DNA of 64,000 nt from an uncultured Fodinibius sp. (GTDB lineage Bacteria > Bacteroidota > Rhodothermia > Balneolales > Balneolaceae). The notes under the pieces are model-generated. The model saw only the letters and a list, made by a program, of their open reading frames with translations. It did no database searches and was not told the origin of the DNA. Below, piece by piece: positions 1-64,000 of this stretch (positions within the stretch are counted from its first letter, which is position 1; the number at the start of each line of letters is the position of its first letter). The stretch lies in NCBI GenBank assembly GCA_913057775.1, contig CAJXOG010000002.1, positions 186,001-250,000 of the forward strand. The letters are read 5' to 3'. The position numbers and the translations under genes were made by a program.

Positions 1-65
1 ATTTAACAGGCAAACAATCGTTTAAGCAATACTTGAAGCAACACGGAGTGGATATTAGTCGATAA
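1..65 (+). CDS. 3' end of an unidentified gene cut by the window edge
   Basis: Reading from base 3, the frame stays open for 20 codons and ends with the stop at 63-65. The C-terminal peptide ends QYLKQHGVDISR. It is too short to assign to a family. It lies about 70 bases upstream of the metal-dependent regulator on the same strand, so it could be the end of a metal-related gene, but nothing in the sequence shows that. It could also be a chance open frame. Confidence 0.35.
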   Translation, partial: LTGKQSFKQYLKQHGVDISR

Positions 66-137
66 TGTGAAAATGTAATGATGTTGAGATATTCTATATA
101 TTAGGGCAATAGAAATAGAGCATAAAAGGTATTCAAG

Positions 138-794
138 ATGGTATTAAGTCAGGCTGTTGAAGATTATCTGAAAGCGATATATACGCTGGAAACAGAAGAC
201 AAAGGGGCATCAACAACGAAGATTGCAGATTCCCTGGATGTGTCATCGGCATCGGCTACCAACATGGTGAAACGGCTGGATAAGATGGGACTGGTTGATT
301 ATGAGTCATACAAAGGGGCACGTTTAACGGATTCGGGCAAGAAGATTGCACTCGAAATTATACGCCACCATCGCTTGCTCGAGCTGTATCTGTTAGAGGT
401 TATGGGCTATTCCTGGGATGAGGTACACGATGAGGCCGAAAAGTTGGAGCATCATATTTCGGAGCGGTTTGAGGATAAAATTGCCCAACTGCTTGATGAT
501 CCCACCCACGATCCACACGGTGATCCCATCCCTACTAAAGAGGGATTAATGCCCGAAATGGATGCGAAACCTCTTGTTGATGGAGAAAAAGAGCGAGAGT
601 ATATAGTCAGCCGGGTAAAAGATCAGAATCCGGAATTACTGCGCTACCTTGAAAAGATCGGCTTGCTACCCGGTATAAAAGTGAGAATAAAAGAAAAAGC
701 TCCTTTTGATGGGCCGATTACCGTGCTTGTTGAAAATGATAAGCAGGTAGTCGGTAACGATGTTGCGAAGAATATCTTTGTTGCAGAGATGTAA
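138..794 (+). CDS. DtxR/MntR-family metal-dependent transcriptional regulator
   Basis: A 218-residue protein with the three-part DtxR layout: N-terminal winged helix-turn-helix (about 1-60), metal-binding and dimerisation domain (about 65-135), and C-terminal SH3-like FeoA domain (about 145-218). It should bind operator DNA when loaded with Mn(II) or Fe(II) and control metal uptake. Residues D9, H78, E101, E104 and H105 fall where B. subtilis MntR has D8, H77, E99, E102 and H103. The DtxR/IdeR cysteine is replaced by E101, which leans towards a manganese-type site. MntR E11 is a lysine here (K12). Length matches the three-domain IdeR type rather than the shorter MntR type. An AAGG site 8 bases upstream supports the start. 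No transporter target is visible in the window. Confidence 0.9.
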   Translation: MVLSQAVEDYLKAIYTLETEDKGASTTKIADSLDVSSASATNMVKRLDKMGLVDYESYKGARLTDSGKKIALEIIRHHRLLELYLLEVMGYSWDEVHDEAEKLEHHISERFEDKIAQLLDDPTHDPHGDPIPTKEGLMPEMDAKPLVDGEKEREYIVSRVKDQNPELLRYLEKIGLLPGIKVRIKEKAPFDGPITVLVENDKQVVGNDVAKNIFVAEM

Positions 795-1053
795 ATGCTT
801 TTCCTGAAAATATAAGTTATGCTCTATCTGGAAGAAGTAATATAGATCGAAAAAGAAATTGTTCTATTACTGTAAATAGATAGAAAAAAGGAACCCATCC
901 TTTTGTAGGTAACTTCTATAAATAGTACAGTTGAAATTATTTGGGCTAAATCCGTATAGCAAGAGAAAAATGGCAGAAACTTTCGTCTTAGTCAGAAGTA
1001 GATGATCAGATTAGCGAACTCTTTTGAGAGGGAAGGCTGATTACCGATGAATA
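795..1053. other. AT-rich intergenic stretch, nothing coding recognised
   Basis: Between the regulator and the bidirectional terminator I see only short broken frames and AT-rich sequence. There is no convincing small ORF, RNA gene or repeat. Confidence 0.5.
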
Positions 1054-1085
1054 AAAAAGCCCGTACTTGGGGGTACGGGCTTTTT
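1054..1085. terminator. Bidirectional intrinsic terminator
   Basis: GCCCGTAC (1059-1066) pairs with GTACGGGC (1073-1080) around a six-base loop. The stem is flanked by A-runs on the left and T-runs on the right, so it can terminate both the rightward regulator transcript and the leftward alcohol dehydrogenase transcript. Confidence 0.85.
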
Positions 1086-1118
1086 ATTTATGAACAGATA
1101 AGTTGAAGGTTTATTTAT

Positions 1119-2159
1119 CTATTTATTTTCGAGTATTACTTTAAGCGCTTTCTCTTCAGAAGCATTGCCAAAAGTATCATACGCATCCATTATTTTGTCT
1201 AATTTAAAATGATGGGTGATCAGCTGATCAGGCTCCAGTTCCCCGGATCCTACGGTTTTCATCAGCATAGGGATAGTATAGGTATCAACCAAACCTGTGG
1301 TCATCGTAATATTTTTAATCCACAGTTCTTCCAGCTTAAAGTCTACACTGGTACCGTGTACTCCCACGATAGCAACCTGCCCGCCGGCTTTGACGATATC
1401 CTGGCAGATATCAAAAGTGGCAGGAACACCAACAGCTTCAATGGAAACATCTACCCCTTTTCCATCGGTGAGTTCCAATATTTTGTCGACAGCATTTTCT
1501 TTACCGCTGTTAACGATGTCTGTAGCCCCAAATTCTTTTGATACTTTGAGGCGGTTGTCATCAAGATCAACCATGATGATTTCGGCAGGAGAATAAAACT
1601 GTGCAGTTAATAGTGCAGCCAGACCGATGGGACCGGCACCAACAATGGCCACTACGTCACCCGGTTTTACTTTGCCATTGAGCACGCCCACTTCAAAGCC
1701 CGTGGGTAAAATATCGCTGAGCATTACTAAGGCTTCTTCATCAGCACCTTCCGGGATGTGGTACAGACTTGTGTCGGCATGTGGGATGCGAACATATTCG
1801 GCCTGAGTACCATCAATGAGGTGACCCAGAATCCAGCCGCCGTCTTCACAGTGAGAATACATCTGCCGTTTACAGTTATCACACTTTCCGCAAGCGGTGA
1901 TACAGCTTATAAGTACGTGGTCTCCCTTTTTAAAGTTCGATACTCCGTCACCCACTTCTTCGATAATACCAACTCCTTCGTGGCCGAGCGTTGTTCCATC
2001 CTCAACAGCAGGGACATCTCCCTTCAAAATGTGAAGATCGGTACCACAAATGGTGGTTTTGGTAATTTTAACAATAGCGTCAGTGGTTTTTTGAACGGTT
2101 GGTTTAGACTTCTCCTCATAGCTACGATTACCGGGGCCGTGATAAACGAGTGCTTTCAT
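1119..2159 (-). CDS. Zinc-dependent alcohol dehydrogenase (MDR superfamily)
   Basis: A 346-residue medium-chain dehydrogenase/reductase, predicted to oxidise an alcohol or polyol with NAD(P) in the cytoplasm. Catalytic zinc residues C38 and H60-E61 (GHE motif) are present. The structural zinc lobe has C90, C93, C96 and C104. The Rossmann nucleotide-binding motif GAGPIG is at 174-179, followed by a VDLDD segment where an acidic residue after the second strand suggests NAD rather than NADP. It is transcribed alone, leftward, ending at a bidirectional terminator. A perfect 14-base palindrome lies about 200 bases upstream and may be its operator. Substrate cannot be told from sequence. Confidence 0.9.
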   Translation of the reverse strand: MKALVYHGPGNRSYEEKSKPTVQKTTDAIVKITKTTICGTDLHILKGDVPAVEDGTTLGHEGVGIIEEVGDGVSNFKKGDHVLISCITACGKCDNCKRQMYSHCEDGGWILGHLIDGTQAEYVRIPHADTSLYHIPEGADEEALVMLSDILPTGFEVGVLNGKVKPGDVVAIVGAGPIGLAALLTAQFYSPAEIIMVDLDDNRLKVSKEFGATDIVNSGKENAVDKILELTDGKGVDVSIEAVGVPATFDICQDIVKAGGQVAIVGVHGTSVDFKLEELWIKNITMTTGLVDTYTIPMLMKTVGSGELEPDQLITHHFKLDKIMDAYDTFGNASEEKALKVILENK

Positions 2160-2361
2160 AATAGGTACCTCTCATCTTTTGTTAGGAAGCATCTTCATAA
2201 ATTTTTTACGGGATGCACTGATTGCTTTTCTACCTATTATTAATTGCAATAGGTGTGCCATTGTTAGCGTCATTTCCATACTTATTATGAAGGCATTAGG
2301 ATGGTAGGAAGGCTCATTACTATAGGTTTTGACGAGTTCTATTTTGAAGTATTAAAAAGTG

Positions 2362-2375
2362 TTGCACCGGTGCAA
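2362..2375. promoter_or_regulatory. Perfect 14-base palindrome, LacI-type operator candidate
   Basis: TTGCACCGGTGCAA is identical to its reverse complement, with the central CG typical of LacI/GalR-family operators. It sits about 203 bases upstream of the alcohol dehydrogenase start. No LacI-family gene is in the window, so the regulator is unknown and the role is inference. Confidence 0.45.
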
Positions 2376-2410
2376 TAGTGTGATTAAACCAATTCGCAGT
2401 AATGCATAAA

Positions 2411-2442
2411 AAAAGCACCGACTTTTTACAGTCGATGCTTTT
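2411..2442 (-). terminator. Intrinsic terminator of the tricorn-like protease gene
   Basis: On the minus strand an imperfect stem (AGCATCGACT with AGTCGGTGCT, one mismatch) is followed by a run of T residues, starting about 22 bases after the stop codon at 2465. Confidence 0.8.
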
Positions 2443-2464
2443 AAAACAAAGGATTGATCAAGTA

Positions 2465-5400
2465 TTAATCGCTATCAATTTGACCAAGTAATTCATTAAC
2501 GGCTCGTTTAAGCTGTTTGTCTTCGCCGGATCTATAATCGGGCGGATTAATGACCTTGATATCAGGCACCGCCGGGACGCGATCCATATTGTTATCTGTA
2601 TTTTTGACGAACCAACCGCGGAATGGAAGTCGTACATACGAACCACCCATAAGGCCAGCTCCTCCGGTAGAAATTACCGCGCCGAACGTGGGTTCTCCAA
2701 CCAACGTACCCAAATCTAACTGTTTGTATGCATGTGAGAAGATCTCTGCATTTGAATAACTGTTCTGATTAGCCAGGGTGATAGAATGTTTGGTCCAGCT
2801 GGATAGAGGCAACCGCTCTCCAAAGGGATAGTGTTCGCGGAAGTTGGTTTTATTTTTTGAAAGATTGTCAGTTGCTCCTCTTGGAATCGTATAGGCATGT
2901 TGACGATATTTTAGCACCGTTAAGAGGTAGTCGGTCGTCCAGCCGCCACCGTTGTATCGCACATCTATAACAATTCCTTCCTTGTCTTCACCGGTGGCCA
3001 CGAGCTCGCGTTCAAAACGTTCAAAGCTGGGCCAGTTCATCCCTTCAACATGGATATAGCCTAATTTTCCATTCGAGTATTTCTCTGTCAGCTCTTTGCG
3101 CTTTTCAACCCATTCATTGTAAAGCTGGTCGCTGAGATTATCGGTAGGTTCAATAACAACTTCACGGTTTTCGCCATCAGAATTTTGAACCTGTAGCAGA
3201 GTCGGAGTATCAACTCTGTCGGAAAGCAAGCTGTAATAATTATCTACTTCGGCAACCTGTTGGCCTCCAACGGCTGTAATTGTATCTCCTACATTTAGAG
3301 TGCTCATTTCACGATCAGCAGGAGAGTTGGGAACCACCCGAACGACACGTACTCCATTGGAAGTCGGTTCAACTTCAGCGCCAATAAGTCCAGTTCGTGT
3401 TTCTTGCGTTTCGGCGCGATCTGAGCCGTAAAAGCCCATGTGACTGGCATTGAGTTCGCCAAGCATCATGTTTACAACATCTTGAAAATCTCGATCTGTT
3501 GACGTTTTTAATGCCCAGGGCTTGTAATGTTTCTTAAGGGCTGTCCAGTCTTGGCCATGGAAATTAGGATCATAGAAATTGACATTCAGTTTTCGCCATG
3601 CCTCTTCAAAAATCTGCTCACGCTGTTTATTATGATTGATTTTCATGCTCGCACGATAGGGCAGCTGCTCAAGACTATTTTTCTCAAGATCGTAGCGTCC
3701 GATTTTTCCACCGCCCTGCATAAAATAGAGGCTATTTAAATCTGTGTTTAAGCGAAGGTCATTCGGGTCCACGCCTTGATCGGTAAGAGCGGAAATCTGA
3801 CTGCCATCCCATTTTGCTTTGTAGATATCTTCATCAGCATCATCGCCCACAAAGTAGAATGTTTGTCCATCTTGGGAGATCGCAATATTCGATTCGTCCC
3901 CGGGCATTGAAGTAACTTGGTGTAATCGCTTGTAAAGGCCATCAAAGTCGATTGATACATTTACTCCAACCGTGTCTTCCGGTGATACTACTTTTGGGTT
4001 TTTACTTTTATCCCAGTCAAGTTTTGTGCGCTGCCAATCGCGCTTATTGAGCCAGGCAAACCAGACATCATCATCGCCATTATTGCGATTTGACAGAAAG
4101 GCTACTTTGCTGCCGTCAGGACTCCAAACAGGATCGGTATCGGGGCGGGGATGCTTGCTTATATTTACCGGTTCCTTGGAATTATCTGCGGGATGGATAT
4201 AAATCTCATGATTGAAATCGAGATCGGGCATAGAATACGCCAGCCACTCATTATCAGGACTCCAGGCTACATCGCTGGCCTCCGCCCATCCATTATCTAC
4301 TAAGATAGTTTCTTCACCGAGATTGTCTCTCCCGGAAACTTTTGATACTACCAGTTGTCCGCGGCCGCGATTAAAGGCTACTTTTTTACCGTGGGGCGAA
4401 ACCACGGGATTGCGTTCACCCATTTCGGTATCAGTAAGCTGCTTTGTTTCAAATTGGAGACTTTCAAAAAGATCGTTGGTATCTTTTTGTGAAGGTTGAA
4501 TCGAAAAGAGGTCATATTGACCGTTTCTATCGCTGGCAAATATCAGTGTAGAATCATTTAAAAATGCCACATCACGATCGCGATAAGGATGATCAGTAAC
4601 CTTCACTGACCGCTGTTTGGACGGGTCGTTATGCTTGACAAAAATTTCCCCTTCGATTACAAATGCCAGCCATTCTCCACTTGGGGATACATCGAACTCT
4701 TGTGCATCTTCGGTAAAAGTTTTCTGCTCAATATTATAAAACCGCTGGTCCTGGGTAACATCCAGAGGTAAACGATTACTATTTCCTTCTTGAGGGTCAA
4801 GTGTAAAAAGTCCTGTTTTACGTTCGTAAACAATACGCTGTTCTTGGTCGTCAATATCAAAATAGCGAATGCCGTCATCCTTGAAATCAGTTACGGCGAT
4901 GGGAGAATAGTTCGGGCTGGCGTCATCGTTTATTTTCACTTTGTGGATGTTATGCGCCCCGTTTCTTTCACTCAAGAAGTAAAGCGTTCGGCTGTCGGTG
5001 AAGGTGGGATACATGTCATTCCCCTTAAAATCGGTAAGCTGATGATAGCTTTCGTTTTCCAGATCATAGAGCCAAATATCTTTGTTTGCCGACCCGCGAT
5101 ACCGTTTGCGAAATTCTTTATTATACCCTCGGACAAATACTAAAAATCGTCCATCGGGACTCATCTCCGCCATCATCCCAAAAGAATCAAAAAAGCGGTC
5201 GGGAGTGCCGCCTTCAGCACCTACGGTATGAATCTCCGGTTCCCATTCTACCTGGTTGAACAGTCGGTTACTGGTAAAAATAACGCTGTTGCCGGGCGTC
5301 CATCCGGTTAATTCATCATCGGTAGAATGGTAGGTGAGTCGTTTGATCTGACTGCCGTTTTGATCCATTACAAACACATCGTCATTTCCGTGGCGATCGC

Positions 5401-5647
5401 TGGTAAAGGCAATCTGGTTGCCCCCCTGACTCCATTCGGGATAGGCTTCATATGCTTCGTGCAGAGTCAGCCGCCAGGCGCGGCCGCCTTCAGCCGGTAC
5501 TGTCCATATATCGCCTTGATACGAAAATGCAATCGTAGAGCCATCGGGACTGATAGCAGGAAAGCGGGCAAAGGGTTCATCTGACTGAGCAAGTGAAATA
5601 CTAAAAAATAAAAACAGGATACCAACGGTAAGAAATAGCTTTTTCAT
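2465..5647 (-). CDS. Tricorn-like periplasmic S41 peptidase with beta-propeller and PDZ domain
   Basis: A 1060-residue secreted protease. An N-terminal signal peptide ends at about residue 20 (SLAQ). Residues 22 to about 640 contain repeated TolB/WD40-like PD40 propeller blades (SPDGS, WSPDN, VAFLSNR motifs). A C1-like segment follows, then a PDZ domain at about 753-835 and the S41 catalytic core. S735-H736 (NASHMG) and the nucleophile S965 (NSYSNAE) match Tricorn S745, H746 and S965. The family degrades peptides; with a signal peptide it should act in the periplasm or at the outer membrane. It is transcribed alone, with its own terminator. The assignment to the S41 tricorn-like family is strong; the substrate is unknown. 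Confidence 0.93.
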   Translation of the reverse strand: MKKLFLTVGILFLFFSISLAQSDEPFARFPAISPDGSTIAFSYQGDIWTVPAEGGRAWRLTLHEAYEAYPEWSQGGNQIAFTSDRHGNDDVFVMDQNGSQIKRLTYHSTDDELTGWTPGNSVIFTSNRLFNQVEWEPEIHTVGAEGGTPDRFFDSFGMMAEMSPDGRFLVFVRGYNKEFRKRYRGSANKDIWLYDLENESYHQLTDFKGNDMYPTFTDSRTLYFLSERNGAHNIHKVKINDDASPNYSPIAVTDFKDDGIRYFDIDDQEQRIVYERKTGLFTLDPQEGNSNRLPLDVTQDQRFYNIEQKTFTEDAQEFDVSPSGEWLAFVIEGEIFVKHNDPSKQRSVKVTDHPYRDRDVAFLNDSTLIFASDRNGQYDLFSIQPSQKDTNDLFESLQFETKQLTDTEMGERNPVVSPHGKKVAFNRGRGQLVVSKVSGRDNLGEETILVDNGWAEASDVAWSPDNEWLAYSMPDLDFNHEIYIHPADNSKEPVNISKHPRPDTDPVWSPDGSKVAFLSNRNNGDDDVWFAWLNKRDWQRTKLDWDKSKNPKVVSPEDTVGVNVSIDFDGLYKRLHQVTSMPGDESNIAISQDGQTFYFVGDDADEDIYKAKWDGSQISALTDQGVDPNDLRLNTDLNSLYFMQGGGKIGRYDLEKNSLEQLPYRASMKINHNKQREQIFEEAWRKLNVNFYDPNFHGQDWTALKKHYKPWALKTSTDRDFQDVVNMMLGELNASHMGFYGSDRAETQETRTGLIGAEVEPTSNGVRVVRVVPNSPADREMSTLNVGDTITAVGGQQVAEVDNYYSLLSDRVDTPTLLQVQNSDGENREVVIEPTDNLSDQLYNEWVEKRKELTEKYSNGKLGYIHVEGMNWPSFERFERELVATGEDKEGIVIDVRYNGGGWTTDYLLTVLKYRQHAYTIPRGATDNLSKNKTNFREHYPFGERLPLSSWTKHSITLANQNSYSNAEIFSHAYKQLDLGTLVGEPTFGAVISTGGAGLMGGSYVRLPFRGWFVKNTDNNMDRVPAVPDIKVINPPDYRSGEDKQLKRAVNELLGQIDSD

Positions 5648-5762
5648 AATCTGGAGTTAGTTAAAAATAGGTCTGAGTAGCTTTTAATTGATGAATAACT
5701 ATTTGAAAGTAATCAACTATAAAATCCTATTATGTAAGAGATTTTAAACAGAAGCAAATTTA

Positions 5763-5770
5763 CAAATGTA
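5763..5770 (-). promoter_or_regulatory. Possible Bacteroidota-type -7 box for the tricorn-like gene
   Basis: On the minus strand the sequence reads TACATTTG, matching the TAnnTTTG consensus of Bacteroidota housekeeping promoters. It lies about 116 bases upstream of the protease start codon. The -33 element is weak, so this is a candidate only. Confidence 0.3.
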
Positions 5771-5834
5771 TAAGACGGAATGTTTTAAAATTATGATAAA
5801 GTTTGGAACTGTAACTAATAGTAAGGCCTATTTG

Positions 5835-7733
5835 CTAATCTGTTTTAACATCTATAAGCTGGTTAAATTGCAATAACAGCCGTTCGGTTGCCGATAAATT
5901 TTGCAGTTCTTCTCGTATCTGGACGGCAAGTTTAGGTTTGTCTGTAATAATGCCATCTACGTTATATTCAATCATATTTGCCATAATATTGACACGATTG
6001 ATAGTCCAGGCATAGACTTCTATACCTTGGTTTTGAATTCTTTTAACAAGGGGAGGGGTAATTGCTCTGTGGTTTATTGCCAGTACGTCAACAGGTAGTT
6101 GGCTTTTATCACCTACCCAGAAGGCAGATACGTAGCCTATAGTAATATTTGGAGCTATTTTTTTTATTAGCCGAATAGTGTCAAAATCGAGGGACATGAT
6201 CATGACTTCATTCTCCATTCCTTTTTCATTTATAGCCCCAATAACTTTATGAGCTAATACCTCCGTTGATTGCTTTAGTTCAATCATCAGTCCAATTTTT
6301 CCACGGCTTGCAGCTAAAAAATCATCCAGCGTATGTATCTTATGCCGGGAGCTTTTCTCATTAGCATATGCCTCTTCAATAATTTTCTGCAAGTGGTTAT
6401 AGTCTGTTTCTGAGATAGGAGCCGGATTATTCGCAATACGCATAAGATCAACATCGTGGGCCACTACAACTATACTATCGCGACTTAGCTGAACATCAAT
6501 CTCGGCCCAGTTAGCTTTAGTTTGCATGGTAAGGTCAAGGGCTTGCAGCGTATTCTCAGGAGCCGGAGGCGGCCCGGCACGATGGGCTGCTATTTTAACT
6601 TGGCTGCTATTTGTCTCTGGGATCTGCTCTATCATGTAGCCACTGAAAACAAAGCTGATGAAAACAATACCTCCAACTACGAGGAAAAGAAATTGCGGTC
6701 GAAAACCCTTTTTTAATATAGAAGCAAGTTTTTTGAATTTGTATCGTGAAGGCGGGGCCGAAGTAGCTTTAATCTCCTGAAAATTTTGAAAGTATAACTT
6801 TGTGATAAGTGTTGATACGTAAGAAAACCCGAGAAAGGAGATAATGGCATCAAGTGAGAGAGAGGCCATTAAATAGATTCCTGTTGCAAGGGCAATGATT
6901 CGTAAACTACTTGTGAAGTCGGTTATCCAGCTGATTATCCAAAAGGATGCTGCAAAAAGAATGGCATCCGCTATAAATCGAGTAATTACCCAGAAGCTGA
7001 TGGCAGAGAGAATGGATTTCAGCTGTTTATTATATGTTTGAAAGCCAATTTGCCAGGCAGATCGCAATGATTGTCTAATGGATTTTTGACTATGCAGATA
7101 CGTTGGCAGTGCAAATAAAAACCGGCTACATAAATAAGCGATAGCCAGTAGCCAGATTAAAAACCAAACTACAGATGTAATGATGGCAATGTGCCATTCT
7201 ATTGGGGTTACCGAGAGATAGTAATTGATGTCATAGGTATCCAGTAATAGCTCATATATTAATGCCAGACCTGTCGCCAGCGGTAATAATAGGAGCAGCC
7301 CGGTTGCTACAATAAATAAACACAGCCGAAATAAAAGATGAGTTTTGCTGAGGATGCGAAATATAATATTTCGAAAATCAACAGTGTGGTTGTTGATGTC
7401 ATCAGCTACAATCTGGAAGATGCCTGTGAACCGAAGAATCCATCCGGTGAGCGTGAGAGCAGCCCCCAATAGTATATAGCTTGCACCCACGGGCGACAGC
7501 AACCAGGAAATGAGTTTTTCATTGCCGACTACAAGTTGCCCACTGCGGAAAAATTCCAGGCCCAGTACCACTGACGAAATAGGGGCTAAGATAATAGCAA
7601 TGATTCCCCATATGAGTATTGTCCAGGCTGCCATCGGTTTCCAGAGGTGGATAACGCGTCTCCAGGTAGAGCGAATAAGATTTGAATGCAAAATATTTCG
7701 GATAAATTTATTCATCAGGTCTATGATAAACAT
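5835..7733 (-). CDS. Glycerophosphodiester phosphodiesterase with N-terminal multi-spanning membrane domain
   Basis: A 632-residue protein. The first 370 residues form about seven hydrophobic segments resembling the GDPD-associated membrane domain family. The C-terminal part (about 378-615) is a GDPD TIM barrel with the catalytic pattern H384 (HRAGP), E411 and D413 (AEIDV) and H426 (VAHD). The family hydrolyses glycerophosphodiesters to an alcohol and glycerol-3-phosphate. The membrane domain suggests action at the membrane on lipid head groups. It may start at M1 or M7; neither has a clear ribosome site. It is transcribed leftward alone. A separate membrane-only protein at 52716-53369 looks superficially similar to its N-terminal part. 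Confidence 0.9.
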   Translation of the reverse strand: MFIIDLMNKFIRNILHSNLIRSTWRRVIHLWKPMAAWTILIWGIIAIILAPISSVVLGLEFFRSGQLVVGNEKLISWLLSPVGASYILLGAALTLTGWILRFTGIFQIVADDINNHTVDFRNIIFRILSKTHLLFRLCLFIVATGLLLLLPLATGLALIYELLLDTYDINYYLSVTPIEWHIAIITSVVWFLIWLLAIAYLCSRFLFALPTYLHSQKSIRQSLRSAWQIGFQTYNKQLKSILSAISFWVITRFIADAILFAASFWIISWITDFTSSLRIIALATGIYLMASLSLDAIISFLGFSYVSTLITKLYFQNFQEIKATSAPPSRYKFKKLASILKKGFRPQFLFLVVGGIVFISFVFSGYMIEQIPETNSSQVKIAAHRAGPPPAPENTLQALDLTMQTKANWAEIDVQLSRDSIVVVAHDVDLMRIANNPAPISETDYNHLQKIIEEAYANEKSSRHKIHTLDDFLAASRGKIGLMIELKQSTEVLAHKVIGAINEKGMENEVMIMSLDFDTIRLIKKIAPNITIGYVSAFWVGDKSQLPVDVLAINHRAITPPLVKRIQNQGIEVYAWTINRVNIMANMIEYNVDGIITDKPKLAVQIREELQNLSATERLLLQFNQLIDVKTD

Positions 7734-7804
7734 TGACCGACAAAAACCAATCTTTGGTAAAGGGTTCTTGAGGAATGAGATATTGATCGATTCTCAATCA
7801 AAAT

Positions 7805-7836
7805 AAAAAAGGCAGACCTTTAGTTGGTCTGCCTTT
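7805..7836 (-). terminator. Intrinsic terminator of the HisKA_2 kinase gene
   Basis: GGCAGACC (7811-7818) pairs with GGTCTGCC (7825-7832) with a six-base loop. The A-run at 7805-7810 reads as a T-tract for the leftward transcript, and T residues on the other side make it usable in both directions. Confidence 0.85.
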
Positions 7837-7870
7837 TAACACAATGGGGATTGTGTTTGCCGTTGAAATT

Positions 7871-7898
7871 GACCGGGGATCAGAATAGATCCACGGTC
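7871..7898 (-). other. Extra hairpin in the kinase 3' region
   Basis: GACCGGGGATC pairs with GATCCACGGTC around a six-base loop, with one internal mismatch. It lies between the kinase stop codon and the terminator and has no T-tract, so it may protect the transcript 3' end or bind a factor. Confidence 0.5.
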
Positions 7899-7914
7899 CT
7901 GTAGAAAAACTTGC

Positions 7915-10098
7915 TTATTCAGCTACTTCAAGGTATTCACTTGCAGGGCTGGACCCGTTTTCTTTGGTAAAAAAGAATTCGAACTTTTGATAATCACTTT
8001 CCGGGTTCGGCCAAATCAATGTTCCTCCCAGTTGCCTTACCAGTGTTTCGATTAAGATGTTGTGCAGAGAATTGTTGTTTTTAATCTCATTAGGACAGTT
8101 AACAATTCGATCTCCCTCAATAATCAGATGTACTTGCTTATTATATTCACGCAATTGAATATCAATGGATGACTGTTTGCCTTCATCAGTGAAGTTGAAT
8201 ATTAGTGAGAGGATTTCATTTAACAACAATCCGCTTGGAATAGATTGATTAATACTTAGAGAGAGTTCTTCAGTAGGGATCTTAATCTGCGTATCTTTCG
8301 TATCCCGTTGGTTTTGAATCATCCGGGTATTTATCAATTCTTGAAGAAAACTCGTAAAGGGGATATTGGTTAAGCTGCCGTTTTGATACAACACCTCGTG
8401 GATAGAGGCGATAGTCATGATTCGGTTCTTAATATTCTGCAGTTCCTCTTTCAACTTATCGTCGTCAGCGTCAAAAAGCTGCAGTTCCACAAGACTGGTG
8501 ATGAGGGCCAGATTATTTTTTACCCGGTGGTGCAGTTCCGAAAGAAGAGCTTCTTTTTCACGCAATGTTTCTTTTATTTTTTCCCGGTAGTTGCGCTGTG
8601 TAGAGACATCTACATACATGCCATATATAGCAATAATCTCATCCTCTAATGTAACAGGAATACTCCCGATTAAAACTGGAACTTCTTCTCCATCTTTATT
8701 AATTCGAGTGGTCTCGGTTTGCAGGCTTTCTCCCTTTTGTGTAGCCAGTGAAATAGCCTTGGCTTCGTTCTGCTTCCCTTTTGTAGCCAAGAGCGCATTA
8801 ATATTTTTTCCTGTAGCTTCATCCTTTGAATAACCAAAAATACTTTCAAAGCTCTCGTTAACTTTTTGGATGTTGTTGTTATTATCAACAATGGTTATTC
8901 CTACCGGGGAATTGTCAAAAAGCTGCTGAAGCATGAGTTGGTTTTTCATATTCTCTCGCTCAACTTTTTTACGATCCGTAATGTCAATACCTGCACCTAC
9001 AAGATAAGATTTGCCATCTTCTACAAAGTGCTTGGCAAACAGAAAATAGTCCTTCACTCCACCCTTTTTAGCATGTATACGGGTTTCAACCGATAGTTCG
9101 CCATTCTTAAAACACTCTTCCATTTTTTGGCGAATAGTATCCTTGTGATCATCAGCAATGAAGTCTAAAGCATTTTTTTGGGATAGTTCCTGGCTGGAAT
9201 ATCCCAGCTCTGTCGTCATATGCTCGTTCCATCTTACGATATTACCCTTGCTATCGAGTACTAAAAAGACACCCGGGATACTGTCCAGGGCCGATTCAGT
9301 AAAGTGCTTGTTCTTTATAAGGTTCCCCTCAATCTCTTTCCGTTTGCTGATATCCTTAAAAGTAATAATATTCCGCAGCTTGCCGGATTTATTGCGATAG
9401 ACTTTAGAGGATACCTCGGCAGGAATTTTTCGCCCTTCTTTATGTATCAGCTCCATTTCAAGACGGTAGCTGCCGGTCTCTTTTTGTTGATCCAAAGCGG
9501 TTTGATGGTTGGGATCATAAACATCTAGAATTTCATCACTTTTCCGGGCGATAAGGCTTTCACGATCCCAACCAAGGATTTTGCTGGCTGCCGGATTGGC
9601 ATCCAATATATGGTCATTGGCGTCGGTAATTAGGATGCCGTCGAGGTTCTGCTCAAATTGAATTTGATATCGATTTTGTGTTTCCTCCAGATGGTGCTGG
9701 GCCTGGATGGTTGAGCTCACATCTTCGTGAATCATAATAAATTGCGTGTGCTCATCATTGCAGGGACGAACAGTAACTTTGAACCAGAGGGAATCACTAT
9801 TGGACTGCAGGGGATAGGTAAGCGAAAAGGATTCTTTTTTACCTTTGGTAACCTCTTTTAATCCCAATAAAAGTTTAAGCGCATAATCATCGCCCATTTC
9901 AATAGCGTGCTGCAGGTCATTAAAATAATTTACACCAGTATCCGAACGTTTGATTAAAGCAGGTTCGGCGCTGAATTTTTTCCATGCTTCATTGTAGCCT
10001 ATAATAGTACCTTGGGAATCTATTATTGCCACATGGGCAATTAGATTATTAAGAAAAGTGGTATCTAAATTGATTTTGGGAAACTTGAAATTTGTCAT
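7915..10098 (-). CDS. Multi-PAS HisKA_2-type sensor histidine kinase with degenerate ATPase domain
   Basis: A 727-residue soluble protein without membrane segments. Four PAS domains lie at about 12-125, 140-260, 265-385 and 390-510. A HisKA_2 dimerisation segment follows, with the phospho-acceptor motif LHHRVKNN (H523). The C-terminal HATPase region is eroded: the N-box keeps N627-E628 but lacks the following NA-KH pattern. The G1 box, normally DxGxG, reads EGDRIVNCP (661-669), and the SLG glycine of the G2 region is a histidine (SLHN, 677-680). The family autophosphorylates and signals to response regulators or output proteins; ATP binding here is doubtful. It lies downstream of the pseudo-receiver gene with a 106-base gap holding an ATAGGCTTTT motif. 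Domain assignment is firm; activity is uncertain. Confidence 0.88.
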   Translation of the reverse strand: MTNFKFPKINLDTTFLNNLIAHVAIIDSQGTIIGYNEAWKKFSAEPALIKRSDTGVNYFNDLQHAIEMGDDYALKLLLGLKEVTKGKKESFSLTYPLQSNSDSLWFKVTVRPCNDEHTQFIMIHEDVSSTIQAQHHLEETQNRYQIQFEQNLDGILITDANDHILDANPAASKILGWDRESLIARKSDEILDVYDPNHQTALDQQKETGSYRLEMELIHKEGRKIPAEVSSKVYRNKSGKLRNIITFKDISKRKEIEGNLIKNKHFTESALDSIPGVFLVLDSKGNIVRWNEHMTTELGYSSQELSQKNALDFIADDHKDTIRQKMEECFKNGELSVETRIHAKKGGVKDYFLFAKHFVEDGKSYLVGAGIDITDRKKVERENMKNQLMLQQLFDNSPVGITIVDNNNNIQKVNESFESIFGYSKDEATGKNINALLATKGKQNEAKAISLATQKGESLQTETTRINKDGEEVPVLIGSIPVTLEDEIIAIYGMYVDVSTQRNYREKIKETLREKEALLSELHHRVKNNLALITSLVELQLFDADDDKLKEELQNIKNRIMTIASIHEVLYQNGSLTNIPFTSFLQELINTRMIQNQRDTKDTQIKIPTEELSLSINQSIPSGLLLNEILSLIFNFTDEGKQSSIDIQLREYNKQVHLIIEGDRIVNCPNEIKNNNSLHNILIETLVRQLGGTLIWPNPESDYQKFEFFFTKENGSSPASEYLEVAE

Positions 10099-10157
10099 TT
10101 TCTATTGGGTAGATGATTATGTGCCATTAAAATCATCATTTTGGGAAGATCGAAAAA

Positions 10158-10177
10158 CAGGTGAAAAGCCTATTTTT
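10158..10177 (-). promoter_or_regulatory. ATAGGCTTTT motif, copy 1
   Basis: The minus strand reads AATAGGCTTTTCACCTG just upstream of the HisKA_2 kinase start. Related copies lie upstream of the pseudo-receiver gene, suggesting a shared regulator site. Function is inferred from repetition and position only. Confidence 0.4.
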
Positions 10178-10204
10178 TCAATAACGCAAAAAGCGTATCG
10201 AGCA

Positions 10205-10594
10205 TTAGGTAGATTCTGCTATAATACACTTCGTTCCCGAGGCGACTTTTTGTACGGCTTCAATCAGCTTGTTGTCTGATACATCGTTTTGCATATATCC
10301 TGTAGCTCCTGCCGTAATCATTGGTTTAATTAGAGCTTTGTTGAGATATGAGTGAATTACAAGGAGCGGAGTATCGGGAAATCGTATATGGATTGTAGAA
10401 ACTACTTTTGTAGAAGCTTTCTCAAAATCCTCTAAATTAGCAATTATGAGGTCAAGATTGGATTGTTCCTCGTCAGATTTCTTGATATTAAGCAAATCTG
10501 ATTGGAGCTGAACCGACCACTCTTCTATCGATTGAAGCATCGTTTTTATTGTGGTAGTTATAGAAGACGTTTTGCCAAAGAGTAGTATCTGCAT
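10205..10594 (-). CDS. Stand-alone pseudo-receiver (degenerate response-regulator domain)
   Basis: A 129-residue protein that follows the CheY-like receiver pattern along its whole length but has no output domain. Aligned by eye with the intact regulator encoded next door, every phosphorylation residue is missing. The acidic pair D10-D11 is K8-T9-S10 territory, the phospho-Asp D56 is N53 (LIIAN), the conserved Thr84 is H81, and Lys106 is N103 (GYMQND). The fold signature ITAGATGYM and the terminal helix EAVQKVASGT remain. Such proteins may act as phosphorylation-independent protein-binding modules; here it could partner the adjacent kinases. It is transcribed leftward between an intact two-component pair and a degenerate kinase. 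Two copies of the ATAGGCTTTT motif lie upstream. Confidence 0.8.
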   Translation of the reverse strand: MQILLFGKTSSITTTIKTMLQSIEEWSVQLQSDLLNIKKSDEEQSNLDLIIANLEDFEKASTKVVSTIHIRFPDTPLLVIHSYLNKALIKPMITAGATGYMQNDVSDNKLIEAVQKVASGTKCIIAEST

Positions 10595-10658
10595 GCCGTT
10601 GTTTTATAAGATGATATATTTGAACCTACTATTTTTAACACCGGCTGTATATAGCTTT

Positions 10659-10672
10659 AAAAGCCTATTTTT
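10659..10672 (-). promoter_or_regulatory. ATAGGCTTTT motif, copy 2
   Basis: The minus strand reads AAAATAGGCTTTTAAAG, about 65 bases upstream of the pseudo-receiver start and 25 bases from copy 3 in the same orientation. Confidence 0.4.
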
Positions 10673-10677
10673 GGAGT

Positions 10678-10696
10678 AGGTGAAAAAGCCTATCCC
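10678..10696 (-). promoter_or_regulatory. ATAGGCTTTT motif, copy 3
   Basis: The minus strand reads GGGATAGGCTTTTTCACCT, sharing the CACCT tail with copy 1. It lies in the 163-base gap between the NarL-type regulator and the pseudo-receiver gene. Confidence 0.4.
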
Positions 10697-10757
10697 ACAA
10701 AGATTAGCATCTATATGAGAAAGAATAAAAAAAATCGGGAGTGCGAGATACCGGTAT

Positions 10758-11411
10758 TTATTCGATATCTACCAGGTCGTGTTTGATAGCATAAGTAACG
10801 AGTCCGGCCGTATTTTTAGCACCTGTTTTTTGCAGCAGATTTCGACGGTGGGCATCCACGGTGCGGGTGCTTATATATAACTCCTCTGCAATCTCTTGAT
10901 TGGTGTACTGTTTTACAATGAGTTCCAGCACCTCTTTTTCGCGGTCGGTGATATTTCCGGGATCGGAGTTGTCTTTTTCAGCAGTGCCTTTTACAAGGTC
11001 CATCATCACACTCTGGGTGGCATCACTACTAAAATAGTGTTTGCCTTCTAAAATTGTAGTGATGGCGTCAACAAGCTCAATTTTATCGGAGCTCTTAAGG
11101 ATATAGCCCGAGGCACCGGCTTCAATCATCTGTCGAATATGCTGATCTTCATCCATCATGGTTAGTGCCAGTATTTTGATCTCGGGAAATGATTCTTTAA
11201 TCTTTTCGGTGGCCTCAATGCCATTCATTTCAGGCATACTTATATCCATGATAATCAAGTCGATATCGTGCTCTTTGCAAGCCTTAAGCGCCTCTTTACC
11301 GTTTTCTGCTTCTGCTGCGATCCCAAAGCCTACTTCGTCTTCCAGTAACATCCTAATCCCGTCGCGGACAATATCATGATCGTCCACTAATAAAATATCG
11401 ATATTAGCCAT
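10758..11411 (-). CDS. NarL/FixJ-family response regulator
   Basis: A 217-residue two-domain regulator. The receiver domain (1-125) has the acidic pair D10-D11, phosphorylation site D56 (LIIMDISMP), T84 and K106, all intact. The C-terminal LuxR-type helix-turn-helix (about 150-215) shows the pattern TDREKEVLELI and TRTVDAHRRNLLQK. It should bind DNA as a phosphorylated dimer. Its start codon overlaps the last eight bases of the upstream kinase gene, so the two are translationally coupled and form a cognate pair. It is an obvious candidate for binding the repeated motif found upstream of the next two genes. Confidence 0.95.
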   Translation of the reverse strand: MANIDILLVDDHDIVRDGIRMLLEDEVGFGIAAEAENGKEALKACKEHDIDLIIMDISMPEMNGIEATEKIKESFPEIKILALTMMDEDQHIRQMIEAGASGYILKSSDKIELVDAITTILEGKHYFSSDATQSVMMDLVKGTAEKDNSDPGNITDREKEVLELIVKQYTNQEIAEELYISTRTVDAHRRNLLQKTGAKNTAGLVTYAIKHDLVDIE

Positions 11412-14223
11412 GATCCGTATTGTTTGATTTCAGGTTGCTGACTTCGGGGATGGTGATTGTAGTTTGCATACCTTCACCGGGTTCTGATTCAATATCGAGT
11501 GATCCCTTTAGGCTGCCTACTCTTGTCTTTATGCTCCGCAATCCCAATCCGGTTTCTTCATCCTGCTCATCCAGCTGTGCTCCAATCCCGTTGTCTTTTA
11601 CTTTTATAGTAAGTGTATCATTGCCAAGGTGCAATGCAATATCTATTTTTGTGCATTCTGCGTGGCGTATCGCATTGGTAATTATTTCCTGAAAGATGCG
11701 ATAAATATTTATCTCAGCCTGATCAGTGAGCTTTAGTTCATCGCAATTATGGCTAAACTGAAAATTAATTTCGGTACTTCTGTTAAATTCGTTGATGAGA
11801 TTATTGAGGGCAGCAATAACTCCATAGTCCGAAATAGCTTTGGGCATTAGGTTGTGTGCAATATTCCGGGTTTCGGAAAGAGCACTTTTAAGAAGCGATA
11901 TCCCCGTTTCAAACTGGTTTTGTCTTTTTTCGCTTAATTTTTCAATATCTGTTTTGGCCGATTGCAGGTTCATACTGGCAGCTACAAGGTATTGCCCAAG
12001 ACCATCGTGCAGTTCGTGAGCAATACGTTTTCGTTCCCGATCTTCGCCCTCAATAACCGACTGAATAATTCTTTCCTGTACTCGTTTTTGTTTGGTTATA
12101 TCGTTAATTAAGACCAGTCGATAGGTTTTGTCTTGTTTGTATTTAACATCAGAGGACGAAAGTTCCACATCTATCTTGGTGCCGTCTTTTTTTAGATGTA
12201 TCCATTCCTCTGAATAGGAGGAGGTCCCCTTATTTTGTTTTACATTTTCTTTTAATGCTTCGGCGTCTTCATCGGGACGGATATCAAGCAATGTCATCTC
12301 CATGAATTCCTCCTCGGAATAGCCGTAATGATTAATAGCCGCTTGATTTACCTCCACAAACTTCAGCGTATCGGGGTCATAAATCCACATGGGTTCGGGA
12401 TTATTCTCAAAGAGATGCCGATATTTTTCTTCTGATTCGCGGAGTTGTTTTTCAAGCCTTTTTTGCTCAGTAACATCAACTACGGTAGAGATCATTAAAT
12501 TCTGATCATAAAGAGGAATGTTTTTAGCATTTACAATTCGCTCTTTTCCTTCATGGGTAGTAACTCGTATGCCCTTCCATTGCATGCGGTCTGGGTCTCC
12601 AGAGGCAATATCGGCATTGATCATATCAAATATTTTTCTTCGATATTCATCATCAGGATAAACTTTCTTAAAGAAGGTTTCGAAGTCATTCAATGTTTCT
12701 CGGGGCCAGCCGTAAATTTCCGTGAACTTGTTGTTGATTAATGTCACTTTTCCATCCTCAATCGTATTGACAGCTACACCAATGGGCAAATTCTGAATTG
12801 TTTTTTCAATAAAATCTTTTCGCTGTTCAAGCTCTTTTTCCGACTTTTTACGCTCGGTAATATCTTGTGCAATACCTAATAATTTAGTGACTTCTTGCTC
12901 ATCATTTGTGATGGGTATTCCAATTGCCCGGATGTACTTTTTATTCCCCTTTTCCGTTTCAAGTTCCATATCAGTGTCATATGACTCTTGGTTCTCAATG
13001 GCCTGCCTTACTATTTGCCTAGTATGGTCTGAGGATGATCCGTGATAGTGTTCCATGAGATATTCGAATGAGGGGGGCCCTAATTCCGGATCACGTTCAT
13101 AGATTTCATACATTACAGGAGACCAAAAAATCTCTTCTTTTTTCGCATCAAATTCCCAGTCCCCGATTTGTCCAATTTCCTGCGATCGTAATAGGCGTTC
13201 TTGCTGTCTTTTGAGCTTTTGTTCGTATTCTTTTTGATCCGTGATATCACGTACTACGCTTACGACCTTATCAATTTCTCCCTCCTTATCACGGACCAGC
13301 GTCACGGTATGATCGGAATGAAAAATGGTTCCGTCTTTCTTCTGCATCTGAAATTCAGTCTGGAATACTCCGTTTTCGGCCAAGGCATCTCTGCCTAACT
13401 TGTCAAATTCCTCAAATTTTTCTTGGCTGACATGGAGCATGCGGGTTGAGCTACCTTCAAGCTCTTCTTTACTGTAGCCAAATAGGTCTTTGGTCTTTTT
13501 ATTGCAGTCCACTATGGTACGGCTCTCGTAATCGAGAATGATCAGGCTTGATTCCAGACTCTCGAAAATCTTATTTAATAACTCTTGGGATTCTCGAATT
13601 TTTGCCTGAGAGGCCTTGATGTCAGTCATGTCGATCCCGATGCCCACAGAAGTATTGTCGGTAAGTCGCACATTCGTCCAAGAGATAGGAACTTTACTGC
13701 CGGATTTTGTAGTTGTGTCAATTTCCTTCCACCCCACACCCGGATTATTCATAAATTTTACGACCTTTTCTCGGGTCTCTAAATCCGGATAAGAGGCTTC
13801 AAGAAGATCGATATTCTCTTCTTCCACTTGATCGTTAGTCCAACCGGTTACTTTTTCAAATTCTCTGTTGACTTCGAACTCTTCCAGGTCAGGGTCATAA
13901 ATCGTAATAAGGATAGGGATACGTTCAAATAAAACGTCTTTCAGTTCCTTTTCGGACTTTACTTCTTCCAGTAAGTTTCCAACTTTCAGCTCCTTTTTTT
14001 GAAGCTGCTGGTCGTGTTTTTTAATCAGCCAATATAAGCCGGCGCCTGTAAGTAAAACATAGAACCAGCCCTTGTAGGTTTGTAAAATGGATAGGGCACG
14101 GGAGTCTGTAACCAACGATTCAAGCAGTCGGTCGGTAAAGGCGATCCAGATCCCGGCAACGATAAGGTAAATAACCGTAATCTTGATGGGGGAAAGTGTA
14201 ATATTTTGGTCATTGTTTGCCAT
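11404..14223 (-). CDS. Membrane-anchored multi-PAS NarX-type (HisKA_3) sensor histidine kinase
   Basis: A 939-residue kinase. Two hydrophobic segments near the N-terminus (about 12-32 and 52-66) anchor it in the inner membrane with almost no periplasmic domain. Five PAS domains follow at about 92-205, 213-335, 338-460, 470-595 and 600-720. The HisKA_3 segment carries the phospho-acceptor H739 in AHELHDGLGQY. The HATPase_c domain is intact, with the G1 motif DNGIG starting at D877 and the G2 motif ETGLGLRSI. It pairs with the overlapping NarL-type regulator. The many PAS domains suggest sensing of redox state, small ligands or light inside the cell; the ligand cannot be read from sequence. Confidence 0.94.
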   Translation of the reverse strand: MANNDQNITLSPIKITVIYLIVAGIWIAFTDRLLESLVTDSRALSILQTYKGWFYVLLTGAGLYWLIKKHDQQLQKKELKVGNLLEEVKSEKELKDVLFERIPILITIYDPDLEEFEVNREFEKVTGWTNDQVEEENIDLLEASYPDLETREKVVKFMNNPGVGWKEIDTTTKSGSKVPISWTNVRLTDNTSVGIGIDMTDIKASQAKIRESQELLNKIFESLESSLIILDYESRTIVDCNKKTKDLFGYSKEELEGSSTRMLHVSQEKFEEFDKLGRDALAENGVFQTEFQMQKKDGTIFHSDHTVTLVRDKEGEIDKVVSVVRDITDQKEYEQKLKRQQERLLRSQEIGQIGDWEFDAKKEEIFWSPVMYEIYERDPELGPPSFEYLMEHYHGSSSDHTRQIVRQAIENQESYDTDMELETEKGNKKYIRAIGIPITNDEQEVTKLLGIAQDITERKKSEKELEQRKDFIEKTIQNLPIGVAVNTIEDGKVTLINNKFTEIYGWPRETLNDFETFFKKVYPDDEYRRKIFDMINADIASGDPDRMQWKGIRVTTHEGKERIVNAKNIPLYDQNLMISTVVDVTEQKRLEKQLRESEEKYRHLFENNPEPMWIYDPDTLKFVEVNQAAINHYGYSEEEFMEMTLLDIRPDEDAEALKENVKQNKGTSSYSEEWIHLKKDGTKIDVELSSSDVKYKQDKTYRLVLINDITKQKRVQERIIQSVIEGEDRERKRIAHELHDGLGQYLVAASMNLQSAKTDIEKLSEKRQNQFETGISLLKSALSETRNIAHNLMPKAISDYGVIAALNNLINEFNRSTEINFQFSHNCDELKLTDQAEINIYRIFQEIITNAIRHAECTKIDIALHLGNDTLTIKVKDNGIGAQLDEQDEETGLGLRSIKTRVGSLKGSLDIESEPGEGMQTTITIPEVSNLKSNNTDHG

Positions 14224-14314
14224 AACTCCAAAGACTTTGCCCGGTAGGTTATCTAAACACTACAAAGAAACAGTGTAAGATATTTTTTGGTAAAATTGTA
14301 GGCGGCCTATAAAA

Positions 14315-14471
14315 GGCCTTTGCAAAACTGCCTCTTATGTCATTCTGAACCTGTGCTCCGTAGCTTAAGCGTAGGAGGGCTCGTTTGAGAATCTAAAAAA
14401 CCTTTCAGCAGTATTTAAACCAAAGATCCTGAAATAAATTCAGGATGACATGCGGGGTTTTTCAAAGGTCC
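14315..14471 (-). repeat. MITE-like dispersed repeat, copy A (full length, about 157 bases)
   Basis: The two ends form imperfect terminal inverted repeats: GGCCTTTGCAAAACTGCCTC on the left matches GGACCTTTGAAAAACCCCGC read inward from the right, and both continue into ATGTCATYCTGAA. An internal hairpin (ATCCTGAA with TTCAGGAT) lies near the right end. The reverse complement aligns over most of its length with the copy downstream of uvrA (56372-56495). No coding capacity. Confidence 0.75.
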
Positions 14472-14528
14472 ATAGAAATCAGCTAATACAGCTAAACTTA
14501 TAAATAAATGCCGATAGGGAGATAAAAT

Positions 14529-14556
14529 AGGAAGGGCGACCATGATAGGTCGCCTT
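14529..14556 (-). terminator. Hairpin downstream of the DUF2892 gene
   Basis: GGCGACC (14535-14541) pairs with GGTCGCC (14548-14554) around a six-base loop. It lies about 30 bases after the leftward DUF2892 stop and is followed on that strand by a pyrimidine-rich CTTCCTATTTT. It probably terminates the gntR-DUF2892 transcript. Confidence 0.6.
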
Positions 14557-14585
14557 GGAGTTCAGGATGATATGGAATTTAAAAA

Positions 14586-14789
14586 TTACTTCTGTTTTCG
14601 TGTTGATAGGCCAAATGGCATATACAATGGACAGGTACTTATTAGGCTGGTACCCAAAAAGATAATTGCAAATACCCCGAGTATTATAGCCGTTGTCCCG
14701 GAAATGACGTTCATGAAATACAGAACACCTACCAATATAGCAAGCAGCGTTCGTACTGTGCGATCAATTGTTCCCATGTTCTTTTTCAT
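14586..14789 (-). CDS. Small DUF2892 inner-membrane protein
   Basis: A 67-residue protein when started at the ATG at 14787-14789, which has AAAGG 8-12 bases upstream. A GTG nine bases further out is less likely. Two hydrophobic segments are separated by a short turn, followed by the family motif with a cysteine (STCPLY). DUF2892 domains occur alone or fused to rhodanese, as in E. coli YgaP, where they anchor sulfur-transfer enzymes. It is downstream of, and probably co-transcribed with, the GntR regulator (37-base gap). A second DUF2892 gene lies at the far end of the divergent efflux operon, which ties the two transcripts together functionally. Confidence 0.85.
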   Translation of the reverse strand: MKKNMGTIDRTVRTLLAILVGVLYFMNVISGTTAIILGVFAIIFLGTSLISTCPLYMPFGLSTRKQK

Positions 14790-14826
14790 AGTATGCACCT
14801 TTGGTTAATTAGGGTTAGTACAGTAG

Positions 14827-15627
14827 TCAAGAATGTTCTTTAAAAACAGGTATTATTTCTTTAAAGGGTAGTTCGCCTTCAGCATTGGTATTGGAAGATC
14901 TCCGTTCAGCCATAAGTTCAAATACCATCTTATCGTTCCGGTAATATCGCTTTTGGTAATACACCGGTTTCTCTCCAATAGTGTACGAGATGCGATTCAT
15001 TAATAGTAGCGGTGTTTGCGGATCTATATTCAGATGTTTGGCTAATTTATCGTCGGCCATTGATGCTTCCATACGATAGCATCCCTTTTCAATAGGGATA
15101 TCGAATTCGTCTTCCAGGATTTTGAAAATTGTTGTTTCCTCAAGATTGTATCCTTCAATCAGCTGACCGTAAAAAATGGGCATCCAGGTAATATCATAGG
15201 CAATAGGTTCACCATCGCCTAGTCGAACGCGTTCTAATTGAACAGCGATAGTTTTATTTTTAATATCAAGATAGGAGAGCAGATCTTTTCGATCACCGAT
15301 ATCAACTTGTTCAAAGGATATCAATTTTGAACTCGCTTCCATGCCCGAACCTTCGAGCTCTTCGGTAAAATCATTGAGAATTGAAAAGGACTGGTGCGTG
15401 CGCTGATCGGTAACAAACGAACCCAGTCCCTGACAGCGGTAAATTAGCTGTTCGTTTTCAAGGGTTTGCAGGGCCCGTCGAACCGTTACGCGACTTACAT
15501 CAAATTTATTGCTCAGCTCATTTTCCGAGGGCAGCTTTTCGTCGGATTCTAATGAGCCGCTTTCTATTTCCTGTTTCAGCCAATCGCTTATTTGCTTGTG
15601 GAGGGGGGTTCCTTCTTTTAATTCCAT
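14827..15627 (-). CDS. GntR/HutC-family transcriptional regulator with UTRA domain
   Basis: A 266-residue regulator. The N-terminal GntR winged helix (about 5-72) has the signature LPSENELSNKFDVSRVTVRR. The C-terminal UTRA ligand-binding domain (about 90-250) shows IAYDITWMP and LLLMNRISY segments. HutC-type repressors release DNA on binding a small molecule. It is divergently transcribed from the DUF302-TolC-RND operon. Two near-identical GTnnnnAC-type sites lie in the shared upstream region, one near its own gene and one over the -35 box of the divergent operon, as expected for a local and autoregulating repressor. Most UTRA regulators sense sugars or amino-acid derivatives; the effector here is unknown. 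Confidence 0.93.
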   Translation of the reverse strand: MELKEGTPLHKQISDWLKQEIESGSLESDEKLPSENELSNKFDVSRVTVRRALQTLENEQLIYRCQGLGSFVTDQRTHQSFSILNDFTEELEGSGMEASSKLISFEQVDIGDRKDLLSYLDIKNKTIAVQLERVRLGDGEPIAYDITWMPIFYGQLIEGYNLEETTIFKILEDEFDIPIEKGCYRMEASMADDKLAKHLNIDPQTPLLLMNRISYTIGEKPVYYQKRYYRNDKMVFELMAERRSSNTNAEGELPFKEIIPVFKEHS

Positions 15628-15689
15628 AATCGCACCGTTGTTAATATTACTTTCCTAAATTAAGGAAAAATTCTAATAATACAAATACC

Positions 15690-15705
15690 TGTTATTACAA
15701 GTAAA
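15690..15705 (-). promoter_or_regulatory. GntR-type operator candidate near gntR
   Basis: The minus strand reads TTTACTTGTAATAACA, matching 14 of 16 bases of the site at 15802-15817. The core GT-AATA-AC fits the HutC-subfamily GT-N4-AC pattern. It lies about 63-78 bases upstream of the regulator start codon. Confidence 0.55.
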
Positions 15706-15745
15706 ATTTGTGTATTAGGGAGATAATAACTCTTTATGAGTTGTT

Positions 15746-15758
15746 ATAGGCTTTTAAA
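15746..15758 (+). promoter_or_regulatory. ATAGGCTTTT motif, copy 4
   Basis: ATAGGCTTTTAAA followed by a CATATAGAG tail resembles copy 2 upstream of the pseudo-receiver gene (ATAGGCTTTTAAAG then TATACAG). If real, it would put the efflux operon under the same regulator as the signalling block. It may be a chance AT-rich match. Confidence 0.3.
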
Positions 15759-15801
15759 ACTGCATATAGAGAAAATATATAAGCAATATTGAATATATGT
15801 A

Positions 15802-15817
15802 TTTACTTGTATTGACA
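15802..15817 (+). promoter_or_regulatory. GntR-type operator candidate over the -35 box of the DUF302 operon
   Basis: TTTACTTGTATTGACA contains the imperfect palindrome TTGT-ATTG-ACAA with the GT-N4-AC core. Its last six bases are the TTGACA box, so a bound repressor would block RNA polymerase. Confidence 0.6.
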
Positions 15818-15840
15818 ACTATGGATTCTGTCCCTATATT
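15812..15840 (+). promoter_or_regulatory. Sigma-70-like promoter of the DUF302-RND operon
   Basis: TTGACA (15812-15817) and TATATT (15835-15840) are separated by exactly 17 bases. Transcription should start near 15847, which argues that the ATG at 15846 is not the start codon and that the ATG at 15876 is used. Confidence 0.65.
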
Positions 15841-15875
15841 CATGCATGGCAAAAAACAATCAAACCAACAGTGTT

Positions 15876-16262
15876 ATGAAATACTTTTACTCTGCAACAA
15901 CGGATCAATCATTCGACGAGGCTATTGAAACGGTGACAGCTCTACTTAAAGATGAAGGTTTTGGGGTACTTACAGAAATCGATGTTAAAGATACGCTTAA
16001 GAAAAAGCTGGATGTGGATTTTAAGAAATACCGAATTCTGGGAGCATGTAATCCGCAGTTTGCGCACAAGGCGCTTACAGCTGAAGACAAGATTGGAGTG
16101 ATGTTGCCCTGCAATGTAATTGTTGAAGAGCATGAGGACGGTAAGGTGGAGGTTTCGGCTGTAGATCCGGTGGCCTCGATGCAGGCGGTCGAAAATGACG
16201 ATCTTCATCCTATTGCTGATGAAGTGCGATCACGATTGCAAAAAGTAATCGATCAGCTGTAA
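15876..16262 (+). CDS. DUF302 domain protein
   Basis: A 128-residue protein from the ATG at 15876; a start at 15846 would add ten residues but lies at or before the predicted transcription start. The whole length is one DUF302 domain, with the typical opening MKYFYSATTD, the segment ILGACNPQFAHKAL containing a cysteine, and the strand GVMLPCNVIV with a second cysteine. Function of the family is unknown; it is a small alpha-beta protein often encoded beside sulfur or metal stress genes. Here it is the first gene of the transcript that leads into TolC, adaptor and RND genes, 40 bases upstream of tolC. Two cysteines in the conserved core could carry sulfur or bind a ligand; this is inference. 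Confidence 0.85.
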   Translation: MKYFYSATTDQSFDEAIETVTALLKDEGFGVLTEIDVKDTLKKKLDVDFKKYRILGACNPQFAHKALTAEDKIGVMLPCNVIVEEHEDGKVEVSAVDPVASMQAVENDDLHPIADEVRSRLQKVIDQL

Positions 16263-16302
16263 AAGACATCCTGATGGAAATTATCAAACAAGACGGAATA
16301 CA

Positions 16303-17673
16303 ATGCGAACTATAGACAAGATAATGAACAAAATATTAGTGCTGTTGGCCGGGGTAATGGTGTTTTCTATCCAGTCAGTGATGGCCCAATCTAATGCCAC
16401 GGATACCACAGAGGTTCGGGAGATGAGCCTTCAAGAGGCGCTGGCCATTACTGAAGAGGCCAGTTTTGAGATTCGGATGGCCGAGGCAGACATGGAGAAA
16501 GTCCGATCACAGTATCGGCAGACCAACGCTACGTTTTTACCGCAGCTTTCGATAGAAGAAACGGGAGTTTCAACGAATGATCCGCTTAATGTTTTCGGAT
16601 TTAAATTGAAACAAGAGGCAGTGACACAGGCCGACTTTAATCCAACGCGACTAAACGATCCTGATGCCTATGATAACTTTACAACTACGTTTAAGGCGCG
16701 GCAGCCGCTCTTTAATGCGGATGCGATATTTCAGCGCCGAGCGGTAAAAAATCAGTTGGAAGCGGCCAAGAAACAGATGGAGGGGACTATTCAGCATATC
16801 CGCTACCAAGTGAAGGATACTTATTATCAGCTTCAATTAATGGAGAAGCAGGACCAGGTGATCACAAAATCACTGGAAGTAGCACAAGAAAATGAACGTC
16901 AGGCCAAGAACTATTACGAGCAGGATATGATCAATAAAGCCGATTATTTAGCTGCGAAGGTTCGTGTGCTGGAGCTCAAAAGCCGGCAGTCAAAAGTCCG
17001 TGACCAGCAAAAGACTGTGCAGGATAATTTCCGCTATCTGTTGAATATCGATGAAGATATCACTATTGAGGCTACCGATAGCCTGCAGATGCGACCCGGC
17101 ATTTCGGATAAAATGATAGATGTTGAAAATTCCACGAATGCCAAATTGGAGGCGATGAAATACCGGATGTCTGCAGCAAAGGAAATGCAGCGTTCGTCAA
17201 CGTTCAATTTTATCCCGAGTATTAATCTGTTTGGGAGCTATGAATTTAATGATGAAGTGCCCTTCGGCACGCAGGGCGACAGTTATATGATAGGAGCAAC
17301 GCTCAAATGGGATCTGTTTAAAGGTTTCCAAAATGTAGGCAAGGTGATGGAATCCAAAGCCCAATTGAAAAAGGCAGAATTGGCGTACGAGAGCAGTCTT
17401 TTTAAGAACAAGATGGAGATACAGCAGGCACAGCGGTCGCTTGACCAGGCGCAGGAGCAGCTTCAGTTCGCTGAGGCATCCGTAGAGCAGGCCGAAGAAG
17501 ATTTTCGCATCCGCAATAATCGCTATGAGCAGGGCATGGAAAAAACGACTGATCTGCTACAGGCCGAAACCAAGTTGCTCCAAAGCAAGCTACAACGACT
17601 CAATGCACTCTATCAATACAATTTGAGTATAGCAACGCTGGAGTTGCTGCTTGAGCACGAAATGCCCTACTAA
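16303..17673 (+). CDS. TolC-family outer-membrane efflux protein
   Basis: A 456-residue protein with a signal peptide ending near VMAQ (residue 29; a second possible start is M8). Two OEP repeats of long amphipathic coiled coil are present, about 40-240 and 255-450, rich in Gln, Glu and Lys heptads (for example YYEQDMINKADYLAAK). It should trimerise as the outer-membrane channel of the tripartite pump whose adaptor and RND permease follow within 40 and 25 bases. Length is normal for the family. The pump's substrate is unknown. Confidence 0.92.
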   Translation: MRTIDKIMNKILVLLAGVMVFSIQSVMAQSNATDTTEVREMSLQEALAITEEASFEIRMAEADMEKVRSQYRQTNATFLPQLSIEETGVSTNDPLNVFGFKLKQEAVTQADFNPTRLNDPDAYDNFTTTFKARQPLFNADAIFQRRAVKNQLEAAKKQMEGTIQHIRYQVKDTYYQLQLMEKQDQVITKSLEVAQENERQAKNYYEQDMINKADYLAAKVRVLELKSRQSKVRDQQKTVQDNFRYLLNIDEDITIEATDSLQMRPGISDKMIDVENSTNAKLEAMKYRMSAAKEMQRSSTFNFIPSINLFGSYEFNDEVPFGTQGDSYMIGATLKWDLFKGFQNVGKVMESKAQLKKAELAYESSLFKNKMEIQQAQRSLDQAQEQLQFAEASVEQAEEDFRIRNNRYEQGMEKTTDLLQAETKLLQSKLQRLNALYQYNLSIATLELLLEHEMPY

Positions 17674-17711
17674 TTTTCCCATAAGATTTTAACAACAAAA
17701 CAAATAGAACA

Positions 17712-18806
17712 ATGAAAAATAGCATCATGAACATATCAGGAAGACTATTATCTGCACTTGTAGTGCTAATGTTGGTGGGGGTCTCGTGCAGCTCTTCTGA
17801 CAATGAGCAGCCCGCGCAAGATCAGCCCATAACGGTAGGTACACAGACTGCAGAATATGCACAGGGAACAATATCCCACCGTTTTTCCGGTACAGTGAGC
17901 AGTGATCGTACCGTCAACATGAGTACCAAAGTGATGGGACGAATCACCCAGCTTGATCTTGAAGAAGGGGACTACGTCAGCAAGGGTGAGGTGTTAATTC
18001 AGATTAAAGATGATAACCTGCAGGCGCAGAAAAGTCAGGTTGAATCAAGTTTGATAGAAGCAAAGGCAGCACTGAATAATGTGGAGACTAATTACAATCG
18101 CATTAAGAATTTGCATGAACAGGAAAGTGCTACGCAAAAAGAATTGGATGATATATCCACACAGTACGAGATGGCCAAAGCGAAAGTCAAAACCTTGGAA
18201 AGCAAGCTTCAGGAAGTAGAAGATATGCTCGATTATACAAGGTTGACCGCTCCTTTTAATGGATATGTGGTGTCAAAAATGGCTACCGAAGGAGATATGG
18301 CCGCACCGGGGCAGCCTATTATTGCGCTTGAACAGGAAAGCATCATGAAAGTGAATATAACGGTTCCGGAAAGTAATATATCGCTGTTCAATTATGATGA
18401 TACCGTTTCGGTGGATATCAAAGCCGCCGGTTATAATGATGGGGTTGGCATTGTGAAAAATATTAACCAGGCCGGCAATCGCGGTAGCCGACAGTTTGCT
18501 GTTGAAGTGATGCTGCCGGGATTGGAAAAGAATTCCGGCGTAAAATCAGGCATGTTCGCTCAGGTAGGGTTGGTAACAGAGAGCGATCGCTCCATCGTCG
18601 TACCCAAGTCTGCCATTATTGAACGCGGGCAGCTGACCGGTTTGTATACCCTGAATGATGATTCTGAAATTGTGCTTCGATGGGTTCGTCTCGGTAATGA
18701 AAGTGCCGATGGGATAGAGGTATTATCCGGATTATCACAAGGCGAATCGTATGTAGCTTCAGTTGATCAGCCGTTACGCGAAGGCCGCAAAGTGAATACG
18801 CAGTAA
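17712..18806 (+). CDS. RND efflux periplasmic adaptor (membrane fusion protein) lipoprotein
   Basis: A 364-residue adaptor. The N-terminus is a lipoprotein signal with lipobox VGVSC (C26). A lipoyl/barrel-sandwich half-domain (about 70-100, VSKGEVLIQIKDD), an alpha-helical hairpin (about 100-170), the second lipoyl half (FNGYVVSKMATEGDMAAPGQ) and beta-barrel domains follow in the usual order. It bridges the TolC channel and the RND permease. The gene lies 38 bases after tolC and 25 bases before the permease, clearly one operon. Confidence 0.93.
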   Translation: MKNSIMNISGRLLSALVVLMLVGVSCSSSDNEQPAQDQPITVGTQTAEYAQGTISHRFSGTVSSDRTVNMSTKVMGRITQLDLEEGDYVSKGEVLIQIKDDNLQAQKSQVESSLIEAKAALNNVETNYNRIKNLHEQESATQKELDDISTQYEMAKAKVKTLESKLQEVEDMLDYTRLTAPFNGYVVSKMATEGDMAAPGQPIIALEQESIMKVNITVPESNISLFNYDDTVSVDIKAAGYNDGVGIVKNINQAGNRGSRQFAVEVMLPGLEKNSGVKSGMFAQVGLVTESDRSIVVPKSAIIERGQLTGLYTLNDDSEIVLRWVRLGNESADGIEVLSGLSQGESYVASVDQPLREGRKVNTQ

Positions 18807-18831
18807 ATAGAAATTATTTAGAGATATCATT

Positions 18832-21800
18832 ATGAAGACTGGAATTGCAGGAAAAATTGCGCAAGGGTTTATCGACTCAAAGTTGACGCCTTTGCTAATG
18901 ATCGTATTTCTGGCGCTGGGATTTTACGGAACCTATCTGACCCCGCGCGAAGAAGAGCCGCAAATTGATGTTCCGATGGCCGATATTTTTGTCGGCTATC
19001 CCGGGGCAACGCCCGAGGAGGTGGAAAAAAATATTGCGATTCCCCTGGAGAAAGTGCTCTCAAATATTGAAGGGGTCGAATATGTGTATTCTACTTCCAT
19101 GCCTGACCAGGCCATGGTTTCGGCTCGTTTCTACGTGGGCGAAGATGTGGAGCGTAGCCTGGTTCGGCTGTATAACGAGATCATGAAAAACATGGATCGG
19201 TTTCCCGAGGGGGCCACCCAACCCATGGTGAAAACCCGTTCCATTGATGACGTCCCGATTATGACATTGACGTTATGGAGCGATAAATATAGTGACTTTG
19301 ACTTGCGCCGCGTGGCCGATGAGATGGCATTGGATATTAAACAGATTGAGGATGTGGCACAGACCGATATCCATGGCGGACGAACCCGGCAGGTTTCGGT
19401 GAACCTGGATAAAAATAAAATGGCGTCTTACGGTATTGATCCGATGCAGGTGGTCGGGCAAATACAGGCGGCCAATCAAGAGTTATCATCCGGATCGTTT
19501 AGCAGTAACGATACTGAATACTTAGTCGATACCGGCGACTTTTTTAAATCCGCTGAAGAAGTACGGAACGTTGTTGTAGACGTGCAGAATGGAGATCCGA
19601 TTTACTTGCACAGTATTGCGGAGATCCGTGATGGACCGGAGGAGCCTTCCGAGTATGTCTCGTACGGAGTGGGTCATCAAAAGGCACAGGAAACCGGCTT
19701 GAATGCGGGAGAATCGTATCCCGCGGTAACCATCTCGGTAGCGAAGCGATCCGGCGCCGATGCGATGGCGATCGCTGAACAAATCCAACGAAAGGTAGAT
19801 AACCTTGACGGAAGTCTTATTCCGGCCGATGTGAATGTCACGACCACTCGAAATTACGGAAAGACGGCCTCAGCCAAGGTTATTTCGCTTCTTGAGCACT
19901 TGCTGGTTGCCATTCTGGCTGTGACTTTTGTGGTGGCACTGGCTCTTGGTTGGCGCGGTGGACTGGTCGTATTCCTATCCGTACCGGTAACTTTTGCGCT
20001 TACCCTCTTTCTGTACTACATGTTCGGCTATACCCTAAACCGGATTACGCTCTTTGCGCTGGTTTTTGTGACGGGTATTGTGGTGGACGACTCGATTATT
20101 ATTGCCGAGAACATGCACAGGCACTTTAAAATGAAGAAGCTCCCGCTCAAACAGGCGGCTATTGCCTCGATCAGTGAGGTCGGGAATCCAACTATTCTGG
20201 CGACCTTTACCGTAATTTCGGCGGTATTGCCGATGGCTTTTGTATCGGGATTGATGGGTCCTTATATGAGTCCCATGCCGATTGGTGCTTCACTGGCCAT
20301 GATTTTCTCGCTGATTGTAGCGCTGATTATCACGCCGTGGCTGGCATACATTCTGCTGCCGCACGGTAATACTGAGAAGGATGAAAACGGGGAAGAGAAG
20401 AAGTACGATCTTAAAGAAACGCTTATCTATAAGTGGTATGCGCGTACTATGGAACCACTGCTCGAAAGTACGTTTAAGCGATGGGCGTTTATTATCGGGG
20501 TAACGGTATTACTTCTGGCTTCAACATTGTTGTTCGTATTCCGAATGGTTGAGGTGAAAATGCTTCCCTTCGATAATAAAAATGAAGTACAGCTCATTAT
20601 TGACATGCCCGAGGGCACTACGCTGGAGCGTACCAACGCAGTTGCTCGTGAAGTTGGGCTCAGTTTGAAGGATGTCCCCGAGATTAAAGATTACCAGATT
20701 TATGCCGGTGACAATGCGCCCATCAACTTTAACGGACTCGTACGTCATTACGACTTGCGAAAGGGGCCTAACGTCGCAGATATCCAGCTGAACCTAATTG
20801 ATAAAGGGGAGCGCAGTGATCAAAGTCATGCTATTGCCAAACGTCTTCGTCCTATGGTCCAAAAGGTGGGTGAAAAGTACAATGCCAATGTGAAAGTGGT
20901 AGAGGTGCCACCCGGCCCTCCGGTACAGTCTACGATTGTAGCCGAAGTTTACGGACCCGATACGGATGAGCGAAAACGTGTGGGGCGCAGGGTAAAAAAT
21001 ATCTTCGAGAAAACGGCTGGTATTGTTGATGTCGATTGGATGGTTGAAGCACCGCAGACGAAGTACAAGCTGGATGTAAATACCGAAAAGGCGATGATGT
21101 CGGGTATCTCATCAAAGCAGGTGGTTCAGACTGTAACGATGGCACTGCGCGGAAAGGACGTATCACGTCTGTACAGTGAAAAAGAATTGAACGACGTGCC
21201 CATCACTGTGAAGTTGCCGAAGGCCGGACGTTCTGATATCGAAAAGCTTAAGCAGTTGCATATGAAATCGGCATCAGGAGCAATGATTCCCGTTGCTGAT
21301 TTGGTAACCGTGAGTGAGGATACGCTTGAAACCAGTATCCACCGCAAAAATCAGCGGCGTGTAACATATGTGTTGGCTGAGGTAGCCGGCGAAATTGAAA
21401 GTCCGGTGTATGCCTTGCTCGATACCGGCGAAGAGATCGATAATATTGAAATGCCCAAAGGCTATAATTTGTCGCAGATTTTTGCCGGCCAGCCATTTAT
21501 GACGGACGATTATACGCTTAAATGGGACGGCGAATGGCAGATTACCTACGAAGTATTTCGTGATCTTGGAATTGCCTTTGCTGTTGTATTGGTGATCATC
21601 TACATGCTAATAATCGGATGGTTCCAGGACTTCAAAGTGCCCATAATCATGATGATTGCCATTCCGCTTTCGTTGATTGGTATTCTCGTGGGTCACTGGG
21701 TGCTGGGGGCCTTCTTTACGGCCACATCTATGATTGGGATGATTGCCCTGGCCGGTATTATGGTGCGTAACTCCGTCTTGCTGATCGACTTTATCAACAT

Positions 21801-22056
21801 TCGGCTGGACGATGGGGAGTCGCTAAAGCAAGCGGTAATCGAAGCCGGGGCTGTACGTAGCATGCCTATTCTTTTGACGGCCGGTACTGTTGTGATTGGT
21901 GCAGTGGTGATACTGTTCGATCCGATATTCCAGGGGCTGGCAATTTCATTGATGGGGGGTGCGGTAGCATCTACAGCATTAACCCTAATTATGATCCCGC
22001 TGATCTACTTTATGGTAGAGAACAAAGTGAAGGAGCTCAAAGGAGAGCAAACGTAA
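18832..22056 (+). CDS. RND-family efflux permease
   Basis: A 1074-residue inner-membrane proton antiporter of the AcrB/MdtB type. A first transmembrane helix near residue 15-35 is followed by a large periplasmic domain with the PxxTPEEVEKNI motif, a six-helix bundle (about 340-540) and a duplicated second half. The proton-relay aspartates D419-D420 are in GIVVDDSII. This pattern is that of hydrophobe-amphiphile pumps rather than the heavy-metal (CzcA) class, which has DGAVVMVEN. It forms a tripartite pump with the two upstream genes. The unusual downstream genes (PII-like, DUF2892, TauE, rhodanese) suggest a sulfur-related or thiol-reactive substrate, but this is inference from context. Confidence 0.94.
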   Translation: MKTGIAGKIAQGFIDSKLTPLLMIVFLALGFYGTYLTPREEEPQIDVPMADIFVGYPGATPEEVEKNIAIPLEKVLSNIEGVEYVYSTSMPDQAMVSARFYVGEDVERSLVRLYNEIMKNMDRFPEGATQPMVKTRSIDDVPIMTLTLWSDKYSDFDLRRVADEMALDIKQIEDVAQTDIHGGRTRQVSVNLDKNKMASYGIDPMQVVGQIQAANQELSSGSFSSNDTEYLVDTGDFFKSAEEVRNVVVDVQNGDPIYLHSIAEIRDGPEEPSEYVSYGVGHQKAQETGLNAGESYPAVTISVAKRSGADAMAIAEQIQRKVDNLDGSLIPADVNVTTTRNYGKTASAKVISLLEHLLVAILAVTFVVALALGWRGGLVVFLSVPVTFALTLFLYYMFGYTLNRITLFALVFVTGIVVDDSIIIAENMHRHFKMKKLPLKQAAIASISEVGNPTILATFTVISAVLPMAFVSGLMGPYMSPMPIGASLAMIFSLIVALIITPWLAYILLPHGNTEKDENGEEKKYDLKETLIYKWYARTMEPLLESTFKRWAFIIGVTVLLLASTLLFVFRMVEVKMLPFDNKNEVQLIIDMPEGTTLERTNAVAREVGLSLKDVPEIKDYQIYAGDNAPINFNGLVRHYDLRKGPNVADIQLNLIDKGERSDQSHAIAKRLRPMVQKVGEKYNANVKVVEVPPGPPVQSTIVAEVYGPDTDERKRVGRRVKNIFEKTAGIVDVDWMVEAPQTKYKLDVNTEKAMMSGISSKQVVQTVTMALRGKDVSRLYSEKELNDVPITVKLPKAGRSDIEKLKQLHMKSASGAMIPVADLVTVSEDTLETSIHRKNQRRVTYVLAEVAGEIESPVYALLDTGEEIDNIEMPKGYNLSQIFAGQPFMTDDYTLKWDGEWQITYEVFRDLGIAFAVVLVIIYMLIIGWFQDFKVPIIMMIAIPLSLIGILVGHWVLGAFFTATSMIGMIALAGIMVRNSVLLIDFINIRLDDGESLKQAVIEAGAVRSMPILLTAGTVVIGAVVILFDPIFQGLAISLMGGAVASTALTLIMIPLIYFMVENKVKELKGEQT

Positions 22057-22132
22057 GGTTAAGCAGGTATCACGGCCGGGTATTGGGATTGTGAGCCCGG
22101 TCGTGATTATTAATAATAAAAAACATCACATT

Positions 22133-22444
22133 ATGAAGTTATTAATCATACTTAGTATCGAAGAATACACCGATGACGTGCGCAAGATTTTAGCGCGACA
22201 GAAGGTTCCGATTTACAGCGAAACGGAAGTGCATGGTTTCAGAACCGATAAGTATCAGCCGGAGATTTCTAACTGGTTTGCAGGGGATGACCACGGTGTT
22301 TATTCATCGCTGTTCTTTTCCATACAGGATGAGAAGTGTGTGAAGCGAGTTATAGAGGAAGTGAAGAACTATAACAAAGAAACGGGTGCTGAAAAACAGA
22401 ATCCGCTGCATGCCTATTCGCTGAGCGTCGAAGAATCAGCATAA
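22133..22444 (+). CDS. Small PII-like (ferredoxin-fold) protein after the RND gene
   Basis: A 103-residue protein from the ATG at 22133; a GTG at 22091 would add 14 poorly conserved-looking residues. The pattern fits a beta-alpha-beta-beta-alpha-beta PII/DUF3240-like fold. MKLLIILSIEE opens the first strand and helix, TEVHGFRTDK and a variable loop follow where PII has its T-loop, then SLFFSIQDEKCVKRVIEEVK and a final strand HAYSLSVEE. PII-like proteins are known beside metal RND pumps, where they may tune transport. The family call is from fold pattern only. It is 76 bases downstream of the permease, in the same transcript. Confidence 0.6.
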   Translation: MKLLIILSIEEYTDDVRKILARQKVPIYSETEVHGFRTDKYQPEISNWFAGDDHGVYSSLFFSIQDEKCVKRVIEEVKNYNKETGAEKQNPLHAYSLSVEESA

Positions 22445-22481
22445 CAAGAAATTCAATTTCAATAAGTAACAAAGCAATATT

Positions 22482-22742
22482 ATGAGTAATCAAAATCCAA
22501 GTTGTTCAACAATGCGGCCGATGGAGCGTGCCATACGTATGCTGGCCGGTACAATTGTAACGGTTAGTGTAGCATTGGGATATTTTGTAAGTCCCTACTG
22601 GTTCCTGTTAACTTTGTTTGTAGGACTAAATTTATTTCAGTCGTCTTTTACCAACTGGTGCCTGGCCGAACAGATTTTTTCTAAGCTGGGTATTGTTAGT
22701 CAGGATGAGTCGCAGCCTACGACCAACGCAGATGCCAATTAA
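22482..22742 (+). CDS. DUF2892 membrane protein with cysteines
   Basis: An 86-residue protein with two transmembrane segments (about 20-36 and 40-55). A family motif with cysteine follows (SSFTNWCLAEQIFSKLG). An extra cysteine lies near the N-terminus (NPSCSTMRPMERAIR). It resembles the membrane part of YgaP, in which the same domain is fused to rhodanese. Here rhodanese proteins are encoded separately a little downstream. It lies 37 bases after the PII-like gene and is paralogous to the DUF2892 gene next to gntR. Confidence 0.85.
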   Translation: MSNQNPSCSTMRPMERAIRMLAGTIVTVSVALGYFVSPYWFLLTLFVGLNLFQSSFTNWCLAEQIFSKLGIVSQDESQPTTNADAN

Positions 22743-22907
22743 ATTGGCCGTGGCAGGTTAGATTTTTTTGGGATAGAGTAGGTGCTATAAGAGAAGATTT
22801 TTCTACTTCAATCAGGAGGATTTTTCCTTCTGTTTTGATAGATCCCCTAACCTCGGGTGGGCGGTTGATAGCCGGCCATCCGAATTATTTTTATATATTC
22901 AATCATT

Positions 22908-23669
22908 ATGATTTTAGCTTGGATTGGGGCGTTATTTGTTGGTTTATCATTAGGGTTGTTGGGATCCGGTGGATCTATACTAACCGTTCCAGTGCTCATT
23001 TATCTGGCCGGTGAGCACGAAAAGATAGCTATCGCCGAGTCACTGGGCATTGTAGGAGCTATAAGTTTTGCAGGATTTATTCCCTATGCTTTAAGGAAAA
23101 AGGTGCACTGGCAAAGTGTGATTTTATTTGGATTGCCGGGGATGGCCGGAACGTATTTGGGAGCTATTGCCGCCGGCTATGTATCAGCCACCTTTCAGTT
23201 GCTGCTTTTTGCAGCCGTGATGATAGTGGCTGCAGTTATGATGTTCCGTGATAAGAAAGAAAAATTGATGATTGACGGTCAACCCGAGATTGCCCATGCG
23301 TGGTGGAAAATTGTTATTGAGGGCTTGCTTGTAGGGGTATTAACGGGATTGGTAGGCGTTGGAGGTGGGTTTTTAATTGTGCCGGCACTGGTATTGTTAG
23401 GGGGATTGCCTATGGGTTTAGCGGTTGGAACAAGTCTGCTTATTATAGCCCTCAAAAGTTTTAGTGGCTTTTATAAATACCTGGATGTGCTGAGTGAGCT
23501 TCAGCTATATGTAAACTGGGAGTTGGTTATTATTTTTAGTTTAATTGGTGCGGCGGGCAGTTTGATAGGTAACAAAGTGAGTCGTAAAATATCGAATGAA
23601 AGGCTCAAAAAAGCATTTGCCGTATTCCTTATTTTGATGGGAGGCTATATCATTTTCATGAATGTATAA
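22908..23669 (+). CDS. TauE/SafE-family permease (putative sulfite or sulfur-compound exporter)
   Basis: A 253-residue protein of about eight transmembrane helices with the internal duplication typical of TauE/SafE (DUF81). The two glycine-rich motifs are [13 protein letters not shown] (near residue 18) and [14 protein letters not shown] (near residue 148). The family moves sulfite, thiosulfate or other organosulfur anions across the inner membrane. It lies between DUF2892 and rhodanese genes, a grouping also seen in persulfide-detoxification operons of the cst type. The 165-base gap upstream could hold its own promoter. The direct substrate is not known. Confidence 0.9.
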
Positions 23670-23720
23670 TCTAAAATACGGGCTTGATAAGATCTAATTA
23701 ATCAAAGAAAATATTAATCA

Positions 23721-24104
23721 ATGGATGCAACAACAGTAATTATTTTAGTGGGAGTGGCATTTGCGCTGTTCTATCTGAATAAATTAAAGAATTCGAAAAA
23801 CATGATACCTCCACAAAAATTTAAAGAACTGCTTGAAGAAGAATCGGGCGTCATTATCGATGTCCGTACAAGCGGTGAATATGATAGTGGACATTTAAAA
23901 AGGACGGACTTTAATTTTGATGTTTCAGCCGGTTTTGAAGAAAAGATTAAAGACCTCGATAAAGACAAGAATTATTTTCTGTATTGCCGAACCGGAGCTC
24001 GCAGTGGACGGGCTACTCAGATCATGAAACGAAATGACTTCGAAAATGTGTATAATATAGGTGGGTTGCAGAACTTGATGAAGGTAGGTTTTGAAACGGA
24101 ATAA
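23721..24104 (+). CDS. Membrane-anchored rhodanese (predicted cytoplasmic face)
   Basis: A 127-residue protein with one N-terminal transmembrane helix (about 4-20), followed by KLKNSK. The positive charges after the helix place the C-terminal domain in the cytoplasm by the positive-inside rule. The rhodanese domain (about 30-125) has the active-site loop YCRTGARSGR with the sulfur-accepting C89 and the conserved DVRTSGEYDSGH segment. It should transfer sulfane sulfur. It is a close paralogue of the next gene, sharing most of the second half of the domain. The gene is 51 bases downstream of the TauE permease. Confidence 0.9.
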   Translation: MDATTVIILVGVAFALFYLNKLKNSKNMIPPQKFKELLEEESGVIIDVRTSGEYDSGHLKRTDFNFDVSAGFEEKIKDLDKDKNYFLYCRTGARSGRATQIMKRNDFENVYNIGGLQNLMKVGFETE

Positions 24105-24110
24105 TAAAAA

Positions 24111-24151
24111 GGCCCTCTCTTAGCTTGCCCCAATTTTTCGGGAGAGGGGAG
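24111..24151 (+). terminator. Hairpin between the two rhodanese genes
   Basis: CCCTCTC pairs with GAGAGGG over a loop of about 20 bases, after a short A-run and before GAGTTTAAAA. The T-tract is weak, so it may be a partial terminator that separates expression of the two paralogues. Confidence 0.45.
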
Positions 24152-24240
24152 TTTAAAAGTGTTTGGCTTTTATTGATGTAAAATTAATATCTAAGTGATT
24201 AAAGCAATCCCAGCATATTTTAATCTAATCAATTAGCATT

Positions 24241-24651
24241 ATGATGAACAGATTTTTTACAATCTCTATAGCAATTTTAATGGCAATTTTTGCCCTACAA
24301 GCATGCGGACAAAGTGAGGAGGAATCTTCAACGGAAGATACACGCATTACCGCTGCTGAATTCCAGGATCAAATTGATAAGCAGCCCGGCGTTGTTATTG
24401 ATGTTCGTACGCAAGACGAATACGACCAGGGACACGTAGCTTCTGTGGACTATCACCTCGATTTGCTCAACGGCGATTTTGAGTCCTCCTTAGATTCCCT
24501 CGACAAAGACAAAACCTATTACCTGTACTGTCGCACAGGCAATCGAAGCGGACAGGCTGCGGACTTGATGAAGCAGAACGGTTTTGAAAACGTCTATAAT
24601 ATTGGTGGCTTTCAGGATTTAGTGGATGCCGGTATAGAGAGCAGGCAGTAA
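24241..24651 (+). CDS. Rhodanese-domain lipoprotein (predicted periplasmic)
   Basis: A 136-residue protein with a lipoprotein signal (lipobox LQAC, C22) and an acidic linker, so it should be anchored in the periplasm. The rhodanese domain (about 37-134) has active-site loop YCRTGNRSGQ with C97. Both halves align closely with the preceding membrane-anchored protein (DVRT-EYD-GH, LDKDK-Y-LYCRTG, FENVYNIGG-Q), so they arose by duplication. The second copy has swapped the transmembrane anchor for a lipid anchor. ATGATG gives two possible starts. It is the last gene of the rightward block. Confidence 0.9.
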   Translation: MMNRFFTISIAILMAIFALQACGQSEEESSTEDTRITAAEFQDQIDKQPGVVIDVRTQDEYDQGHVASVDYHLDLLNGDFESSLDSLDKDKTYYLYCRTGNRSGQAADLMKQNGFENVYNIGGFQDLVDAGIESRQ

Positions 24652-24663
24652 AAGGAAATTACA

Positions 24664-24696
24664 ATCACGTGACTACACTGAGAGAAGTCACGTGAT
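24664..24696. terminator. Perfect 11-base-pair hairpin between convergent genes
   Basis: ATCACGTGACT (24664-24674) pairs perfectly with AGTCACGTGAT (24686-24696) around an 11-base loop. It sits between the rightward rhodanese and the leftward methyltransferase and can form on either transcript, though T-tracts are poor. Confidence 0.6.
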
Positions 24697-24725
24697 ATAT
24701 TTAGTTACCCAGTTAATAAATGTTA

Positions 24726-25343
24726 CTATTCGGGCGACCGGGCCAGTAATCGGATAATATTGGCCGTTCCTTCGTGATGCATGCCTTCTTTGAGTTCTAC
24801 CTCCGTTGATTCAGCCTGCAGGATTTTCAATTTCTTAAAATCTCTTTGCAGTTTATCTAAATCATAGAGCATATCCGGATCTTGTGGCCCGCCGGAATGA
24901 TTGCCCAGTTGCTCTTTTGAAAAAGCCTCCAGAATTAGATGTCCGCCGGGTTTTAATCCACCAGTAAGTTTTTGGTGGATGGTTCTGCGCTTTGATGCGT
25001 GAAGATGGGCGTAAATAAGCCCAATGGCATCATAGGCATCTTCTTTGATATCGAAATCATTGTACGTACTCAAATAGTAATTGATTGTCACATGATTACG
25101 CTTGGCCAGTTCCTGCGCCTTATTTCGACCCTTTTCGCTGATGTCAAAGGCATCTACTTTCCAGCCTTCCCGCGCTGCATAAATGGCATTTCGTCCCTCA
25201 CCTTCGGCTGGCAGTAATAGCCGACCGGGCTCCAGTTGGTCAAGCTGTTCTTTGAAATAGGTGTTGGGTTCTGTTCCATAGATGTAATTGCCACTGGAAA
25301 ATCGATCATCCCAAAACTGTTTAGCCTCTTGTGCAGTACGCAT
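24726..25343 (-). CDS. Class I SAM-dependent methyltransferase (TehB-like)
   Basis: A 205-residue Rossmann methyltransferase. The SAM-binding motif I reads LLPAEGEGRNA (canonical LDLGCGEGRNA), followed by the acidic end of strand two (DAFDIS) and LKPGGHLILEAF as the later strand. The N-terminal pattern FWDDRFSSGNYIYGTEPNTY is typical of the TehB/thiopurine-like group, which methylates tellurite, selenium compounds or thiols. It is transcribed convergently to the rhodanese genes. The detoxification role is likely by family; the substrate is not known. Confidence 0.82.
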   Translation of the reverse strand: MRTAQEAKQFWDDRFSSGNYIYGTEPNTYFKEQLDQLEPGRLLLPAEGEGRNAIYAAREGWKVDAFDISEKGRNKAQELAKRNHVTINYYLSTYNDFDIKEDAYDAIGLIYAHLHASKRRTIHQKLTGGLKPGGHLILEAFSKEQLGNHSGGPQDPDMLYDLDKLQRDFKKLKILQAESTEVELKEGMHHEGTANIIRLLARSPE

Positions 25344-25451
25344 AATTAAGTAATACTTTTGGTTTGTTTTTAACTAAATATTGGTGCTGTTTAGATCACT
25401 TTTTTATTAAGTTCACACCATTGGTATTTAAGAAAATAAGATGAATAACCC

Positions 25452-25910
25452 ATGAAATTAGAGCTTAAGGTTCCACCTGCAGTTATTTCACTGATTATCG
25501 CCATCGCCATGTGGTGGATTGATCAATATCTTGATTTCAGTTGGGCATCGTTTGGAAGAATGTTATGGGTTAGCTTCATTTTTTTAGGGATAGGAGGGAT
25601 CTTTGGATTCTTGGGACTGGTTGAATTCTACAAATCGTCAACCTCGATCGATCCTCATGTACCCAGTAAAGTTAGCAGTTTGGTTACCAACGGTATTTAT
25701 GGTATTTCGAGAAATCCCATGTACGTAGGGTTGCTGCTTATTTTAGTAGGCTATGGCTTTTACCTTGGCAATGGGCTGGCGTTTGCAATGCTTCCACTGT
25801 TTGTGGGATATATGAATCGCTATCAGATTATGCCCGAAGAACAAGTAATGGAAGAAAAATTTGGGGATGAGTACAGGAAGTATAAATCCGAAGTGCGGCG
25901 CTGGTTGTAG
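25452..25910 (+). CDS. Isoprenylcysteine carboxyl methyltransferase-like membrane protein
   Basis: A 152-residue integral membrane protein with about four helices. The conserved C-terminal region has GISRNPMYVGLLL and the cofactor-binding EEQVMEEKFGDEYRKYK segment of the ICMT/PEMT superfamily. Bacterial members of this length methylate lipids or small molecules at the membrane; true prenyl-cysteine substrates are not expected. It is divergent from the TehB-like methyltransferase, with about 108 bases between them, and convergent with the thioredoxin gene. Confidence 0.85.
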   Translation: MKLELKVPPAVISLIIAIAMWWIDQYLDFSWASFGRMLWVSFIFLGIGGIFGFLGLVEFYKSSTSIDPHVPSKVSSLVTNGIYGISRNPMYVGLLLILVGYGFYLGNGLAFAMLPLFVGYMNRYQIMPEEQVMEEKFGDEYRKYKSEVRRWL

Positions 25911-25920
25911 TTACGGGTAA

Positions 25921-26541
25921 TTATTTTTGAGCCAGTTCAATCATCCACTGGGCAAAGTTGGTCGAGCTGTAGTCGGCAATCCCTTCCTTTTTGTAGATGA
26001 TCTGCCCTTCTTTGGAAACGACATATGTAGTGGGTAGGTACTGGCTGCGGAACTCTGTCGGCAGGCTAGATGCCGGGAAATAATAGGGCATAGCGAATTG
26101 CTTTCGCTTCATAAAATCGACTGCTTTTTGTCTTTTTTCATCCATTGAAAGCAGAATAAAATGGATGTTTTCCTGACTACTGACATTTTCATACAGGGTT
26201 TCGATCGTGGGCATTTCCGCCACGCAAGGTGGACACCACGAAGCCCACACATTCAAAAAGACGACATCACCACGAAAGTTATTCAGCGATACTGTTTGGC
26301 CATCTACCGTTTCCATGGCAAAATGATAGTTTGAGTCGGACAGCATGGGGCCGTCGATGTTTTCGATCTTGGAAGTATCGGCATCAAATAGGCCGGTCCA
26401 AAGCATTCCCCGCTGAAGGGTACCCAGCACTTCGGTATGCCATCCCGTAGCATAAAGAACAGCTCCAATTGCAAAAATGACACCCCATTCGATGAAGCTT
26501 CGTTTCCAGCCCGATGTTTTACTTTTTTGTGTTGAAGTCAT
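25921..26541 (-). CDS. Membrane-anchored TlpA-like thioredoxin
   Basis: A 206-residue protein. One N-terminal transmembrane helix (about 16-34) preceded by basic residues places the rest in the periplasm. The thioredoxin domain (about 72-206) has the redox motif WCPPC (C103, C106) and the cis-proline segment LPTTYVVS. TlpA/ResA-like proteins reduce disulfides in periplasmic proteins such as cytochrome or copper-site precursors. It lies 24 bases downstream of a second TlpA-like gene; the two differ in anchor and redox motif. Confidence 0.9.
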   Translation of the reverse strand: MTSTQKSKTSGWKRSFIEWGVIFAIGAVLYATGWHTEVLGTLQRGMLWTGLFDADTSKIENIDGPMLSDSNYHFAMETVDGQTVSLNNFRGDVVFLNVWASWCPPCVAEMPTIETLYENVSSQENIHFILLSMDEKRQKAVDFMKRKQFAMPYYFPASSLPTEFRSQYLPTTYVVSKEGQIIYKKEGIADYSSTNFAQWMIELAQK

Positions 26542-26565
26542 AGGTCTAATAATGAAATTTATATA

Positions 26566-27120
26566 CTAACGGTTGGCTAATTTAGTAAGTATAGGCTTCA
26601 GTTTCTCCTTTGTCAGCATTCCGGGGGCAACGTATTCCACTTGTCCTTTTTTATTGATAATTAACGTTGTTGGAATAGCGCGAATGGGACCATACTTGCG
26701 TGATACATTCCCGTCATCCACCATGATAGGATAATTAATGCCCATATCATTGGCATAGGGACGAACTTTTTCCCAGCCTTCCTCATCAAGAGAAACACCG
26801 GCAAATAATACTCCTTTATCTTTCATTTCTTTGTATAGCTCCATAAAATCAGGAATTTCTTCGCGGCAGGGACCACACCAAGTTGCCCAAAAGTTGAGCA
26901 CTACTACTTTACCTTTTTGATCAGAAAGGGTAAACGTGTTGCCTTGCATGGTTTCGAGCGTAAAGTCTGGAGCTTCTTTAAATTCCTGTTGGGATGCATT
27001 CTGGGTGCTTGTTGTTTGTGTCTTATCTGATGCCCGTTCGTTAGGGATGCCACAGGACAATACTGACAAAGACAGCATTACAATGAAAAATATGCGTGTT
27101 GAAAATCGAGAAAAACTCAT
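26566..27120 (-). CDS. TlpA/ResA-like thioredoxin lipoprotein
   Basis: A 184-residue protein with lipobox VLSC (C23). After a Thr/Gln-rich linker, the thioredoxin-like domain (about 48-184) has the motif WATWCGPCREEIPDF (C82, C85) and the cis-proline segment IPTTLIIN. It should reduce periplasmic disulfides. It is the second gene of a leftward operon that begins with a small membrane protein and ends with the other TlpA-like gene. The copper genes some kilobases to the right (PCuAC, SCO1) are typical users of such reductants, but no direct link is visible. Confidence 0.92.
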   Translation of the reverse strand: MSFSRFSTRIFFIVMLSLSVLSCGIPNERASDKTQTTSTQNASQQEFKEAPDFTLETMQGNTFTLSDQKGKVVVLNFWATWCGPCREEIPDFMELYKEMKDKGVLFAGVSLDEEGWEKVRPYANDMGINYPIMVDDGNVSRKYGPIRAIPTTLIINKKGQVEYVAPGMLTKEKLKPILTKLANR

Positions 27121-27135
27121 AATAAAAATTTATCG

Positions 27136-27378
27136 TTAGTTAGAAATTTCTTTTGTCTCGAAGGCAGATTGGTTGGATTGTTTTTGTTTTGTTATATCCG
27201 GAATTGGAACTTCGCAGGCTGCTCGTCCGCTAATAGTTGCGGGGTCAATCATTTTTCCAGATTTAAGGATTGTATCGTTATCCTGTTGCTTGCTATATAG
27301 ATCTAAACCAGCTATACCAAGCAGTAATGCCATAATTATAATTGGAATAAGTTCTTTGTGTTTTTGTAAATACGACAT
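27136..27378 (-). CDS. Small membrane-anchored protein of unknown function leading the thioredoxin operon
   Basis: An 80-residue protein with one transmembrane helix (about 10-27) preceded by basic residues, so the C-terminal 50 residues should be periplasmic. That part contains a single cysteine in the segment SGRAACEVPIPD. I do not recognise a family. It starts the operon and ends 16 bases before the lipoprotein thioredoxin gene, so it may be a partner or substrate. An imperfect 26-base palindrome lies just upstream. Confidence 0.7.
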   Translation of the reverse strand: MSYLQKHKELIPIIIMALLLGIAGLDLYSKQQDNDTILKSGKMIDPATISGRAACEVPIPDITKQKQSNQSAFETKEISN

Positions 27379-27399
27379 AGGTATCGATTGATACTTGCT

Positions 27400-27425
27400 A
27401 ACAAGTTGGTATGTACCTACCTGTT
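27400..27425. promoter_or_regulatory. 26-base imperfect palindrome, TetR-type operator candidate
   Basis: The arms AACAAGTTGGTA and TACCTACCTGTT match at 10 of 12 positions around a central TG. Size and symmetry fit TetR/AcrR-family operators. It lies 22-47 bases upstream of the first gene of the thioredoxin operon, in promoter position. A smaller palindrome, GTATCGATTGATAC (27381-27394), lies between it and the start codon. Confidence 0.5.
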
Positions 27426-27474
27426 CGTTTATAAAAGGAATTACTATAAAATAGATCCTAAAAATCAGGTGAGA

Positions 27475-27873
27475 TCAACCTATACGAGGGGGATCGGGCT
27501 CTTGAAAAACAAACATTTGGGAGGAGGGTACGGCGTTATGGAAGCCAATGTTTGATTGTTGTTCTCCGGGAATGAAAGAAAAATTATTTCCAGCCGGAAA
27601 AATATTTAGCAATGAGTTACAGCTTGTAATAGTTTTGGGCTGTGCGTTATTGGAATGCGATTTTGAAAAATGTTCAAAAAAGGGATCAACGTCACCGGAA
27701 GAATTAGAAATGCTTCCGTTTGTGAGTTGTTGACAAAGCGTTTTTGAACCTGATTGTGAACTATCAATATTGCCAAATTGCACCACATTTTGTTGTGATG
27801 TAACCAAGCCTGCACCAAAAATAAGTAGGGAAAAGAAAATATGTTTTACAGCGTTAATCACTTGGCAATACAT
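27475..27873 (-). CDS. Small secreted protein of unknown function
   Basis: A 132-residue protein with a hydrophobic N-terminal signal (about 9-25) and a low-complexity Ser/Asn/Gln-rich body with only two cysteines (about residues 47 and 84). The C-terminus ends FQEPDPPRIG; a similar Pro-Pro-Arg ending occurs in small secreted proteins found near metal efflux genes in Bacteroidota, but the match is weak. It is upstream of the thioredoxin operon with about 96 bases between, and divergent from pafA. The overlapping opposite-strand frame has no signal sequence and is less convincing. Confidence 0.55.
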   Translation of the reverse strand: MYCQVINAVKHIFFSLLIFGAGLVTSQQNVVQFGNIDSSQSGSKTLCQQLTNGSISNSSGDVDPFFEHFSKSHSNNAQPKTITSCNSLLNIFPAGNNFSFIPGEQQSNIGFHNAVPSSQMFVFQEPDPPRIG

Positions 27874-27950
27874 TGATCAGATTTTGAAGCATATGAAAGT
27901 TTCAAAAATGTGAACGATTGTCCATTCCATTATTGAATCATTATGTATTA

Positions 27951-27967
27951 TAACACAACTGGTGTTA
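27951..27967. promoter_or_regulatory. Palindrome upstream of the PafA gene
   Basis: TAACAC (27951-27956) and GTGTTA (27962-27967) flank a five-base centre in the divergent region, about 90 bases upstream of the phosphatase start. It could be an operator; the regulator is not known. Confidence 0.35.
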
Positions 27968-28054
27968 AATTATTTTACAGAATCATAATTCGATAATTAC
28001 TTAAAAGAAGTTACTTTTTGGCCTCAGATAATGTAATCAAAAAACAGGCGACTT

Positions 28055-29704
28055 ATGAAATTGATAAGAACCATATGCGGCACATTTCTAATGTTAATGA
28101 TTCTTGTCCAAACGGGTTGGACGCAAAAACAAAATAAACCCAAAGCTGCGGCAGATGCTCCCAAGCTTGTAGTAAATATTGTGGTAGATCAGTTACGATA
28201 TGATTATATCCCCTTGTACTGGGATGAGTTCGAGGATGATGGTTTTAAGCGTTTGGTCAACCAGGGGTTTAATTTCAACAATAATCATTTCAATTATTTC
28301 CCCACCTTTACCGGTCCGGGACATGCTGCCGTTTATACAGGAGCAACCCCATCAGTAAATGGAATCGTTGGTAATGCCTGGTACGATCGCAGCATTGACC
28401 GAAGCATGTATGTGGTTTCGGATTCTACGGTTTCACCGATTGGCACTGACAGTGACGCGGGGAAAATGTCGCCCCGAAATTTATTGAGTACTACTGTTAC
28501 GGATGAGTTGAAATCAGCAAGTTCCGAAAGCAAGGTAATAGCTGTTTCGTCCAAAGATCGCGGGGCAGTATTAGCTGCGGGACATCTAGGCGATGCGGCC
28601 TACTGGTACGAAGGTGAAACGGGAAAATTTGTAAGCAGTTCGTGGTATGTGTCGGAGCTTCCGGAGTGGATACAGAATTTTAACAAAGAGGGATTAGCAA
28701 AAGAATTTGCCAATAGCACATGGGAAACTTTGTTGCCTATTGACCAATACACCGAAAGTAATGCTGATGATACCCCGTATGAAGGCACCTTTGAAAATGA
28801 AGAAGCGCCTGTTTTCCCACATGATCTGGCGGCCAATCGTGGAGATGGATACGGAATTGTTAATTCAAGCCCCTTTGGCAATACGTTGATTGCAGAACTG
28901 GCTAAATCGGCGATTGAAGGTGAGGATTTGGGGTCTGGAGAGGCGACTGACTTTTTGGGTGTTAGCTTTTCTTCCACCGATTACGTGGGGCACATGTACG
29001 GTCCCCACTCAATTGAGCTTCAGGATACGTACTTAAGACTCGATCGCAATATTGCAGATCTGCTCGACTATCTTGGCCAAGAAGTTGGGAGGGGCAATTA
29101 CTTGGTTGTGCTGACGTCCGATCACGGTGTTGTGGATGTGCCGCAAGAGCTGATTGATAAGAACTTGCCCGGTGGATATTTCGATAGTGATAAAGCTTTG
29201 GATGAATTGTCAGAATTTTTAAATACTGAATTTGGTGATGAAGATTGGATAGAGGATTATACTAATCAGCAAGTGTATCTTGATCGTGAGCTTGTTGAGC
29301 AAAACGGGCTCTCGCTGACAGTTGTACAGGAAAAGGCCGCCGATTTTCTGCTACAATTTGAGGGCGTCAAGTCTACTAATACCGCGCATAATTATCAATA
29401 TGAAGATTATGACAGCGGACAGGAGGCGATGTACCAGCGAGGATTTATGTATGATCGCTCAGGTGATGTTTATATACAATTGAAATCGGGCTGGTTGGAT
29501 TCGGATTATCCGACAGGCACCTCCCATGGATCGCCCTATAATTACGATACGCATGTACCGCTCATTTTTTACGGATGGAATGTTCCAGAGGGCGAAACCA
29601 GCAGAAAAACAGCTATCCCACAAATTGCCCCGACGATTTCCAACATGTTGAATATTCCTTTACCAAGTGGGTCGGAAGCGAATATTTTACAATTTGAGGA
29701 ATAG
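28055..29704 (+). CDS. pafA: PafA-type alkaline phosphatase
   Basis: A 549-residue secreted enzyme with a signal peptide ending near residue 24. It belongs to the phosphate-irrepressible PafA branch of the alkaline phosphatase superfamily. D45, T86 (nucleophile, in FPTFTGPGH), N107, K168 and R170 line up with D38, T79, N100, K162 and R164 of Elizabethkingia PafA with near-constant spacing. The remaining zinc ligands are seen in TDYVGHMYG, TSDHGV and SHGSPYNYDTHVP. It hydrolyses phosphomonoesters in the periplasm without needing phosphate starvation for expression in the known cases. It stands alone with a strong terminator. Confidence 0.93.
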   Translation: MKLIRTICGTFLMLMILVQTGWTQKQNKPKAAADAPKLVVNIVVDQLRYDYIPLYWDEFEDDGFKRLVNQGFNFNNNHFNYFPTFTGPGHAAVYTGATPSVNGIVGNAWYDRSIDRSMYVVSDSTVSPIGTDSDAGKMSPRNLLSTTVTDELKSASSESKVIAVSSKDRGAVLAAGHLGDAAYWYEGETGKFVSSSWYVSELPEWIQNFNKEGLAKEFANSTWETLLPIDQYTESNADDTPYEGTFENEEAPVFPHDLAANRGDGYGIVNSSPFGNTLIAELAKSAIEGEDLGSGEATDFLGVSFSSTDYVGHMYGPHSIELQDTYLRLDRNIADLLDYLGQEVGRGNYLVVLTSDHGVVDVPQELIDKNLPGGYFDSDKALDELSEFLNTEFGDEDWIEDYTNQQVYLDRELVEQNGLSLTVVQEKAADFLLQFEGVKSTNTAHNYQYEDYDSGQEAMYQRGFMYDRSGDVYIQLKSGWLDSDYPTGTSHGSPYNYDTHVPLIFYGWNVPEGETSRKTAIPQIAPTISNMLNIPLPSGSEANILQFEE

Positions 29705-29748
29705 TTTTTATTCGAAACGTGGAGGTTTGAAATAGAGCATTTTTCTTA

Positions 29749-29777
29749 GGACGGGATGAGATCCCGTCCTTTTTTTA
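29749..29777 (+). terminator. Strong intrinsic terminator after pafA
   Basis: GGACGGGAT (29749-29757) pairs with ATCCCGTCC (29761-29769) around a three-base loop, followed by seven or more T residues. Confidence 0.92.
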
Positions 29778-29790
29778 TCAATGCAGAAAA

Positions 29791-30159
29791 TTATTTTATC
29801 AGGTAAAAGCCCAGCCAGACAAAAGCTAATCCCAACACAAAACTGGCAGCGGCATACAAAAAAGCGTATCCGGTTTGTTCGTGCTGAAGCAGGGAAAAGA
29901 ATTCATAGGAAAAGGATGAGAAGGTCGTGAATCCACCACAAAATCCGGTGGCTAAAAACAGGCGCATGGATTTGTTGAGATCGCCCTCGAGTGCGGCGGC
30001 AATAATAATTCCAATCAGAAATGAGCCGACAACGTTTACGGTGAGCGTACCAAAAGGGAAAGTGGAGTGTGCGCTGATGTTTATGTAATGGCTGATCAGA
30101 TAACGAAGAATGCTGCCAAAGAATCCGCCAATGCCGACTGCCACTATGGATTGTATCAT
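29791..30159 (-). CDS. crcB: Fluoride ion channel CrcB/FluC
   Basis: A 122-residue four-helix membrane protein with the family motifs GTLTVNVVGSFLIG (near 42) and GFCGGFTTFSSFSYE (near 71). The GGFTTFS stretch lines the dual-topology pore with phenylalanines. It exports fluoride as a dimer. Length is standard. No crcB-type fluoride riboswitch is evident in the 226 bases upstream, which contain a dispersed hairpin repeat instead. Confidence 0.95.
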   Translation of the reverse strand: MIQSIVAVGIGGFFGSILRYLISHYINISAHSTFPFGTLTVNVVGSFLIGIIIAAALEGDLNKSMRLFLATGFCGGFTTFSSFSYEFFSLLQHEQTGYAFLYAAASFVLGLAFVWLGFYLIK

Positions 30160-30201
30160 GGGATAACTCCTGTTAGGTTATTATTTAAGGATGTTAATCA
30201 G

Positions 30202-30264
30202 GTGTCATGCTGAATTTATTCAGCATCTATTGCACAAGACCCTGAAACGAGTTCAGGGTGACAC
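30202..30264. repeat. MITE-like dispersed repeat, copy B (short form)
   Basis: A 63-base element bounded by GTGTCATGCTGAA and, read inward from the other end, GTGTCACCCTGAA. It contains two hairpins: CTGAATTTATTCAG and CCTGAAACGAGTTCAGG. It sits between the crcB start and the PCuAC gene end. It shares the TGTCAnnCTGAA ends with the other copies. Confidence 0.75.
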
Positions 30265-30385
30265 AAAAATAATGGTTAATCAGGAGTCATCAGCTCCGAT
30301 GGTGATCGGGGCGGTTAAAAGGCGAACTCCATCGCCGGGAAAACTTACATAATGTAGTGTTGTAATGCCATTGTCCGGGATGAGC

Positions 30386-30868
30386 TTACTGCTGTATTTG
30401 TACGGGAGCAATAGCTGTAATAGTACCGACACGCGCAAATTCCAGGGAGATTTGCAGTGAGTCACCAACGGCTATATCCCTTTTCAAGTTGATGAGCATG
30501 AGGTGAAGTCCGCCGGGTTGGAGTCGAAGTTTTTCTCCGGATGGAATAACTTGCTGTCCGGCGGGTTGCATACTGGTGGTGCCGTCATCATGTTCGATAG
30601 ATTCGTGCAGTTCTACGTTTTCGGCGGCATCACTGCTAAATGAGAGTAGCGTATCGGTGGAGGCGGTACCGTTGGAAATACGAAGGTATGCAGCGCTTTT
30701 TCCTTGTTGTGAGCCGGGACGTGCCCAGGCGTTGTCGATGGCTATTTTACCGAGAACGACTTCTTGCTTTGAGTCGGACTCGTTCGAAGAATTCGACTCA
30801 GAACCACATCCTAAAAACAGGAAGCAACCGGATAGTAAAATTAGCAGTAGGTGTTGTGTTGATTTCAT
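30386..30868 (-). CDS. PCuAC-type copper chaperone lipoprotein
   Basis: A 160-residue protein with a lipobox (LFLGC, C21) and a PCuAC (DUF461) domain. The copper-binding pattern H-X11-M-X21-HXM is met by H88, M100, H122 and M124 (HESIEHDDGTTSM and LHLML). The domain opens with the typical NAWARPG segment. It carries Cu(I) in the periplasm for cytochrome oxidase assembly. Its start overlaps the end of the SCO1 gene by four bases, so the two are co-translated, matching the known PCuAC-Sco partnership. Confidence 0.94.
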   Translation of the reverse strand: MKSTQHLLLILLSGCFLFLGCGSESNSSNESDSKQEVVLGKIAIDNAWARPGSQQGKSAAYLRISNGTASTDTLLSFSSDAAENVELHESIEHDDGTTSMQPAGQQVIPSGEKLRLQPGGLHLMLINLKRDIAVGDSLQISLEFARVGTITAIAPVQIQQ

Positions 30869-31452
30869 TCTGATCGGAGGTAATTAATGTCATCTTTGAC
30901 GTGTTCGGGGGTGACGCGGTGCGCGGGATATTTGGCGCGGATGTAGCCTTCCTTATCCATCAGGTAGAGGGTATTAGAGTGCCGCATGGCGTAGTTTGTG
31001 CTGTCGTAACCGAGCGAATCAATGGTGGTTTTAACGGCCACAATATCGAGCTTGTCGAGCAGTGGATGTACTGTTGTAGTGTCGCCGGTGAGCATGGTAA
31101 ATTGTTTATTAAGTCCGTATAGATTCCGGTATTCTTTGAGTACAGAAGGCGTATCACGTTCCGGATCAAAGCTGATTTCGATGAAGTTAACGCCGGTGGT
31201 GTCATCGAGCTCGCGCTGAATGTTGGTCATGTTGGCGGTAATAACGGGGCACACGTCGGGACAGTTGGTGTAGATAAAAGTAACGAGTGAGAGGTCTCCT
31301 CTAAAGTCGGCGGGAAAATTGACTTGCGTGCTGTCGGAGTCTCGCAGTTGGTAGGTATCACCGCTGAGATCGTATAGTGCATCAGGTCCGCATGCTGTAA
31401 AACCTGCGATGATGAGAAGTGAGACAAATAGTGATTTGAGGGTAGAGCTCAT
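30865..31452 (-). CDS. SCO1/SenC-family copper metallochaperone lipoprotein
   Basis: A 195-residue thioredoxin-fold protein with lipobox FTAC (C21). The copper site is C64-x3-C68 (TNCPDVCPV) with the distal H158 (MRHSNTLYL). It delivers or reduces copper at the CuA site of cytochrome oxidase. Operon order is CDF transporter (18-base gap), SCO1, then PCuAC. No cytochrome oxidase gene is in the window. Confidence 0.95.
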   Translation of the reverse strand: MSSTLKSLFVSLLIIAGFTACGPDALYDLSGDTYQLRDSDSTQVNFPADFRGDLSLVTFIYTNCPDVCPVITANMTNIQRELDDTTGVNFIEISFDPERDTPSVLKEYRNLYGLNKQFTMLTGDTTTVHPLLDKLDIVAVKTTIDSLGYDSTNYAMRHSNTLYLMDKEGYIRAKYPAHRVTPEHVKDDINYLRSE

Positions 31453-31470
31453 AGTTGGTAGAATCAGGGT

Positions 31471-32382
31471 TTAGTTGCAGGGACTTTCGTGATGTTCTTC
31501 ACAGGGTTCAAACTCAAATTCGAGAGTCGAGTGGTGGATATCAAAATTAGTGCTTAGCAGATCTTTAAGCGTTGATTTTATGGATTCCATTTTTCCCATA
31601 TTCTCTTCATCAATGACAACGTGACTTTCTAACAAGATATTTTTTTCATCAAGTCGCCAAACATGCAGGTGGTGGATGTCGAGTACGCCGTTGACTTTTG
31701 CCATGGCTTGTTGCACGTTCGGAACTTCAATATTCGCTGGGGTGCTTTCCATTAAAATGTTGATCGTCTGTCGCAGCATATAGTAGCTGTGCCATAGAAT
31801 ATATCCGGCAATGATGAGGGTGAGGATGGTATCGATGATATAAATCTCGTACCAAAGAATTAAAATACCGGCGATAATGACGCCTACCGATGAAAAAGCA
31901 TCCGAGAGAATATGGATGTAGGCACTGCGGAGATTTAGATTTTCGGTGGAATCGCGGTACAGCAGGATGGCGGTGATGACATTCCCCAGCAGGCCAATAA
32001 TGGCCACAATGAACATGACCATACCGTCAATAGGTTGGGGGTTGTAAAAACGCTCAACGCCTTCTTTGATCAAAAAGAGGGCGATAATGACAAGTGTGAT
32101 CAGGTTGACAAAGGCACCGATGATCTCGGCGCGCTTGTAGCCGAATGTTTTGTCGCGGTTGGCTTCTTTCTTGGAAATTTTTCGGGCTATCAGGCTGATG
32201 CCAAGCGAAGTGGTATCGTTTAGATTGTGGAGCGCATCAGAAAGCAGGGCAAGACTGCCCGAAATAATACCGCCAATAAATTCCGCTGCGGTGATAATAA
32301 AATTGAGAATGATGGAGATCCACAGACGTCCCTCGGTTTGGTCTTTGCCGTGATGATGTCCGTGGTCGTGCGAATGTGCCAT
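31471..32382 (-). CDS. Cation diffusion facilitator (CzcD-like Zn/Co/Cd exporter)
   Basis: A 303-residue protein with a His-rich N-terminal tail (HSHDHGHHHG). Six transmembrane helices carry the metal-site patterns SDALHNLND in helix 2 and HILSDAFSS in helix 5. A C-terminal ferredoxin-like cytoplasmic domain (about 215-300) includes HHLHVWRLD and ends in a second Cys/His-rich tail (CEEHHESPC). It exports Zn(II) or similar ions by proton antiport. It leads the leftward SCO1-PCuAC transcript, 18 bases apart, so it may serve general metal balance with them. Confidence 0.93.
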   Translation of the reverse strand: MAHSHDHGHHHGKDQTEGRLWISIILNFIITAAEFIGGIISGSLALLSDALHNLNDTTSLGISLIARKISKKEANRDKTFGYKRAEIIGAFVNLITLVIIALFLIKEGVERFYNPQPIDGMVMFIVAIIGLLGNVITAILLYRDSTENLNLRSAYIHILSDAFSSVGVIIAGILILWYEIYIIDTILTLIIAGYILWHSYYMLRQTINILMESTPANIEVPNVQQAMAKVNGVLDIHHLHVWRLDEKNILLESHVVIDEENMGKMESIKSTLKDLLSTNFDIHHSTLEFEFEPCEEHHESPCN

Positions 32383-32529
32383 CAGTGTTTATAAAAGCTC
32401 TGTTGGTTTGAGGGAATTGAACTCCCGAAATGTATTGAAGCCGATTATAGCAAACGAAGATAAAGAAATCATGAACAATAATATATTTGTAGACTTTCTA
32501 ATTTTTGAAATAGGGGCAAGTCTGGAATA

Positions 32530-33795
32530 TCAGTTATTAATTTCATCAAGGAGTTGTTGCATTATTATACGAGCACTTTCGCGGGTTACTGTTTTCATGC
32601 TATCACGAGGGGCAGTATCACTAATTTCGTAGGTTACGGCATCAGCGCCAAAGGTATGGAAAATCCAGTTTTTGGTGATGGGGGAATTAGGCGGAAAAGG
32701 TTCTACTTCAATAGGATAGTCGGGAAACTCCTGTGTTAATGAGTCGATCCACTGATAAGTGAAATCATCAGGAAAGGTTTCTTCCTCTCGATTAATGGGA
32801 TAAAAGATATTTTCGTCCGTAGAATGGAAATCAATGCCGTAAAACACCTTGCGCAGACTATCATCTTTTAAGGGAAGTAAATCATTTCGAATAGCTCGTG
32901 GTTCTGGCTGATTGAAATGCTCCCAGTCGCGATTGAGATCTACGCCGCGAGCATTATATCGCCAGTGTCCCTGTTGTACTCCGTCAGGATTGGCAAACGG
33001 GTAAGCCAAGACTTCAAAGTGATTTCTGAAATCACGGGCAAGCTCGGTGTCGGATGTAAGTTGATTGATAAAAACTTTTGCACCTATTGCCCCGGTAACT
33101 TCAGGTGGGTGCAAGCGTCCGGTAATAATCATGACACCGCGCGGTTGATCAGGGTTTGCTTCGGAAATATGCAGTTTTAAAATGGGGCGATTGTTGTGAG
33201 AAAATCCGACAGTATCCCGTAAAACGAATGATTTACTTGCCAGTGAGTCAGTCCACGTGTTATAGTTATCCCAGGTAAAAAGCTCTTGCGCCGATACCCA
33301 AAGGGGTTTTCGTTCGAGATTAAGAGTCAAGGTAGCCGTACCCCTGGTAGTATCAGCGGAATAATTTGTGCTGTCGATACGCTGCCAATGCCGGCTGTTT
33401 TTACTGAGCTTCGGAATGTACCGGTGGTCTCCGTGTTCATAATCCAGTTGTAAATTGATGGTATCCGGCGCAACGCTCCAGATCTGAAATGCATACCAGG
33501 GACTGTTGTTGATGGCATCGCGTTCCGGTTTAATGGTGACGCGGTACAGCGAGTCGTTGACTTGATAAAAGTCGTTCATTCTAGCGCCGGAAAAATCATT
33601 ACTCACCCAGATTTTTCCATCATTAACGCCAATAGCTCGTGTATAGTGGGGATTTGTTTCTTTATCTGAGGTCTCAGTTACTCCTTCCGGGTCATAGGAA
33701 TAGCCAGAAAACTCTTCGGAGGTTGAGCAACCCCAAAGGAGTAACATAAGCAAGAAAACAGGGATCAAATAACTTCTGGAAATGGAATTTGTCAT
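32530..33795 (-). CDS. M14-family zinc carboxypeptidase lipoprotein
   Basis: A 421-residue protein when started at the ATG at 33795, which gives a clean lipoprotein signal with lipobox LLWGC (C23). The longer frame from 33861 adds 22 residues that do not look like a signal. The catalytic domain (about 165-420) has the zinc ligands H229 and E232 (HPPEVTG) and H324 (DFHSTDEN), the substrate-binding ARGVDLNRDW segment and the catalytic E390 (TYEISD). The N-terminal part resembles a beta-sandwich pro-domain. It should trim C-terminal residues from peptides at the cell surface or in the periplasm. Transcribed alone, divergent from the TamA-like gene. Confidence 0.92.
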   Translation of the reverse strand: MTNSISRSYLIPVFLLMLLLWGCSTSEEFSGYSYDPEGVTETSDKETNPHYTRAIGVNDGKIWVSNDFSGARMNDFYQVNDSLYRVTIKPERDAINNSPWYAFQIWSVAPDTINLQLDYEHGDHRYIPKLSKNSRHWQRIDSTNYSADTTRGTATLTLNLERKPLWVSAQELFTWDNYNTWTDSLASKSFVLRDTVGFSHNNRPILKLHISEANPDQPRGVMIITGRLHPPEVTGAIGAKVFINQLTSDTELARDFRNHFEVLAYPFANPDGVQQGHWRYNARGVDLNRDWEHFNQPEPRAIRNDLLPLKDDSLRKVFYGIDFHSTDENIFYPINREEETFPDDFTYQWIDSLTQEFPDYPIEVEPFPPNSPITKNWIFHTFGADAVTYEISDTAPRDSMKTVTRESARIIMQQLLDEINN

Positions 33796-33983
33796 AGAAA
33801 ACGGGTTATTGTTGTCTTTTGTACAGATATCGAAAGTACTATTCAAAATACTTAAAATCATTATTGGATATACAGTGAGCTTTTAAAAGTTCTTTGCTAT
33901 TCGATAGATGAATTTTATTATTGTTTAGCTTTTTTTGATCATATCTTCAGACTTAAATTTACAACCCTTAAAACTGGATTTGT

Positions 33984-35909
33984 GTGCGGCTACCTGGTCT
34001 GTTGAAATATGTATTTTCGACTGTGTTGATGGTATTTTTATGTATCGCATCGGCTGTAGCCCAAGATATGCCTGATGATTCTGATAGAGCGCCCCAGGTG
34101 TGGAATGTTTCTTTTGAAGGCAATATCGCTTATACAGGTGTGGTACTGAAAAACCAGATTGCAACAGAAGCCCCGGGGTTTGGAGAGAAGCTAAAATTCT
34201 GGGATAAAACAGGGTTTGAGTTAAATGAAAAAGAAATTAAGCGAGATATAATTCGCATTCGCAACTATTATCAACGACGAGGTTTTGTAAATATTGAGGT
34301 GGGATATCGAATTGAAACCACAAATAAAGAGTGGAAGAAAGAGGTATTTTTCACAATAAAGGAAAACAATCCCATTCGAATACAAGATGTTGAGTATGAA
34401 ATTAAAGGAGACGACAAAAATGTAAGACAGATTTGGGAAAACCGTGCTTTCTCCCGGGCGCAAAGCCAGCACCCCTACCAGCAGGGGAATCGGTATGAGA
34501 TGATAAAAGAACCAGAGGTAGTGGGACAGTTTTCTGATGTAATGAAAAATCTCGGTTACGCATATGTGGATGTTAATATTGATGCAGCTATAGACACCTC
34601 GGCACTTTCTGCTGATATTTCTATTCAGGCAGATCTAGGCCCGCGAACATATATCGACTCGATAAAAGTAGAGGGCATTGAAACCGTTGATAAGGATTAT
34701 GTGCTGCGTGAAGCATCATTAAAGCAAGGTGAACAATATAGCCTTAAGAATCTGCAGACCGCACAAAAGGAGCTTTTTAATCATCACTTGTTTCGATTTG
34801 CTACGATTAGCATTCCCGACCAGCCGCAAGATTCAACGCTGAACTTACTGATGCGTATCCGTGAAAATGAACAGCGCTCAGTTGAGCTATTGGCTGGATT
34901 CGGAACTGAGGATAAGTTGCGTGGACAAGCCAGTTGGACACACCGGAATGTAGCCCATCGCGGTCACCGATTTAGTGTAACGGCAAGGGGTTCATTTATT
35001 GAGCAGTATGTAAATATGGGATATCAATTTCCCTATGTTTACAATACGAAAAGCAGTTTTATCGTATCTCCCTTCGGTCAACATTTGTTGGAGAGCAATT
35101 ATGAATTGTTGCGTGCGGGTATTACCAACAGTTTTATTTATCAATATAGTCAAAATTTAACGGCCTCGGCTTCGTACGAGTTTACTAAGAACCAAGAGCT
35201 TTCAAGACAAAGGGATATTAGTTTGCCTGATACAACTTTGGAGTATGATCTGTCATCATTACAGCTAACCGGTTATTACAGTCAGGGTTATGGCCGACAG
35301 CAGGAAGGATGGGTAATACAGCCCTATCTTGAATCTTCGGGATTTTTCGGATTTGCTTCATTTAGCTTTCAAAAAATGTCTGCAGATATTCGTCGTTTTA
35401 CGAGACTTTCGAGCTCAACGATGTTGGCCACGCGGGTTCAGGGGGGCGGTCTGTTTCAAACTTCTTCAGATTCTTTGCCCAGTAATATCCGATTTTACCT
35501 GGGCGGAACGAATTCGGTGAGAGGTTGGTATCGCCATGAGTTGGGACCAAAAAGAGTGCAGGTTGATAGTACGGGTTTCAATGATTACGTACCATTAGGG
35601 GGGAGAGCCATGTTTGGATTTAATGTAGAGATTCGTCAGGAATTGGGGTTTTTGATTAACGGACTTGGAATGGCTGCCTTTTTGGATGGTGGACAAATCT
35701 GGGAAACCTTTGCCCGTGTTCCACGGCGTCCCCTGCAATTTGGAGTGGGCGGTGGACTTCGTTATCAATCACCTTTGGGACCAGTCAGGGTTGATATTGG
35801 ATACAAACTTAACCCTACTAATCAGGATTTAGATATTTATCAGGGCACGAATCACGGCAGTGTATGGAATCGCATAGGTATTCATTTTAGTATAGGGCAG
35901 GCATTTTAA
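33984..35909 (+). CDS. TamA/BamA-like outer-membrane assembly protein
   Basis: A 641-residue Omp85-family protein with a signal peptide ending at about residue 27 (AVAQ). The start is GTG; a TTG at 34002 is an alternative. Three POTRA domains are seen (about 35-115, 118-215 and 218-295, the last opening GPRTYIDSIKVEGIETV), followed by a C-terminal beta-barrel. The conserved loop-6 motif is present as NSVRGW. Three POTRAs and the overlapping tamB gene argue for the TamA role, assembling autotransporters or lipids, rather than the main BamA. Its stop codon overlaps the tamB start (TAATG). Confidence 0.9.
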   Translation: MRLPGLLKYVFSTVLMVFLCIASAVAQDMPDDSDRAPQVWNVSFEGNIAYTGVVLKNQIATEAPGFGEKLKFWDKTGFELNEKEIKRDIIRIRNYYQRRGFVNIEVGYRIETTNKEWKKEVFFTIKENNPIRIQDVEYEIKGDDKNVRQIWENRAFSRAQSQHPYQQGNRYEMIKEPEVVGQFSDVMKNLGYAYVDVNIDAAIDTSALSADISIQADLGPRTYIDSIKVEGIETVDKDYVLREASLKQGEQYSLKNLQTAQKELFNHHLFRFATISIPDQPQDSTLNLLMRIRENEQRSVELLAGFGTEDKLRGQASWTHRNVAHRGHRFSVTARGSFIEQYVNMGYQFPYVYNTKSSFIVSPFGQHLLESNYELLRAGITNSFIYQYSQNLTASASYEFTKNQELSRQRDISLPDTTLEYDLSSLQLTGYYSQGYGRQQEGWVIQPYLESSGFFGFASFSFQKMSADIRRFTRLSSSTMLATRVQGGGLFQTSSDSLPSNIRFYLGGTNSVRGWYRHELGPKRVQVDSTGFNDYVPLGGRAMFGFNVEIRQELGFLINGLGMAAFLDGGQIWETFARVPRRPLQFGVGGGLRYQSPLGPVRVDIGYKLNPTNQDLDIYQGTNHGSVWNRIGIHFSIGQAF

Positions 35910-38900
35910 TGGATCAGCAGAACAGCAAATATAGTACTGTTAAACGCTGGGGAAAGCGTATACTTTGGCTGTGCTTATCCATTTTAGTACTGGGATTGAT
36001 TCTGCGACTATCCCTGAAAACAGCATTTGTTCAAGATCGGGTTCGCAACGCCCTCGTATCAACAGCAAATGATCAGCTTAACGCAGAGCTGTCCATAGAA
36101 AAGCTATCGGGTGATTTATGGAATGACATTACACTGTCCCAAATTATCTTGATCCAAAACGATGATACCATCGCACAAGTCGATTCTGTACACGCTACGT
36201 ACAATATTTGGGCTTTATTGGGAGGAAAAATTGATGTAACTGATTTGGCCATTTATCAGCCTAAAGTAAATGTCTGGGAGGATACTGATGGCTGGAATAC
36301 TGAGGAATTGGTAACCGAATCTTCCGACACAGCGGAATCCGAAATGATACCTTTCCGTATTAAAAATCTTGTGTTAGATAACGGGGCTGTTTCTGTTGAG
36401 TCCGATAGTTTGCCACTGGGATCGAGCTACGATATTAGGCAAATGAATATTGCCAGCAGTATTGGATATGATGGCAATATTTTCGAAGTGGATCTGCGTG
36501 ATTTCTCTTTGAATCTCACCAAAAATGATCTGGATCAATCCCTGGATGTACAAGCCTCGGCTTCAGCAAAAAATCTAAATCTGACCCTTGAAAAACTGGT
36601 TTTAGCAACAGGAAGATCAGTAATTGAGGCTAATGGATATGCTAATATGGCCGATACGACCCTGCAGTTTGGGATTTCCTCGAGGCCGGTTTATTGGACA
36701 GATATTACAGGAATTATGGAAGACTATCCCGTTCGGGAAAATATGGATGTGACGTTTTCGATACGGGGAAATCCGGAGCAGTTTGATCTTGGTCTTTCCA
36801 TGGATGGGAACGGGGTACGATCATTCGAAATGAATAGCCGCCTTGCTTGGCAATCTGAGTTAATCGTAGAGCAGGTTACAACTACAGCAGAATCAATAGA
36901 CTTGGCAGCATTATTAGCTGATACGAGCTATCCGAGTTTACAAAAGTTAGATCTTACATTTAATGGTCAGGCAAATATTGCCGACTTGACAAAGACAGCT
37001 GGGGAAATGTCGTTTTCGGCTGTCGATATTGCAAGTAATTCCTATAGGTTGCAAAAGTTGTCGGGCAATGGAACAATTGAAAATAAATCGCTTGCCTTTA
37101 GGATGGAAGCTGTTGAAGAACAGCAAAAGATGGAAGTCGATTTATCGGCTCGCGATATTTGGTCGGAACAACCGTTGCTAAAAGGCAATATTCTGGGTGA
37201 AAATATAAATCCGGGATATTGGATACAGGACACAACCTATGATGGCAACTTAATTTTTAATTTTATATTTCAGGGCAGGAATTGGTATCCCCAGAAGGAG
37301 CCATGGGAGTACACGTTGAGCATGCCTCAGGGCACGGTAATGGGTCATAATATCACAAATACTGATGTGAATGGCCTTATTGGCAGCAATGATTTTACGG
37401 CAGATGGGGTCATGAATTTTCATGACGGGCGTATTGAGCTGGCAACCTCGCTGCGGGAGATGGCAACAACGCCATCGTATGAATATCAGTTAAAAGCTGC
37501 GGAATTAGATCTGGGTACGTTACTAGAAGGACAGAATTTCAGCACGTCCTTAAATGGACTTATCTCCGGAAAGGGAACAGGATTCGACCCCGGAAGTATG
37601 CAACTTCGGTCAACGGTGGAGGTCGATTCATCGATCATAAATGGGGAGAGGGTTGATACGATATTTGCTGATTTTTCGCTACAAGATAGTGTTGTAACCG
37701 TTGACAGTGCCCAGTTGCAAAGTGGTATTGCCGATGGAGTATTTAATGTTCGATTGAATATGCTGGATCGATATAATGTGGACAACGAATTATTTTTGGA
37801 TCTGCGCCTCAAGGATTTATCATCGCTGTCCCCCTTGGCAAATGCTGATGAGTTGCAGGCCGCGGGCGATATTATGGGAACATTAAGTCCGCTTGAGAAT
37901 AATGGGTTACGGTTTTTAGGCAAGCTGGATGTTAATGACATCGCGTATGATTCACTTTTCACGGCCGATCGTGCTCAAGGATCGGTGGATATAAATGTTG
38001 GAGATACGCTTTTTTATCTTACCGACTTGAATTTGCACGAGCCGGTATTTTCAGGAATTCGGCTCCAGAATCTAAGTCTTAAAACAAAGGGTGACTACAA
38101 AAGTGGAATTACTACTGGGCAGTATGACTTTCAGTTTTCAAGTTCTGCAGAGGGACGGATCGAACAGTCCGGGACGTATCAAGTAGCAGCAGATTCCATT
38201 AGGATAAATACCAATGAACTAAACTTTATCAGCGATTATCGAACGTTGACGCTCGAGGAGTCTTTTGAATTATGGTATCAGAACGATAGTCTCCGTGTGG
38301 ATACGTTGCGCATTTCATCCGGGGATGGATCGTTTTTGGAGATCGGATTACCGATAATCAGCGCGGATGAACAACGGGGTTTCGTAAAAGGAAATGATCT
38401 GAATACAGCTGTAATTCAAAGCAGTTTGTTGGGAGAAACCTTTTTTGAGGGAATGCTGTCCGGAGAATTTAACATCGATCGCCTGGGAACTGACTTAAAG
38501 GCAACAGGCGATATGGTGTTATCAGAAATATACTTTAAGGGTGCCGATTTTGATTCATTAATGATTTCTGCTGATATCGTCGAGGAGCGAATGCAGGGCA
38601 GGTTATCCCTCAAAGATGAAGGGAATGAGCTAATAAGCGGAGATACTAATTTGCCCTTTAAATTGGGTGATCCCGAAACATTTGAAAAAACCTTTTTTGA
38701 AGAGCCGGTATCGGGCGATTTGAGAGTGTGGGATATTTCTATCGAGCGTTTCCAGTATCTTTTTGATCAGGAAGTAAATACCGAAACGAGTGGTGTCCTT
38801 TCGTTTTGGGGGACACTCGGTGGTACGGCAGGCGATCCCGAGTTCGATGCCGACGTGACCTTGAAGAATGCTGTGCTCTCGGGCGTTGCAATTGATTCGA

Positions 38901-40372
38901 TAATGGTAGGTGCAAATTACAGGCACTCCGATGAGGAGCTCACACTTGATGCTTCCGTTATGTCTCTGAAACAGCGTGCTGCGCAAATTAGTGCTCGTTT
39001 TCCTTTATTCATTGATATGAAAACATTTCAAGTAAATTTGCCGCAACAGAAAGATCACATTGCGGTCGATCTCGAGACGGATGATTTTAACTTGAGGGCG
39101 ATTAATGATTTTATTGATCCGTTGCTGTTAAGAGAGGTGAGAGGTAGTCTTAACGGCTCTGTACAAGTGAAGGGAGCAGTGGAGGATTTAAAAACAGATG
39201 GATATCTGGAGTTAAAACGGGGGAAGTTTCGTTTGGTACCGGCAGGAATTACAGTGGATAATATTACCTCGACTATTAACTTTTCTCCCAACCAAATCAG
39301 GCTTTCGAAACTCTCAGCTCAAAGTGGAGGCGGTAGTATTCGAGCGAATGGTACCATTGAGTTGAAGGAACTAATTCCCGGAACCATGGATATTAAGATA
39401 AATGCTCAGAACTTTCGGGCGGCTAATACCTCTGAGTATAATGCTGTAATAAATCTTGATGCCCGGACCCAAGGAACGGCTACAAATCCGGATATCTCTG
39501 GTAGTCTCGACTTTCTGAGTGGTTTTATTAAGCTGGATAATTTTGGCGAAAAGTCGGTTGAAAGCGTGCGGTTGGATTCTGAGGATCAGCAAGCATCATC
39601 GTTTAGTGTGTATGATTCTTTAGCTCTGGATATGGATGTTGGATTTAATCGGCGGTTTTTTATCCGGAATGAGCGCTATCTCGAAATGGAACTTGAATTG
39701 GAGGGAGTGCTGGATTTGGTTAAAAAAAGCGGGAGTGATCTGGAGCTTTTCGGGGATATGAGTGCCCCGAACGGATATGCGCGTCCTTTTGGAAAACGTT
39801 TTAATCTTGAAGAGGGAGTTGTAACGTTCAGCGGAAATCCGGAAAATCCGCAGCTTCGGATTCGAACTAAATACAAACCTCCACAGACTCAAGAAGATAT
39901 TGTAATCTGGTACATCATTGAAGGTACCGTTGAGAAACCCAAATTCAGATATGAGAGTCAGCCACCAATGGAGCTCGAAAATATTATAAGCTATACGCTC
40001 TTTGGTCAGCCTTTTTATGCACTGGATTCCTGGAAACAGGTAGTAGCCAGTTCCGGAAGCAATACAACGGCCGCAGATGTTGCCTTGGATGTTCTTTTAG
40101 ATAGGGTAGAAGCACTGGCAACTCAACGGCTGGGTATCGATGTGGTAAAAATTGACAATACCCGATCTGGTGGAGAAACAGGAACCTCGATAACTACCGG
40201 TTGGTATTTGAATCCCAAAGTATTCTTTGCTATCCAGAACGTTATTACGGGTTCAACGCCGGATACGGGTTTCTTGTTGGAGTATATGTTGCGTGAGGAT
40301 CTGAAATTGATTCTTCGTCAGGGAAATAATATTCGTCAGGGTGTGGATATACGATGGAATTACGATTATTAG
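35909..40372 (+). CDS. tamB: TamB-family translocation/assembly or lipid-transport bridge protein
   Basis: A 1487-residue protein with one N-terminal transmembrane helix (about 16-33) and a very long periplasmic body of repeated short beta-strands, typical of the AsmA/TamB bridge. The C-terminal DUF490 domain (about 1150-1487) has the family features, including GDMSAPNGYARPFGKRF and LENIISYTLFGQP. Such proteins span the periplasm and move phospholipids or help the TamA barrel. The one-base overlap with the upstream gene indicates a stoichiometric pair. The C-terminal strand is long and ends IRWNYDY, a barrel-like aromatic end. Confidence 0.92.
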   Translation: MDQQNSKYSTVKRWGKRILWLCLSILVLGLILRLSLKTAFVQDRVRNALVSTANDQLNAELSIEKLSGDLWNDITLSQIILIQNDDTIAQVDSVHATYNIWALLGGKIDVTDLAIYQPKVNVWEDTDGWNTEELVTESSDTAESEMIPFRIKNLVLDNGAVSVESDSLPLGSSYDIRQMNIASSIGYDGNIFEVDLRDFSLNLTKNDLDQSLDVQASASAKNLNLTLEKLVLATGRSVIEANGYANMADTTLQFGISSRPVYWTDITGIMEDYPVRENMDVTFSIRGNPEQFDLGLSMDGNGVRSFEMNSRLAWQSELIVEQVTTTAESIDLAALLADTSYPSLQKLDLTFNGQANIADLTKTAGEMSFSAVDIASNSYRLQKLSGNGTIENKSLAFRMEAVEEQQKMEVDLSARDIWSEQPLLKGNILGENINPGYWIQDTTYDGNLIFNFIFQGRNWYPQKEPWEYTLSMPQGTVMGHNITNTDVNGLIGSNDFTADGVMNFHDGRIELATSLREMATTPSYEYQLKAAELDLGTLLEGQNFSTSLNGLISGKGTGFDPGSMQLRSTVEVDSSIINGERVDTIFADFSLQDSVVTVDSAQLQSGIADGVFNVRLNMLDRYNVDNELFLDLRLKDLSSLSPLANADELQAAGDIMGTLSPLENNGLRFLGKLDVNDIAYDSLFTADRAQGSVDINVGDTLFYLTDLNLHEPVFSGIRLQNLSLKTKGDYKSGITTGQYDFQFSSSAEGRIEQSGTYQVAADSIRINTNELNFISDYRTLTLEESFELWYQNDSLRVDTLRISSGDGSFLEIGLPIISADEQRGFVKGNDLNTAVIQSSLLGETFFEGMLSGEFNIDRLGTDLKATGDMVLSEIYFKGADFDSLMISADIVEERMQGRLSLKDEGNELISGDTNLPFKLGDPETFEKTFFEEPVSGDLRVWDISIERFQYLFDQEVNTETSGVLSFWGTLGGTAGDPEFDADVTLKNAVLSGVAIDSIMVGANYRHSDEELTLDASVMSLKQRAAQISARFPLFIDMKTFQVNLPQQKDHIAVDLETDDFNLRAINDFIDPLLLREVRGSLNGSVQVKGAVEDLKTDGYLELKRGKFRLVPAGITVDNITSTINFSPNQIRLSKLSAQSGGGSIRANGTIELKELIPGTMDIKINAQNFRAANTSEYNAVINLDARTQGTATNPDISGSLDFLSGFIKLDNFGEKSVESVRLDSEDQQASSFSVYDSLALDMDVGFNRRFFIRNERYLEMELELEGVLDLVKKSGSDLELFGDMSAPNGYARPFGKRFNLEEGVVTFSGNPENPQLRIRTKYKPPQTQEDIVIWYIIEGTVEKPKFRYESQPPMELENIISYTLFGQPFYALDSWKQVVASSGSNTTAADVALDVLLDRVEALATQRLGIDVVKIDNTRSGGETGTSITTGWYLNPKVFFAIQNVITGSTPDTGFLLEYMLREDLKLILRQGNNIRQGVDIRWNYDY

Positions 40373-40405
40373 ATTTAGTAGTGAGATGGGGAGCTTTTTA
40401 AAAAT

Positions 40406-40436
40406 CGTGTCATCCTGAACTTGTTTCAGGATCTCG
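40406..40436 (+). repeat. Dispersed hairpin repeat, copy C (single hairpin)
   Basis: CGTGTCATCCTGAACTTG followed by TTTCAGGATCTCG forms the hairpin ATCCTGAA / TTCAGGAT. It lies downstream of tamB, about 35 bases past its stop, and matches the core of copies A and D. It may end or protect the tamB transcript. Confidence 0.7.
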
Positions 40437-40479
40437 CTACATTTTGATAGAATGAATTAAATTAATTAATAATATAGAT

Positions 40480-41580
40480 ATGTATTCAAACGAAGACCGA
40501 CAATTAGCGAAGAAGATTTTAGAGTTTAGTTGCGAGCTGGAAAAGGGTCAAAATGTGATGCTTCAGCTCGTGGGGTTAAATGGCATTGGCCTGCTTCGGG
40601 CACTGGTAGAGCACGTGCGGGAGATGGATGCCAATCCCTTTGTACAAATTGAAGACACTGAAATTCGGCGCATGCTTGTAGAATCCGGAGATAAAGAATT
40701 TTGGAAGGAGCAGGCCGAAAACGATCAGCTTCCCCTTATGAAAAAGATGGACGCTTTTGTTGGGATTCGTGCAGCGCTCAATATTTATGAGCAGGTCGAC
40801 GTTAGCAAGAAAGCAAACAAAGCTTATGCCGATCATTTTGTGGATCCCGTACATTACAAAGAGCGCGTCAATAACACCAACTGGGTGGTACTGCGCTATC
40901 CTTCGGAGGCTTTTGCGATGAACGCCAAGATGCCAACCCAGCGATTCAGAGAGTTTTACTATAAAGCCTGTCTGCTGGATTATACCGAGCTGGCCGAAGC
41001 AATGCAGCCTCTCCAAGACCGGCTCGAAGAGACGGATATGATTCGCCTCGAAGGAGAAGGGACCGACATCGAATTTTCGGTCAAAGATCAGACGTGGATT
41101 CCCTGTTTCGGCAAGCGAAATATTCCAGATGGCGAGCTGTTTTCATCGCCTATTTTATCGTCGGTAAACGGACATATTACTTATGCACCAAGCGTATATC
41201 AGGGCAAGCCGTTTGAATATGTGAAGTTGGAAGTGCGCGACGGCGTAGTTATCGATTCGGATTCATCAAACAATGAAGCACTTGAGGAGATCTTGGATAC
41301 GGATGCCGGAGCGCGTCAGTTTGGAGAGTTCAGCTTTGGATTAAATCCTATCATTGACGAACCGATGTATGATATTCTTTTTGATGAGAAAATATACGGC
41401 TCGAATCATCTGACACTTGGCAATGATTATGAGATTGCGCCGAATGGTAATGAGAGTAATATCCACTGGGATCTGGTGTGCATCGGCGCAGATGTATATT
41501 TGGATGGGGAAAAAATTCGAGAAGGCCGCCAGTTTATCACCGATGATTTAAAAGGATTGAATCCGGAAAACTTACTGTAA
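40480..41580 (+). CDS. M29-family aminopeptidase (AmpS/PepS type)
   Basis: A 366-residue cytoplasmic metallo-aminopeptidase. Residues corresponding to the di-metal site are E219 (PDGELFSSP), E283 (FGEFSFG), H310 and Y317 (NHLTLGNDY) and H329 and D331 (NIHWDLV), with the same spacing between pairs as in the Thermus enzyme. Length is slightly under the usual 400-410. The family removes N-terminal residues from peptides. It is a single gene, convergent with clpB across a palindromic terminator. Confidence 0.9.
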   Translation: MYSNEDRQLAKKILEFSCELEKGQNVMLQLVGLNGIGLLRALVEHVREMDANPFVQIEDTEIRRMLVESGDKEFWKEQAENDQLPLMKKMDAFVGIRAALNIYEQVDVSKKANKAYADHFVDPVHYKERVNNTNWVVLRYPSEAFAMNAKMPTQRFREFYYKACLLDYTELAEAMQPLQDRLEETDMIRLEGEGTDIEFSVKDQTWIPCFGKRNIPDGELFSSPILSSVNGHITYAPSVYQGKPFEYVKLEVRDGVVIDSDSSNNEALEEILDTDAGARQFGEFSFGLNPIIDEPMYDILFDEKIYGSNHLTLGNDYEIAPNGNESNIHWDLVCIGADVYLDGEKIREGRQFITDDLKGLNPENLL

Positions 41581-41585
41581 ATACA

Positions 41586-41615
41586 AATAGCGCGGGAATT
41601 AATTCCCGCGCTATT
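41586..41615. terminator. Perfect 30-base palindrome between convergent genes
   Basis: The half AATAGCGCGGGAATT is followed directly by its exact reverse complement, so the whole 30 bases are self-complementary. It lies between the ends of the M29 gene and clpB. It can fold into a GC-rich hairpin in both transcripts, though the T-tract is short. Confidence 0.8.
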
Positions 41616-41647
41616 GATTACTGCTCACGTCACACTATGGAACGTTA

Positions 41648-44281
41648 TTACCCTGCCCAAGCTTCGGCATCTTCATAAACTTCCGCAAATTCGATGCTTT
41701 CACCATCTTCGCTGATGGTAGCTTCGAAATGCGTTTCTGTCTCTTCTTCCCGCTTGAGCAGTTCTGTAGCAAGTTCATCAATAATTTTAGTTTGGATAAG
41801 CCGCTTGAGCGGTCGTGCCCCATAGACAGGGTCATAGCCCCGTTCGGCCAGCCAGTCTTTGACGTTATCAGAAACCGAAAGCTTAATGTCTTTCTTGTCG
41901 AGCATCTTGTGTACGCGCTGTAACTGGATATCCACAATCTCGCGGATGTGTTCTTTCTCCAACGGATGAAAGACAATGACGTCATCTACACGGTTTAAGA
42001 ACTCGGGACGAATCTGTTTTTTTAACTGATCCATCAGTTGATCTTGCAGCTTGTTGTAGACTTCATCAGTAAATTCGCCTCCGGTTTCCTCAATTTTATC
42101 CGATATCAGGTGCGAGCCGATATTGCTGGTCATGATAATAATGGTATTTGTAAAGTCGACCGTGACGCCTTTATTGTCGGTGAGGCGACCTTCGTCGAGA
42201 ACCTGCAACAACATGTTGAAGACATCAGCGTGTGCTTTTTCAATTTCATCCAGCAGGATTACCGAGTACGGCTTACGTCGTACGGCTTCGGTAAGTTGAC
42301 CGCCTTCGTCGTATCCCACATATCCCGGAGGAGCACCGACCAATCGGCTGACGCTATGGCGCTCCATGTACTCGCTCATGTCGATTCGAACCATGGCATC
42401 CTCGTCATTAAAGAGGAAGTCAGCCAGTGATCGGGCAAGTTCAGTTTTACCAACCCCCGTTGATCCAAGGAAGAAGAACGAGCCGATCGGACGCTGTGCA
42501 TCCTGCAATCCGGCGCGTGAACGGCGTACCGCATTGGATACTGTTTCCACTGCGGGATCTTGTCCAACCACACGCTTGTGCAACTCTTCTTCAAGATGAA
42601 TAAGCTTTTCGCGCTCGCTTTGCAGCATTTTCCGTACCGGAATACCGGTCCAGCGAGAAACGATATCAGCAATATCCTCGTATTCGACTTCTTCTTTCAG
42701 CATGGCACGTCCTTCCTGTACTTCTTCGAGCTTTTCCTGGGTTTCTTCCAGGTCTTTCTCAAGTTGATTGATGGTGCCATAGCGCAACTCGGCGACCTTT
42801 TCATATTTACCTTCGCGTTCAGCTTTTTCAGCCTCATTGCGAGATGTTTCGATAGCCTTTTTCAGGTCGCGCGTTTTCTTGATGAGATCGCGTTCGGTAT
42901 CCCACTGGTTACGCATCGTGTTTCTTTTTTCTTCGAGATCCGCGAGCTCTTTTTCAATATTTTCAATTTTCTCCTCATTCTGATCACGTTTGAGTCCCTC
43001 GCGTTCAATTTCGAGTTGGCGAATTTGTCGCTCAACCTGATCAAGTTCCTCGGGCATGGAATCAATTTCGAGTCGCAAGCGAGAAGCTGCTTCGTCAATC
43101 AGGTCAATAGCCTTATCCGGGAGAAACCGTTCACTAATGTAACGGTGTGAGAGTTCAGCCGCAGCAACCAAAGCCTCATCGCGAATTTTCACGCCGTGAT
43201 GAAGTTCATATCGTTCTTGAAGTCCACGGAGAATAGAAACCGTATCTTCAACGGATGGTTCATTGATCAAGACTTTCTGCATTCGTCGCTCCAATGCGCG
43301 ATCTTTTTCGATATGTTTGCGATATTCATCCAACGTGGTAGCACCGATGGCATGGAGCTCACCGCGAGCCAGTGAAGGCTTCAGAATGTTTGCAGCATCC
43401 ATGGCTCCTTCAGTGGCACCGGCTCCTACAAGGGTGTGAATCTCATCAATAAAGAGAATGATTTCTCCTTCAGATTCCTGAACCTCATTGACGATGGCTT
43501 TGAGTCGTTCTTCAAACTCACCGCGGAACTTAGTTCCGGCCATTAGGGCGCCCATATCAAGAGCTACAATGCGCTTGGTTTTAAGACTTTCGGGTACGTC
43601 GCCTTTATTGATGCGCAGAGCCAGTCCCTCGGCAATCGCTGTTTTACCGACACCGGCTTCTCCAATGAGAACGGGGTTGTTCTTAGTACGTCGTGACAAA
43701 ATCTGCATAATACGCCGGATTTCCTGATCTCGACCAATGACCGGATCGAGCTTGTTTTTTTCAGCCTGTTCGTTGAGGTTGCGGCCATATTTTTTGAGGG
43801 CATTGTATCGACTTTCGGCATTGGGATCGTCTACCTTCTGCGATCCACGGACATCTTCAAGCACTTTGAGTACATCGTCCTTTTTGACCCCATTTTCTTT
43901 CAACAGGCTGCCGGCCTCGCTCTTGGATTCCAGCATCCCAATAAGGATGTGCTCGGAGCTAATATATTCGTCGCCAAGACGGTCGGTCGAATTTTGAGCA
44001 TTATCAAAAACTTCTTTGGAATCATTTGAAAGATACTGCCCCGAAACTGAAGCTCCTTTTACTACGGGCAGTTTGTCTATACGTCGCTCAAGTTCTGATT
44101 TCAATTGCGGAATCCGCACTCCGAGTTTATTTAAAATTGTGTTGATGACGTTTTCGGAATCCGACAGAAAAGCCATGAGCAGATGCGTGGGGCTCACGGC
44201 CTGATGATTATTTCTGGAGGCCAGTTCTACCGCTGCTTGTACGGCCTCCTGTGCTTTGAGTGTAAGTTTATCTAAGTTCAT
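41648..44281 (-). CDS. clpB: ClpB disaggregase (AAA+ chaperone)
   Basis: An 877-residue Hsp100 chaperone with N-domain (1-150), first AAA+ module (Walker A GEAGVGKT at 207-214), coiled-coil middle domain (about 405-530, Glu/Lys/Arg-rich) and second AAA+ module (Walker A GSTGVGKT near 608). The middle domain distinguishes it from ClpA/ClpC and shows it works with DnaK in freeing aggregated proteins. Length is typical. No CIRCE element is visible upstream. A J-domain protein and Hsp20 gene lie a few kilobases away. Confidence 0.97.
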
Positions 44282-44573
44282 AATCAGTCAATACTTAGTG
44301 AAAATTTCCTTTTTGATTATTTCACTATTATAAAAGCCAATATCATACCGAATCCTAAAATATGCCTAAATTTCAGTGTTGTTGCTCTTTAATATGACGC
44401 TTTGGGTCGGCACCTGTAATTATGGTAGGGAAACTGCCATTTAGAATTGGGATGGAGCCTGTTTGTCAGTTGGCTGGCAGTAAAGGTTCGCTAAGCTATA
44501 TTTATGTATTGGATTGAATTTGAATCATGCAATTCGTGTTTTTAAAAGTCAATATGAACAGAATGAAAAGATT

Positions 44574-45110
44574 ATGAGAGAAACAACGCAATCAGGGATG
44601 ACAATTGAACTAAAGCGAGGAGATATTGCTAATCAATCGGATGTGGAAGCCGTGGTAAACGCTGCAAATGCGGAGCTGCGAATTGGCGGCGGAGTAGCGG
44701 GAGCGATTCACCGGGCTGCAGGACCTGAACTTACGGAAGAAACGAGATCGATGGCGCCGATAGAGCCGGGCGAAGCGGTTATTTCGGGCGGACATAATTT
44801 GCCCAACGCCTATATTATTCACTGTTTGGGGCCGGTATATGGGAGAGATGAACCATCTGACGAATTGTTGGCTAACTGCTATAAAAATGCGCTGGATCTG
44901 GCCGAAGATCACCAAATCGAGCGAATTGCATTTCCGGCTATTTCAACCGGGGCATTCGGATATCCGATGAAAGATGCAGCTCGCGTTGCTTTTGAAACGG
45001 TGAAGAAAAAAGCGAGTGAATTGGAGTCCGTCTCCCTTATTCGATTTGTATTATGGAGCGAAGGAGATATTGCAGTCCACGAAGATATGATGGAAGAAGT
45101 ATTTAGCTGA
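44574..45110 (+). CDS. Macrodomain protein (ADP-ribose / O-acetyl-ADP-ribose hydrolase type)
   Basis: A 178-residue protein from the ATG at 44574; a TTG at 44514 would add 20 residues without domain content. The macrodomain signatures are VVNAANAELRIGGGVAGAIH (ADP-ribose binding and catalytic loop) and PAISTGAFGYP (phosphate loop). It matches the MacroD/YmdB class, which removes ADP-ribose from proteins or deacetylates O-acetyl-ADP-ribose in the cytoplasm. It is divergent from clpB with about 290 bases between, where I see no other gene. Confidence 0.92.
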   Translation: MRETTQSGMTIELKRGDIANQSDVEAVVNAANAELRIGGGVAGAIHRAAGPELTEETRSMAPIEPGEAVISGGHNLPNAYIIHCLGPVYGRDEPSDELLANCYKNALDLAEDHQIERIAFPAISTGAFGYPMKDAARVAFETVKKKASELESVSLIRFVLWSEGDIAVHEDMMEEVFS

Positions 45111-45139
45111 TTAAGTGATGAGATTGCTAAAAAAAGTAA

Positions 45140-45160
45140 GAATACGGCGCGCCGTATCCT
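45140..45160 (-). terminator. GC-rich hairpin before a T-run on the minus strand
   Basis: ATACGGC pairs with GCCGTAT around a GC centre containing GGCGCGCC. On the minus strand it is followed by TTCTTACTTTTTTT, so it likely ends the S1/P1 nuclease transcript, and it also lies just after the macrodomain gene. Confidence 0.75.
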
Positions 45161-45176
45161 TATTAGCTAGAAAATA

Positions 45177-45956
45177 TTATTTGCCATAAATTTCATTTAG
45201 CACGCCGGCCAATCGCACACCGCCTTTGAGTAATTGGCGATCCAGCAGATCACGATTTTCGTACTGGTATTTGTAACCAATTTCACGATCCTCGGGCAGA
45301 TTATATACCTGATCGCGTAGTTCCATGGCCTCATTAGCCCAGTCAATAACGTCCGTATTTTGCCAGCTTTCTATCTGTTGATCAGAAGGATGGTTTATGG
45401 CAGCAGAGAATTCGGTATAGCTCAATTGCGTGTCGTCAATTATCTCACTGTCCCACACGCGATGCAGGTTTGAATCATCATAAAACCATTCGACCTTGGT
45501 ATCATTACCGCCGCGATCTTTGCCATTACCCACATGCAAAGGTTGATGAATATCCCCGACAAGGTGAATCAGCATGCGCAGTTTTTTCTTTTCTTCCTCA
45601 GCGGACAGGCTGCCACTTTTGAGTTCCTCAATAAATGTTCGAATAGAATTGATGAGATCTCCATTAGGATTCTTCTCGGTCTCCTTATAGGTCATTCCGT
45701 CGGGAATAGTGACCCAGTGCCAGTCATGCGTGTGATCATAAGCGGGATCAGACTTAATTTCATCCATCCAGGTACTGGCAATAGCCATCGATTCGTGTCC
45801 AAGCACGCGATCGATCTCTTTCCGGGCATCGGTCGTCAGGTAATCAGTAGCAATATCGCCCACGATGCGATGGCCGTTTTGTCCCCATACATTATTATTT
45901 GAGAGGTCATCTGCGGGAACGAGCAGTAGGGCAGCAATCAGTACAATAAAAACCAT
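45177..45956 (-). CDS. S1/P1-family zinc-dependent nuclease
   Basis: A 259-residue secreted phosphodiesterase that cuts single-stranded nucleic acids. Maturation should expose W24 at the N-terminus, since in P1 the N-terminal Trp binds zinc. W24 and H29 (WGQNGHR) keep the W1-H6 spacing of P1. Further ligands lie in HTHDWHWV and HLVGDIHQPLHVGNG. The predicted signal peptide is short and has no basic residue before its hydrophobic core (MVFIVLIAALLLV), which is odd. An in-frame stop lies just upstream, so a longer ATG start is not available. Confidence 0.9.
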   Translation of the reverse strand: MVFIVLIAALLLVPADDLSNNNVWGQNGHRIVGDIATDYLTTDARKEIDRVLGHESMAIASTWMDEIKSDPAYDHTHDWHWVTIPDGMTYKETEKNPNGDLINSIRTFIEELKSGSLSAEEEKKKLRMLIHLVGDIHQPLHVGNGKDRGGNDTKVEWFYDDSNLHRVWDSEIIDDTQLSYTEFSAAINHPSDQQIESWQNTDVIDWANEAMELRDQVYNLPEDREIGYKYQYENRDLLDRQLLKGGVRLAGVLNEIYGK

Positions 45957-46057
45957 AATTATAAAACAGTTGGATTAAAGTTTTGTAGGCAGATGAATAT
46001 CACTACTTTTTAGAAGAAAGGTAAATACTTTTGGGACTTTTAACATCATTTTTTGAG

Positions 46058-46438
46058 ATGTATATCTTGCTCGATATCGGTTTTATCGTTTTCCACACGG
46101 TACTTATCCTGTTTAATCTTTTTGGATGGATTTGGGAGAGGACTCGTCGATGGAATCTTGCGACATTACTGCTTACAGCATTCTCGTGGTTTATTTTGGG
46201 GATTTGGTACGGATTCGGATACTGTCCGTGTACCGACTGGCACTGGCAGGTGCGGCAGGAATTGGGATACACCGAGATGCCCTCTTCCTATATTGAGTTT
46301 TTGGTGGAGTTGCTGACGGGACTGGATTTCAGTACCGCTGTAGTAGATTCTGCAACAGCAATTTTGTTTTTTATGGCGCTGCTTGCATCAATCTATGTCA
46401 ACTTTCGAGATTTTGAGAAGAAAAGAATCGTTTCCTAA
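46058..46438 (+). CDS. DUF2784-like small membrane protein
   Basis: A 126-residue membrane protein from the ATG at 46058 (a TTG at 46031 is less likely). Three to four helices are seen. The conserved central pattern FSWFILGIWYGFGYCPCTDW followed by HWQVRQELGY resembles the DUF2784 family, where a CPxT motif lies between two helices. Two close cysteines here (CPC) are unusual; many relatives have CPLT. Function is unknown. It is transcribed alone, between convergent and divergent stress genes. Confidence 0.72.
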   Translation: MYILLDIGFIVFHTVLILFNLFGWIWERTRRWNLATLLLTAFSWFILGIWYGFGYCPCTDWHWQVRQELGYTEMPSSYIEFLVELLTGLDFSTAVVDSATAILFFMALLASIYVNFRDFEKKRIVS

Positions 46439-46466
46439 AGTTTATAAAAAAAGTCACAATACAATA

Positions 46467-46491
46467 AAGGTCCGAGCCGCTCCCCGAACCA
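46467..46491 (-). terminator. Weak terminator after the J-domain gene
   Basis: On the minus strand GGTTCG pairs with CGGACC across a GC-rich loop, followed by a TTTATTGTATTG stretch. It lies between convergent genes. Confidence 0.45.
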
Positions 46492-46515
46492 TTATCTTTG
46501 ATAATATTTTTACTC

Positions 46516-47535
46516 CTACTTCTTAGCGAGTTGTTTAAATAGTTTTTCTTCATCCTTGGAAAGTGTTTCGGGCACTTGTATTTGAATAAGGACGAATAAA
46601 TCCCCCTTATTGGATGAATTATTAAAATCAGGCATGCCCATACCACTCAATCGGAATAGTTTCCCACCCGAAGTTCCGGCGGGAATATTCAGCTTGGCTT
46701 TACCTGCCAGCGTATTTACCACTGTTTCTCCACCCAGCACGGCAGTGTAAAGATCAATAGGGTGGTCATAGTAAATATTATTACCTTTGCGCTCATATCC
46801 TTCAGGCATATCAATATTTACGGTCAGATAGAGGTCGCCCCGTGGTCCTCGGGAAAGTTTGCTCCGTCCTTTTCCTTTCAGCTTAAGGCGTTGACCGTCT
46901 TTAATGCCGGCGGGAATTTTAACCTTCATTTTTTCACCGCCAACGCGCAAGGTTCGTGACGTTCCTTCGTAGGCCTCTTTGAGTGAAATCGCTACATTGG
47001 CCTTGATATTTTGCTTCCCGTTATTGGTTTGTTGTCGGGCTTTACTTTGATATCGTCGTCCACGAGACTGTTGCTGTTGCGCTTGTTCAAAGGGATTGCC
47101 ACTGCCTCCGAAAATGGTTTCGAAGAAGCTTGAGAATCCACCGCCCCTGCCGCTGCTTCCTCCGCGACCACGGGCGCTGCCCCCAAACAAGTCATTCAAA
47201 TCAAAATTTGTTTGGTAACTCTGCTGGCCACCAAAACCACCACGGCCTTGACTTTGACGGGCATAATCTTGCCAGTTGAAGTCGTCTGCAGATCCGCCCG
47301 CTCGTTGGTATTTCTTCCAGTCCTTACCAACTTTGTCGTACAACTTACGTTTTTCAGGATCTTGAAGTACCTCATACGCTTCCCCGACCTCTTTAAACTT
47401 TTCTTCCGCCGAGGGATTGTCAGGGTTTTTGTCAGGATGATATTTTGCTGCTTTCTTACGGTATGCCTTCTTTATTTCATCCTGAGAGGCATTTTTGCTG
47501 ACACCGAGTATGTCGTAGTAGTTTTTATATTCCAT
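46516..47535 (-). CDS. J-domain co-chaperone (CbpA/type II DnaJ)
   Basis: A 339-residue Hsp40. The J-domain (1-70) has the HPD motif at 33-35 ([10 protein letters not shown]). A Gly/Phe/Arg-rich linker (about 85-155) includes several GRGG runs. No zinc-finger domain follows; the C-terminal substrate-binding barrels (about 170-335) are of the DnaJ-C type. It delivers unfolded proteins to DnaK. No DnaK gene is in the window. The stress genes htrA and hsp20 follow in the same orientation. Confidence 0.94.
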
Positions 47536-47655
47536 AATGAAATTGTGCCATTATAGACCTTTTTCTTCAATTTCATTAATAATAGAGCAAATAAGGTGCC
47601 ACAATCTAAAAGCTAACGTTTTGTCAAATATTAAGATAAAACTCGTCAGCTTGTC

Positions 47656-47692
47656 ATAAAAAAAGCCCTCCGGCGAACCGAAGGGCTTTTTA
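47656..47692 (-). terminator. Bidirectional terminator after the HtrA gene
   Basis: AAGCCCTCCGG pairs with CCGAAGGGCTT, with one mismatch, around a short loop. A- and T-runs flank the stem on both sides. It lies about 20 bases after the leftward protease stop. Confidence 0.9.
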
Positions 47693-47711
47693 TCAGGATT
47701 GGACTAAACTA

Positions 47712-49208
47712 TTAGAGTTCAAAAGCGATAAGTTGACTGTTGCCATTGGGAGTAATTACCCGAAGGAGTGCTACATCTTTGCCGTCTTCAACGATTTGAT
47801 TCATGGCCCCATTGAATTCCCGGACATTGGAAATTTCTTGTCGGTCAACTTCTGTAACAACAAAACCACGACGCAGTCCTTGTTGATAGGCCTCACTTTG
47901 TCGGGAAATTTGGGTAATAACAACCCCATCTTGATTTTGACTGAGCTCAAGCTCTTGGGCAATGCGTGGCGTAAGCTCTTCTACCGAGAAGCCAAGTTGC
48001 TTTTCCATATTAGGTTCGGATGATTGACCCGGTTGTAAATCAGACATCATTTCTTCGGGTTGTTCTCCCAACGTTACTGTAATAATCTGTTTTTCTTCGT
48101 CCCTAATTATCCCAAGTTTTACATCGGTGCCGGGAGGAGAGGTACCGATAGATGTACGCAGTGAACTCCAGCTCCGAACGGGTTCACCATTGATAGTTTG
48201 AATGATATCATCTTCCTGAAGTCCGGCATCTGCTGCAGGACCGTCTTCGGGTACACTGCCTACTATAATACCGTATGCCTCATCAAGGCCAAGTGCTTTT
48301 GCCATAGTAGCATCTACTTCTCCGCCCATTTGAATGCCAAGATAACCACGGACAACGCGTCCGTTTTGGATGATTGATTTCATTACGTTTTTAGCAATGT
48401 CAATGGGAACAGCAAAGCCAATGCCATCACTGCCGCCGGAGCGGGAAGCAATAGCTGTGTTAATGCCAATAAGTTCACCATCCATATTCACGAGGGCACC
48501 ACCAGAATTTCCAGGATTAATGGCGGCATCGGTTTGAATAAAGTTTTCGTATCCAGCTCCTTGTTCAATGATGCCAACCGATCGTCCTTTGGCTGATACA
48601 ATGCCCATAGATACTGAGTGTGCCAGACTTGCTTGAAGTGGACTACCGATAGCTAATACCATTTCACCCACTCGTAATTGTTCACTGTTTCCAAGTTTTA
48701 CGACGCTCAGTTCTTCAGCATCAATTTTTAATACCGCTATATCAGTAAGGGGATCGGTACCAACTACTTCGGCATCATACCGCTTATCATTAAAGAGTTG
48801 TATTTCTACCTCACTGGCATTTTCCACAACGTGGTTATTTGTCAAGATGTGTCCTTCATCAGAGACAATAACACCGGAACCTTGTCCGCGTCGTTGGTAT
48901 TCCTGAGGTTCCTGACGCGGGTTACCAAAAAATCGGCTCAATGGATTTGGTCGCGCTTCTACCTTTTGAGTTACTTTAACTGTCACGACCGCTTGTTTTG
49001 ATTTATCAGCGATATCAACAATGGCATCATTCAATTCGCCAATGGTTCTTGATGGGGGGCTTTCTGATTGTTCCGTTTCTTCGTCAGCGGAAAGACCGGG
49101 CAGTGAAAGAATCGATGCATTGTTAGTCTGCAAGTCGACGGTATAAAAACCGACAACCAATACAGCTACAAAAGCCCACAACAAATTAGATGAACGAATT
49201 TTTTCCAT
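47712..49208 (-). CDS. HtrA/Deg-family periplasmic serine protease
   Basis: A 498-residue protease with an N-terminal membrane anchor or uncleaved signal (about 8-23). The trypsin-like domain (about 60-270) carries the triad H126 (TNNHVVE), D156 (LTDIAVL) and S235 (GNSGGAL). Two PDZ domains follow (about 280-370 and 395-490), as in DegP/DegQ. It degrades misfolded envelope proteins. It follows the small heat-shock gene in the leftward direction, with 158 bases between the two. Residues just after the anchor are acidic and probably flexible. Confidence 0.95.
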   Translation of the reverse strand: MEKIRSSNLLWAFVAVLVVGFYTVDLQTNNASILSLPGLSADEETEQSESPPSRTIGELNDAIVDIADKSKQAVVTVKVTQKVEARPNPLSRFFGNPRQEPQEYQRRGQGSGVIVSDEGHILTNNHVVENASEVEIQLFNDKRYDAEVVGTDPLTDIAVLKIDAEELSVVKLGNSEQLRVGEMVLAIGSPLQASLAHSVSMGIVSAKGRSVGIIEQGAGYENFIQTDAAINPGNSGGALVNMDGELIGINTAIASRSGGSDGIGFAVPIDIAKNVMKSIIQNGRVVRGYLGIQMGGEVDATMAKALGLDEAYGIIVGSVPEDGPAADAGLQEDDIIQTINGEPVRSWSSLRTSIGTSPPGTDVKLGIIRDEEKQIITVTLGEQPEEMMSDLQPGQSSEPNMEKQLGFSVEELTPRIAQELELSQNQDGVVITQISRQSEAYQQGLRRGFVVTEVDRQEISNVREFNGAMNQIVEDGKDVALLRVITPNGNSQLIAFEL

Positions 49209-49303
49209 AATGAACTCCGTTTAGATCGAGATTAATAATTTTTGAATTTCTGACAGTTCAATAAACATCCGAGAGTAGTAAATTATTGTGCAGGCTGGCA
49301 GAA

Positions 49304-49340
49304 AAAGAGGCGGGAGCTGCTGTTCATGGCAACTCCCGCG
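49304..49340 (-). terminator. Terminator after the hsp20 gene
   Basis: On the minus strand GCGGGAGTTGC pairs with GCAGCTCCCGC with one mismatch around a short loop, followed by CTCTTTTTCT. Confidence 0.8.
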
Positions 49341-49366
49341 GATTGGGAATCAATTATTAGCTGAGG

Positions 49367-49795
49367 TTAGCTAATTTCAATTTGTTTCTTCACTTTGTCT
49401 TCGCTCTTGTCAATGCTGATATCAAGCACCCCATTTTCGTAGGTTGCTGAAATGCTTTCCTCATCAACATTATCCGGTAGTTGGAAAGAGCGTTCGAAAG
49501 AACCGTACTTCGTCTCGACGCGATGAAATGTTTTGCCTTTCTCTTCATTTTCGAAACTACGCTCACCGCTAATGGCAAGTCGTCCATTTTCCAGACTGAT
49601 GTTAATATCTTCTTTATTCATGCCTGGAAGTTCAGCAGATATTTGAAACTGATTTTCAGTTTCGGAAATATCAATACTGGGCACAAAATTACCACGCCGA
49701 TCATTTACGACATCATTGAAAAATTCATCCATGATGTCGGAAAAGTTCTTGTCCAATGCATTTCTGTTAGGTTTGGAATATCTCATTAAAGTCAT
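49367..49795 (-). CDS. Hsp20/alpha-crystallin small heat-shock protein
   Basis: A 142-residue protein from the ATG at 49793-49795, which has a clear GAGGTG ribosome site 7 bases upstream; the longer frame from 49843 lacks one. The alpha-crystallin domain (about 40-140) contains SAELPGMNKEDI and the terminal ENGVLDISI signature, followed by a short tail with an IEI motif used in oligomer contacts. It holds unfolding proteins for ClpB and DnaK. It precedes the HtrA gene and has its own terminator. Its strong ribosome site is unusual for this window. Confidence 0.95.
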   Translation of the reverse strand: MTLMRYSKPNRNALDKNFSDIMDEFFNDVVNDRRGNFVPSIDISETENQFQISAELPGMNKEDINISLENGRLAISGERSFENEEKGKTFHRVETKYGSFERSFQLPDNVDEESISATYENGVLDISIDKSEDKVKKQIEIS

Positions 49796-50068
49796 AATAA
49801 ACACCTCGTAAGTGAATTTGTGTTCGAAATATTTGTTGATCAAAACTCACTTTTATAGCTGCAAGAGCTGTACCAACAGCTTTTAGACAGATGAAGTCTG
49901 CCATTCAGCCATAGATAGGGCGCGAAATTTTCAGAGGTGTCAGTAGGTAAGAAAAAAATGTCACTGCCCGATTAGTCAAACCGTCAGCCCGCTGTATTTG
50001 TGGCAGAATATTATCTAGGGAATTGATTATTCAGATAAATCCAAATAGCAGATGTCTAATAATCAAAC

Positions 50069-51451
50069 CTATCCATAACTCTGATTCCACTCCTTGGCGA
50101 TAAGGAAAGCCATCTCTAAACTCTGCTGATAGTTAAGGCGGGGATCGCAATAGGTTTCGTAGTTTTTGTGAAGCTGCCCTTCGTGCAGACCATTGGCACC
50201 GCCCACACATTCTGTAACATTATCACCGGTAAGTTCCAGGTGTACTCCGCCCAGATAAGTGCCCAGGTCGCGGTGAATGGCAAAGGTTTTGCGAATTTCA
50301 GAAACGATCGCATCAAAATTACGAGTTTTTACGTCTTCATCCGTCTTGAACGTATTACCGTGCATGGGATCGCAGCTCCAAACAACCGGCATGCCCTCAT
50401 GTTTGATATTTTTGATGAGATCGGGAAGACCACCTTCGACTTCGTCTTTTCCAAAGCGCGTAATGAGCACAATTTTACCCTGCTCATGGGTTGGATTTAA
50501 TCGCTCAATTAATTTTAGGGTATGATCCAGATCATAGTTCGGACCAATTTTTATGCCAATCGGATTGCGAATACCGCGCAGGTATTCCACATGAGCGCCG
50601 CCCAGGTCGCGTGTTCTGTTTCCAAGCCAGACCATGTGTGAACTTAGATTGTACCAGCCTTCACGACGAGGAACCTGCTGTGTTTGGGCCGAATCGTAAT
50701 ATAAATTCAATCCCTCGTGCGAAGTATAAATATTAATTTTTTGGGTTGTGCTAAATTCATTGGGCGTAATAGTCTCCATAAAATTAACGGCTTTCTGGAT
50801 GGAGTTCACCATCGCCTCGTACTCTTTGTAGTACTCGTTTTCTTTCATGAAGTCGAGTTCCCAGTACTCAGGGTGATGCAGGTCGGCAAACCCTTCATCC
50901 GAGAGGGCTCGCAAAAAGTTGAGCGTAAGTGCCGCCTTGTTATATCCCTCAATTAATCGTTTGGGATCAGGCTTGCGTGCCTCTTCAGTAGGAGTAATGC
51001 CATTGATTAGATCACCGCGATAATTATGGATTTTTTCGCCGTCAACGATTTCGTAATCCCGCGATCGTGGTTTTGCATATTGCCCCGCAATACGTCCCAC
51101 CCGAATAACAGAGGTCTCCATCTCGTGGATAAGAATGAAACTCATCTGCAGTAAAACCTTAAGTAGATTCACTATTTTAGGGGACTTGCAATCTGCAAAA
51201 CTCTCGGCACAATCGCCGCCTTGTAGTAAGAAACTATTTCCGGCACTTACATCAGCCAGCTTTTTTTTCAGTGCTTCCACTTCCCATGACGTAATCAAGG
51301 GGGGATTTTTCTGTAATTCATTATATGCCTGTTCCAGTGCTGCCTGATCCGGATACGTTGGAAGTTGTTTAACCGGAAATTTTTTCCAGGATTGAGGAGA
51401 CCAGTCTTTGGGATTTGCTATTTCGGAAGCCACTGAGTTTTTGGAATACAT
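50069..51451 (-). CDS. Class II 3-deoxy-7-phosphoheptulonate (DAHP) synthase
   Basis: A 460-residue enzyme that joins phosphoenolpyruvate and erythrose-4-phosphate in the first step of the shikimate pathway. It is of the plant-like class II, shown by the opening WSPQSWKKFPVKQLPTYPD, the LQGGDCAESF metal site with cysteine, and SDPMHGN-type segment (WSCDPMHGNTF). Length fits the class. No other aromatic pathway gene is near. It is transcribed alone. Confidence 0.96.
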   Translation of the reverse strand: MYSKNSVASEIANPKDWSPQSWKKFPVKQLPTYPDQAALEQAYNELQKNPPLITSWEVEALKKKLADVSAGNSFLLQGGDCAESFADCKSPKIVNLLKVLLQMSFILIHEMETSVIRVGRIAGQYAKPRSRDYEIVDGEKIHNYRGDLINGITPTEEARKPDPKRLIEGYNKAALTLNFLRALSDEGFADLHHPEYWELDFMKENEYYKEYEAMVNSIQKAVNFMETITPNEFSTTQKINIYTSHEGLNLYYDSAQTQQVPRREGWYNLSSHMVWLGNRTRDLGGAHVEYLRGIRNPIGIKIGPNYDLDHTLKLIERLNPTHEQGKIVLITRFGKDEVEGGLPDLIKNIKHEGMPVVWSCDPMHGNTFKTDEDVKTRNFDAIVSEIRKTFAIHRDLGTYLGGVHLELTGDNVTECVGGANGLHEGQLHKNYETYCDPRLNYQQSLEMAFLIAKEWNQSYG

Positions 51452-51575
51452 TTAATTCTTGAGCGATTATTTGTCCTTTTAATAAAGCCTGTAAGATTAC
51501 CGAAAATTACGGATAGGAGCAATTGTCATAAGTAATAGGGTGTTAAAGTTTTGTGATATGTAAAAAACCAAAGTT

Positions 51576-52625
51576 TTAGCTGATTGGTTCCAGGACAAAA
51601 ACACCGTTCCTGTTAATATAGCCGTACTTTTCCCCCAGTTTAACCATGGCAAATCCGCCCTTGTAACTCCAGGCTTTATCATAAATGGGTTCCGCAATTA
51701 GCTGACCACGTTCATTGATAAATCCATATTTGCCGTTTCGCTTTATTTTAGCTCTGTCCTCATGAAATGAAAAAGCCTTTTCGTAGGTGGGTTCAATGAT
51801 AATTTTGCCTTGCCTGTTAATGTAGCCATATTTTTTCTGTTCCAGATTTTCATTATCGATAGGCATGGCAATGACTGCTTTACCTTCAGAGAAAGGTTCG
51901 GCTTCCAAAAATTTTGAATCTATGATCACAGCACCGTTTTTATTGATGTATCCCCACTGCTTATATCCCAACTCTACCGCTGCTAACCCCTCGGAAAATG
52001 ATTTGGCCTGGGGATATTTTGCCGGTATAACTATTTCGCCGGAAGTATTGATGTATCCCCATTCCTTGTGTTCTGATGTTTGAACAAGGGCCAGTCCTTC
52101 ACTAAAAGCGGTTGCTATTTCGAATTGGGGCTGGATTTCAAAATCTCCTTTTTGATTAATATATCCCCAGTTATTTTTCTTGTGTTTTTGTACCGGTGCC
52201 AGACCATTGCTGAAACTCCCGGCATTATGATACTGAGGCTCAATAATGAAACCACCATCCCGGCTGATAAAACCGTATTGTCCGTTAATCTGGACTAAGG
52301 CTGTACCATTTTCGAAGTTTTGGGCATAGTCAAACCGCGGTTCGATGGCGACATTCCCTTGGCGGTCAATGTAGCCTATTTTTCCTAGAAAATTGACGGC
52401 TGACAATCCCTCAGAAAAGGTATAGGGCCATATCCTGTTGTTTACAAATTTGAACTGCGGATTAATTTCTTTCTTAAGGGTACTGTCTAAAAAGCCTACT
52501 TGCTGATCTTCTAAATAAGGGTACAGAAAGTTATCTGCAGAGTCGGCCGGTTCAGATGACTTGCAGGAGGTTAGGAGTATGGTAATTCCGGCTATGATAA
52601 TGCTCTTCCAAACTATCTTTGGCAT
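51576..52625 (-). CDS. WG-repeat lipoprotein
   Basis: A 349-residue protein with a lipobox (LLTSC, C21). About eight WG/beta-hairpin repeats of roughly 33-45 residues follow, each with a pattern such as WGYINKNG, ..IEPQY, FSEGLA. WG-repeat (KWG) proteins are of unknown role in the envelope; the repeats may form a propeller-like binding surface. It is transcribed leftward alone, after the membrane-protein gene. Repeat boundaries are judged by eye. Confidence 0.88.
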   Translation of the reverse strand: MPKIVWKSIIIAGITILLTSCKSSEPADSADNFLYPYLEDQQVGFLDSTLKKEINPQFKFVNNRIWPYTFSEGLSAVNFLGKIGYIDRQGNVAIEPRFDYAQNFENGTALVQINGQYGFISRDGGFIIEPQYHNAGSFSNGLAPVQKHKKNNWGYINQKGDFEIQPQFEIATAFSEGLALVQTSEHKEWGYINTSGEIVIPAKYPQAKSFSEGLAAVELGYKQWGYINKNGAVIIDSKFLEAEPFSEGKAVIAMPIDNENLEQKKYGYINRQGKIIIEPTYEKAFSFHEDRAKIKRNGKYGFINERGQLIAEPIYDKAWSYKGGFAMVKLGEKYGYINRNGVFVLEPIS

Positions 52626-52715
52626 AGTAGAACGGTGCTGATCTTTTTGGTTAACTATTGTGCTATTTTCTACCCTGATGCTGAATCTATGTTCCTATTA
52701 TATAATGGCAGATCA

Positions 52716-53369
52716 TCAGCTTCGGTACGAATTGGCAGGGATGGTATCTGACTCTTCTACTAGGCTTCTGTAGATGACCGCAGTAGCCATGGTTGTCAGT
52801 GGATAAGTGAAAATCACGCCTACTCCAAAAAGCAGGGCACCGATCAGGTTTAGAAATACAACTGCAACTCCGAACACAAAGAGTTCCAAAAGAAGATCTT
52901 GTGACAAATTGAAACTCTTCTGTAGAGCCGTAAATGAAGAATCACCGTTTTCAATGATGAAATAGGGGAAGAATTGGAATCGGATAGCGATCCAGATGCC
53001 CGGGGCTATGAGCAAAAGTAATCCTATAGAAACGGCCAGACCGTATATAAAACTGGCGACAAAATAGCTGAAAAAGATACTAAAGTTGTTGAACATATCA
53101 GCAACACTAACAGCGGCGTCTTGCACGAGCAGAAGCATTAACTTAGTAAAACCAAGACTCAAGAAGATTTGCGCTGCGGTTAATAAAAAAGAAACAAATT
53201 GGGTTTCTAATGTGGGATTTTCAGGAGCACGCAACATATAATAGATTTGCGGAACAACCGCTAAAACGATAAAGGTGAGTACCGCTCCAATAATAAAAGA
53301 GGCGTAAGATTTGTATTGCTGAAAACTAAACTTAAAAAGGGATGCCAAATCGATAGAAAGCTGCTGCAT
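52716..53369 (-). CDS. Multi-spanning membrane protein of unknown function
   Basis: A 217-residue protein with about five hydrophobic segments, including a GLLLLIAPGIWIAIRFQFFPYF stretch split by the membrane pattern LLIAPGIWIAIRFQFFPYFI at about 120-140. This APGI-RF-F-FP signature occurs in YciC/UPF0259-like and GDPD-associated membrane domains, so it may be distantly related to the N-terminal part of the glycerophosphodiesterase at 5835-7733. No catalytic residues are seen. It is divergent from uvrA. Confidence 0.65.
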   Translation of the reverse strand: MQQLSIDLASLFKFSFQQYKSYASFIIGAVLTFIVLAVVPQIYYMLRAPENPTLETQFVSFLLTAAQIFLSLGFTKLMLLLVQDAAVSVADMFNNFSIFFSYFVASFIYGLAVSIGLLLLIAPGIWIAIRFQFFPYFIIENGDSSFTALQKSFNLSQDLLLELFVFGVAVVFLNLIGALLFGVGVIFTYPLTTMATAVIYRSLVEESDTIPANSYRS

Positions 53370-53509
53370 AGCTATTGAATGAAATGCCGGTATTTTCCGT
53401 TATCATGCCTGATTTCGATAGTGAAAATCAGTTTTAATTATAGGCTTCAAAAGATACGATTTATCCTTATCTTTTAAAGTTTTATTGAACTTCAAAATCC
53501 GTATTACCT

Positions 53510-56368
53510 TTGCGAGAAAATATAGTCATCCGCGGTGCACGCGAACACAATCTGCAAAACTTAGATGTTAATATACCCCGTGAAGAGCTTGTTGTTATTA
53601 CCGGCATCTCTGGTTCGGGGAAATCATCGCTGGCTTTTGATACCATTTATGCTGAAGGTCAGCGTCGATTTTTAGAATCACTTTCCGCTTACGCGCGACA
53701 GTTTTTGGGGATGATGGAGCGTCCCGAAGTTGATTTTATTGACGGGCTTTCACCGGTTATTTCTATCGATCAAAAAACAACAAACCGAAACCCACGCTCT
53801 ACAGTGGGTACTGTTACAGAAATTTATGATTTCTTGCGGCTGCTTTATGCTCGCGTCGGTGTACCTTATTCTTGGAAATCAGGTAACAAGATGGAAAAGC
53901 AGACCGCCGACCAGGTTGTATCTACAATTATGGATATGCCGGAAGGAACTAGGGCCTATTGCCTGGCGCCGGTGGTACGGGGACGTAAGGGGCATTATCG
54001 GGAGCTATTCGAACAAACGATGAAGCAGGGCTTTGTACAGGTGCGTGTGGATAGGGAATTCATGGACTTGGAAGAAGATATGAAAGTGGAACGCTATGAA
54101 AAGCACGACATTGAGGTCGTAGTTGATCGCTTTGTGATCAACGAAAAAAGCGAAAAGCGTATCGCCGAAAGCGTACGGCTGGCCCTTGAGATGGCCGAGG
54201 GAAATGTGATTTTGGCTGTGCCTCAGGAAGAGGATGGAGAGGTAGAATTCAAGGATCATCTGTATTCGCAGAATCTCTTTGATCCCGAAAGTGGATTAGC
54301 GTACGAAGATCCCGCGCCCAATATGTTTTCATTTAACTCTCCCTACGGTGCTTGTCAGCATTGCGATGGATTGGGGTATACCTATGATGTAAATCGCGAT
54401 TTGGTGATTCCCAATAAAGAGCAAACGATTGAGGAGGGAGCCATTCGTTACCTTGGAGAACCCCGCGATATTTTTGCATTCAAGCAAATAAAAGCGGTGC
54501 TCGATTCGGTGGGGCTCGATTTTGAAACGCCAATCAAAGAGTTTACTGAAGAGCAAATGGATCTGCTTTTTGACGGAGGCGGTGATACCAAGTATGACGT
54601 CAGTTATGATTTTCGCGATGATAATGTCACGTACAAGCACTCCTTCAAAGGATTGCGGGATATGATCTATGAGAAGTACGAGGAAAGTAATTCCAATAAA
54701 CAGCGCGATAAAGCTAAGGCATTTATGAGTAAGATCGACTGTCCCGAGTGCGGCGGCGGTCGACTTAATAAAGAGGCGCTTTCGTATCGTATTGATGGCT
54801 ACACGATTGATGAGTTAGTGCAAATGGATATTACTACGCTGCGAGATACCATTAATAATCTGGATCTCACCGAGCGGCAGCAGAAGATAGGCAGCCAGGT
54901 ATTAAAGGAAGTACGTGATCGCGTGGATTTTCTGCTTAACGTTGGATTGAATTATTTGACGCTGGATAGGGAAGCACAGTCGCTTAGTGGCGGGGAAGCA
55001 CAGCGTATCCGTTTGGCTACCCAGATCGGCACGCAGCTGGTAGGTGTACTCTATATTCTGGATGAGCCCAGTATTGGGTTGCATCAACGGGATAATATCA
55101 AGCTAATTAATTCGCTTGAAACGCTCCGCGATCTGGGGAACAGCGTAATTGTGGTTGAACACGATCGCGAAACTATTGAGTCGGCCGACTATGTAATTGA
55201 TATGGGACCCGGTGCAGGTGAATACGGTGGAGAAATTGTTACTGAAGGAAAGCCTGAGGATCTCGATCCGGACTCGATGACGGCTAAGTTTTTAAAAGAT
55301 GAAGAAACGGTTCCATACCCTAGTGAACGGCGGGACGGTAATGGAAAATCAGTTCGACTCGAAGGAGCACGCGGGCACAATCTAAAGGAAGTGGATGTTG
55401 ATATCCCACTCGGTAAATTTATTTGTGTGACAGGCGTGAGTGGAAGTGGAAAGAGTTCGCTGATCAACCAGACGCTGGAGCCTATTCTCTCATCGGAATT
55501 TTATAATTCAAAATCGGTACCGCTCCCTTTTGATGAAGTACACGGCATCGATAATCTGGATAAGATTATTTCGGTGGATCAGAGCCCGATCGGGCGTACG
55601 CCGCGATCAAATCCCGGGACCTATACCAAGGTATTTGATCATATTCGCAAGCTTTTTGCTGAGCTGCCGGAGTCCAAAATTCGGGGTTACGAACAGGGGC
55701 GGTTTTCATTTAATGTGAAAGGCGGACGCTGCGAAGCTTGTAATGGTGATGGGGTTCGAAAGATTGAGATGAACTTTCTGCCGGATGTGTATGTGGATTG
55801 CGAAACATGTAATGGCAAGCGCTACAACCGAGAGACGCTCGAAATTTATTACAAGGGTAAGAATATATCCGATGTATTAAATATGTCGGTGAATGAAGCG
55901 CACGAATTCTTTGATTCGGTACCCGCTATCAATCGTATTTTGGGTACGCTCGTTGATGTTGGACTCGGCTACCTGCGATTGGGTCAGCCTAGTACTACGC
56001 TTAGTGGCGGTGAAGCACAACGCATTAAGCTTGCTCGCGAACTTGCCAAAGTGGGTACCGGCGATACATTATATATCTTGGATGAACCCACCACCGGATT
56101 ACATTTTCAGGATGTGCGTATGCTTGTTGATGTGGTACAGCAGCTGGTGGACAAAGGAAATACTGTAATTGTAATCGAGCATAATCTCGACCTCATAAAA
56201 GCGGCAGATTGGATTATCGATCTGGGTCCCGAAGGTGGGGTCGGGGGAGGAGAAATTATTGCTGAAGGAAAACCCGAGGAGGTTGCCCAAATGGAGGAGA
56301 GCTACACGGGGCAATATCTGAAGGAAGAATTTAACCGCGAGGAGCAAAAGACGGTTACGGCCTCTTAA
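53510..56368 (+). CDS. uvrA: UvrA excinuclease ABC subunit A
   Basis: A 952-residue DNA-damage recognition ATPase. Both ABC modules are complete: Walker [10 protein letters not shown] (32-40) and GVSGSGKSS, and two LSGGEAQRI signatures. The zinc modules have CQHC and CPECGGG in the first half and CEAC with CETCNGKRY in the second. It loads UvrB at lesions in nucleotide excision repair. The start appears to be TTG at 53510; an in-frame stop lies eight codons upstream and no ATG or GTG is available without losing the conserved IRGAREHNL opening. A Bacteroidota-like TACCTTTG box overlaps the start. Confidence 0.96.
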
Positions 56369-56371
56369 AGA

Positions 56372-56495
56372 GGCTTTTTCAAAACTCCACATGTCATCCT
56401 GAATTTATTTCAGGATCTGTTTTTAAATACTGTTGAAAGATTTTTTTAGATTCTGGAATGAGTTCAAATGAAACAAGAGGCAGTCCCCCTCCTAA
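56372..56495 (+). repeat. MITE-like dispersed repeat, copy D (about 124 bases)
   Basis: Starts GAGGCTTTTTCAAAACTCCA and contains the hairpin ATCCTGAATTTATTTCAGGAT. It ends CAAGAGGCAGT and aligns with the reverse complement of copy A over most of its length, including TTTAAATACTGYTGAAAG and TTTTTTAGATTCT. It sits just after the uvrA stop. Confidence 0.75.
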
Positions 56496-56590
56496 AAGTA
56501 TATCCCAAAATAAGTTGAGGTTTTATCTGCCAAAATTTGGCAGGTTGAATTACTTTCGACATTATAGCGTATATCCTTCTAACAAAATTC

Positions 56591-56596
56591 GGAGGT
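56591..56596 (+). promoter_or_regulatory. Strong Shine-Dalgarno site
   Basis: The bases CGGAGG lie a few bases before the ATG at 56601. A consensus site is rare in this window and supports translation of the small gene that follows. Confidence 0.7.
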
Positions 56597-56600
56597 TTAT

Positions 56601-56804
56601 ATGAGTTTTTTCGCAAAGTGTCTGTCAGTATGTATTGTGCTCATCGTATTGATAACAGTGCTGTTTGAAAGTGTGTTTTATTCACAGATGCCTCTTTCGA
56701 GCAATATTTTGTTTGCTTCGTTTGCCGCGTTGATGATTACCATATTTTATGGATGGCTTGACGAGATGTTTTTTCAGAAGCATCAGCCGGGGCTGGAAGA
56801 GTAA
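56601..56804 (+). CDS. Small two-helix membrane protein of unknown function
   Basis: A 67-residue protein with two transmembrane helices (about 6-27 and 34-52) and an acidic C-terminal tail. I do not recognise a family. The strong ribosome site and its own position after a repeat element and before another unknown membrane gene indicate a real, probably well translated gene. Confidence 0.7.
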   Translation: MSFFAKCLSVCIVLIVLITVLFESVFYSQMPLSSNILFASFAALMITIFYGWLDEMFFQKHQPGLEE

Positions 56805-56909
56805 TTTAGCATGAGACTATAATTTCCCTAAGAGCTTTCTCGAAAGAGATTTCAGGAAAGCAGAAAAAGGTTTGTCCCGTTCTTACATTCTCCCTATTTT
56901 CTGCCACTG

Positions 56910-57458
56910 ATGAATCGACTCCGCACATATATAATTCGTCTTTTTGTAATTGCCGTGATTTGTACAGGCTTTGGCTTGTATATGGTGCAGCAAGTTCAGG
57001 TGAATCGTTCATCGCAGGCCTTTGCGAGTTGGTTGGATACCAAGGTGAAAACTTCTGATGGCATTGGGTTGCAAAAAGAGTTGGATGATCTTCGGAAGTC
57101 AGCCAGTGACTTGGATGAGTTTATAAAAGAAGCTTCTCAGTTTGTGAAAAGTAACAACGAGAACTTTGATTTTTCTTTTACGGAATCAACAGCCTCAATG
57201 CACTTCTATCAGATGTTGCTAGTTGAGTGGAGTCAATTTCAAACCGGTAACGCTATGGCCGGTATACCTATTCCCTCAGTTACAAAAGCTTTCGTCTCTA
57301 TTGTATTTGATCAAAACGGAGCAATAGGATCAGCGGCTGCTGTATCACTGATTCCCGAATATGTATGGAGTCTCGATACTTTTACTGCCGATGTTGACGG
57401 TTTTTTCAATATGGTAATGCAGCCGATGACAGAAGGGATTGCTATCGGTGCTCCTTAG
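56910..57458 (+). CDS. Membrane-anchored protein of unknown function upstream of secD
   Basis: A 182-residue protein with one N-terminal transmembrane helix (about 8-27, after MNRLRTYIIR) and a periplasmic domain without cysteines. A helical region (about 45-85, rich in Asp/Glu/Lys) is followed by a compact part with FSFTESTASMHFYQML and IPIPSVTKAFVSIVFDQNG. I do not recognise the family. It lies about 96 bases before secD on the same strand, so it may be co-transcribed, but no link to translocation is evident. Confidence 0.6.
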   Translation: MNRLRTYIIRLFVIAVICTGFGLYMVQQVQVNRSSQAFASWLDTKVKTSDGIGLQKELDDLRKSASDLDEFIKEASQFVKSNNENFDFSFTESTASMHFYQMLLVEWSQFQTGNAMAGIPIPSVTKAFVSIVFDQNGAIGSAAAVSLIPEYVWSLDTFTADVDGFFNMVMQPMTEGIAIGAP

Positions 57459-57554
57459 GTGGAACAGGGATATCCCATTCTTTAGTTATGTCTCGCACAA
57501 GCGGGTATTGTACTGTTAACGAATTTCTATTCTTAATTTTTAAAATGAATTATT

Positions 57555-59372
57555 ATGAAAGGTAATGGAACTAAAATAGGATTTATTGTCGCCTTTCTGG
57601 CACTTACGATCTTTTATTTATGGCCGACAGTAGTAAATATGTTGGAGCAGAATTATGTTGAGGACTTGCCAGAAGCCGAGCGCGCTGAGTATGTTGAAGA
57701 AAATGCGCAACGTCTGCAAGAGTTGCGCCAGAATTCGTTGTCGCTGGGGCTTGATCTACAGGGCGGCATGCATGTTACATTGGAAGTTGGTACGGCACAA
57801 TTTCTTAAAGAATTAGCGGGCGAAAACGCTGATACAACACTAGTCAATGTAATTGATGATGCTAAGCAGCGTGCACTCGCAAATAATACGGATTTTATTG
57901 AGGAGATGGTTCAGCTGTTTGAACAGCGTTATCCCGATGGAAGATTAAGTCGCTATTATCGTTCTGATACTGAAAATATCACACGTCGATCAACAAACGA
58001 AGAAATACAGCAGTATTTGGTAAAGCAGCGGGAATCAGCAGTGGATAGGGCGATGGAAATTATCCGATCGCGCGTTGACCGCTATGGGGTAACCGAGCCT
58101 GCGATCTTTAAGCAGGGGAACAACCGTGTGGTGGTTGAGCTTCCCGGGGTGGCGAATAAACAACGTATCCGTGATCTTCTGAAAGGAACTGCTCGTCTTG
58201 AGTTCCGACTGGTGGGTCAACCGGATCAAATTAGCAATGCGAAAGATCGTGTAGTAAGTTATTACGATCAGGTTTCTTCAGATACGAGCGATACCGTTCA
58301 GCAGGGAGCTGCTCAGAATCCATTGCTTGAAGTCTTAAATCCACGGGGTCAGAATCCTTATACCTTTGGATATACTACCGGTAGAGATACTGCTCGTGTA
58401 AATGAGTTGCTGCAGCGGCCTGAAGTGCAGGAGTTGATGCCCCGGAATGTTGAGTTGATGTGGGGTGCCACACCATTTACCGAAACTGAGCAGGGTCAGG
58501 AGTTATTTGAGCTTATTGGCGTGCGATCAGAAGTGGAGCTGACCGGAGATGTGATTTCTGAAGCCAGCGTTAATTTTGATCAGGCTACCAATGAACCTCG
58601 GGTATCAATGAACATGAACGCTGAGGGTGCTCGACGCTGGGCACGTATTACCGGGGCAAATATTGGGAAGCCTATTGCGATTGTGCTTGATGGGTACGTG
58701 TATTCCTATCCCAATGTAGAGACAAAAATTTCTAACGGTCGTTCTTCTATTTCCGGATTGGGAAGTGTTACCGAAGCCGAAGACCTTGTCAATATACTAC
58801 TTTCCGGTGCCCTTCCTGCTCCCCTTGATATAGTCGAGGAGCGTACGGTTGGTGCTACCCTTGGTGAAGAATCAATTCAGGCAGGATTTTATTCTACAAT
58901 TATCGGATTGATCATTGTTGCGATGTTTATGATGGTTTATTACCGAACCGGTGGGGCTATCGCCGACCTCGCATTGTTGCTCAATATCATTTTTATACTC
59001 GGTATTTTAGCGGCCTTTAAGGCAACACTTACATTACCCGGTATTGCGGGTATCGTGCTTACCATAGGTATGGCCGTGGATGCCAATGTGCTGATATTTG
59101 ACAGGATCAGAGAGGAACAGCGAGCCGGTAAAACGATTCGTGCCGCCATTGAGGGCGGTTATTCTAACGCTATGAGTGCCATTATGGATGCCAACATCAC
59201 GACATTCTTCGTAGGTATTATTCTCTATAGTTTTGGGGTTGGACCCATTAAAGGGTTTGCGGTTACGCTGATGGCCGGTATTGTGGCATCATTGTTTAGT
59301 GCGATTGTGATTACCCGCGTTATTGTGGATTACCTGACACGCGATAAATCTGCCGATATCAGCTTCGGTTAA
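57555..59372 (+). CDS. secD: Protein translocase subunit SecD
   Basis: A 605-residue inner-membrane protein with one N-terminal helix, a large periplasmic domain (about 30-420) and five further helices (about 440-600). Family motifs include LGLDLQGGMHVTLEV and the membrane motif DANVLIFDRIREE. With SecF it uses the proton gradient to pull secreted proteins through SecYEG. Many relatives have a fused SecDF; here the genes are separate with a 40-base gap. Confidence 0.97.
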   Translation: MKGNGTKIGFIVAFLALTIFYLWPTVVNMLEQNYVEDLPEAERAEYVEENAQRLQELRQNSLSLGLDLQGGMHVTLEVGTAQFLKELAGENADTTLVNVIDDAKQRALANNTDFIEEMVQLFEQRYPDGRLSRYYRSDTENITRRSTNEEIQQYLVKQRESAVDRAMEIIRSRVDRYGVTEPAIFKQGNNRVVVELPGVANKQRIRDLLKGTARLEFRLVGQPDQISNAKDRVVSYYDQVSSDTSDTVQQGAAQNPLLEVLNPRGQNPYTFGYTTGRDTARVNELLQRPEVQELMPRNVELMWGATPFTETEQGQELFELIGVRSEVELTGDVISEASVNFDQATNEPRVSMNMNAEGARRWARITGANIGKPIAIVLDGYVYSYPNVETKISNGRSSISGLGSVTEAEDLVNILLSGALPAPLDIVEERTVGATLGEESIQAGFYSTIIGLIIVAMFMMVYYRTGGAIADLALLLNIIFILGILAAFKATLTLPGIAGIVLTIGMAVDANVLIFDRIREEQRAGKTIRAAIEGGYSNAMSAIMDANITTFFVGIILYSFGVGPIKGFAVTLMAGIVASLFSAIVITRVIVDYLTRDKSADISFG

Positions 59373-59412
59373 AAACAAAGAAATTCAACATTTACAATAA
59401 GGGACTTTAATT

Positions 59413-60324
59413 ATGAGATGGTTCGAAAATCCTGATTTTAACTTTCTAAAAGGCCACAAAATTGCCTATTACGTTTCTGGTATTCTGCTTGTGGCTTCAA
59501 TCTTCGGAATCTTAACCAAAGGCTTGCAATACGGCATTGACTTCAAGGGCGGTAAAGAGTTCGTTCTTGAGTTCGAGCAGCCCGTTGATGTCATTGATAT
59601 TCGCTCCGAATTATCGGGTCCGCTGGATGGTACGCCGGTGGTTAAACTTTTCGGCTCACCGCAAGAGGTCTTGATCCGAACGGATAACCCTAAAAATATT
59701 TCTACGGTACAAACGCTCATTACCAGTACGATGTCGGAGGTGTATCCGGATAATCCGGCCACCGTTATCAAGACGGATATTGTTGGGGCCCGTTTTGCCG
59801 AAGATCTCAAACGGGGAGCGTTAAATGCTATTATATTTGCGTTGATTGTGATCTTTATTTACATCCTGATCCGGTTTAAAGACTGGACGTATTCGGCCGG
59901 CGCGGTAGCAGCCTTGTTTCACGATGTATTAATTGTCGTTGGGGTATTTACCTTCCTGTCGGACTTAGTACCGTTTAGTTTGCAAATGGATCAGTCAATA
60001 ATTGCTGCCTTTTTAACGATTGTGGGTTACTCACTTAATGACACAGTGGTCGTTTTTGACCGTATTAGGGAAAACAGTCTGCTGTATAAAACGATGGATC
60101 ACGATAAGATGGTCAACAGGAGTTTAAACGATACGTTAAGTCGTACCGTAATTACCTCTGTGACTACCTTTTTTGTGGTAACCATTCTATTTATATTTGG
60201 CGGGGAAGTTCTTAAAGGCTTTTCCTTTGCATTGATGCTTGGTGTCATTATTGGTACCTATAGTTCGTTGTTTGTAGCAAGTTCAACAGTTGTTGAAATT
60301 CAACGCTACCAAGAAAAAGCTTAA
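59413..60324 (+). CDS. secF: Protein translocase subunit SecF
   Basis: A 303-residue partner of SecD with six transmembrane helices and a small periplasmic domain (about 35-130). Family motifs are GIDFKGGKEFVLEF near the N-terminus and the membrane motif NDTVVVFDRIREN. It follows secD by 40 bases and precedes the STAS gene by 43 bases, probably in one operon. Confidence 0.97.
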   Translation: MRWFENPDFNFLKGHKIAYYVSGILLVASIFGILTKGLQYGIDFKGGKEFVLEFEQPVDVIDIRSELSGPLDGTPVVKLFGSPQEVLIRTDNPKNISTVQTLITSTMSEVYPDNPATVIKTDIVGARFAEDLKRGALNAIIFALIVIFIYILIRFKDWTYSAGAVAALFHDVLIVVGVFTFLSDLVPFSLQMDQSIIAAFLTIVGYSLNDTVVVFDRIRENSLLYKTMDHDKMVNRSLNDTLSRTVITSVTTFFVVTILFIFGGEVLKGFSFALMLGVIIGTYSSLFVASSTVVEIQRYQEKA

Positions 60325-60367
60325 CTATTATATTAACTCCTAATATTAACAAGCGGGGAGCAATCAA

Positions 60368-60724
60368 ATGAATTTTAATGTATCAGAACGATATAATTGT
60401 GTTGTAATTGAATTTAAGGGCAATGTGATGGGTGGCCCTGATGCCGTTAAACTAAACGAGAAGCTTCACGAGCTTATCGAAGAGGATAGAACCAATGTCG
60501 TTGCCGATTTGGGTAAAGTTAAGTTTATGAACTCATCGGGATTGGGGATGCTCATAGGTGGGCTCACAACGATGCGTAAAGCAGGCGGAGATTTACGTAT
60601 CGCTAATGCAACTGATAAAATCGAAAGCCTGCTTGTTGTTACCAAGTTGATTACCGTATTTAATCATTTTAAGTCGCTCGAAGAAGCGGTTAAATCATAC
60701 GGTAATTCCAAAGAGGAAGAGTAA
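60368..60724 (+). CDS. STAS-domain anti-sigma-factor antagonist
   Basis: A 118-residue single-domain protein of the SpoIIAA/RsbV type. The regulatory serine pattern FMNSSGLGML has S57 in place of SpoIIAA S58. Such proteins bind an anti-sigma kinase when unphosphorylated and free a sigma factor or other partner. No RsbW-like kinase or PP2C phosphatase is in the window. It ends the secDF transcript and has a strong terminator. Confidence 0.9.
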   Translation: MNFNVSERYNCVVIEFKGNVMGGPDAVKLNEKLHELIEEDRTNVVADLGKVKFMNSSGLGMLIGGLTTMRKAGGDLRIANATDKIESLLVVTKLITVFNHFKSLEEAVKSYGNSKEEE

Positions 60725-60745
60725 TATATTTTAAATTTAATTTAG

Positions 60746-62065
<1,320 letters not shown>

Positions 62066-62223
62066 TTTTATGGTAGAAAAGTTTTGTAGAAAATGACTAA
62101 TTGTTCTTGATATATATAGGGTGAATACCTTATATTTGGGACTCTTTGAAAACGGAAAATCCTCTTGTGTTAAAGCTACTGAGGACTCATTTTTAAAAGT
62201 TTTTTGAAGAACTTGACGTATTA

Positions 62224-62295
62224 GCGGGAGTAGCTCAGCGGTAGAGCATCTCGTTGCCAACGAGAAGGTCGCCGGTTCGACTCCGGTCTCCCGCT
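62224..62295 (+). tRNA. tRNA-Gly (anticodon GCC)
   Basis: A 72-base cloverleaf. Acceptor GCGGGAG pairs with CTCCCGC. The D-arm is GCTC/GAGC. The anticodon stem TCTCG/CGAGA holds the loop TTGCCAA, giving anticodon GCC. The T-arm is CCGG-TTCGACT-CCGG. The discriminator is T and CCA is not encoded. Confidence 0.97.
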
Positions 62296-62302
62296 CTTTA
62301 GT

Positions 62303-62337
62303 AAAAGCTCTTGCAGTTCTCTGCAGGAGCTTTTTTT
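62303..62337. terminator. Terminator after tRNA-Gly
   Basis: AAAGCTCTTGCAG pairs with CTGCAGGAGCTTT, with one mismatch, around a TTCT loop, then a T-run. The flanking A-run also lets it serve the leftward potassium transporter transcript. Confidence 0.9.
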
Positions 62338-62353
62338 ATTAACAAGTAGCTGG

Positions 62354-64000
62354 CTACATTTTGATCTGAGTACCTACTTCTACCACGCGATCTATCGGCA
62401 GATTAAAGTAGGCTGTTGCCCGCTGTTCATTTCTGACCATAATGCTAAATAGCCAGTCTCTCCATTTGGACATATCTGAATATTTTTTCTCGGTAGGTAG
62501 GATTTTCTCTTTACCAAGGAAAAAGGTGGTTTCTTTCATATTGAATGAAATTTCGTAATCTCCACGTGTTATTTTATCCAAGGATTTCGGAATATCTACA
62601 TTCTCAGCAAATCCACTTTTTATTATTATTCTAAAAAATTTATCTGAAAGCTTTTCGACCGTAATTTTTTCTTCTTCTGGAACATAAGGTTGCTCGTCGG
62701 TATGGTTGACACTGAGTATCACAATGTTTTTATGTAGCACCTTATTGAATTTAACATTGTTTAGTAGGGCAGGAGGAGTACCTTCGGGATTAGAGTACAT
62801 ATAGATTGCGGTTCCTGCCACATCTTTAATTTTGTCTTCTTTGGTATCAACGTATTCTCCCATGTTATCCATAAATTCTTGTAGTGGAAGCTCACTGCTT
62901 TTGAGATGTTCGCCCAAAATGTTTCGGCCTTTTTTCCAAGTTGTCATCAAGGTAAATACGACGGCAGCTATGACCAGAGGAAACCACCCACCATCAGGAA
63001 CCTTTATGATGTTTGCTCCCCAAAAGGCAAGATCAATGATCAGGAATAGCGTTGTGATGGCGATGGTAACCGTAAGTGACCAATTCCATCGAACAAAAAG
63101 TACAACCGCAAAGAGTAATGTTGTAAAGACCATGTCTGTGGTTACTCCCACACCGTAAGCTGCGGCAAGATTACTGGAAGATCCAAAACCAAGTACAAGG
63201 CCGATACAGGCAATCATCAAGGTCCAGTTGATTACAGGGAGATAAACTTGCCCGACTTCCTCGGCTGATGTCTGTTCAATTTTCATGCGAGGCACATATC
63301 CCAGTTGTACTGCCTGTCGGGTAAGAGAAAAAGCCCCGGAGATTACCGCCTGTGAAGCGATAATAGTGGCAGCCGTTGCGATAATAACCATGGGATAAAG
63401 TGCCCAATCAGGGCCCATCAAGAAGAAAGGATTGTTAACGGCTTCCGGATGTTGCAAAAGCAATGCACCCTGGCCAAAATAATTTAAAAGAAGTGAAGGT
63501 AGTACAATCCCGAACCAAGTGACTCGGATAGGGAGAAGACCGAAATGGCCAATATCCGCATATAGGGCTTCTCCACCGGTAACGACAAGAAAAACGGATC
63601 CTAAAACCAGGAAGCCTGAAGTTCCGTTAAGTAGAAAAAACTCTATCCCATAAACAGGATTGAGTGCACGAAAAACTTCGGGAGATCCCAGTATCTGGCT
63701 GATACCTAATGCGGCCAGTGTAAGGAACCAAATAGTGGTTATGGGACCGAACACTTTGCCAATTCCCGCCGTCCCATAACTTTGCACAAGGAAAAGTCCT
63801 ATCAGGATTCCGAGGGTAATCGGAATGATATAGGGTTCAAATATGGGAGTAGCAATTTGCAAACCCTCTATAGCACTGAGAACTGAAATGGCAGGGGTAA
63901 TCATACTGTCTCCGTAGAGTAGTGCAGCTCCGAAAAGTCCTGCAAGCACCAGCCAGCGCCTGTACCTGTTATCAGAATTTTTTGGCGTAATGAGGGCCGT
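62354..64000 (-). CDS. kup: KUP-family potassium transporter, 5' end beyond the window
   Basis: The C-terminal 549 or so residues of a low-affinity potassium/proton symporter. The frame stays open to the window edge: upstream of the first in-frame Met-like codon (a GTG at 63949) it continues as a basic stretch (RYRRWL) and ALLYGDSMITPAISVL matches the KUP motif GDGVITPA. So the gene starts outside the window. About ten transmembrane helices are visible, then a cytoplasmic tail ending NLPIDRVVEVGTQIKM, typical of the family. The first helix is missing here. Confidence 0.95.
   Translation of the reverse strand, partial: TALITPKNSDNRYRRWLVLAGLFGAALLYGDSMITPAISVLSAIEGLQIATPIFEPYIIPITLGILIGLFLVQSYGTAGIGKVFGPITTIWFLTLAALGISQILGSPEVFRALNPVYGIEFFLLNGTSGFLVLGSVFLVVTGGEALYADIGHFGLLPIRVTWFGIVLPSLLLNYFGQGALLLQHPEAVNNPFFLMGPDWALYPMVIIATAATIIASQAVISGAFSLTRQAVQLGYVPRMKIEQTSAEEVGQVYLPVINWTLMIACIGLVLGFGSSSNLAAAYGVGVTTDMVFTTLLFAVVLFVRWNWSLTVTIAITTLFLIIDLAFWGANIIKVPDGGWFPLVIAAVVFTLMTTWKKGRNILGEHLKSSELPLQEFMDNMGEYVDTKEDKIKDVAGTAIYMYSNPEGTPPALLNNVKFNKVLHKNIVILSVNHTDEQPYVPEEEKITVEKLSDKFFRIIIKSGFAENVDIPKSLDKITRGDYEISFNMKETTFFLGKEKILPTEKKYSDMSKWRDWLFSIMVRNEQRATAYFNLPIDRVVEVGTQIKM

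Follow-up and report, generated by a model that had tools for sequence, protein, structure and literature searches.

The locus described here carries an intact two-component system, HK1-RR, followed in fixed order by a pseudo-receiver, pREC, and by a PAS-repeat protein, HK2, which has retained its phosphoacceptor histidine and lost its ATP-binding residues. We propose that pREC acts by protein contact and that HK2 serves as a histidine phosphotransferase or phosphatase, with RR setting the dose of pREC as a feedback; we hold this combined reading to stand about evenly between right and wrong. The locus lies in the window, by which we mean the whole 64,000-nucleotide stretch of DNA from an uncultured Fodinibius sp. 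that was analysed, and its features are as follows.

11404-14223, minus strand: HK1, an intact PAS-repeat sensor kinase of 939 aa with HisKA_3 and HATPase_c domains (open reading frame, Pfam and motifs)
10758-11411, minus strand: RR, an intact NarL/FixJ-type response regulator of 217 aa with a receiver and a GerE helix-turn-helix domain (open reading frame and Pfam)
10677-10692, no strand: 16-bp inverted repeat TAGGCTTTTTCACCTA (TAGG-N8-CCTA), a candidate operator, 82 bp before the pREC start
10205-10594, minus strand: pREC, a stand-alone pseudo-receiver of 129 aa with a predicted NarL-type receiver fold
10158-10172, no strand: a related 15-mer, TAGGCTTTTCACCTG, in the gap between pREC and HK2, about 60 bp before HK2
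7915-10098, minus strand: HK2, a PAS-repeat protein of 727 aa with a HisKA_2 DHp domain and a degenerate Bergerat-fold domain

Conservation and extension of the gene block

The four genes were found in the order HK1-RR-pREC-HK2 in 8 of the 12 genomes of the genus (Fodinibius/Aliifodinibius), and the same order was kept in four further Balneolaceae genera and in several named Balneolaceae MAGs. In three members of the genus pREC was not found, and the RR-like loci examined there were without the module. In genome G006 (locus L046, 8501-9092) pREC is reduced to a frameshifted remnant while HK1, RR and HK2 are still open. Four loci (L054, L097, L098 and L099) hold pREC beside HK1-RR without HK2, and locus L095 holds HK2 without pREC; at L054, in genome G046, HK2 is absent from an extended cluster in which pREC-REC2-HK3 is kept. 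As these loci and that of G006 demonstrate, the parts of the module are separable. Since pREC is kept beside HK1-RR in loci that have no HK2, its link is to HK1-RR.

The extended cluster is a feature of other genera. There the gene after HK2 encodes either REC2, an intact CheY-like receiver that is itself succeeded by the GAF-HisKA-HATPase kinase HK3, or HK3 directly. REC2 keeps the E-D-D, D, T-G and K residues and is TG-type, with Gly after Thr in the stretch 'YITGNSD', which recalls, as a resemblance only, the PFxFATG(G/Y) receivers that serve PhyT and PhyK (PMC5964349). Both REC2 and HK3 are absent from the cluster in the window's genus, and at least four REC2-like receivers are encoded elsewhere in the window's genome.

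Three side observations were made around these genes. A GAF domain with 40% identity to the HK3 GAF domain of other genera was found in the window's genome (L194, 1584-3107, contig C14), where it stands upstream of, or is fused to, a HisKA_2 kinase. The same genome holds a paralogous cluster (L057, 3083-9380, contig C6) made of an RR, a pREC-like protein of 145 aa in which Asp is kept and Thr is replaced by His, a KaiC-like ATPase and a HisKA_2 kinase whose G1 box is intact. Lastly, a small open reading frame of about 67 aa (MKKNMGTIDRTVRTLLAILVGVLYF...; 14586-14789, minus strand) lies between a GntR regulator and HK1 and is conserved in G003 and G005; we take it to resemble a DUF2892-type small membrane protein.

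HK1 and RR form an intact pair

The earlier note, made from the letters of the DNA, had described an intact kinase and regulator overlapping by eight bases, and our analysis agreed on each point. The overlap spans 11404-11411 in the open reading frame coordinates. HK1, in which Pfam recognised PAS repeats, HisKA_3 and HATPase_c, carries the phosphoacceptor motif ELHDGLGQ (H739, of HDxxxQ type), the N box QEIITNAIRHA, the G1 box DNGIG and the G2 box GLGL. RR matched Response_reg and GerE, as expected of a NarL/FixJ response regulator, and its D10/D11, D56, T84 and K106 were invariant among 20 orthologues. Within the genus its dN/dS ratio was 0.02-0.05, with dS partly near saturation. The description of HK1 as NarX-like applies only loosely: its scores against the NarX, NarQ and MctS models were far under their cut-offs (63 bits against 578 for the NCBIfam NarX model), RR reached 134 bits against the NCBIfam NarL cut-off of 250, and the pair was not recognised as a NarX/NarL nitrate system.

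pREC belongs to a distinct pseudo-receiver family

Residues N53, H81 and N103 of pREC align to D57, T87 and K109 of CheY, just as the earlier note had read them, and to these losses we add that of the acidic pair, with G7/K8 where CheY has D12/D13. Alignment of orthologues, which that note had recommended, gave a general loss for the acidic pair, Thr and Lys (0/19 aligned pRECs retain them) but not for the phospho-acceptor: seven pRECs have Asn at this position and one has His, all eight from the window's genus, and the 11 from other genera have Asp, so that Asp53 was lost only in the window's genus. The Thr position is usually taken by His, with Tyr at +2, making H81 and Y83 new conserved residues; together with Y100, G96 and P91 they are the most conserved positions of the family and fall within beta4, alpha4 and beta5.

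No Pfam match to pREC was obtained at an E-value of 1e-3, the receiver family PF00072 included, and a homologue at L050 scored 15 bits against the PF00072 cut-off of 30.2. The predicted structure is nevertheless a complete receiver fold (pLDDT 87), whose best structural matches are NarL/LuxR-family receivers such as DesR, VraR, spr1814 and 2qsj, with Z up to 17.4. A (beta-alpha)5 fold lacking the DD/D/T/K residues is what defines a pseudo-receiver (PsR) in PMC12632262, and pREC has these properties. The window's pREC, with Asn53, would also qualify as an aspartate-less receiver (ALR); for the family taken together PsR is the fitting term and ALR is not, because Asp stands in 11 of the 19 relatives. 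Given the missing residues, pREC is very probably phosphorylation-independent.

A profile built from the 19 pRECs was run against 394 genomes of the phylum. Family members scored about 80-160 bits and ordinary receivers at most 77 bits, and within this sample the members were confined to the window's family, Balneolaceae; relatives were also found in loci of MAGs that bear the labels Bacteroidales, Bacteroidetes and Saprospiraceae. The dN/dS ratio of pREC within the genus was 0.2-0.3 (dS partly near saturation), which indicates a protein that is constrained yet evolves faster than its neighbours. A recent duplication of the adjoining RR was considered as its origin and rejected: the receivers of pREC and of RR fall into clades of their own, and the similarity of pREC to its cognate RR does not exceed that to other RRs, so any such duplication would be old. 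The same comparison of cognate with other RRs gave no sign of a specific RR-mimic surface on pREC.

HK2 retains its histidine and has lost its ATP site

In HK2, Pfam recognised PAS repeats and HisKA_2 (PF07568, 77 bits against a cut-off of 22.3), and the same scan gave no HATPase match. The H box HHRVKNN is present at residues 523-529. The earlier note had called HK2 a HisKA_2 protein devoid of a G1 box and of the G2 glycine, and this was borne out: IIEGDRIV occupies the place of DxGxG, and SLHN is read where the intact HisKA_2 kinases of the genome read S(L/I)G. Of the N box just 'NE' is left, its second half being gone in all module orthologues and the Asn-Glu mostly kept. Across the module HK2s the H box was found in 23/23 and DxGxG in 0/23, and the G2 box was gone from all of them too. 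DxGxG and an N box are present in nine out of nine further HisKA_2 proteins from this genome, and the loss of G1 is therefore specific to HK2.

The degenerate domain is far from drifting. Its dN/dS ratio of 0.05-0.07 among the three closest species (dS partly near saturation) equals that of the DHp domain, and the pseudo-ATPase domain is thus under strong purifying selection. In an AlphaFold model of the HK2 core, a Bergerat fold stands behind the HisKA_2 hairpin, its CA part giving Z of about 14-15; the best match was EL346, an HWE/HisKA_2-type kinase; Brucella LOV-HK was one of the top full-length matches, and hits to ChpT and DivL were obtained as well. Against the NCBIfam PhyK model (NF051872) HK2 scored 76 bits, where the cut-off is 750.

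Set against what makes a HisKA_2 histidine kinase, HK2 has the DHp domain with its phosphoacceptor His and lacks the ATP-binding CA domain with N, G1 and G2 boxes. The structural hallmark of phosphotransferases of the PhyT, ChpT and Spo0B kind, a DHp His joined to an ATPase-like domain without ATP residues, is present. Because an invariant H box is coupled to a lost ATP site as in those proteins, we read HK2 as probably a sensory histidine phosphotransferase/phosphatase, a prediction by analogy with PhyT, ChpT and Spo0B. Counts over the window's genome as a whole, with about 17 matches of HisKA_2 type and at least four single-domain receivers of the TG-motif kind, suggest a broad HisKA_2/receiver network.

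An inverted repeat precedes pREC

The gap between RR and pREC, 163 bp long in the window, holds a 16-bp inverted repeat, TAGG-N8-CCTA, typically TAGGTGaaaaCACCTA. It was exact in 14 of 29 loci and present with at most one mismatch in 23, mostly 80-87 bp before the pREC start. The test was framed with ten of the 29 loci already known; of the 19 left, 7 carried the exact repeat and 13 had it within one mismatch. Shuffled gaps yielded it at 0.14% (exact) and 4.1% (at most one mismatch), the other sequence of these loci held 2 copies in 433 kb, and none was found, exact or with one mismatch, in 36 NarL-regulator loci without pREC, where the search reached 180 bp past the regulator gene. Several genera have a second copy, located after pREC and before HK2.

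The repeat is likely to be an operator, and we treat it as a candidate. Sites for NarL-type dimers have a 7-2-7 arrangement. Since the length and dyad of the repeat fit such a dimer, RR suggests itself as the natural candidate binder. The window's genome has three copies of a strict form of the pattern: one at this locus, one at C3:80983 and one at C6:64596, about 220 bp upstream of the RR of the paralogous RR-receiver-KaiC-HisKA_2 cluster. No larger regulon emerged from a strict motif search of the genomes of the genus, which gave 1-5 copies per genome and a similar count for the control pattern. An RNA hairpin or terminator was rejected as an explanation of the repeat, as its inner positions pair inconsistently and no T run follows, and a scan for sigma-70 promoters, which is uninformative for this phylum, gave fewer matches than shuffles.

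Proposed working of the block and alternatives

In the scheme that we propose, HK1, whose residues are intact, phosphorylates RR and, from its HDxxxQ motif, probably dephosphorylates it as well. RR would act on the repeat and thereby determine how much pREC is made and, in many species, how much HK2. The feedback, of whichever sign, would be carried by pREC dose and not by pREC phosphorylation. Blind to phosphorylation, pREC would act by protein contact, most likely by docking on HK1 or pairing with RR. HK2 would sense a PAS signal of its own and take, give or strip phosphoryl groups on receivers, making none itself. Its likeliest partners would be TG-type single-domain receivers, which are encoded beside HK2 in other genera and would be reached in trans in this genus, and possibly RR. 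Transfer from HK2 to RR has against it that NarL-type regulators normally pair with HisKA_3 kinases. Against the model as a whole count the lack of a partner receiver beside HK2 in this genus, the separability of the module parts, the faster evolution of pREC and the lack of any sign of an RR-mimic surface on it.

The earlier note had favoured a phosphorylation-independent scaffold or decoy branch, in which pREC might for example block HK1 and HK2 hold the complex. For pREC this idea stands, as the usual chemistry cannot phosphorylate it. HK2, without G1 and G2, could be placed in such a branch as well, but its H box has stayed invariant (23/23) despite the lost ATP residues and a pure scaffold needs no histidine; we find the idea rather doubtful as an account of both proteins. 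We give the same limited weight to a constitutively active pREC whose RR-set amount is itself the output, with a target outside HK1-RR. A scheme of this sort has been proposed in a review for CmrRST (PMC12632262), and the conserved repeat upstream of pREC would suit it; against it, pREC has no output domain and adjoins HK1-RR even where HK2 is absent.

It is improbable that HK2 is still a kinase, its diverged site binding ATP even though no classical G1 box is left. Retention of the Bergerat fold in the model, of most N-box Asn-Glu pairs and of strong purifying selection on the domain would agree with such an activity, but all 23 HK2s have lost the Asp-x-Gly-x-Gly of G1, and every one is missing the latter half of the N box, when nine paralogues in the same genome keep both boxes. 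More improbable by some way is a pREC that is poorly but truly phosphorylated, as a Spo0F-like intermediate on the way to HK2. Substitutions of DD, T or K need not fully abolish phosphorylation (PMC12632262) and Asp is kept in the other genera (11/19); still, the acidic pair, Thr and Lys are gone from all pRECs, Asp has given way to Asn or His in this genus, where HK2 is nonetheless kept, and in other genera a separate intact receiver, REC2, is available for the role, so this reading is disfavoured. Recent decay of a former four-gene relay, the event in one strain that the earlier note had named as refuting its reading, is scarcely credible: the broken pREC gene of G006 and the failure to find pREC in three genus members would fit it, but orthologues across genera have both non-canonical proteins full length, in the same order, with the same losses and under purifying selection, and losses common to several genera must be old.

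Comparison with known systems

Pseudo-receivers and pseudo-kinases are each already known kinds of protein. A search for literature on two-component systems of Balneolaceae found nothing, and the combination of a pseudo-receiver and a pseudo-kinase fixed with an intact HisKA_3/NarL pair and a candidate operator was not encountered in the literature searched. Going beyond the contact-and-phosphotransfer scheme above, we can suggest, as a possibility that we rate clearly below that scheme, that pREC represents an undescribed, non-orphan pseudo-receiver family outside PF00072, that it is induced by RR and serves, through its controlled dose, as the feedback arm of the HisKA_3/NarL system, and that a HisKA_2 pseudo-kinase phosphotransferase links this system to TG-type single-domain receivers; in that case Balneolaceae would have their own version of the MrrA-PhyK network, one that incorporates a pseudo-receiver.

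The closest relatives in design of HK2 are PhyT, PhyP and PhyK of the alphaproteobacterial general stress response, which share with it an HWE/HisKA_2-type DHp domain with a phosphorylatable His (PMC5898713, PMC5964349). Phosphate from a single-domain receiver reaches PhyR by way of PhyT and PhyP, whose ATPase domain is degenerate, and of PhyK, which lacks autokinase activity; phosphotransfer by PhyK persists even with G1 or G2 mutated (PMC5898713, PMC5964349). The ATPase domain, degenerate in PhyT and dispensable in PhyK, is degenerate in HK2 too, and just as PhyT and PhyK are linked to the TG-motif single-domain receivers SdrG and MrrA, HK2 is linked to TG-type receivers in other genera. Unlike them, HK2 carries PAS domains and its gene belongs to a HisKA_3/NarL cluster that includes a pseudo-receiver, and no PhyR, NepR or EcfG is found here. 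With ChpT and Spo0B, which are histidine phosphotransferases derived from kinases, HK2 shares a DHp domain joined to an ATPase-like domain without ATP residues; it differs in its HisKA_2 DHp domain, its PAS sensors and in that its phosphotransfer is predicted. HK2 is thereby a HisKA_2 phosphotransferase candidate outside the alphaproteobacteria.

The block as a whole resembles CmrRST of Clostridioides difficile (PMC12632262), in which a kinase, an ordinary regulator and a pseudo-receiver protein are likewise encoded together. CmrRST is autoregulated (PMC12632262), a likeness that we count for this block, where control by RR is a candidate. The pseudo-receiver protein there, CmrT, belongs to the OmpR family of regulators and has a DNA-binding domain, whereas pREC consists of a NarL-type receiver and nothing more, and is accompanied by a pseudo-kinase. 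ShkA REC1, CikA PsR and FrzS are, like pREC, receiver folds without phosphorylation residues, and act by contact or ligand; pREC differs from them in not being recognised by PF00072. How bacterial pseudo-receivers switch was called a mystery in a 2025 review, in which nearly all characterised ones are orphans (PMC12632262). Most of those characterised are orphans or domains of larger proteins, whereas pREC is a separate gene of a conserved two-component cluster, in fixed order with its probable kinase and regulator. This fixed order, the candidate operator and the natural losses of parts in G006, L095 and L054 together make the partner and mode of action of pREC directly testable.
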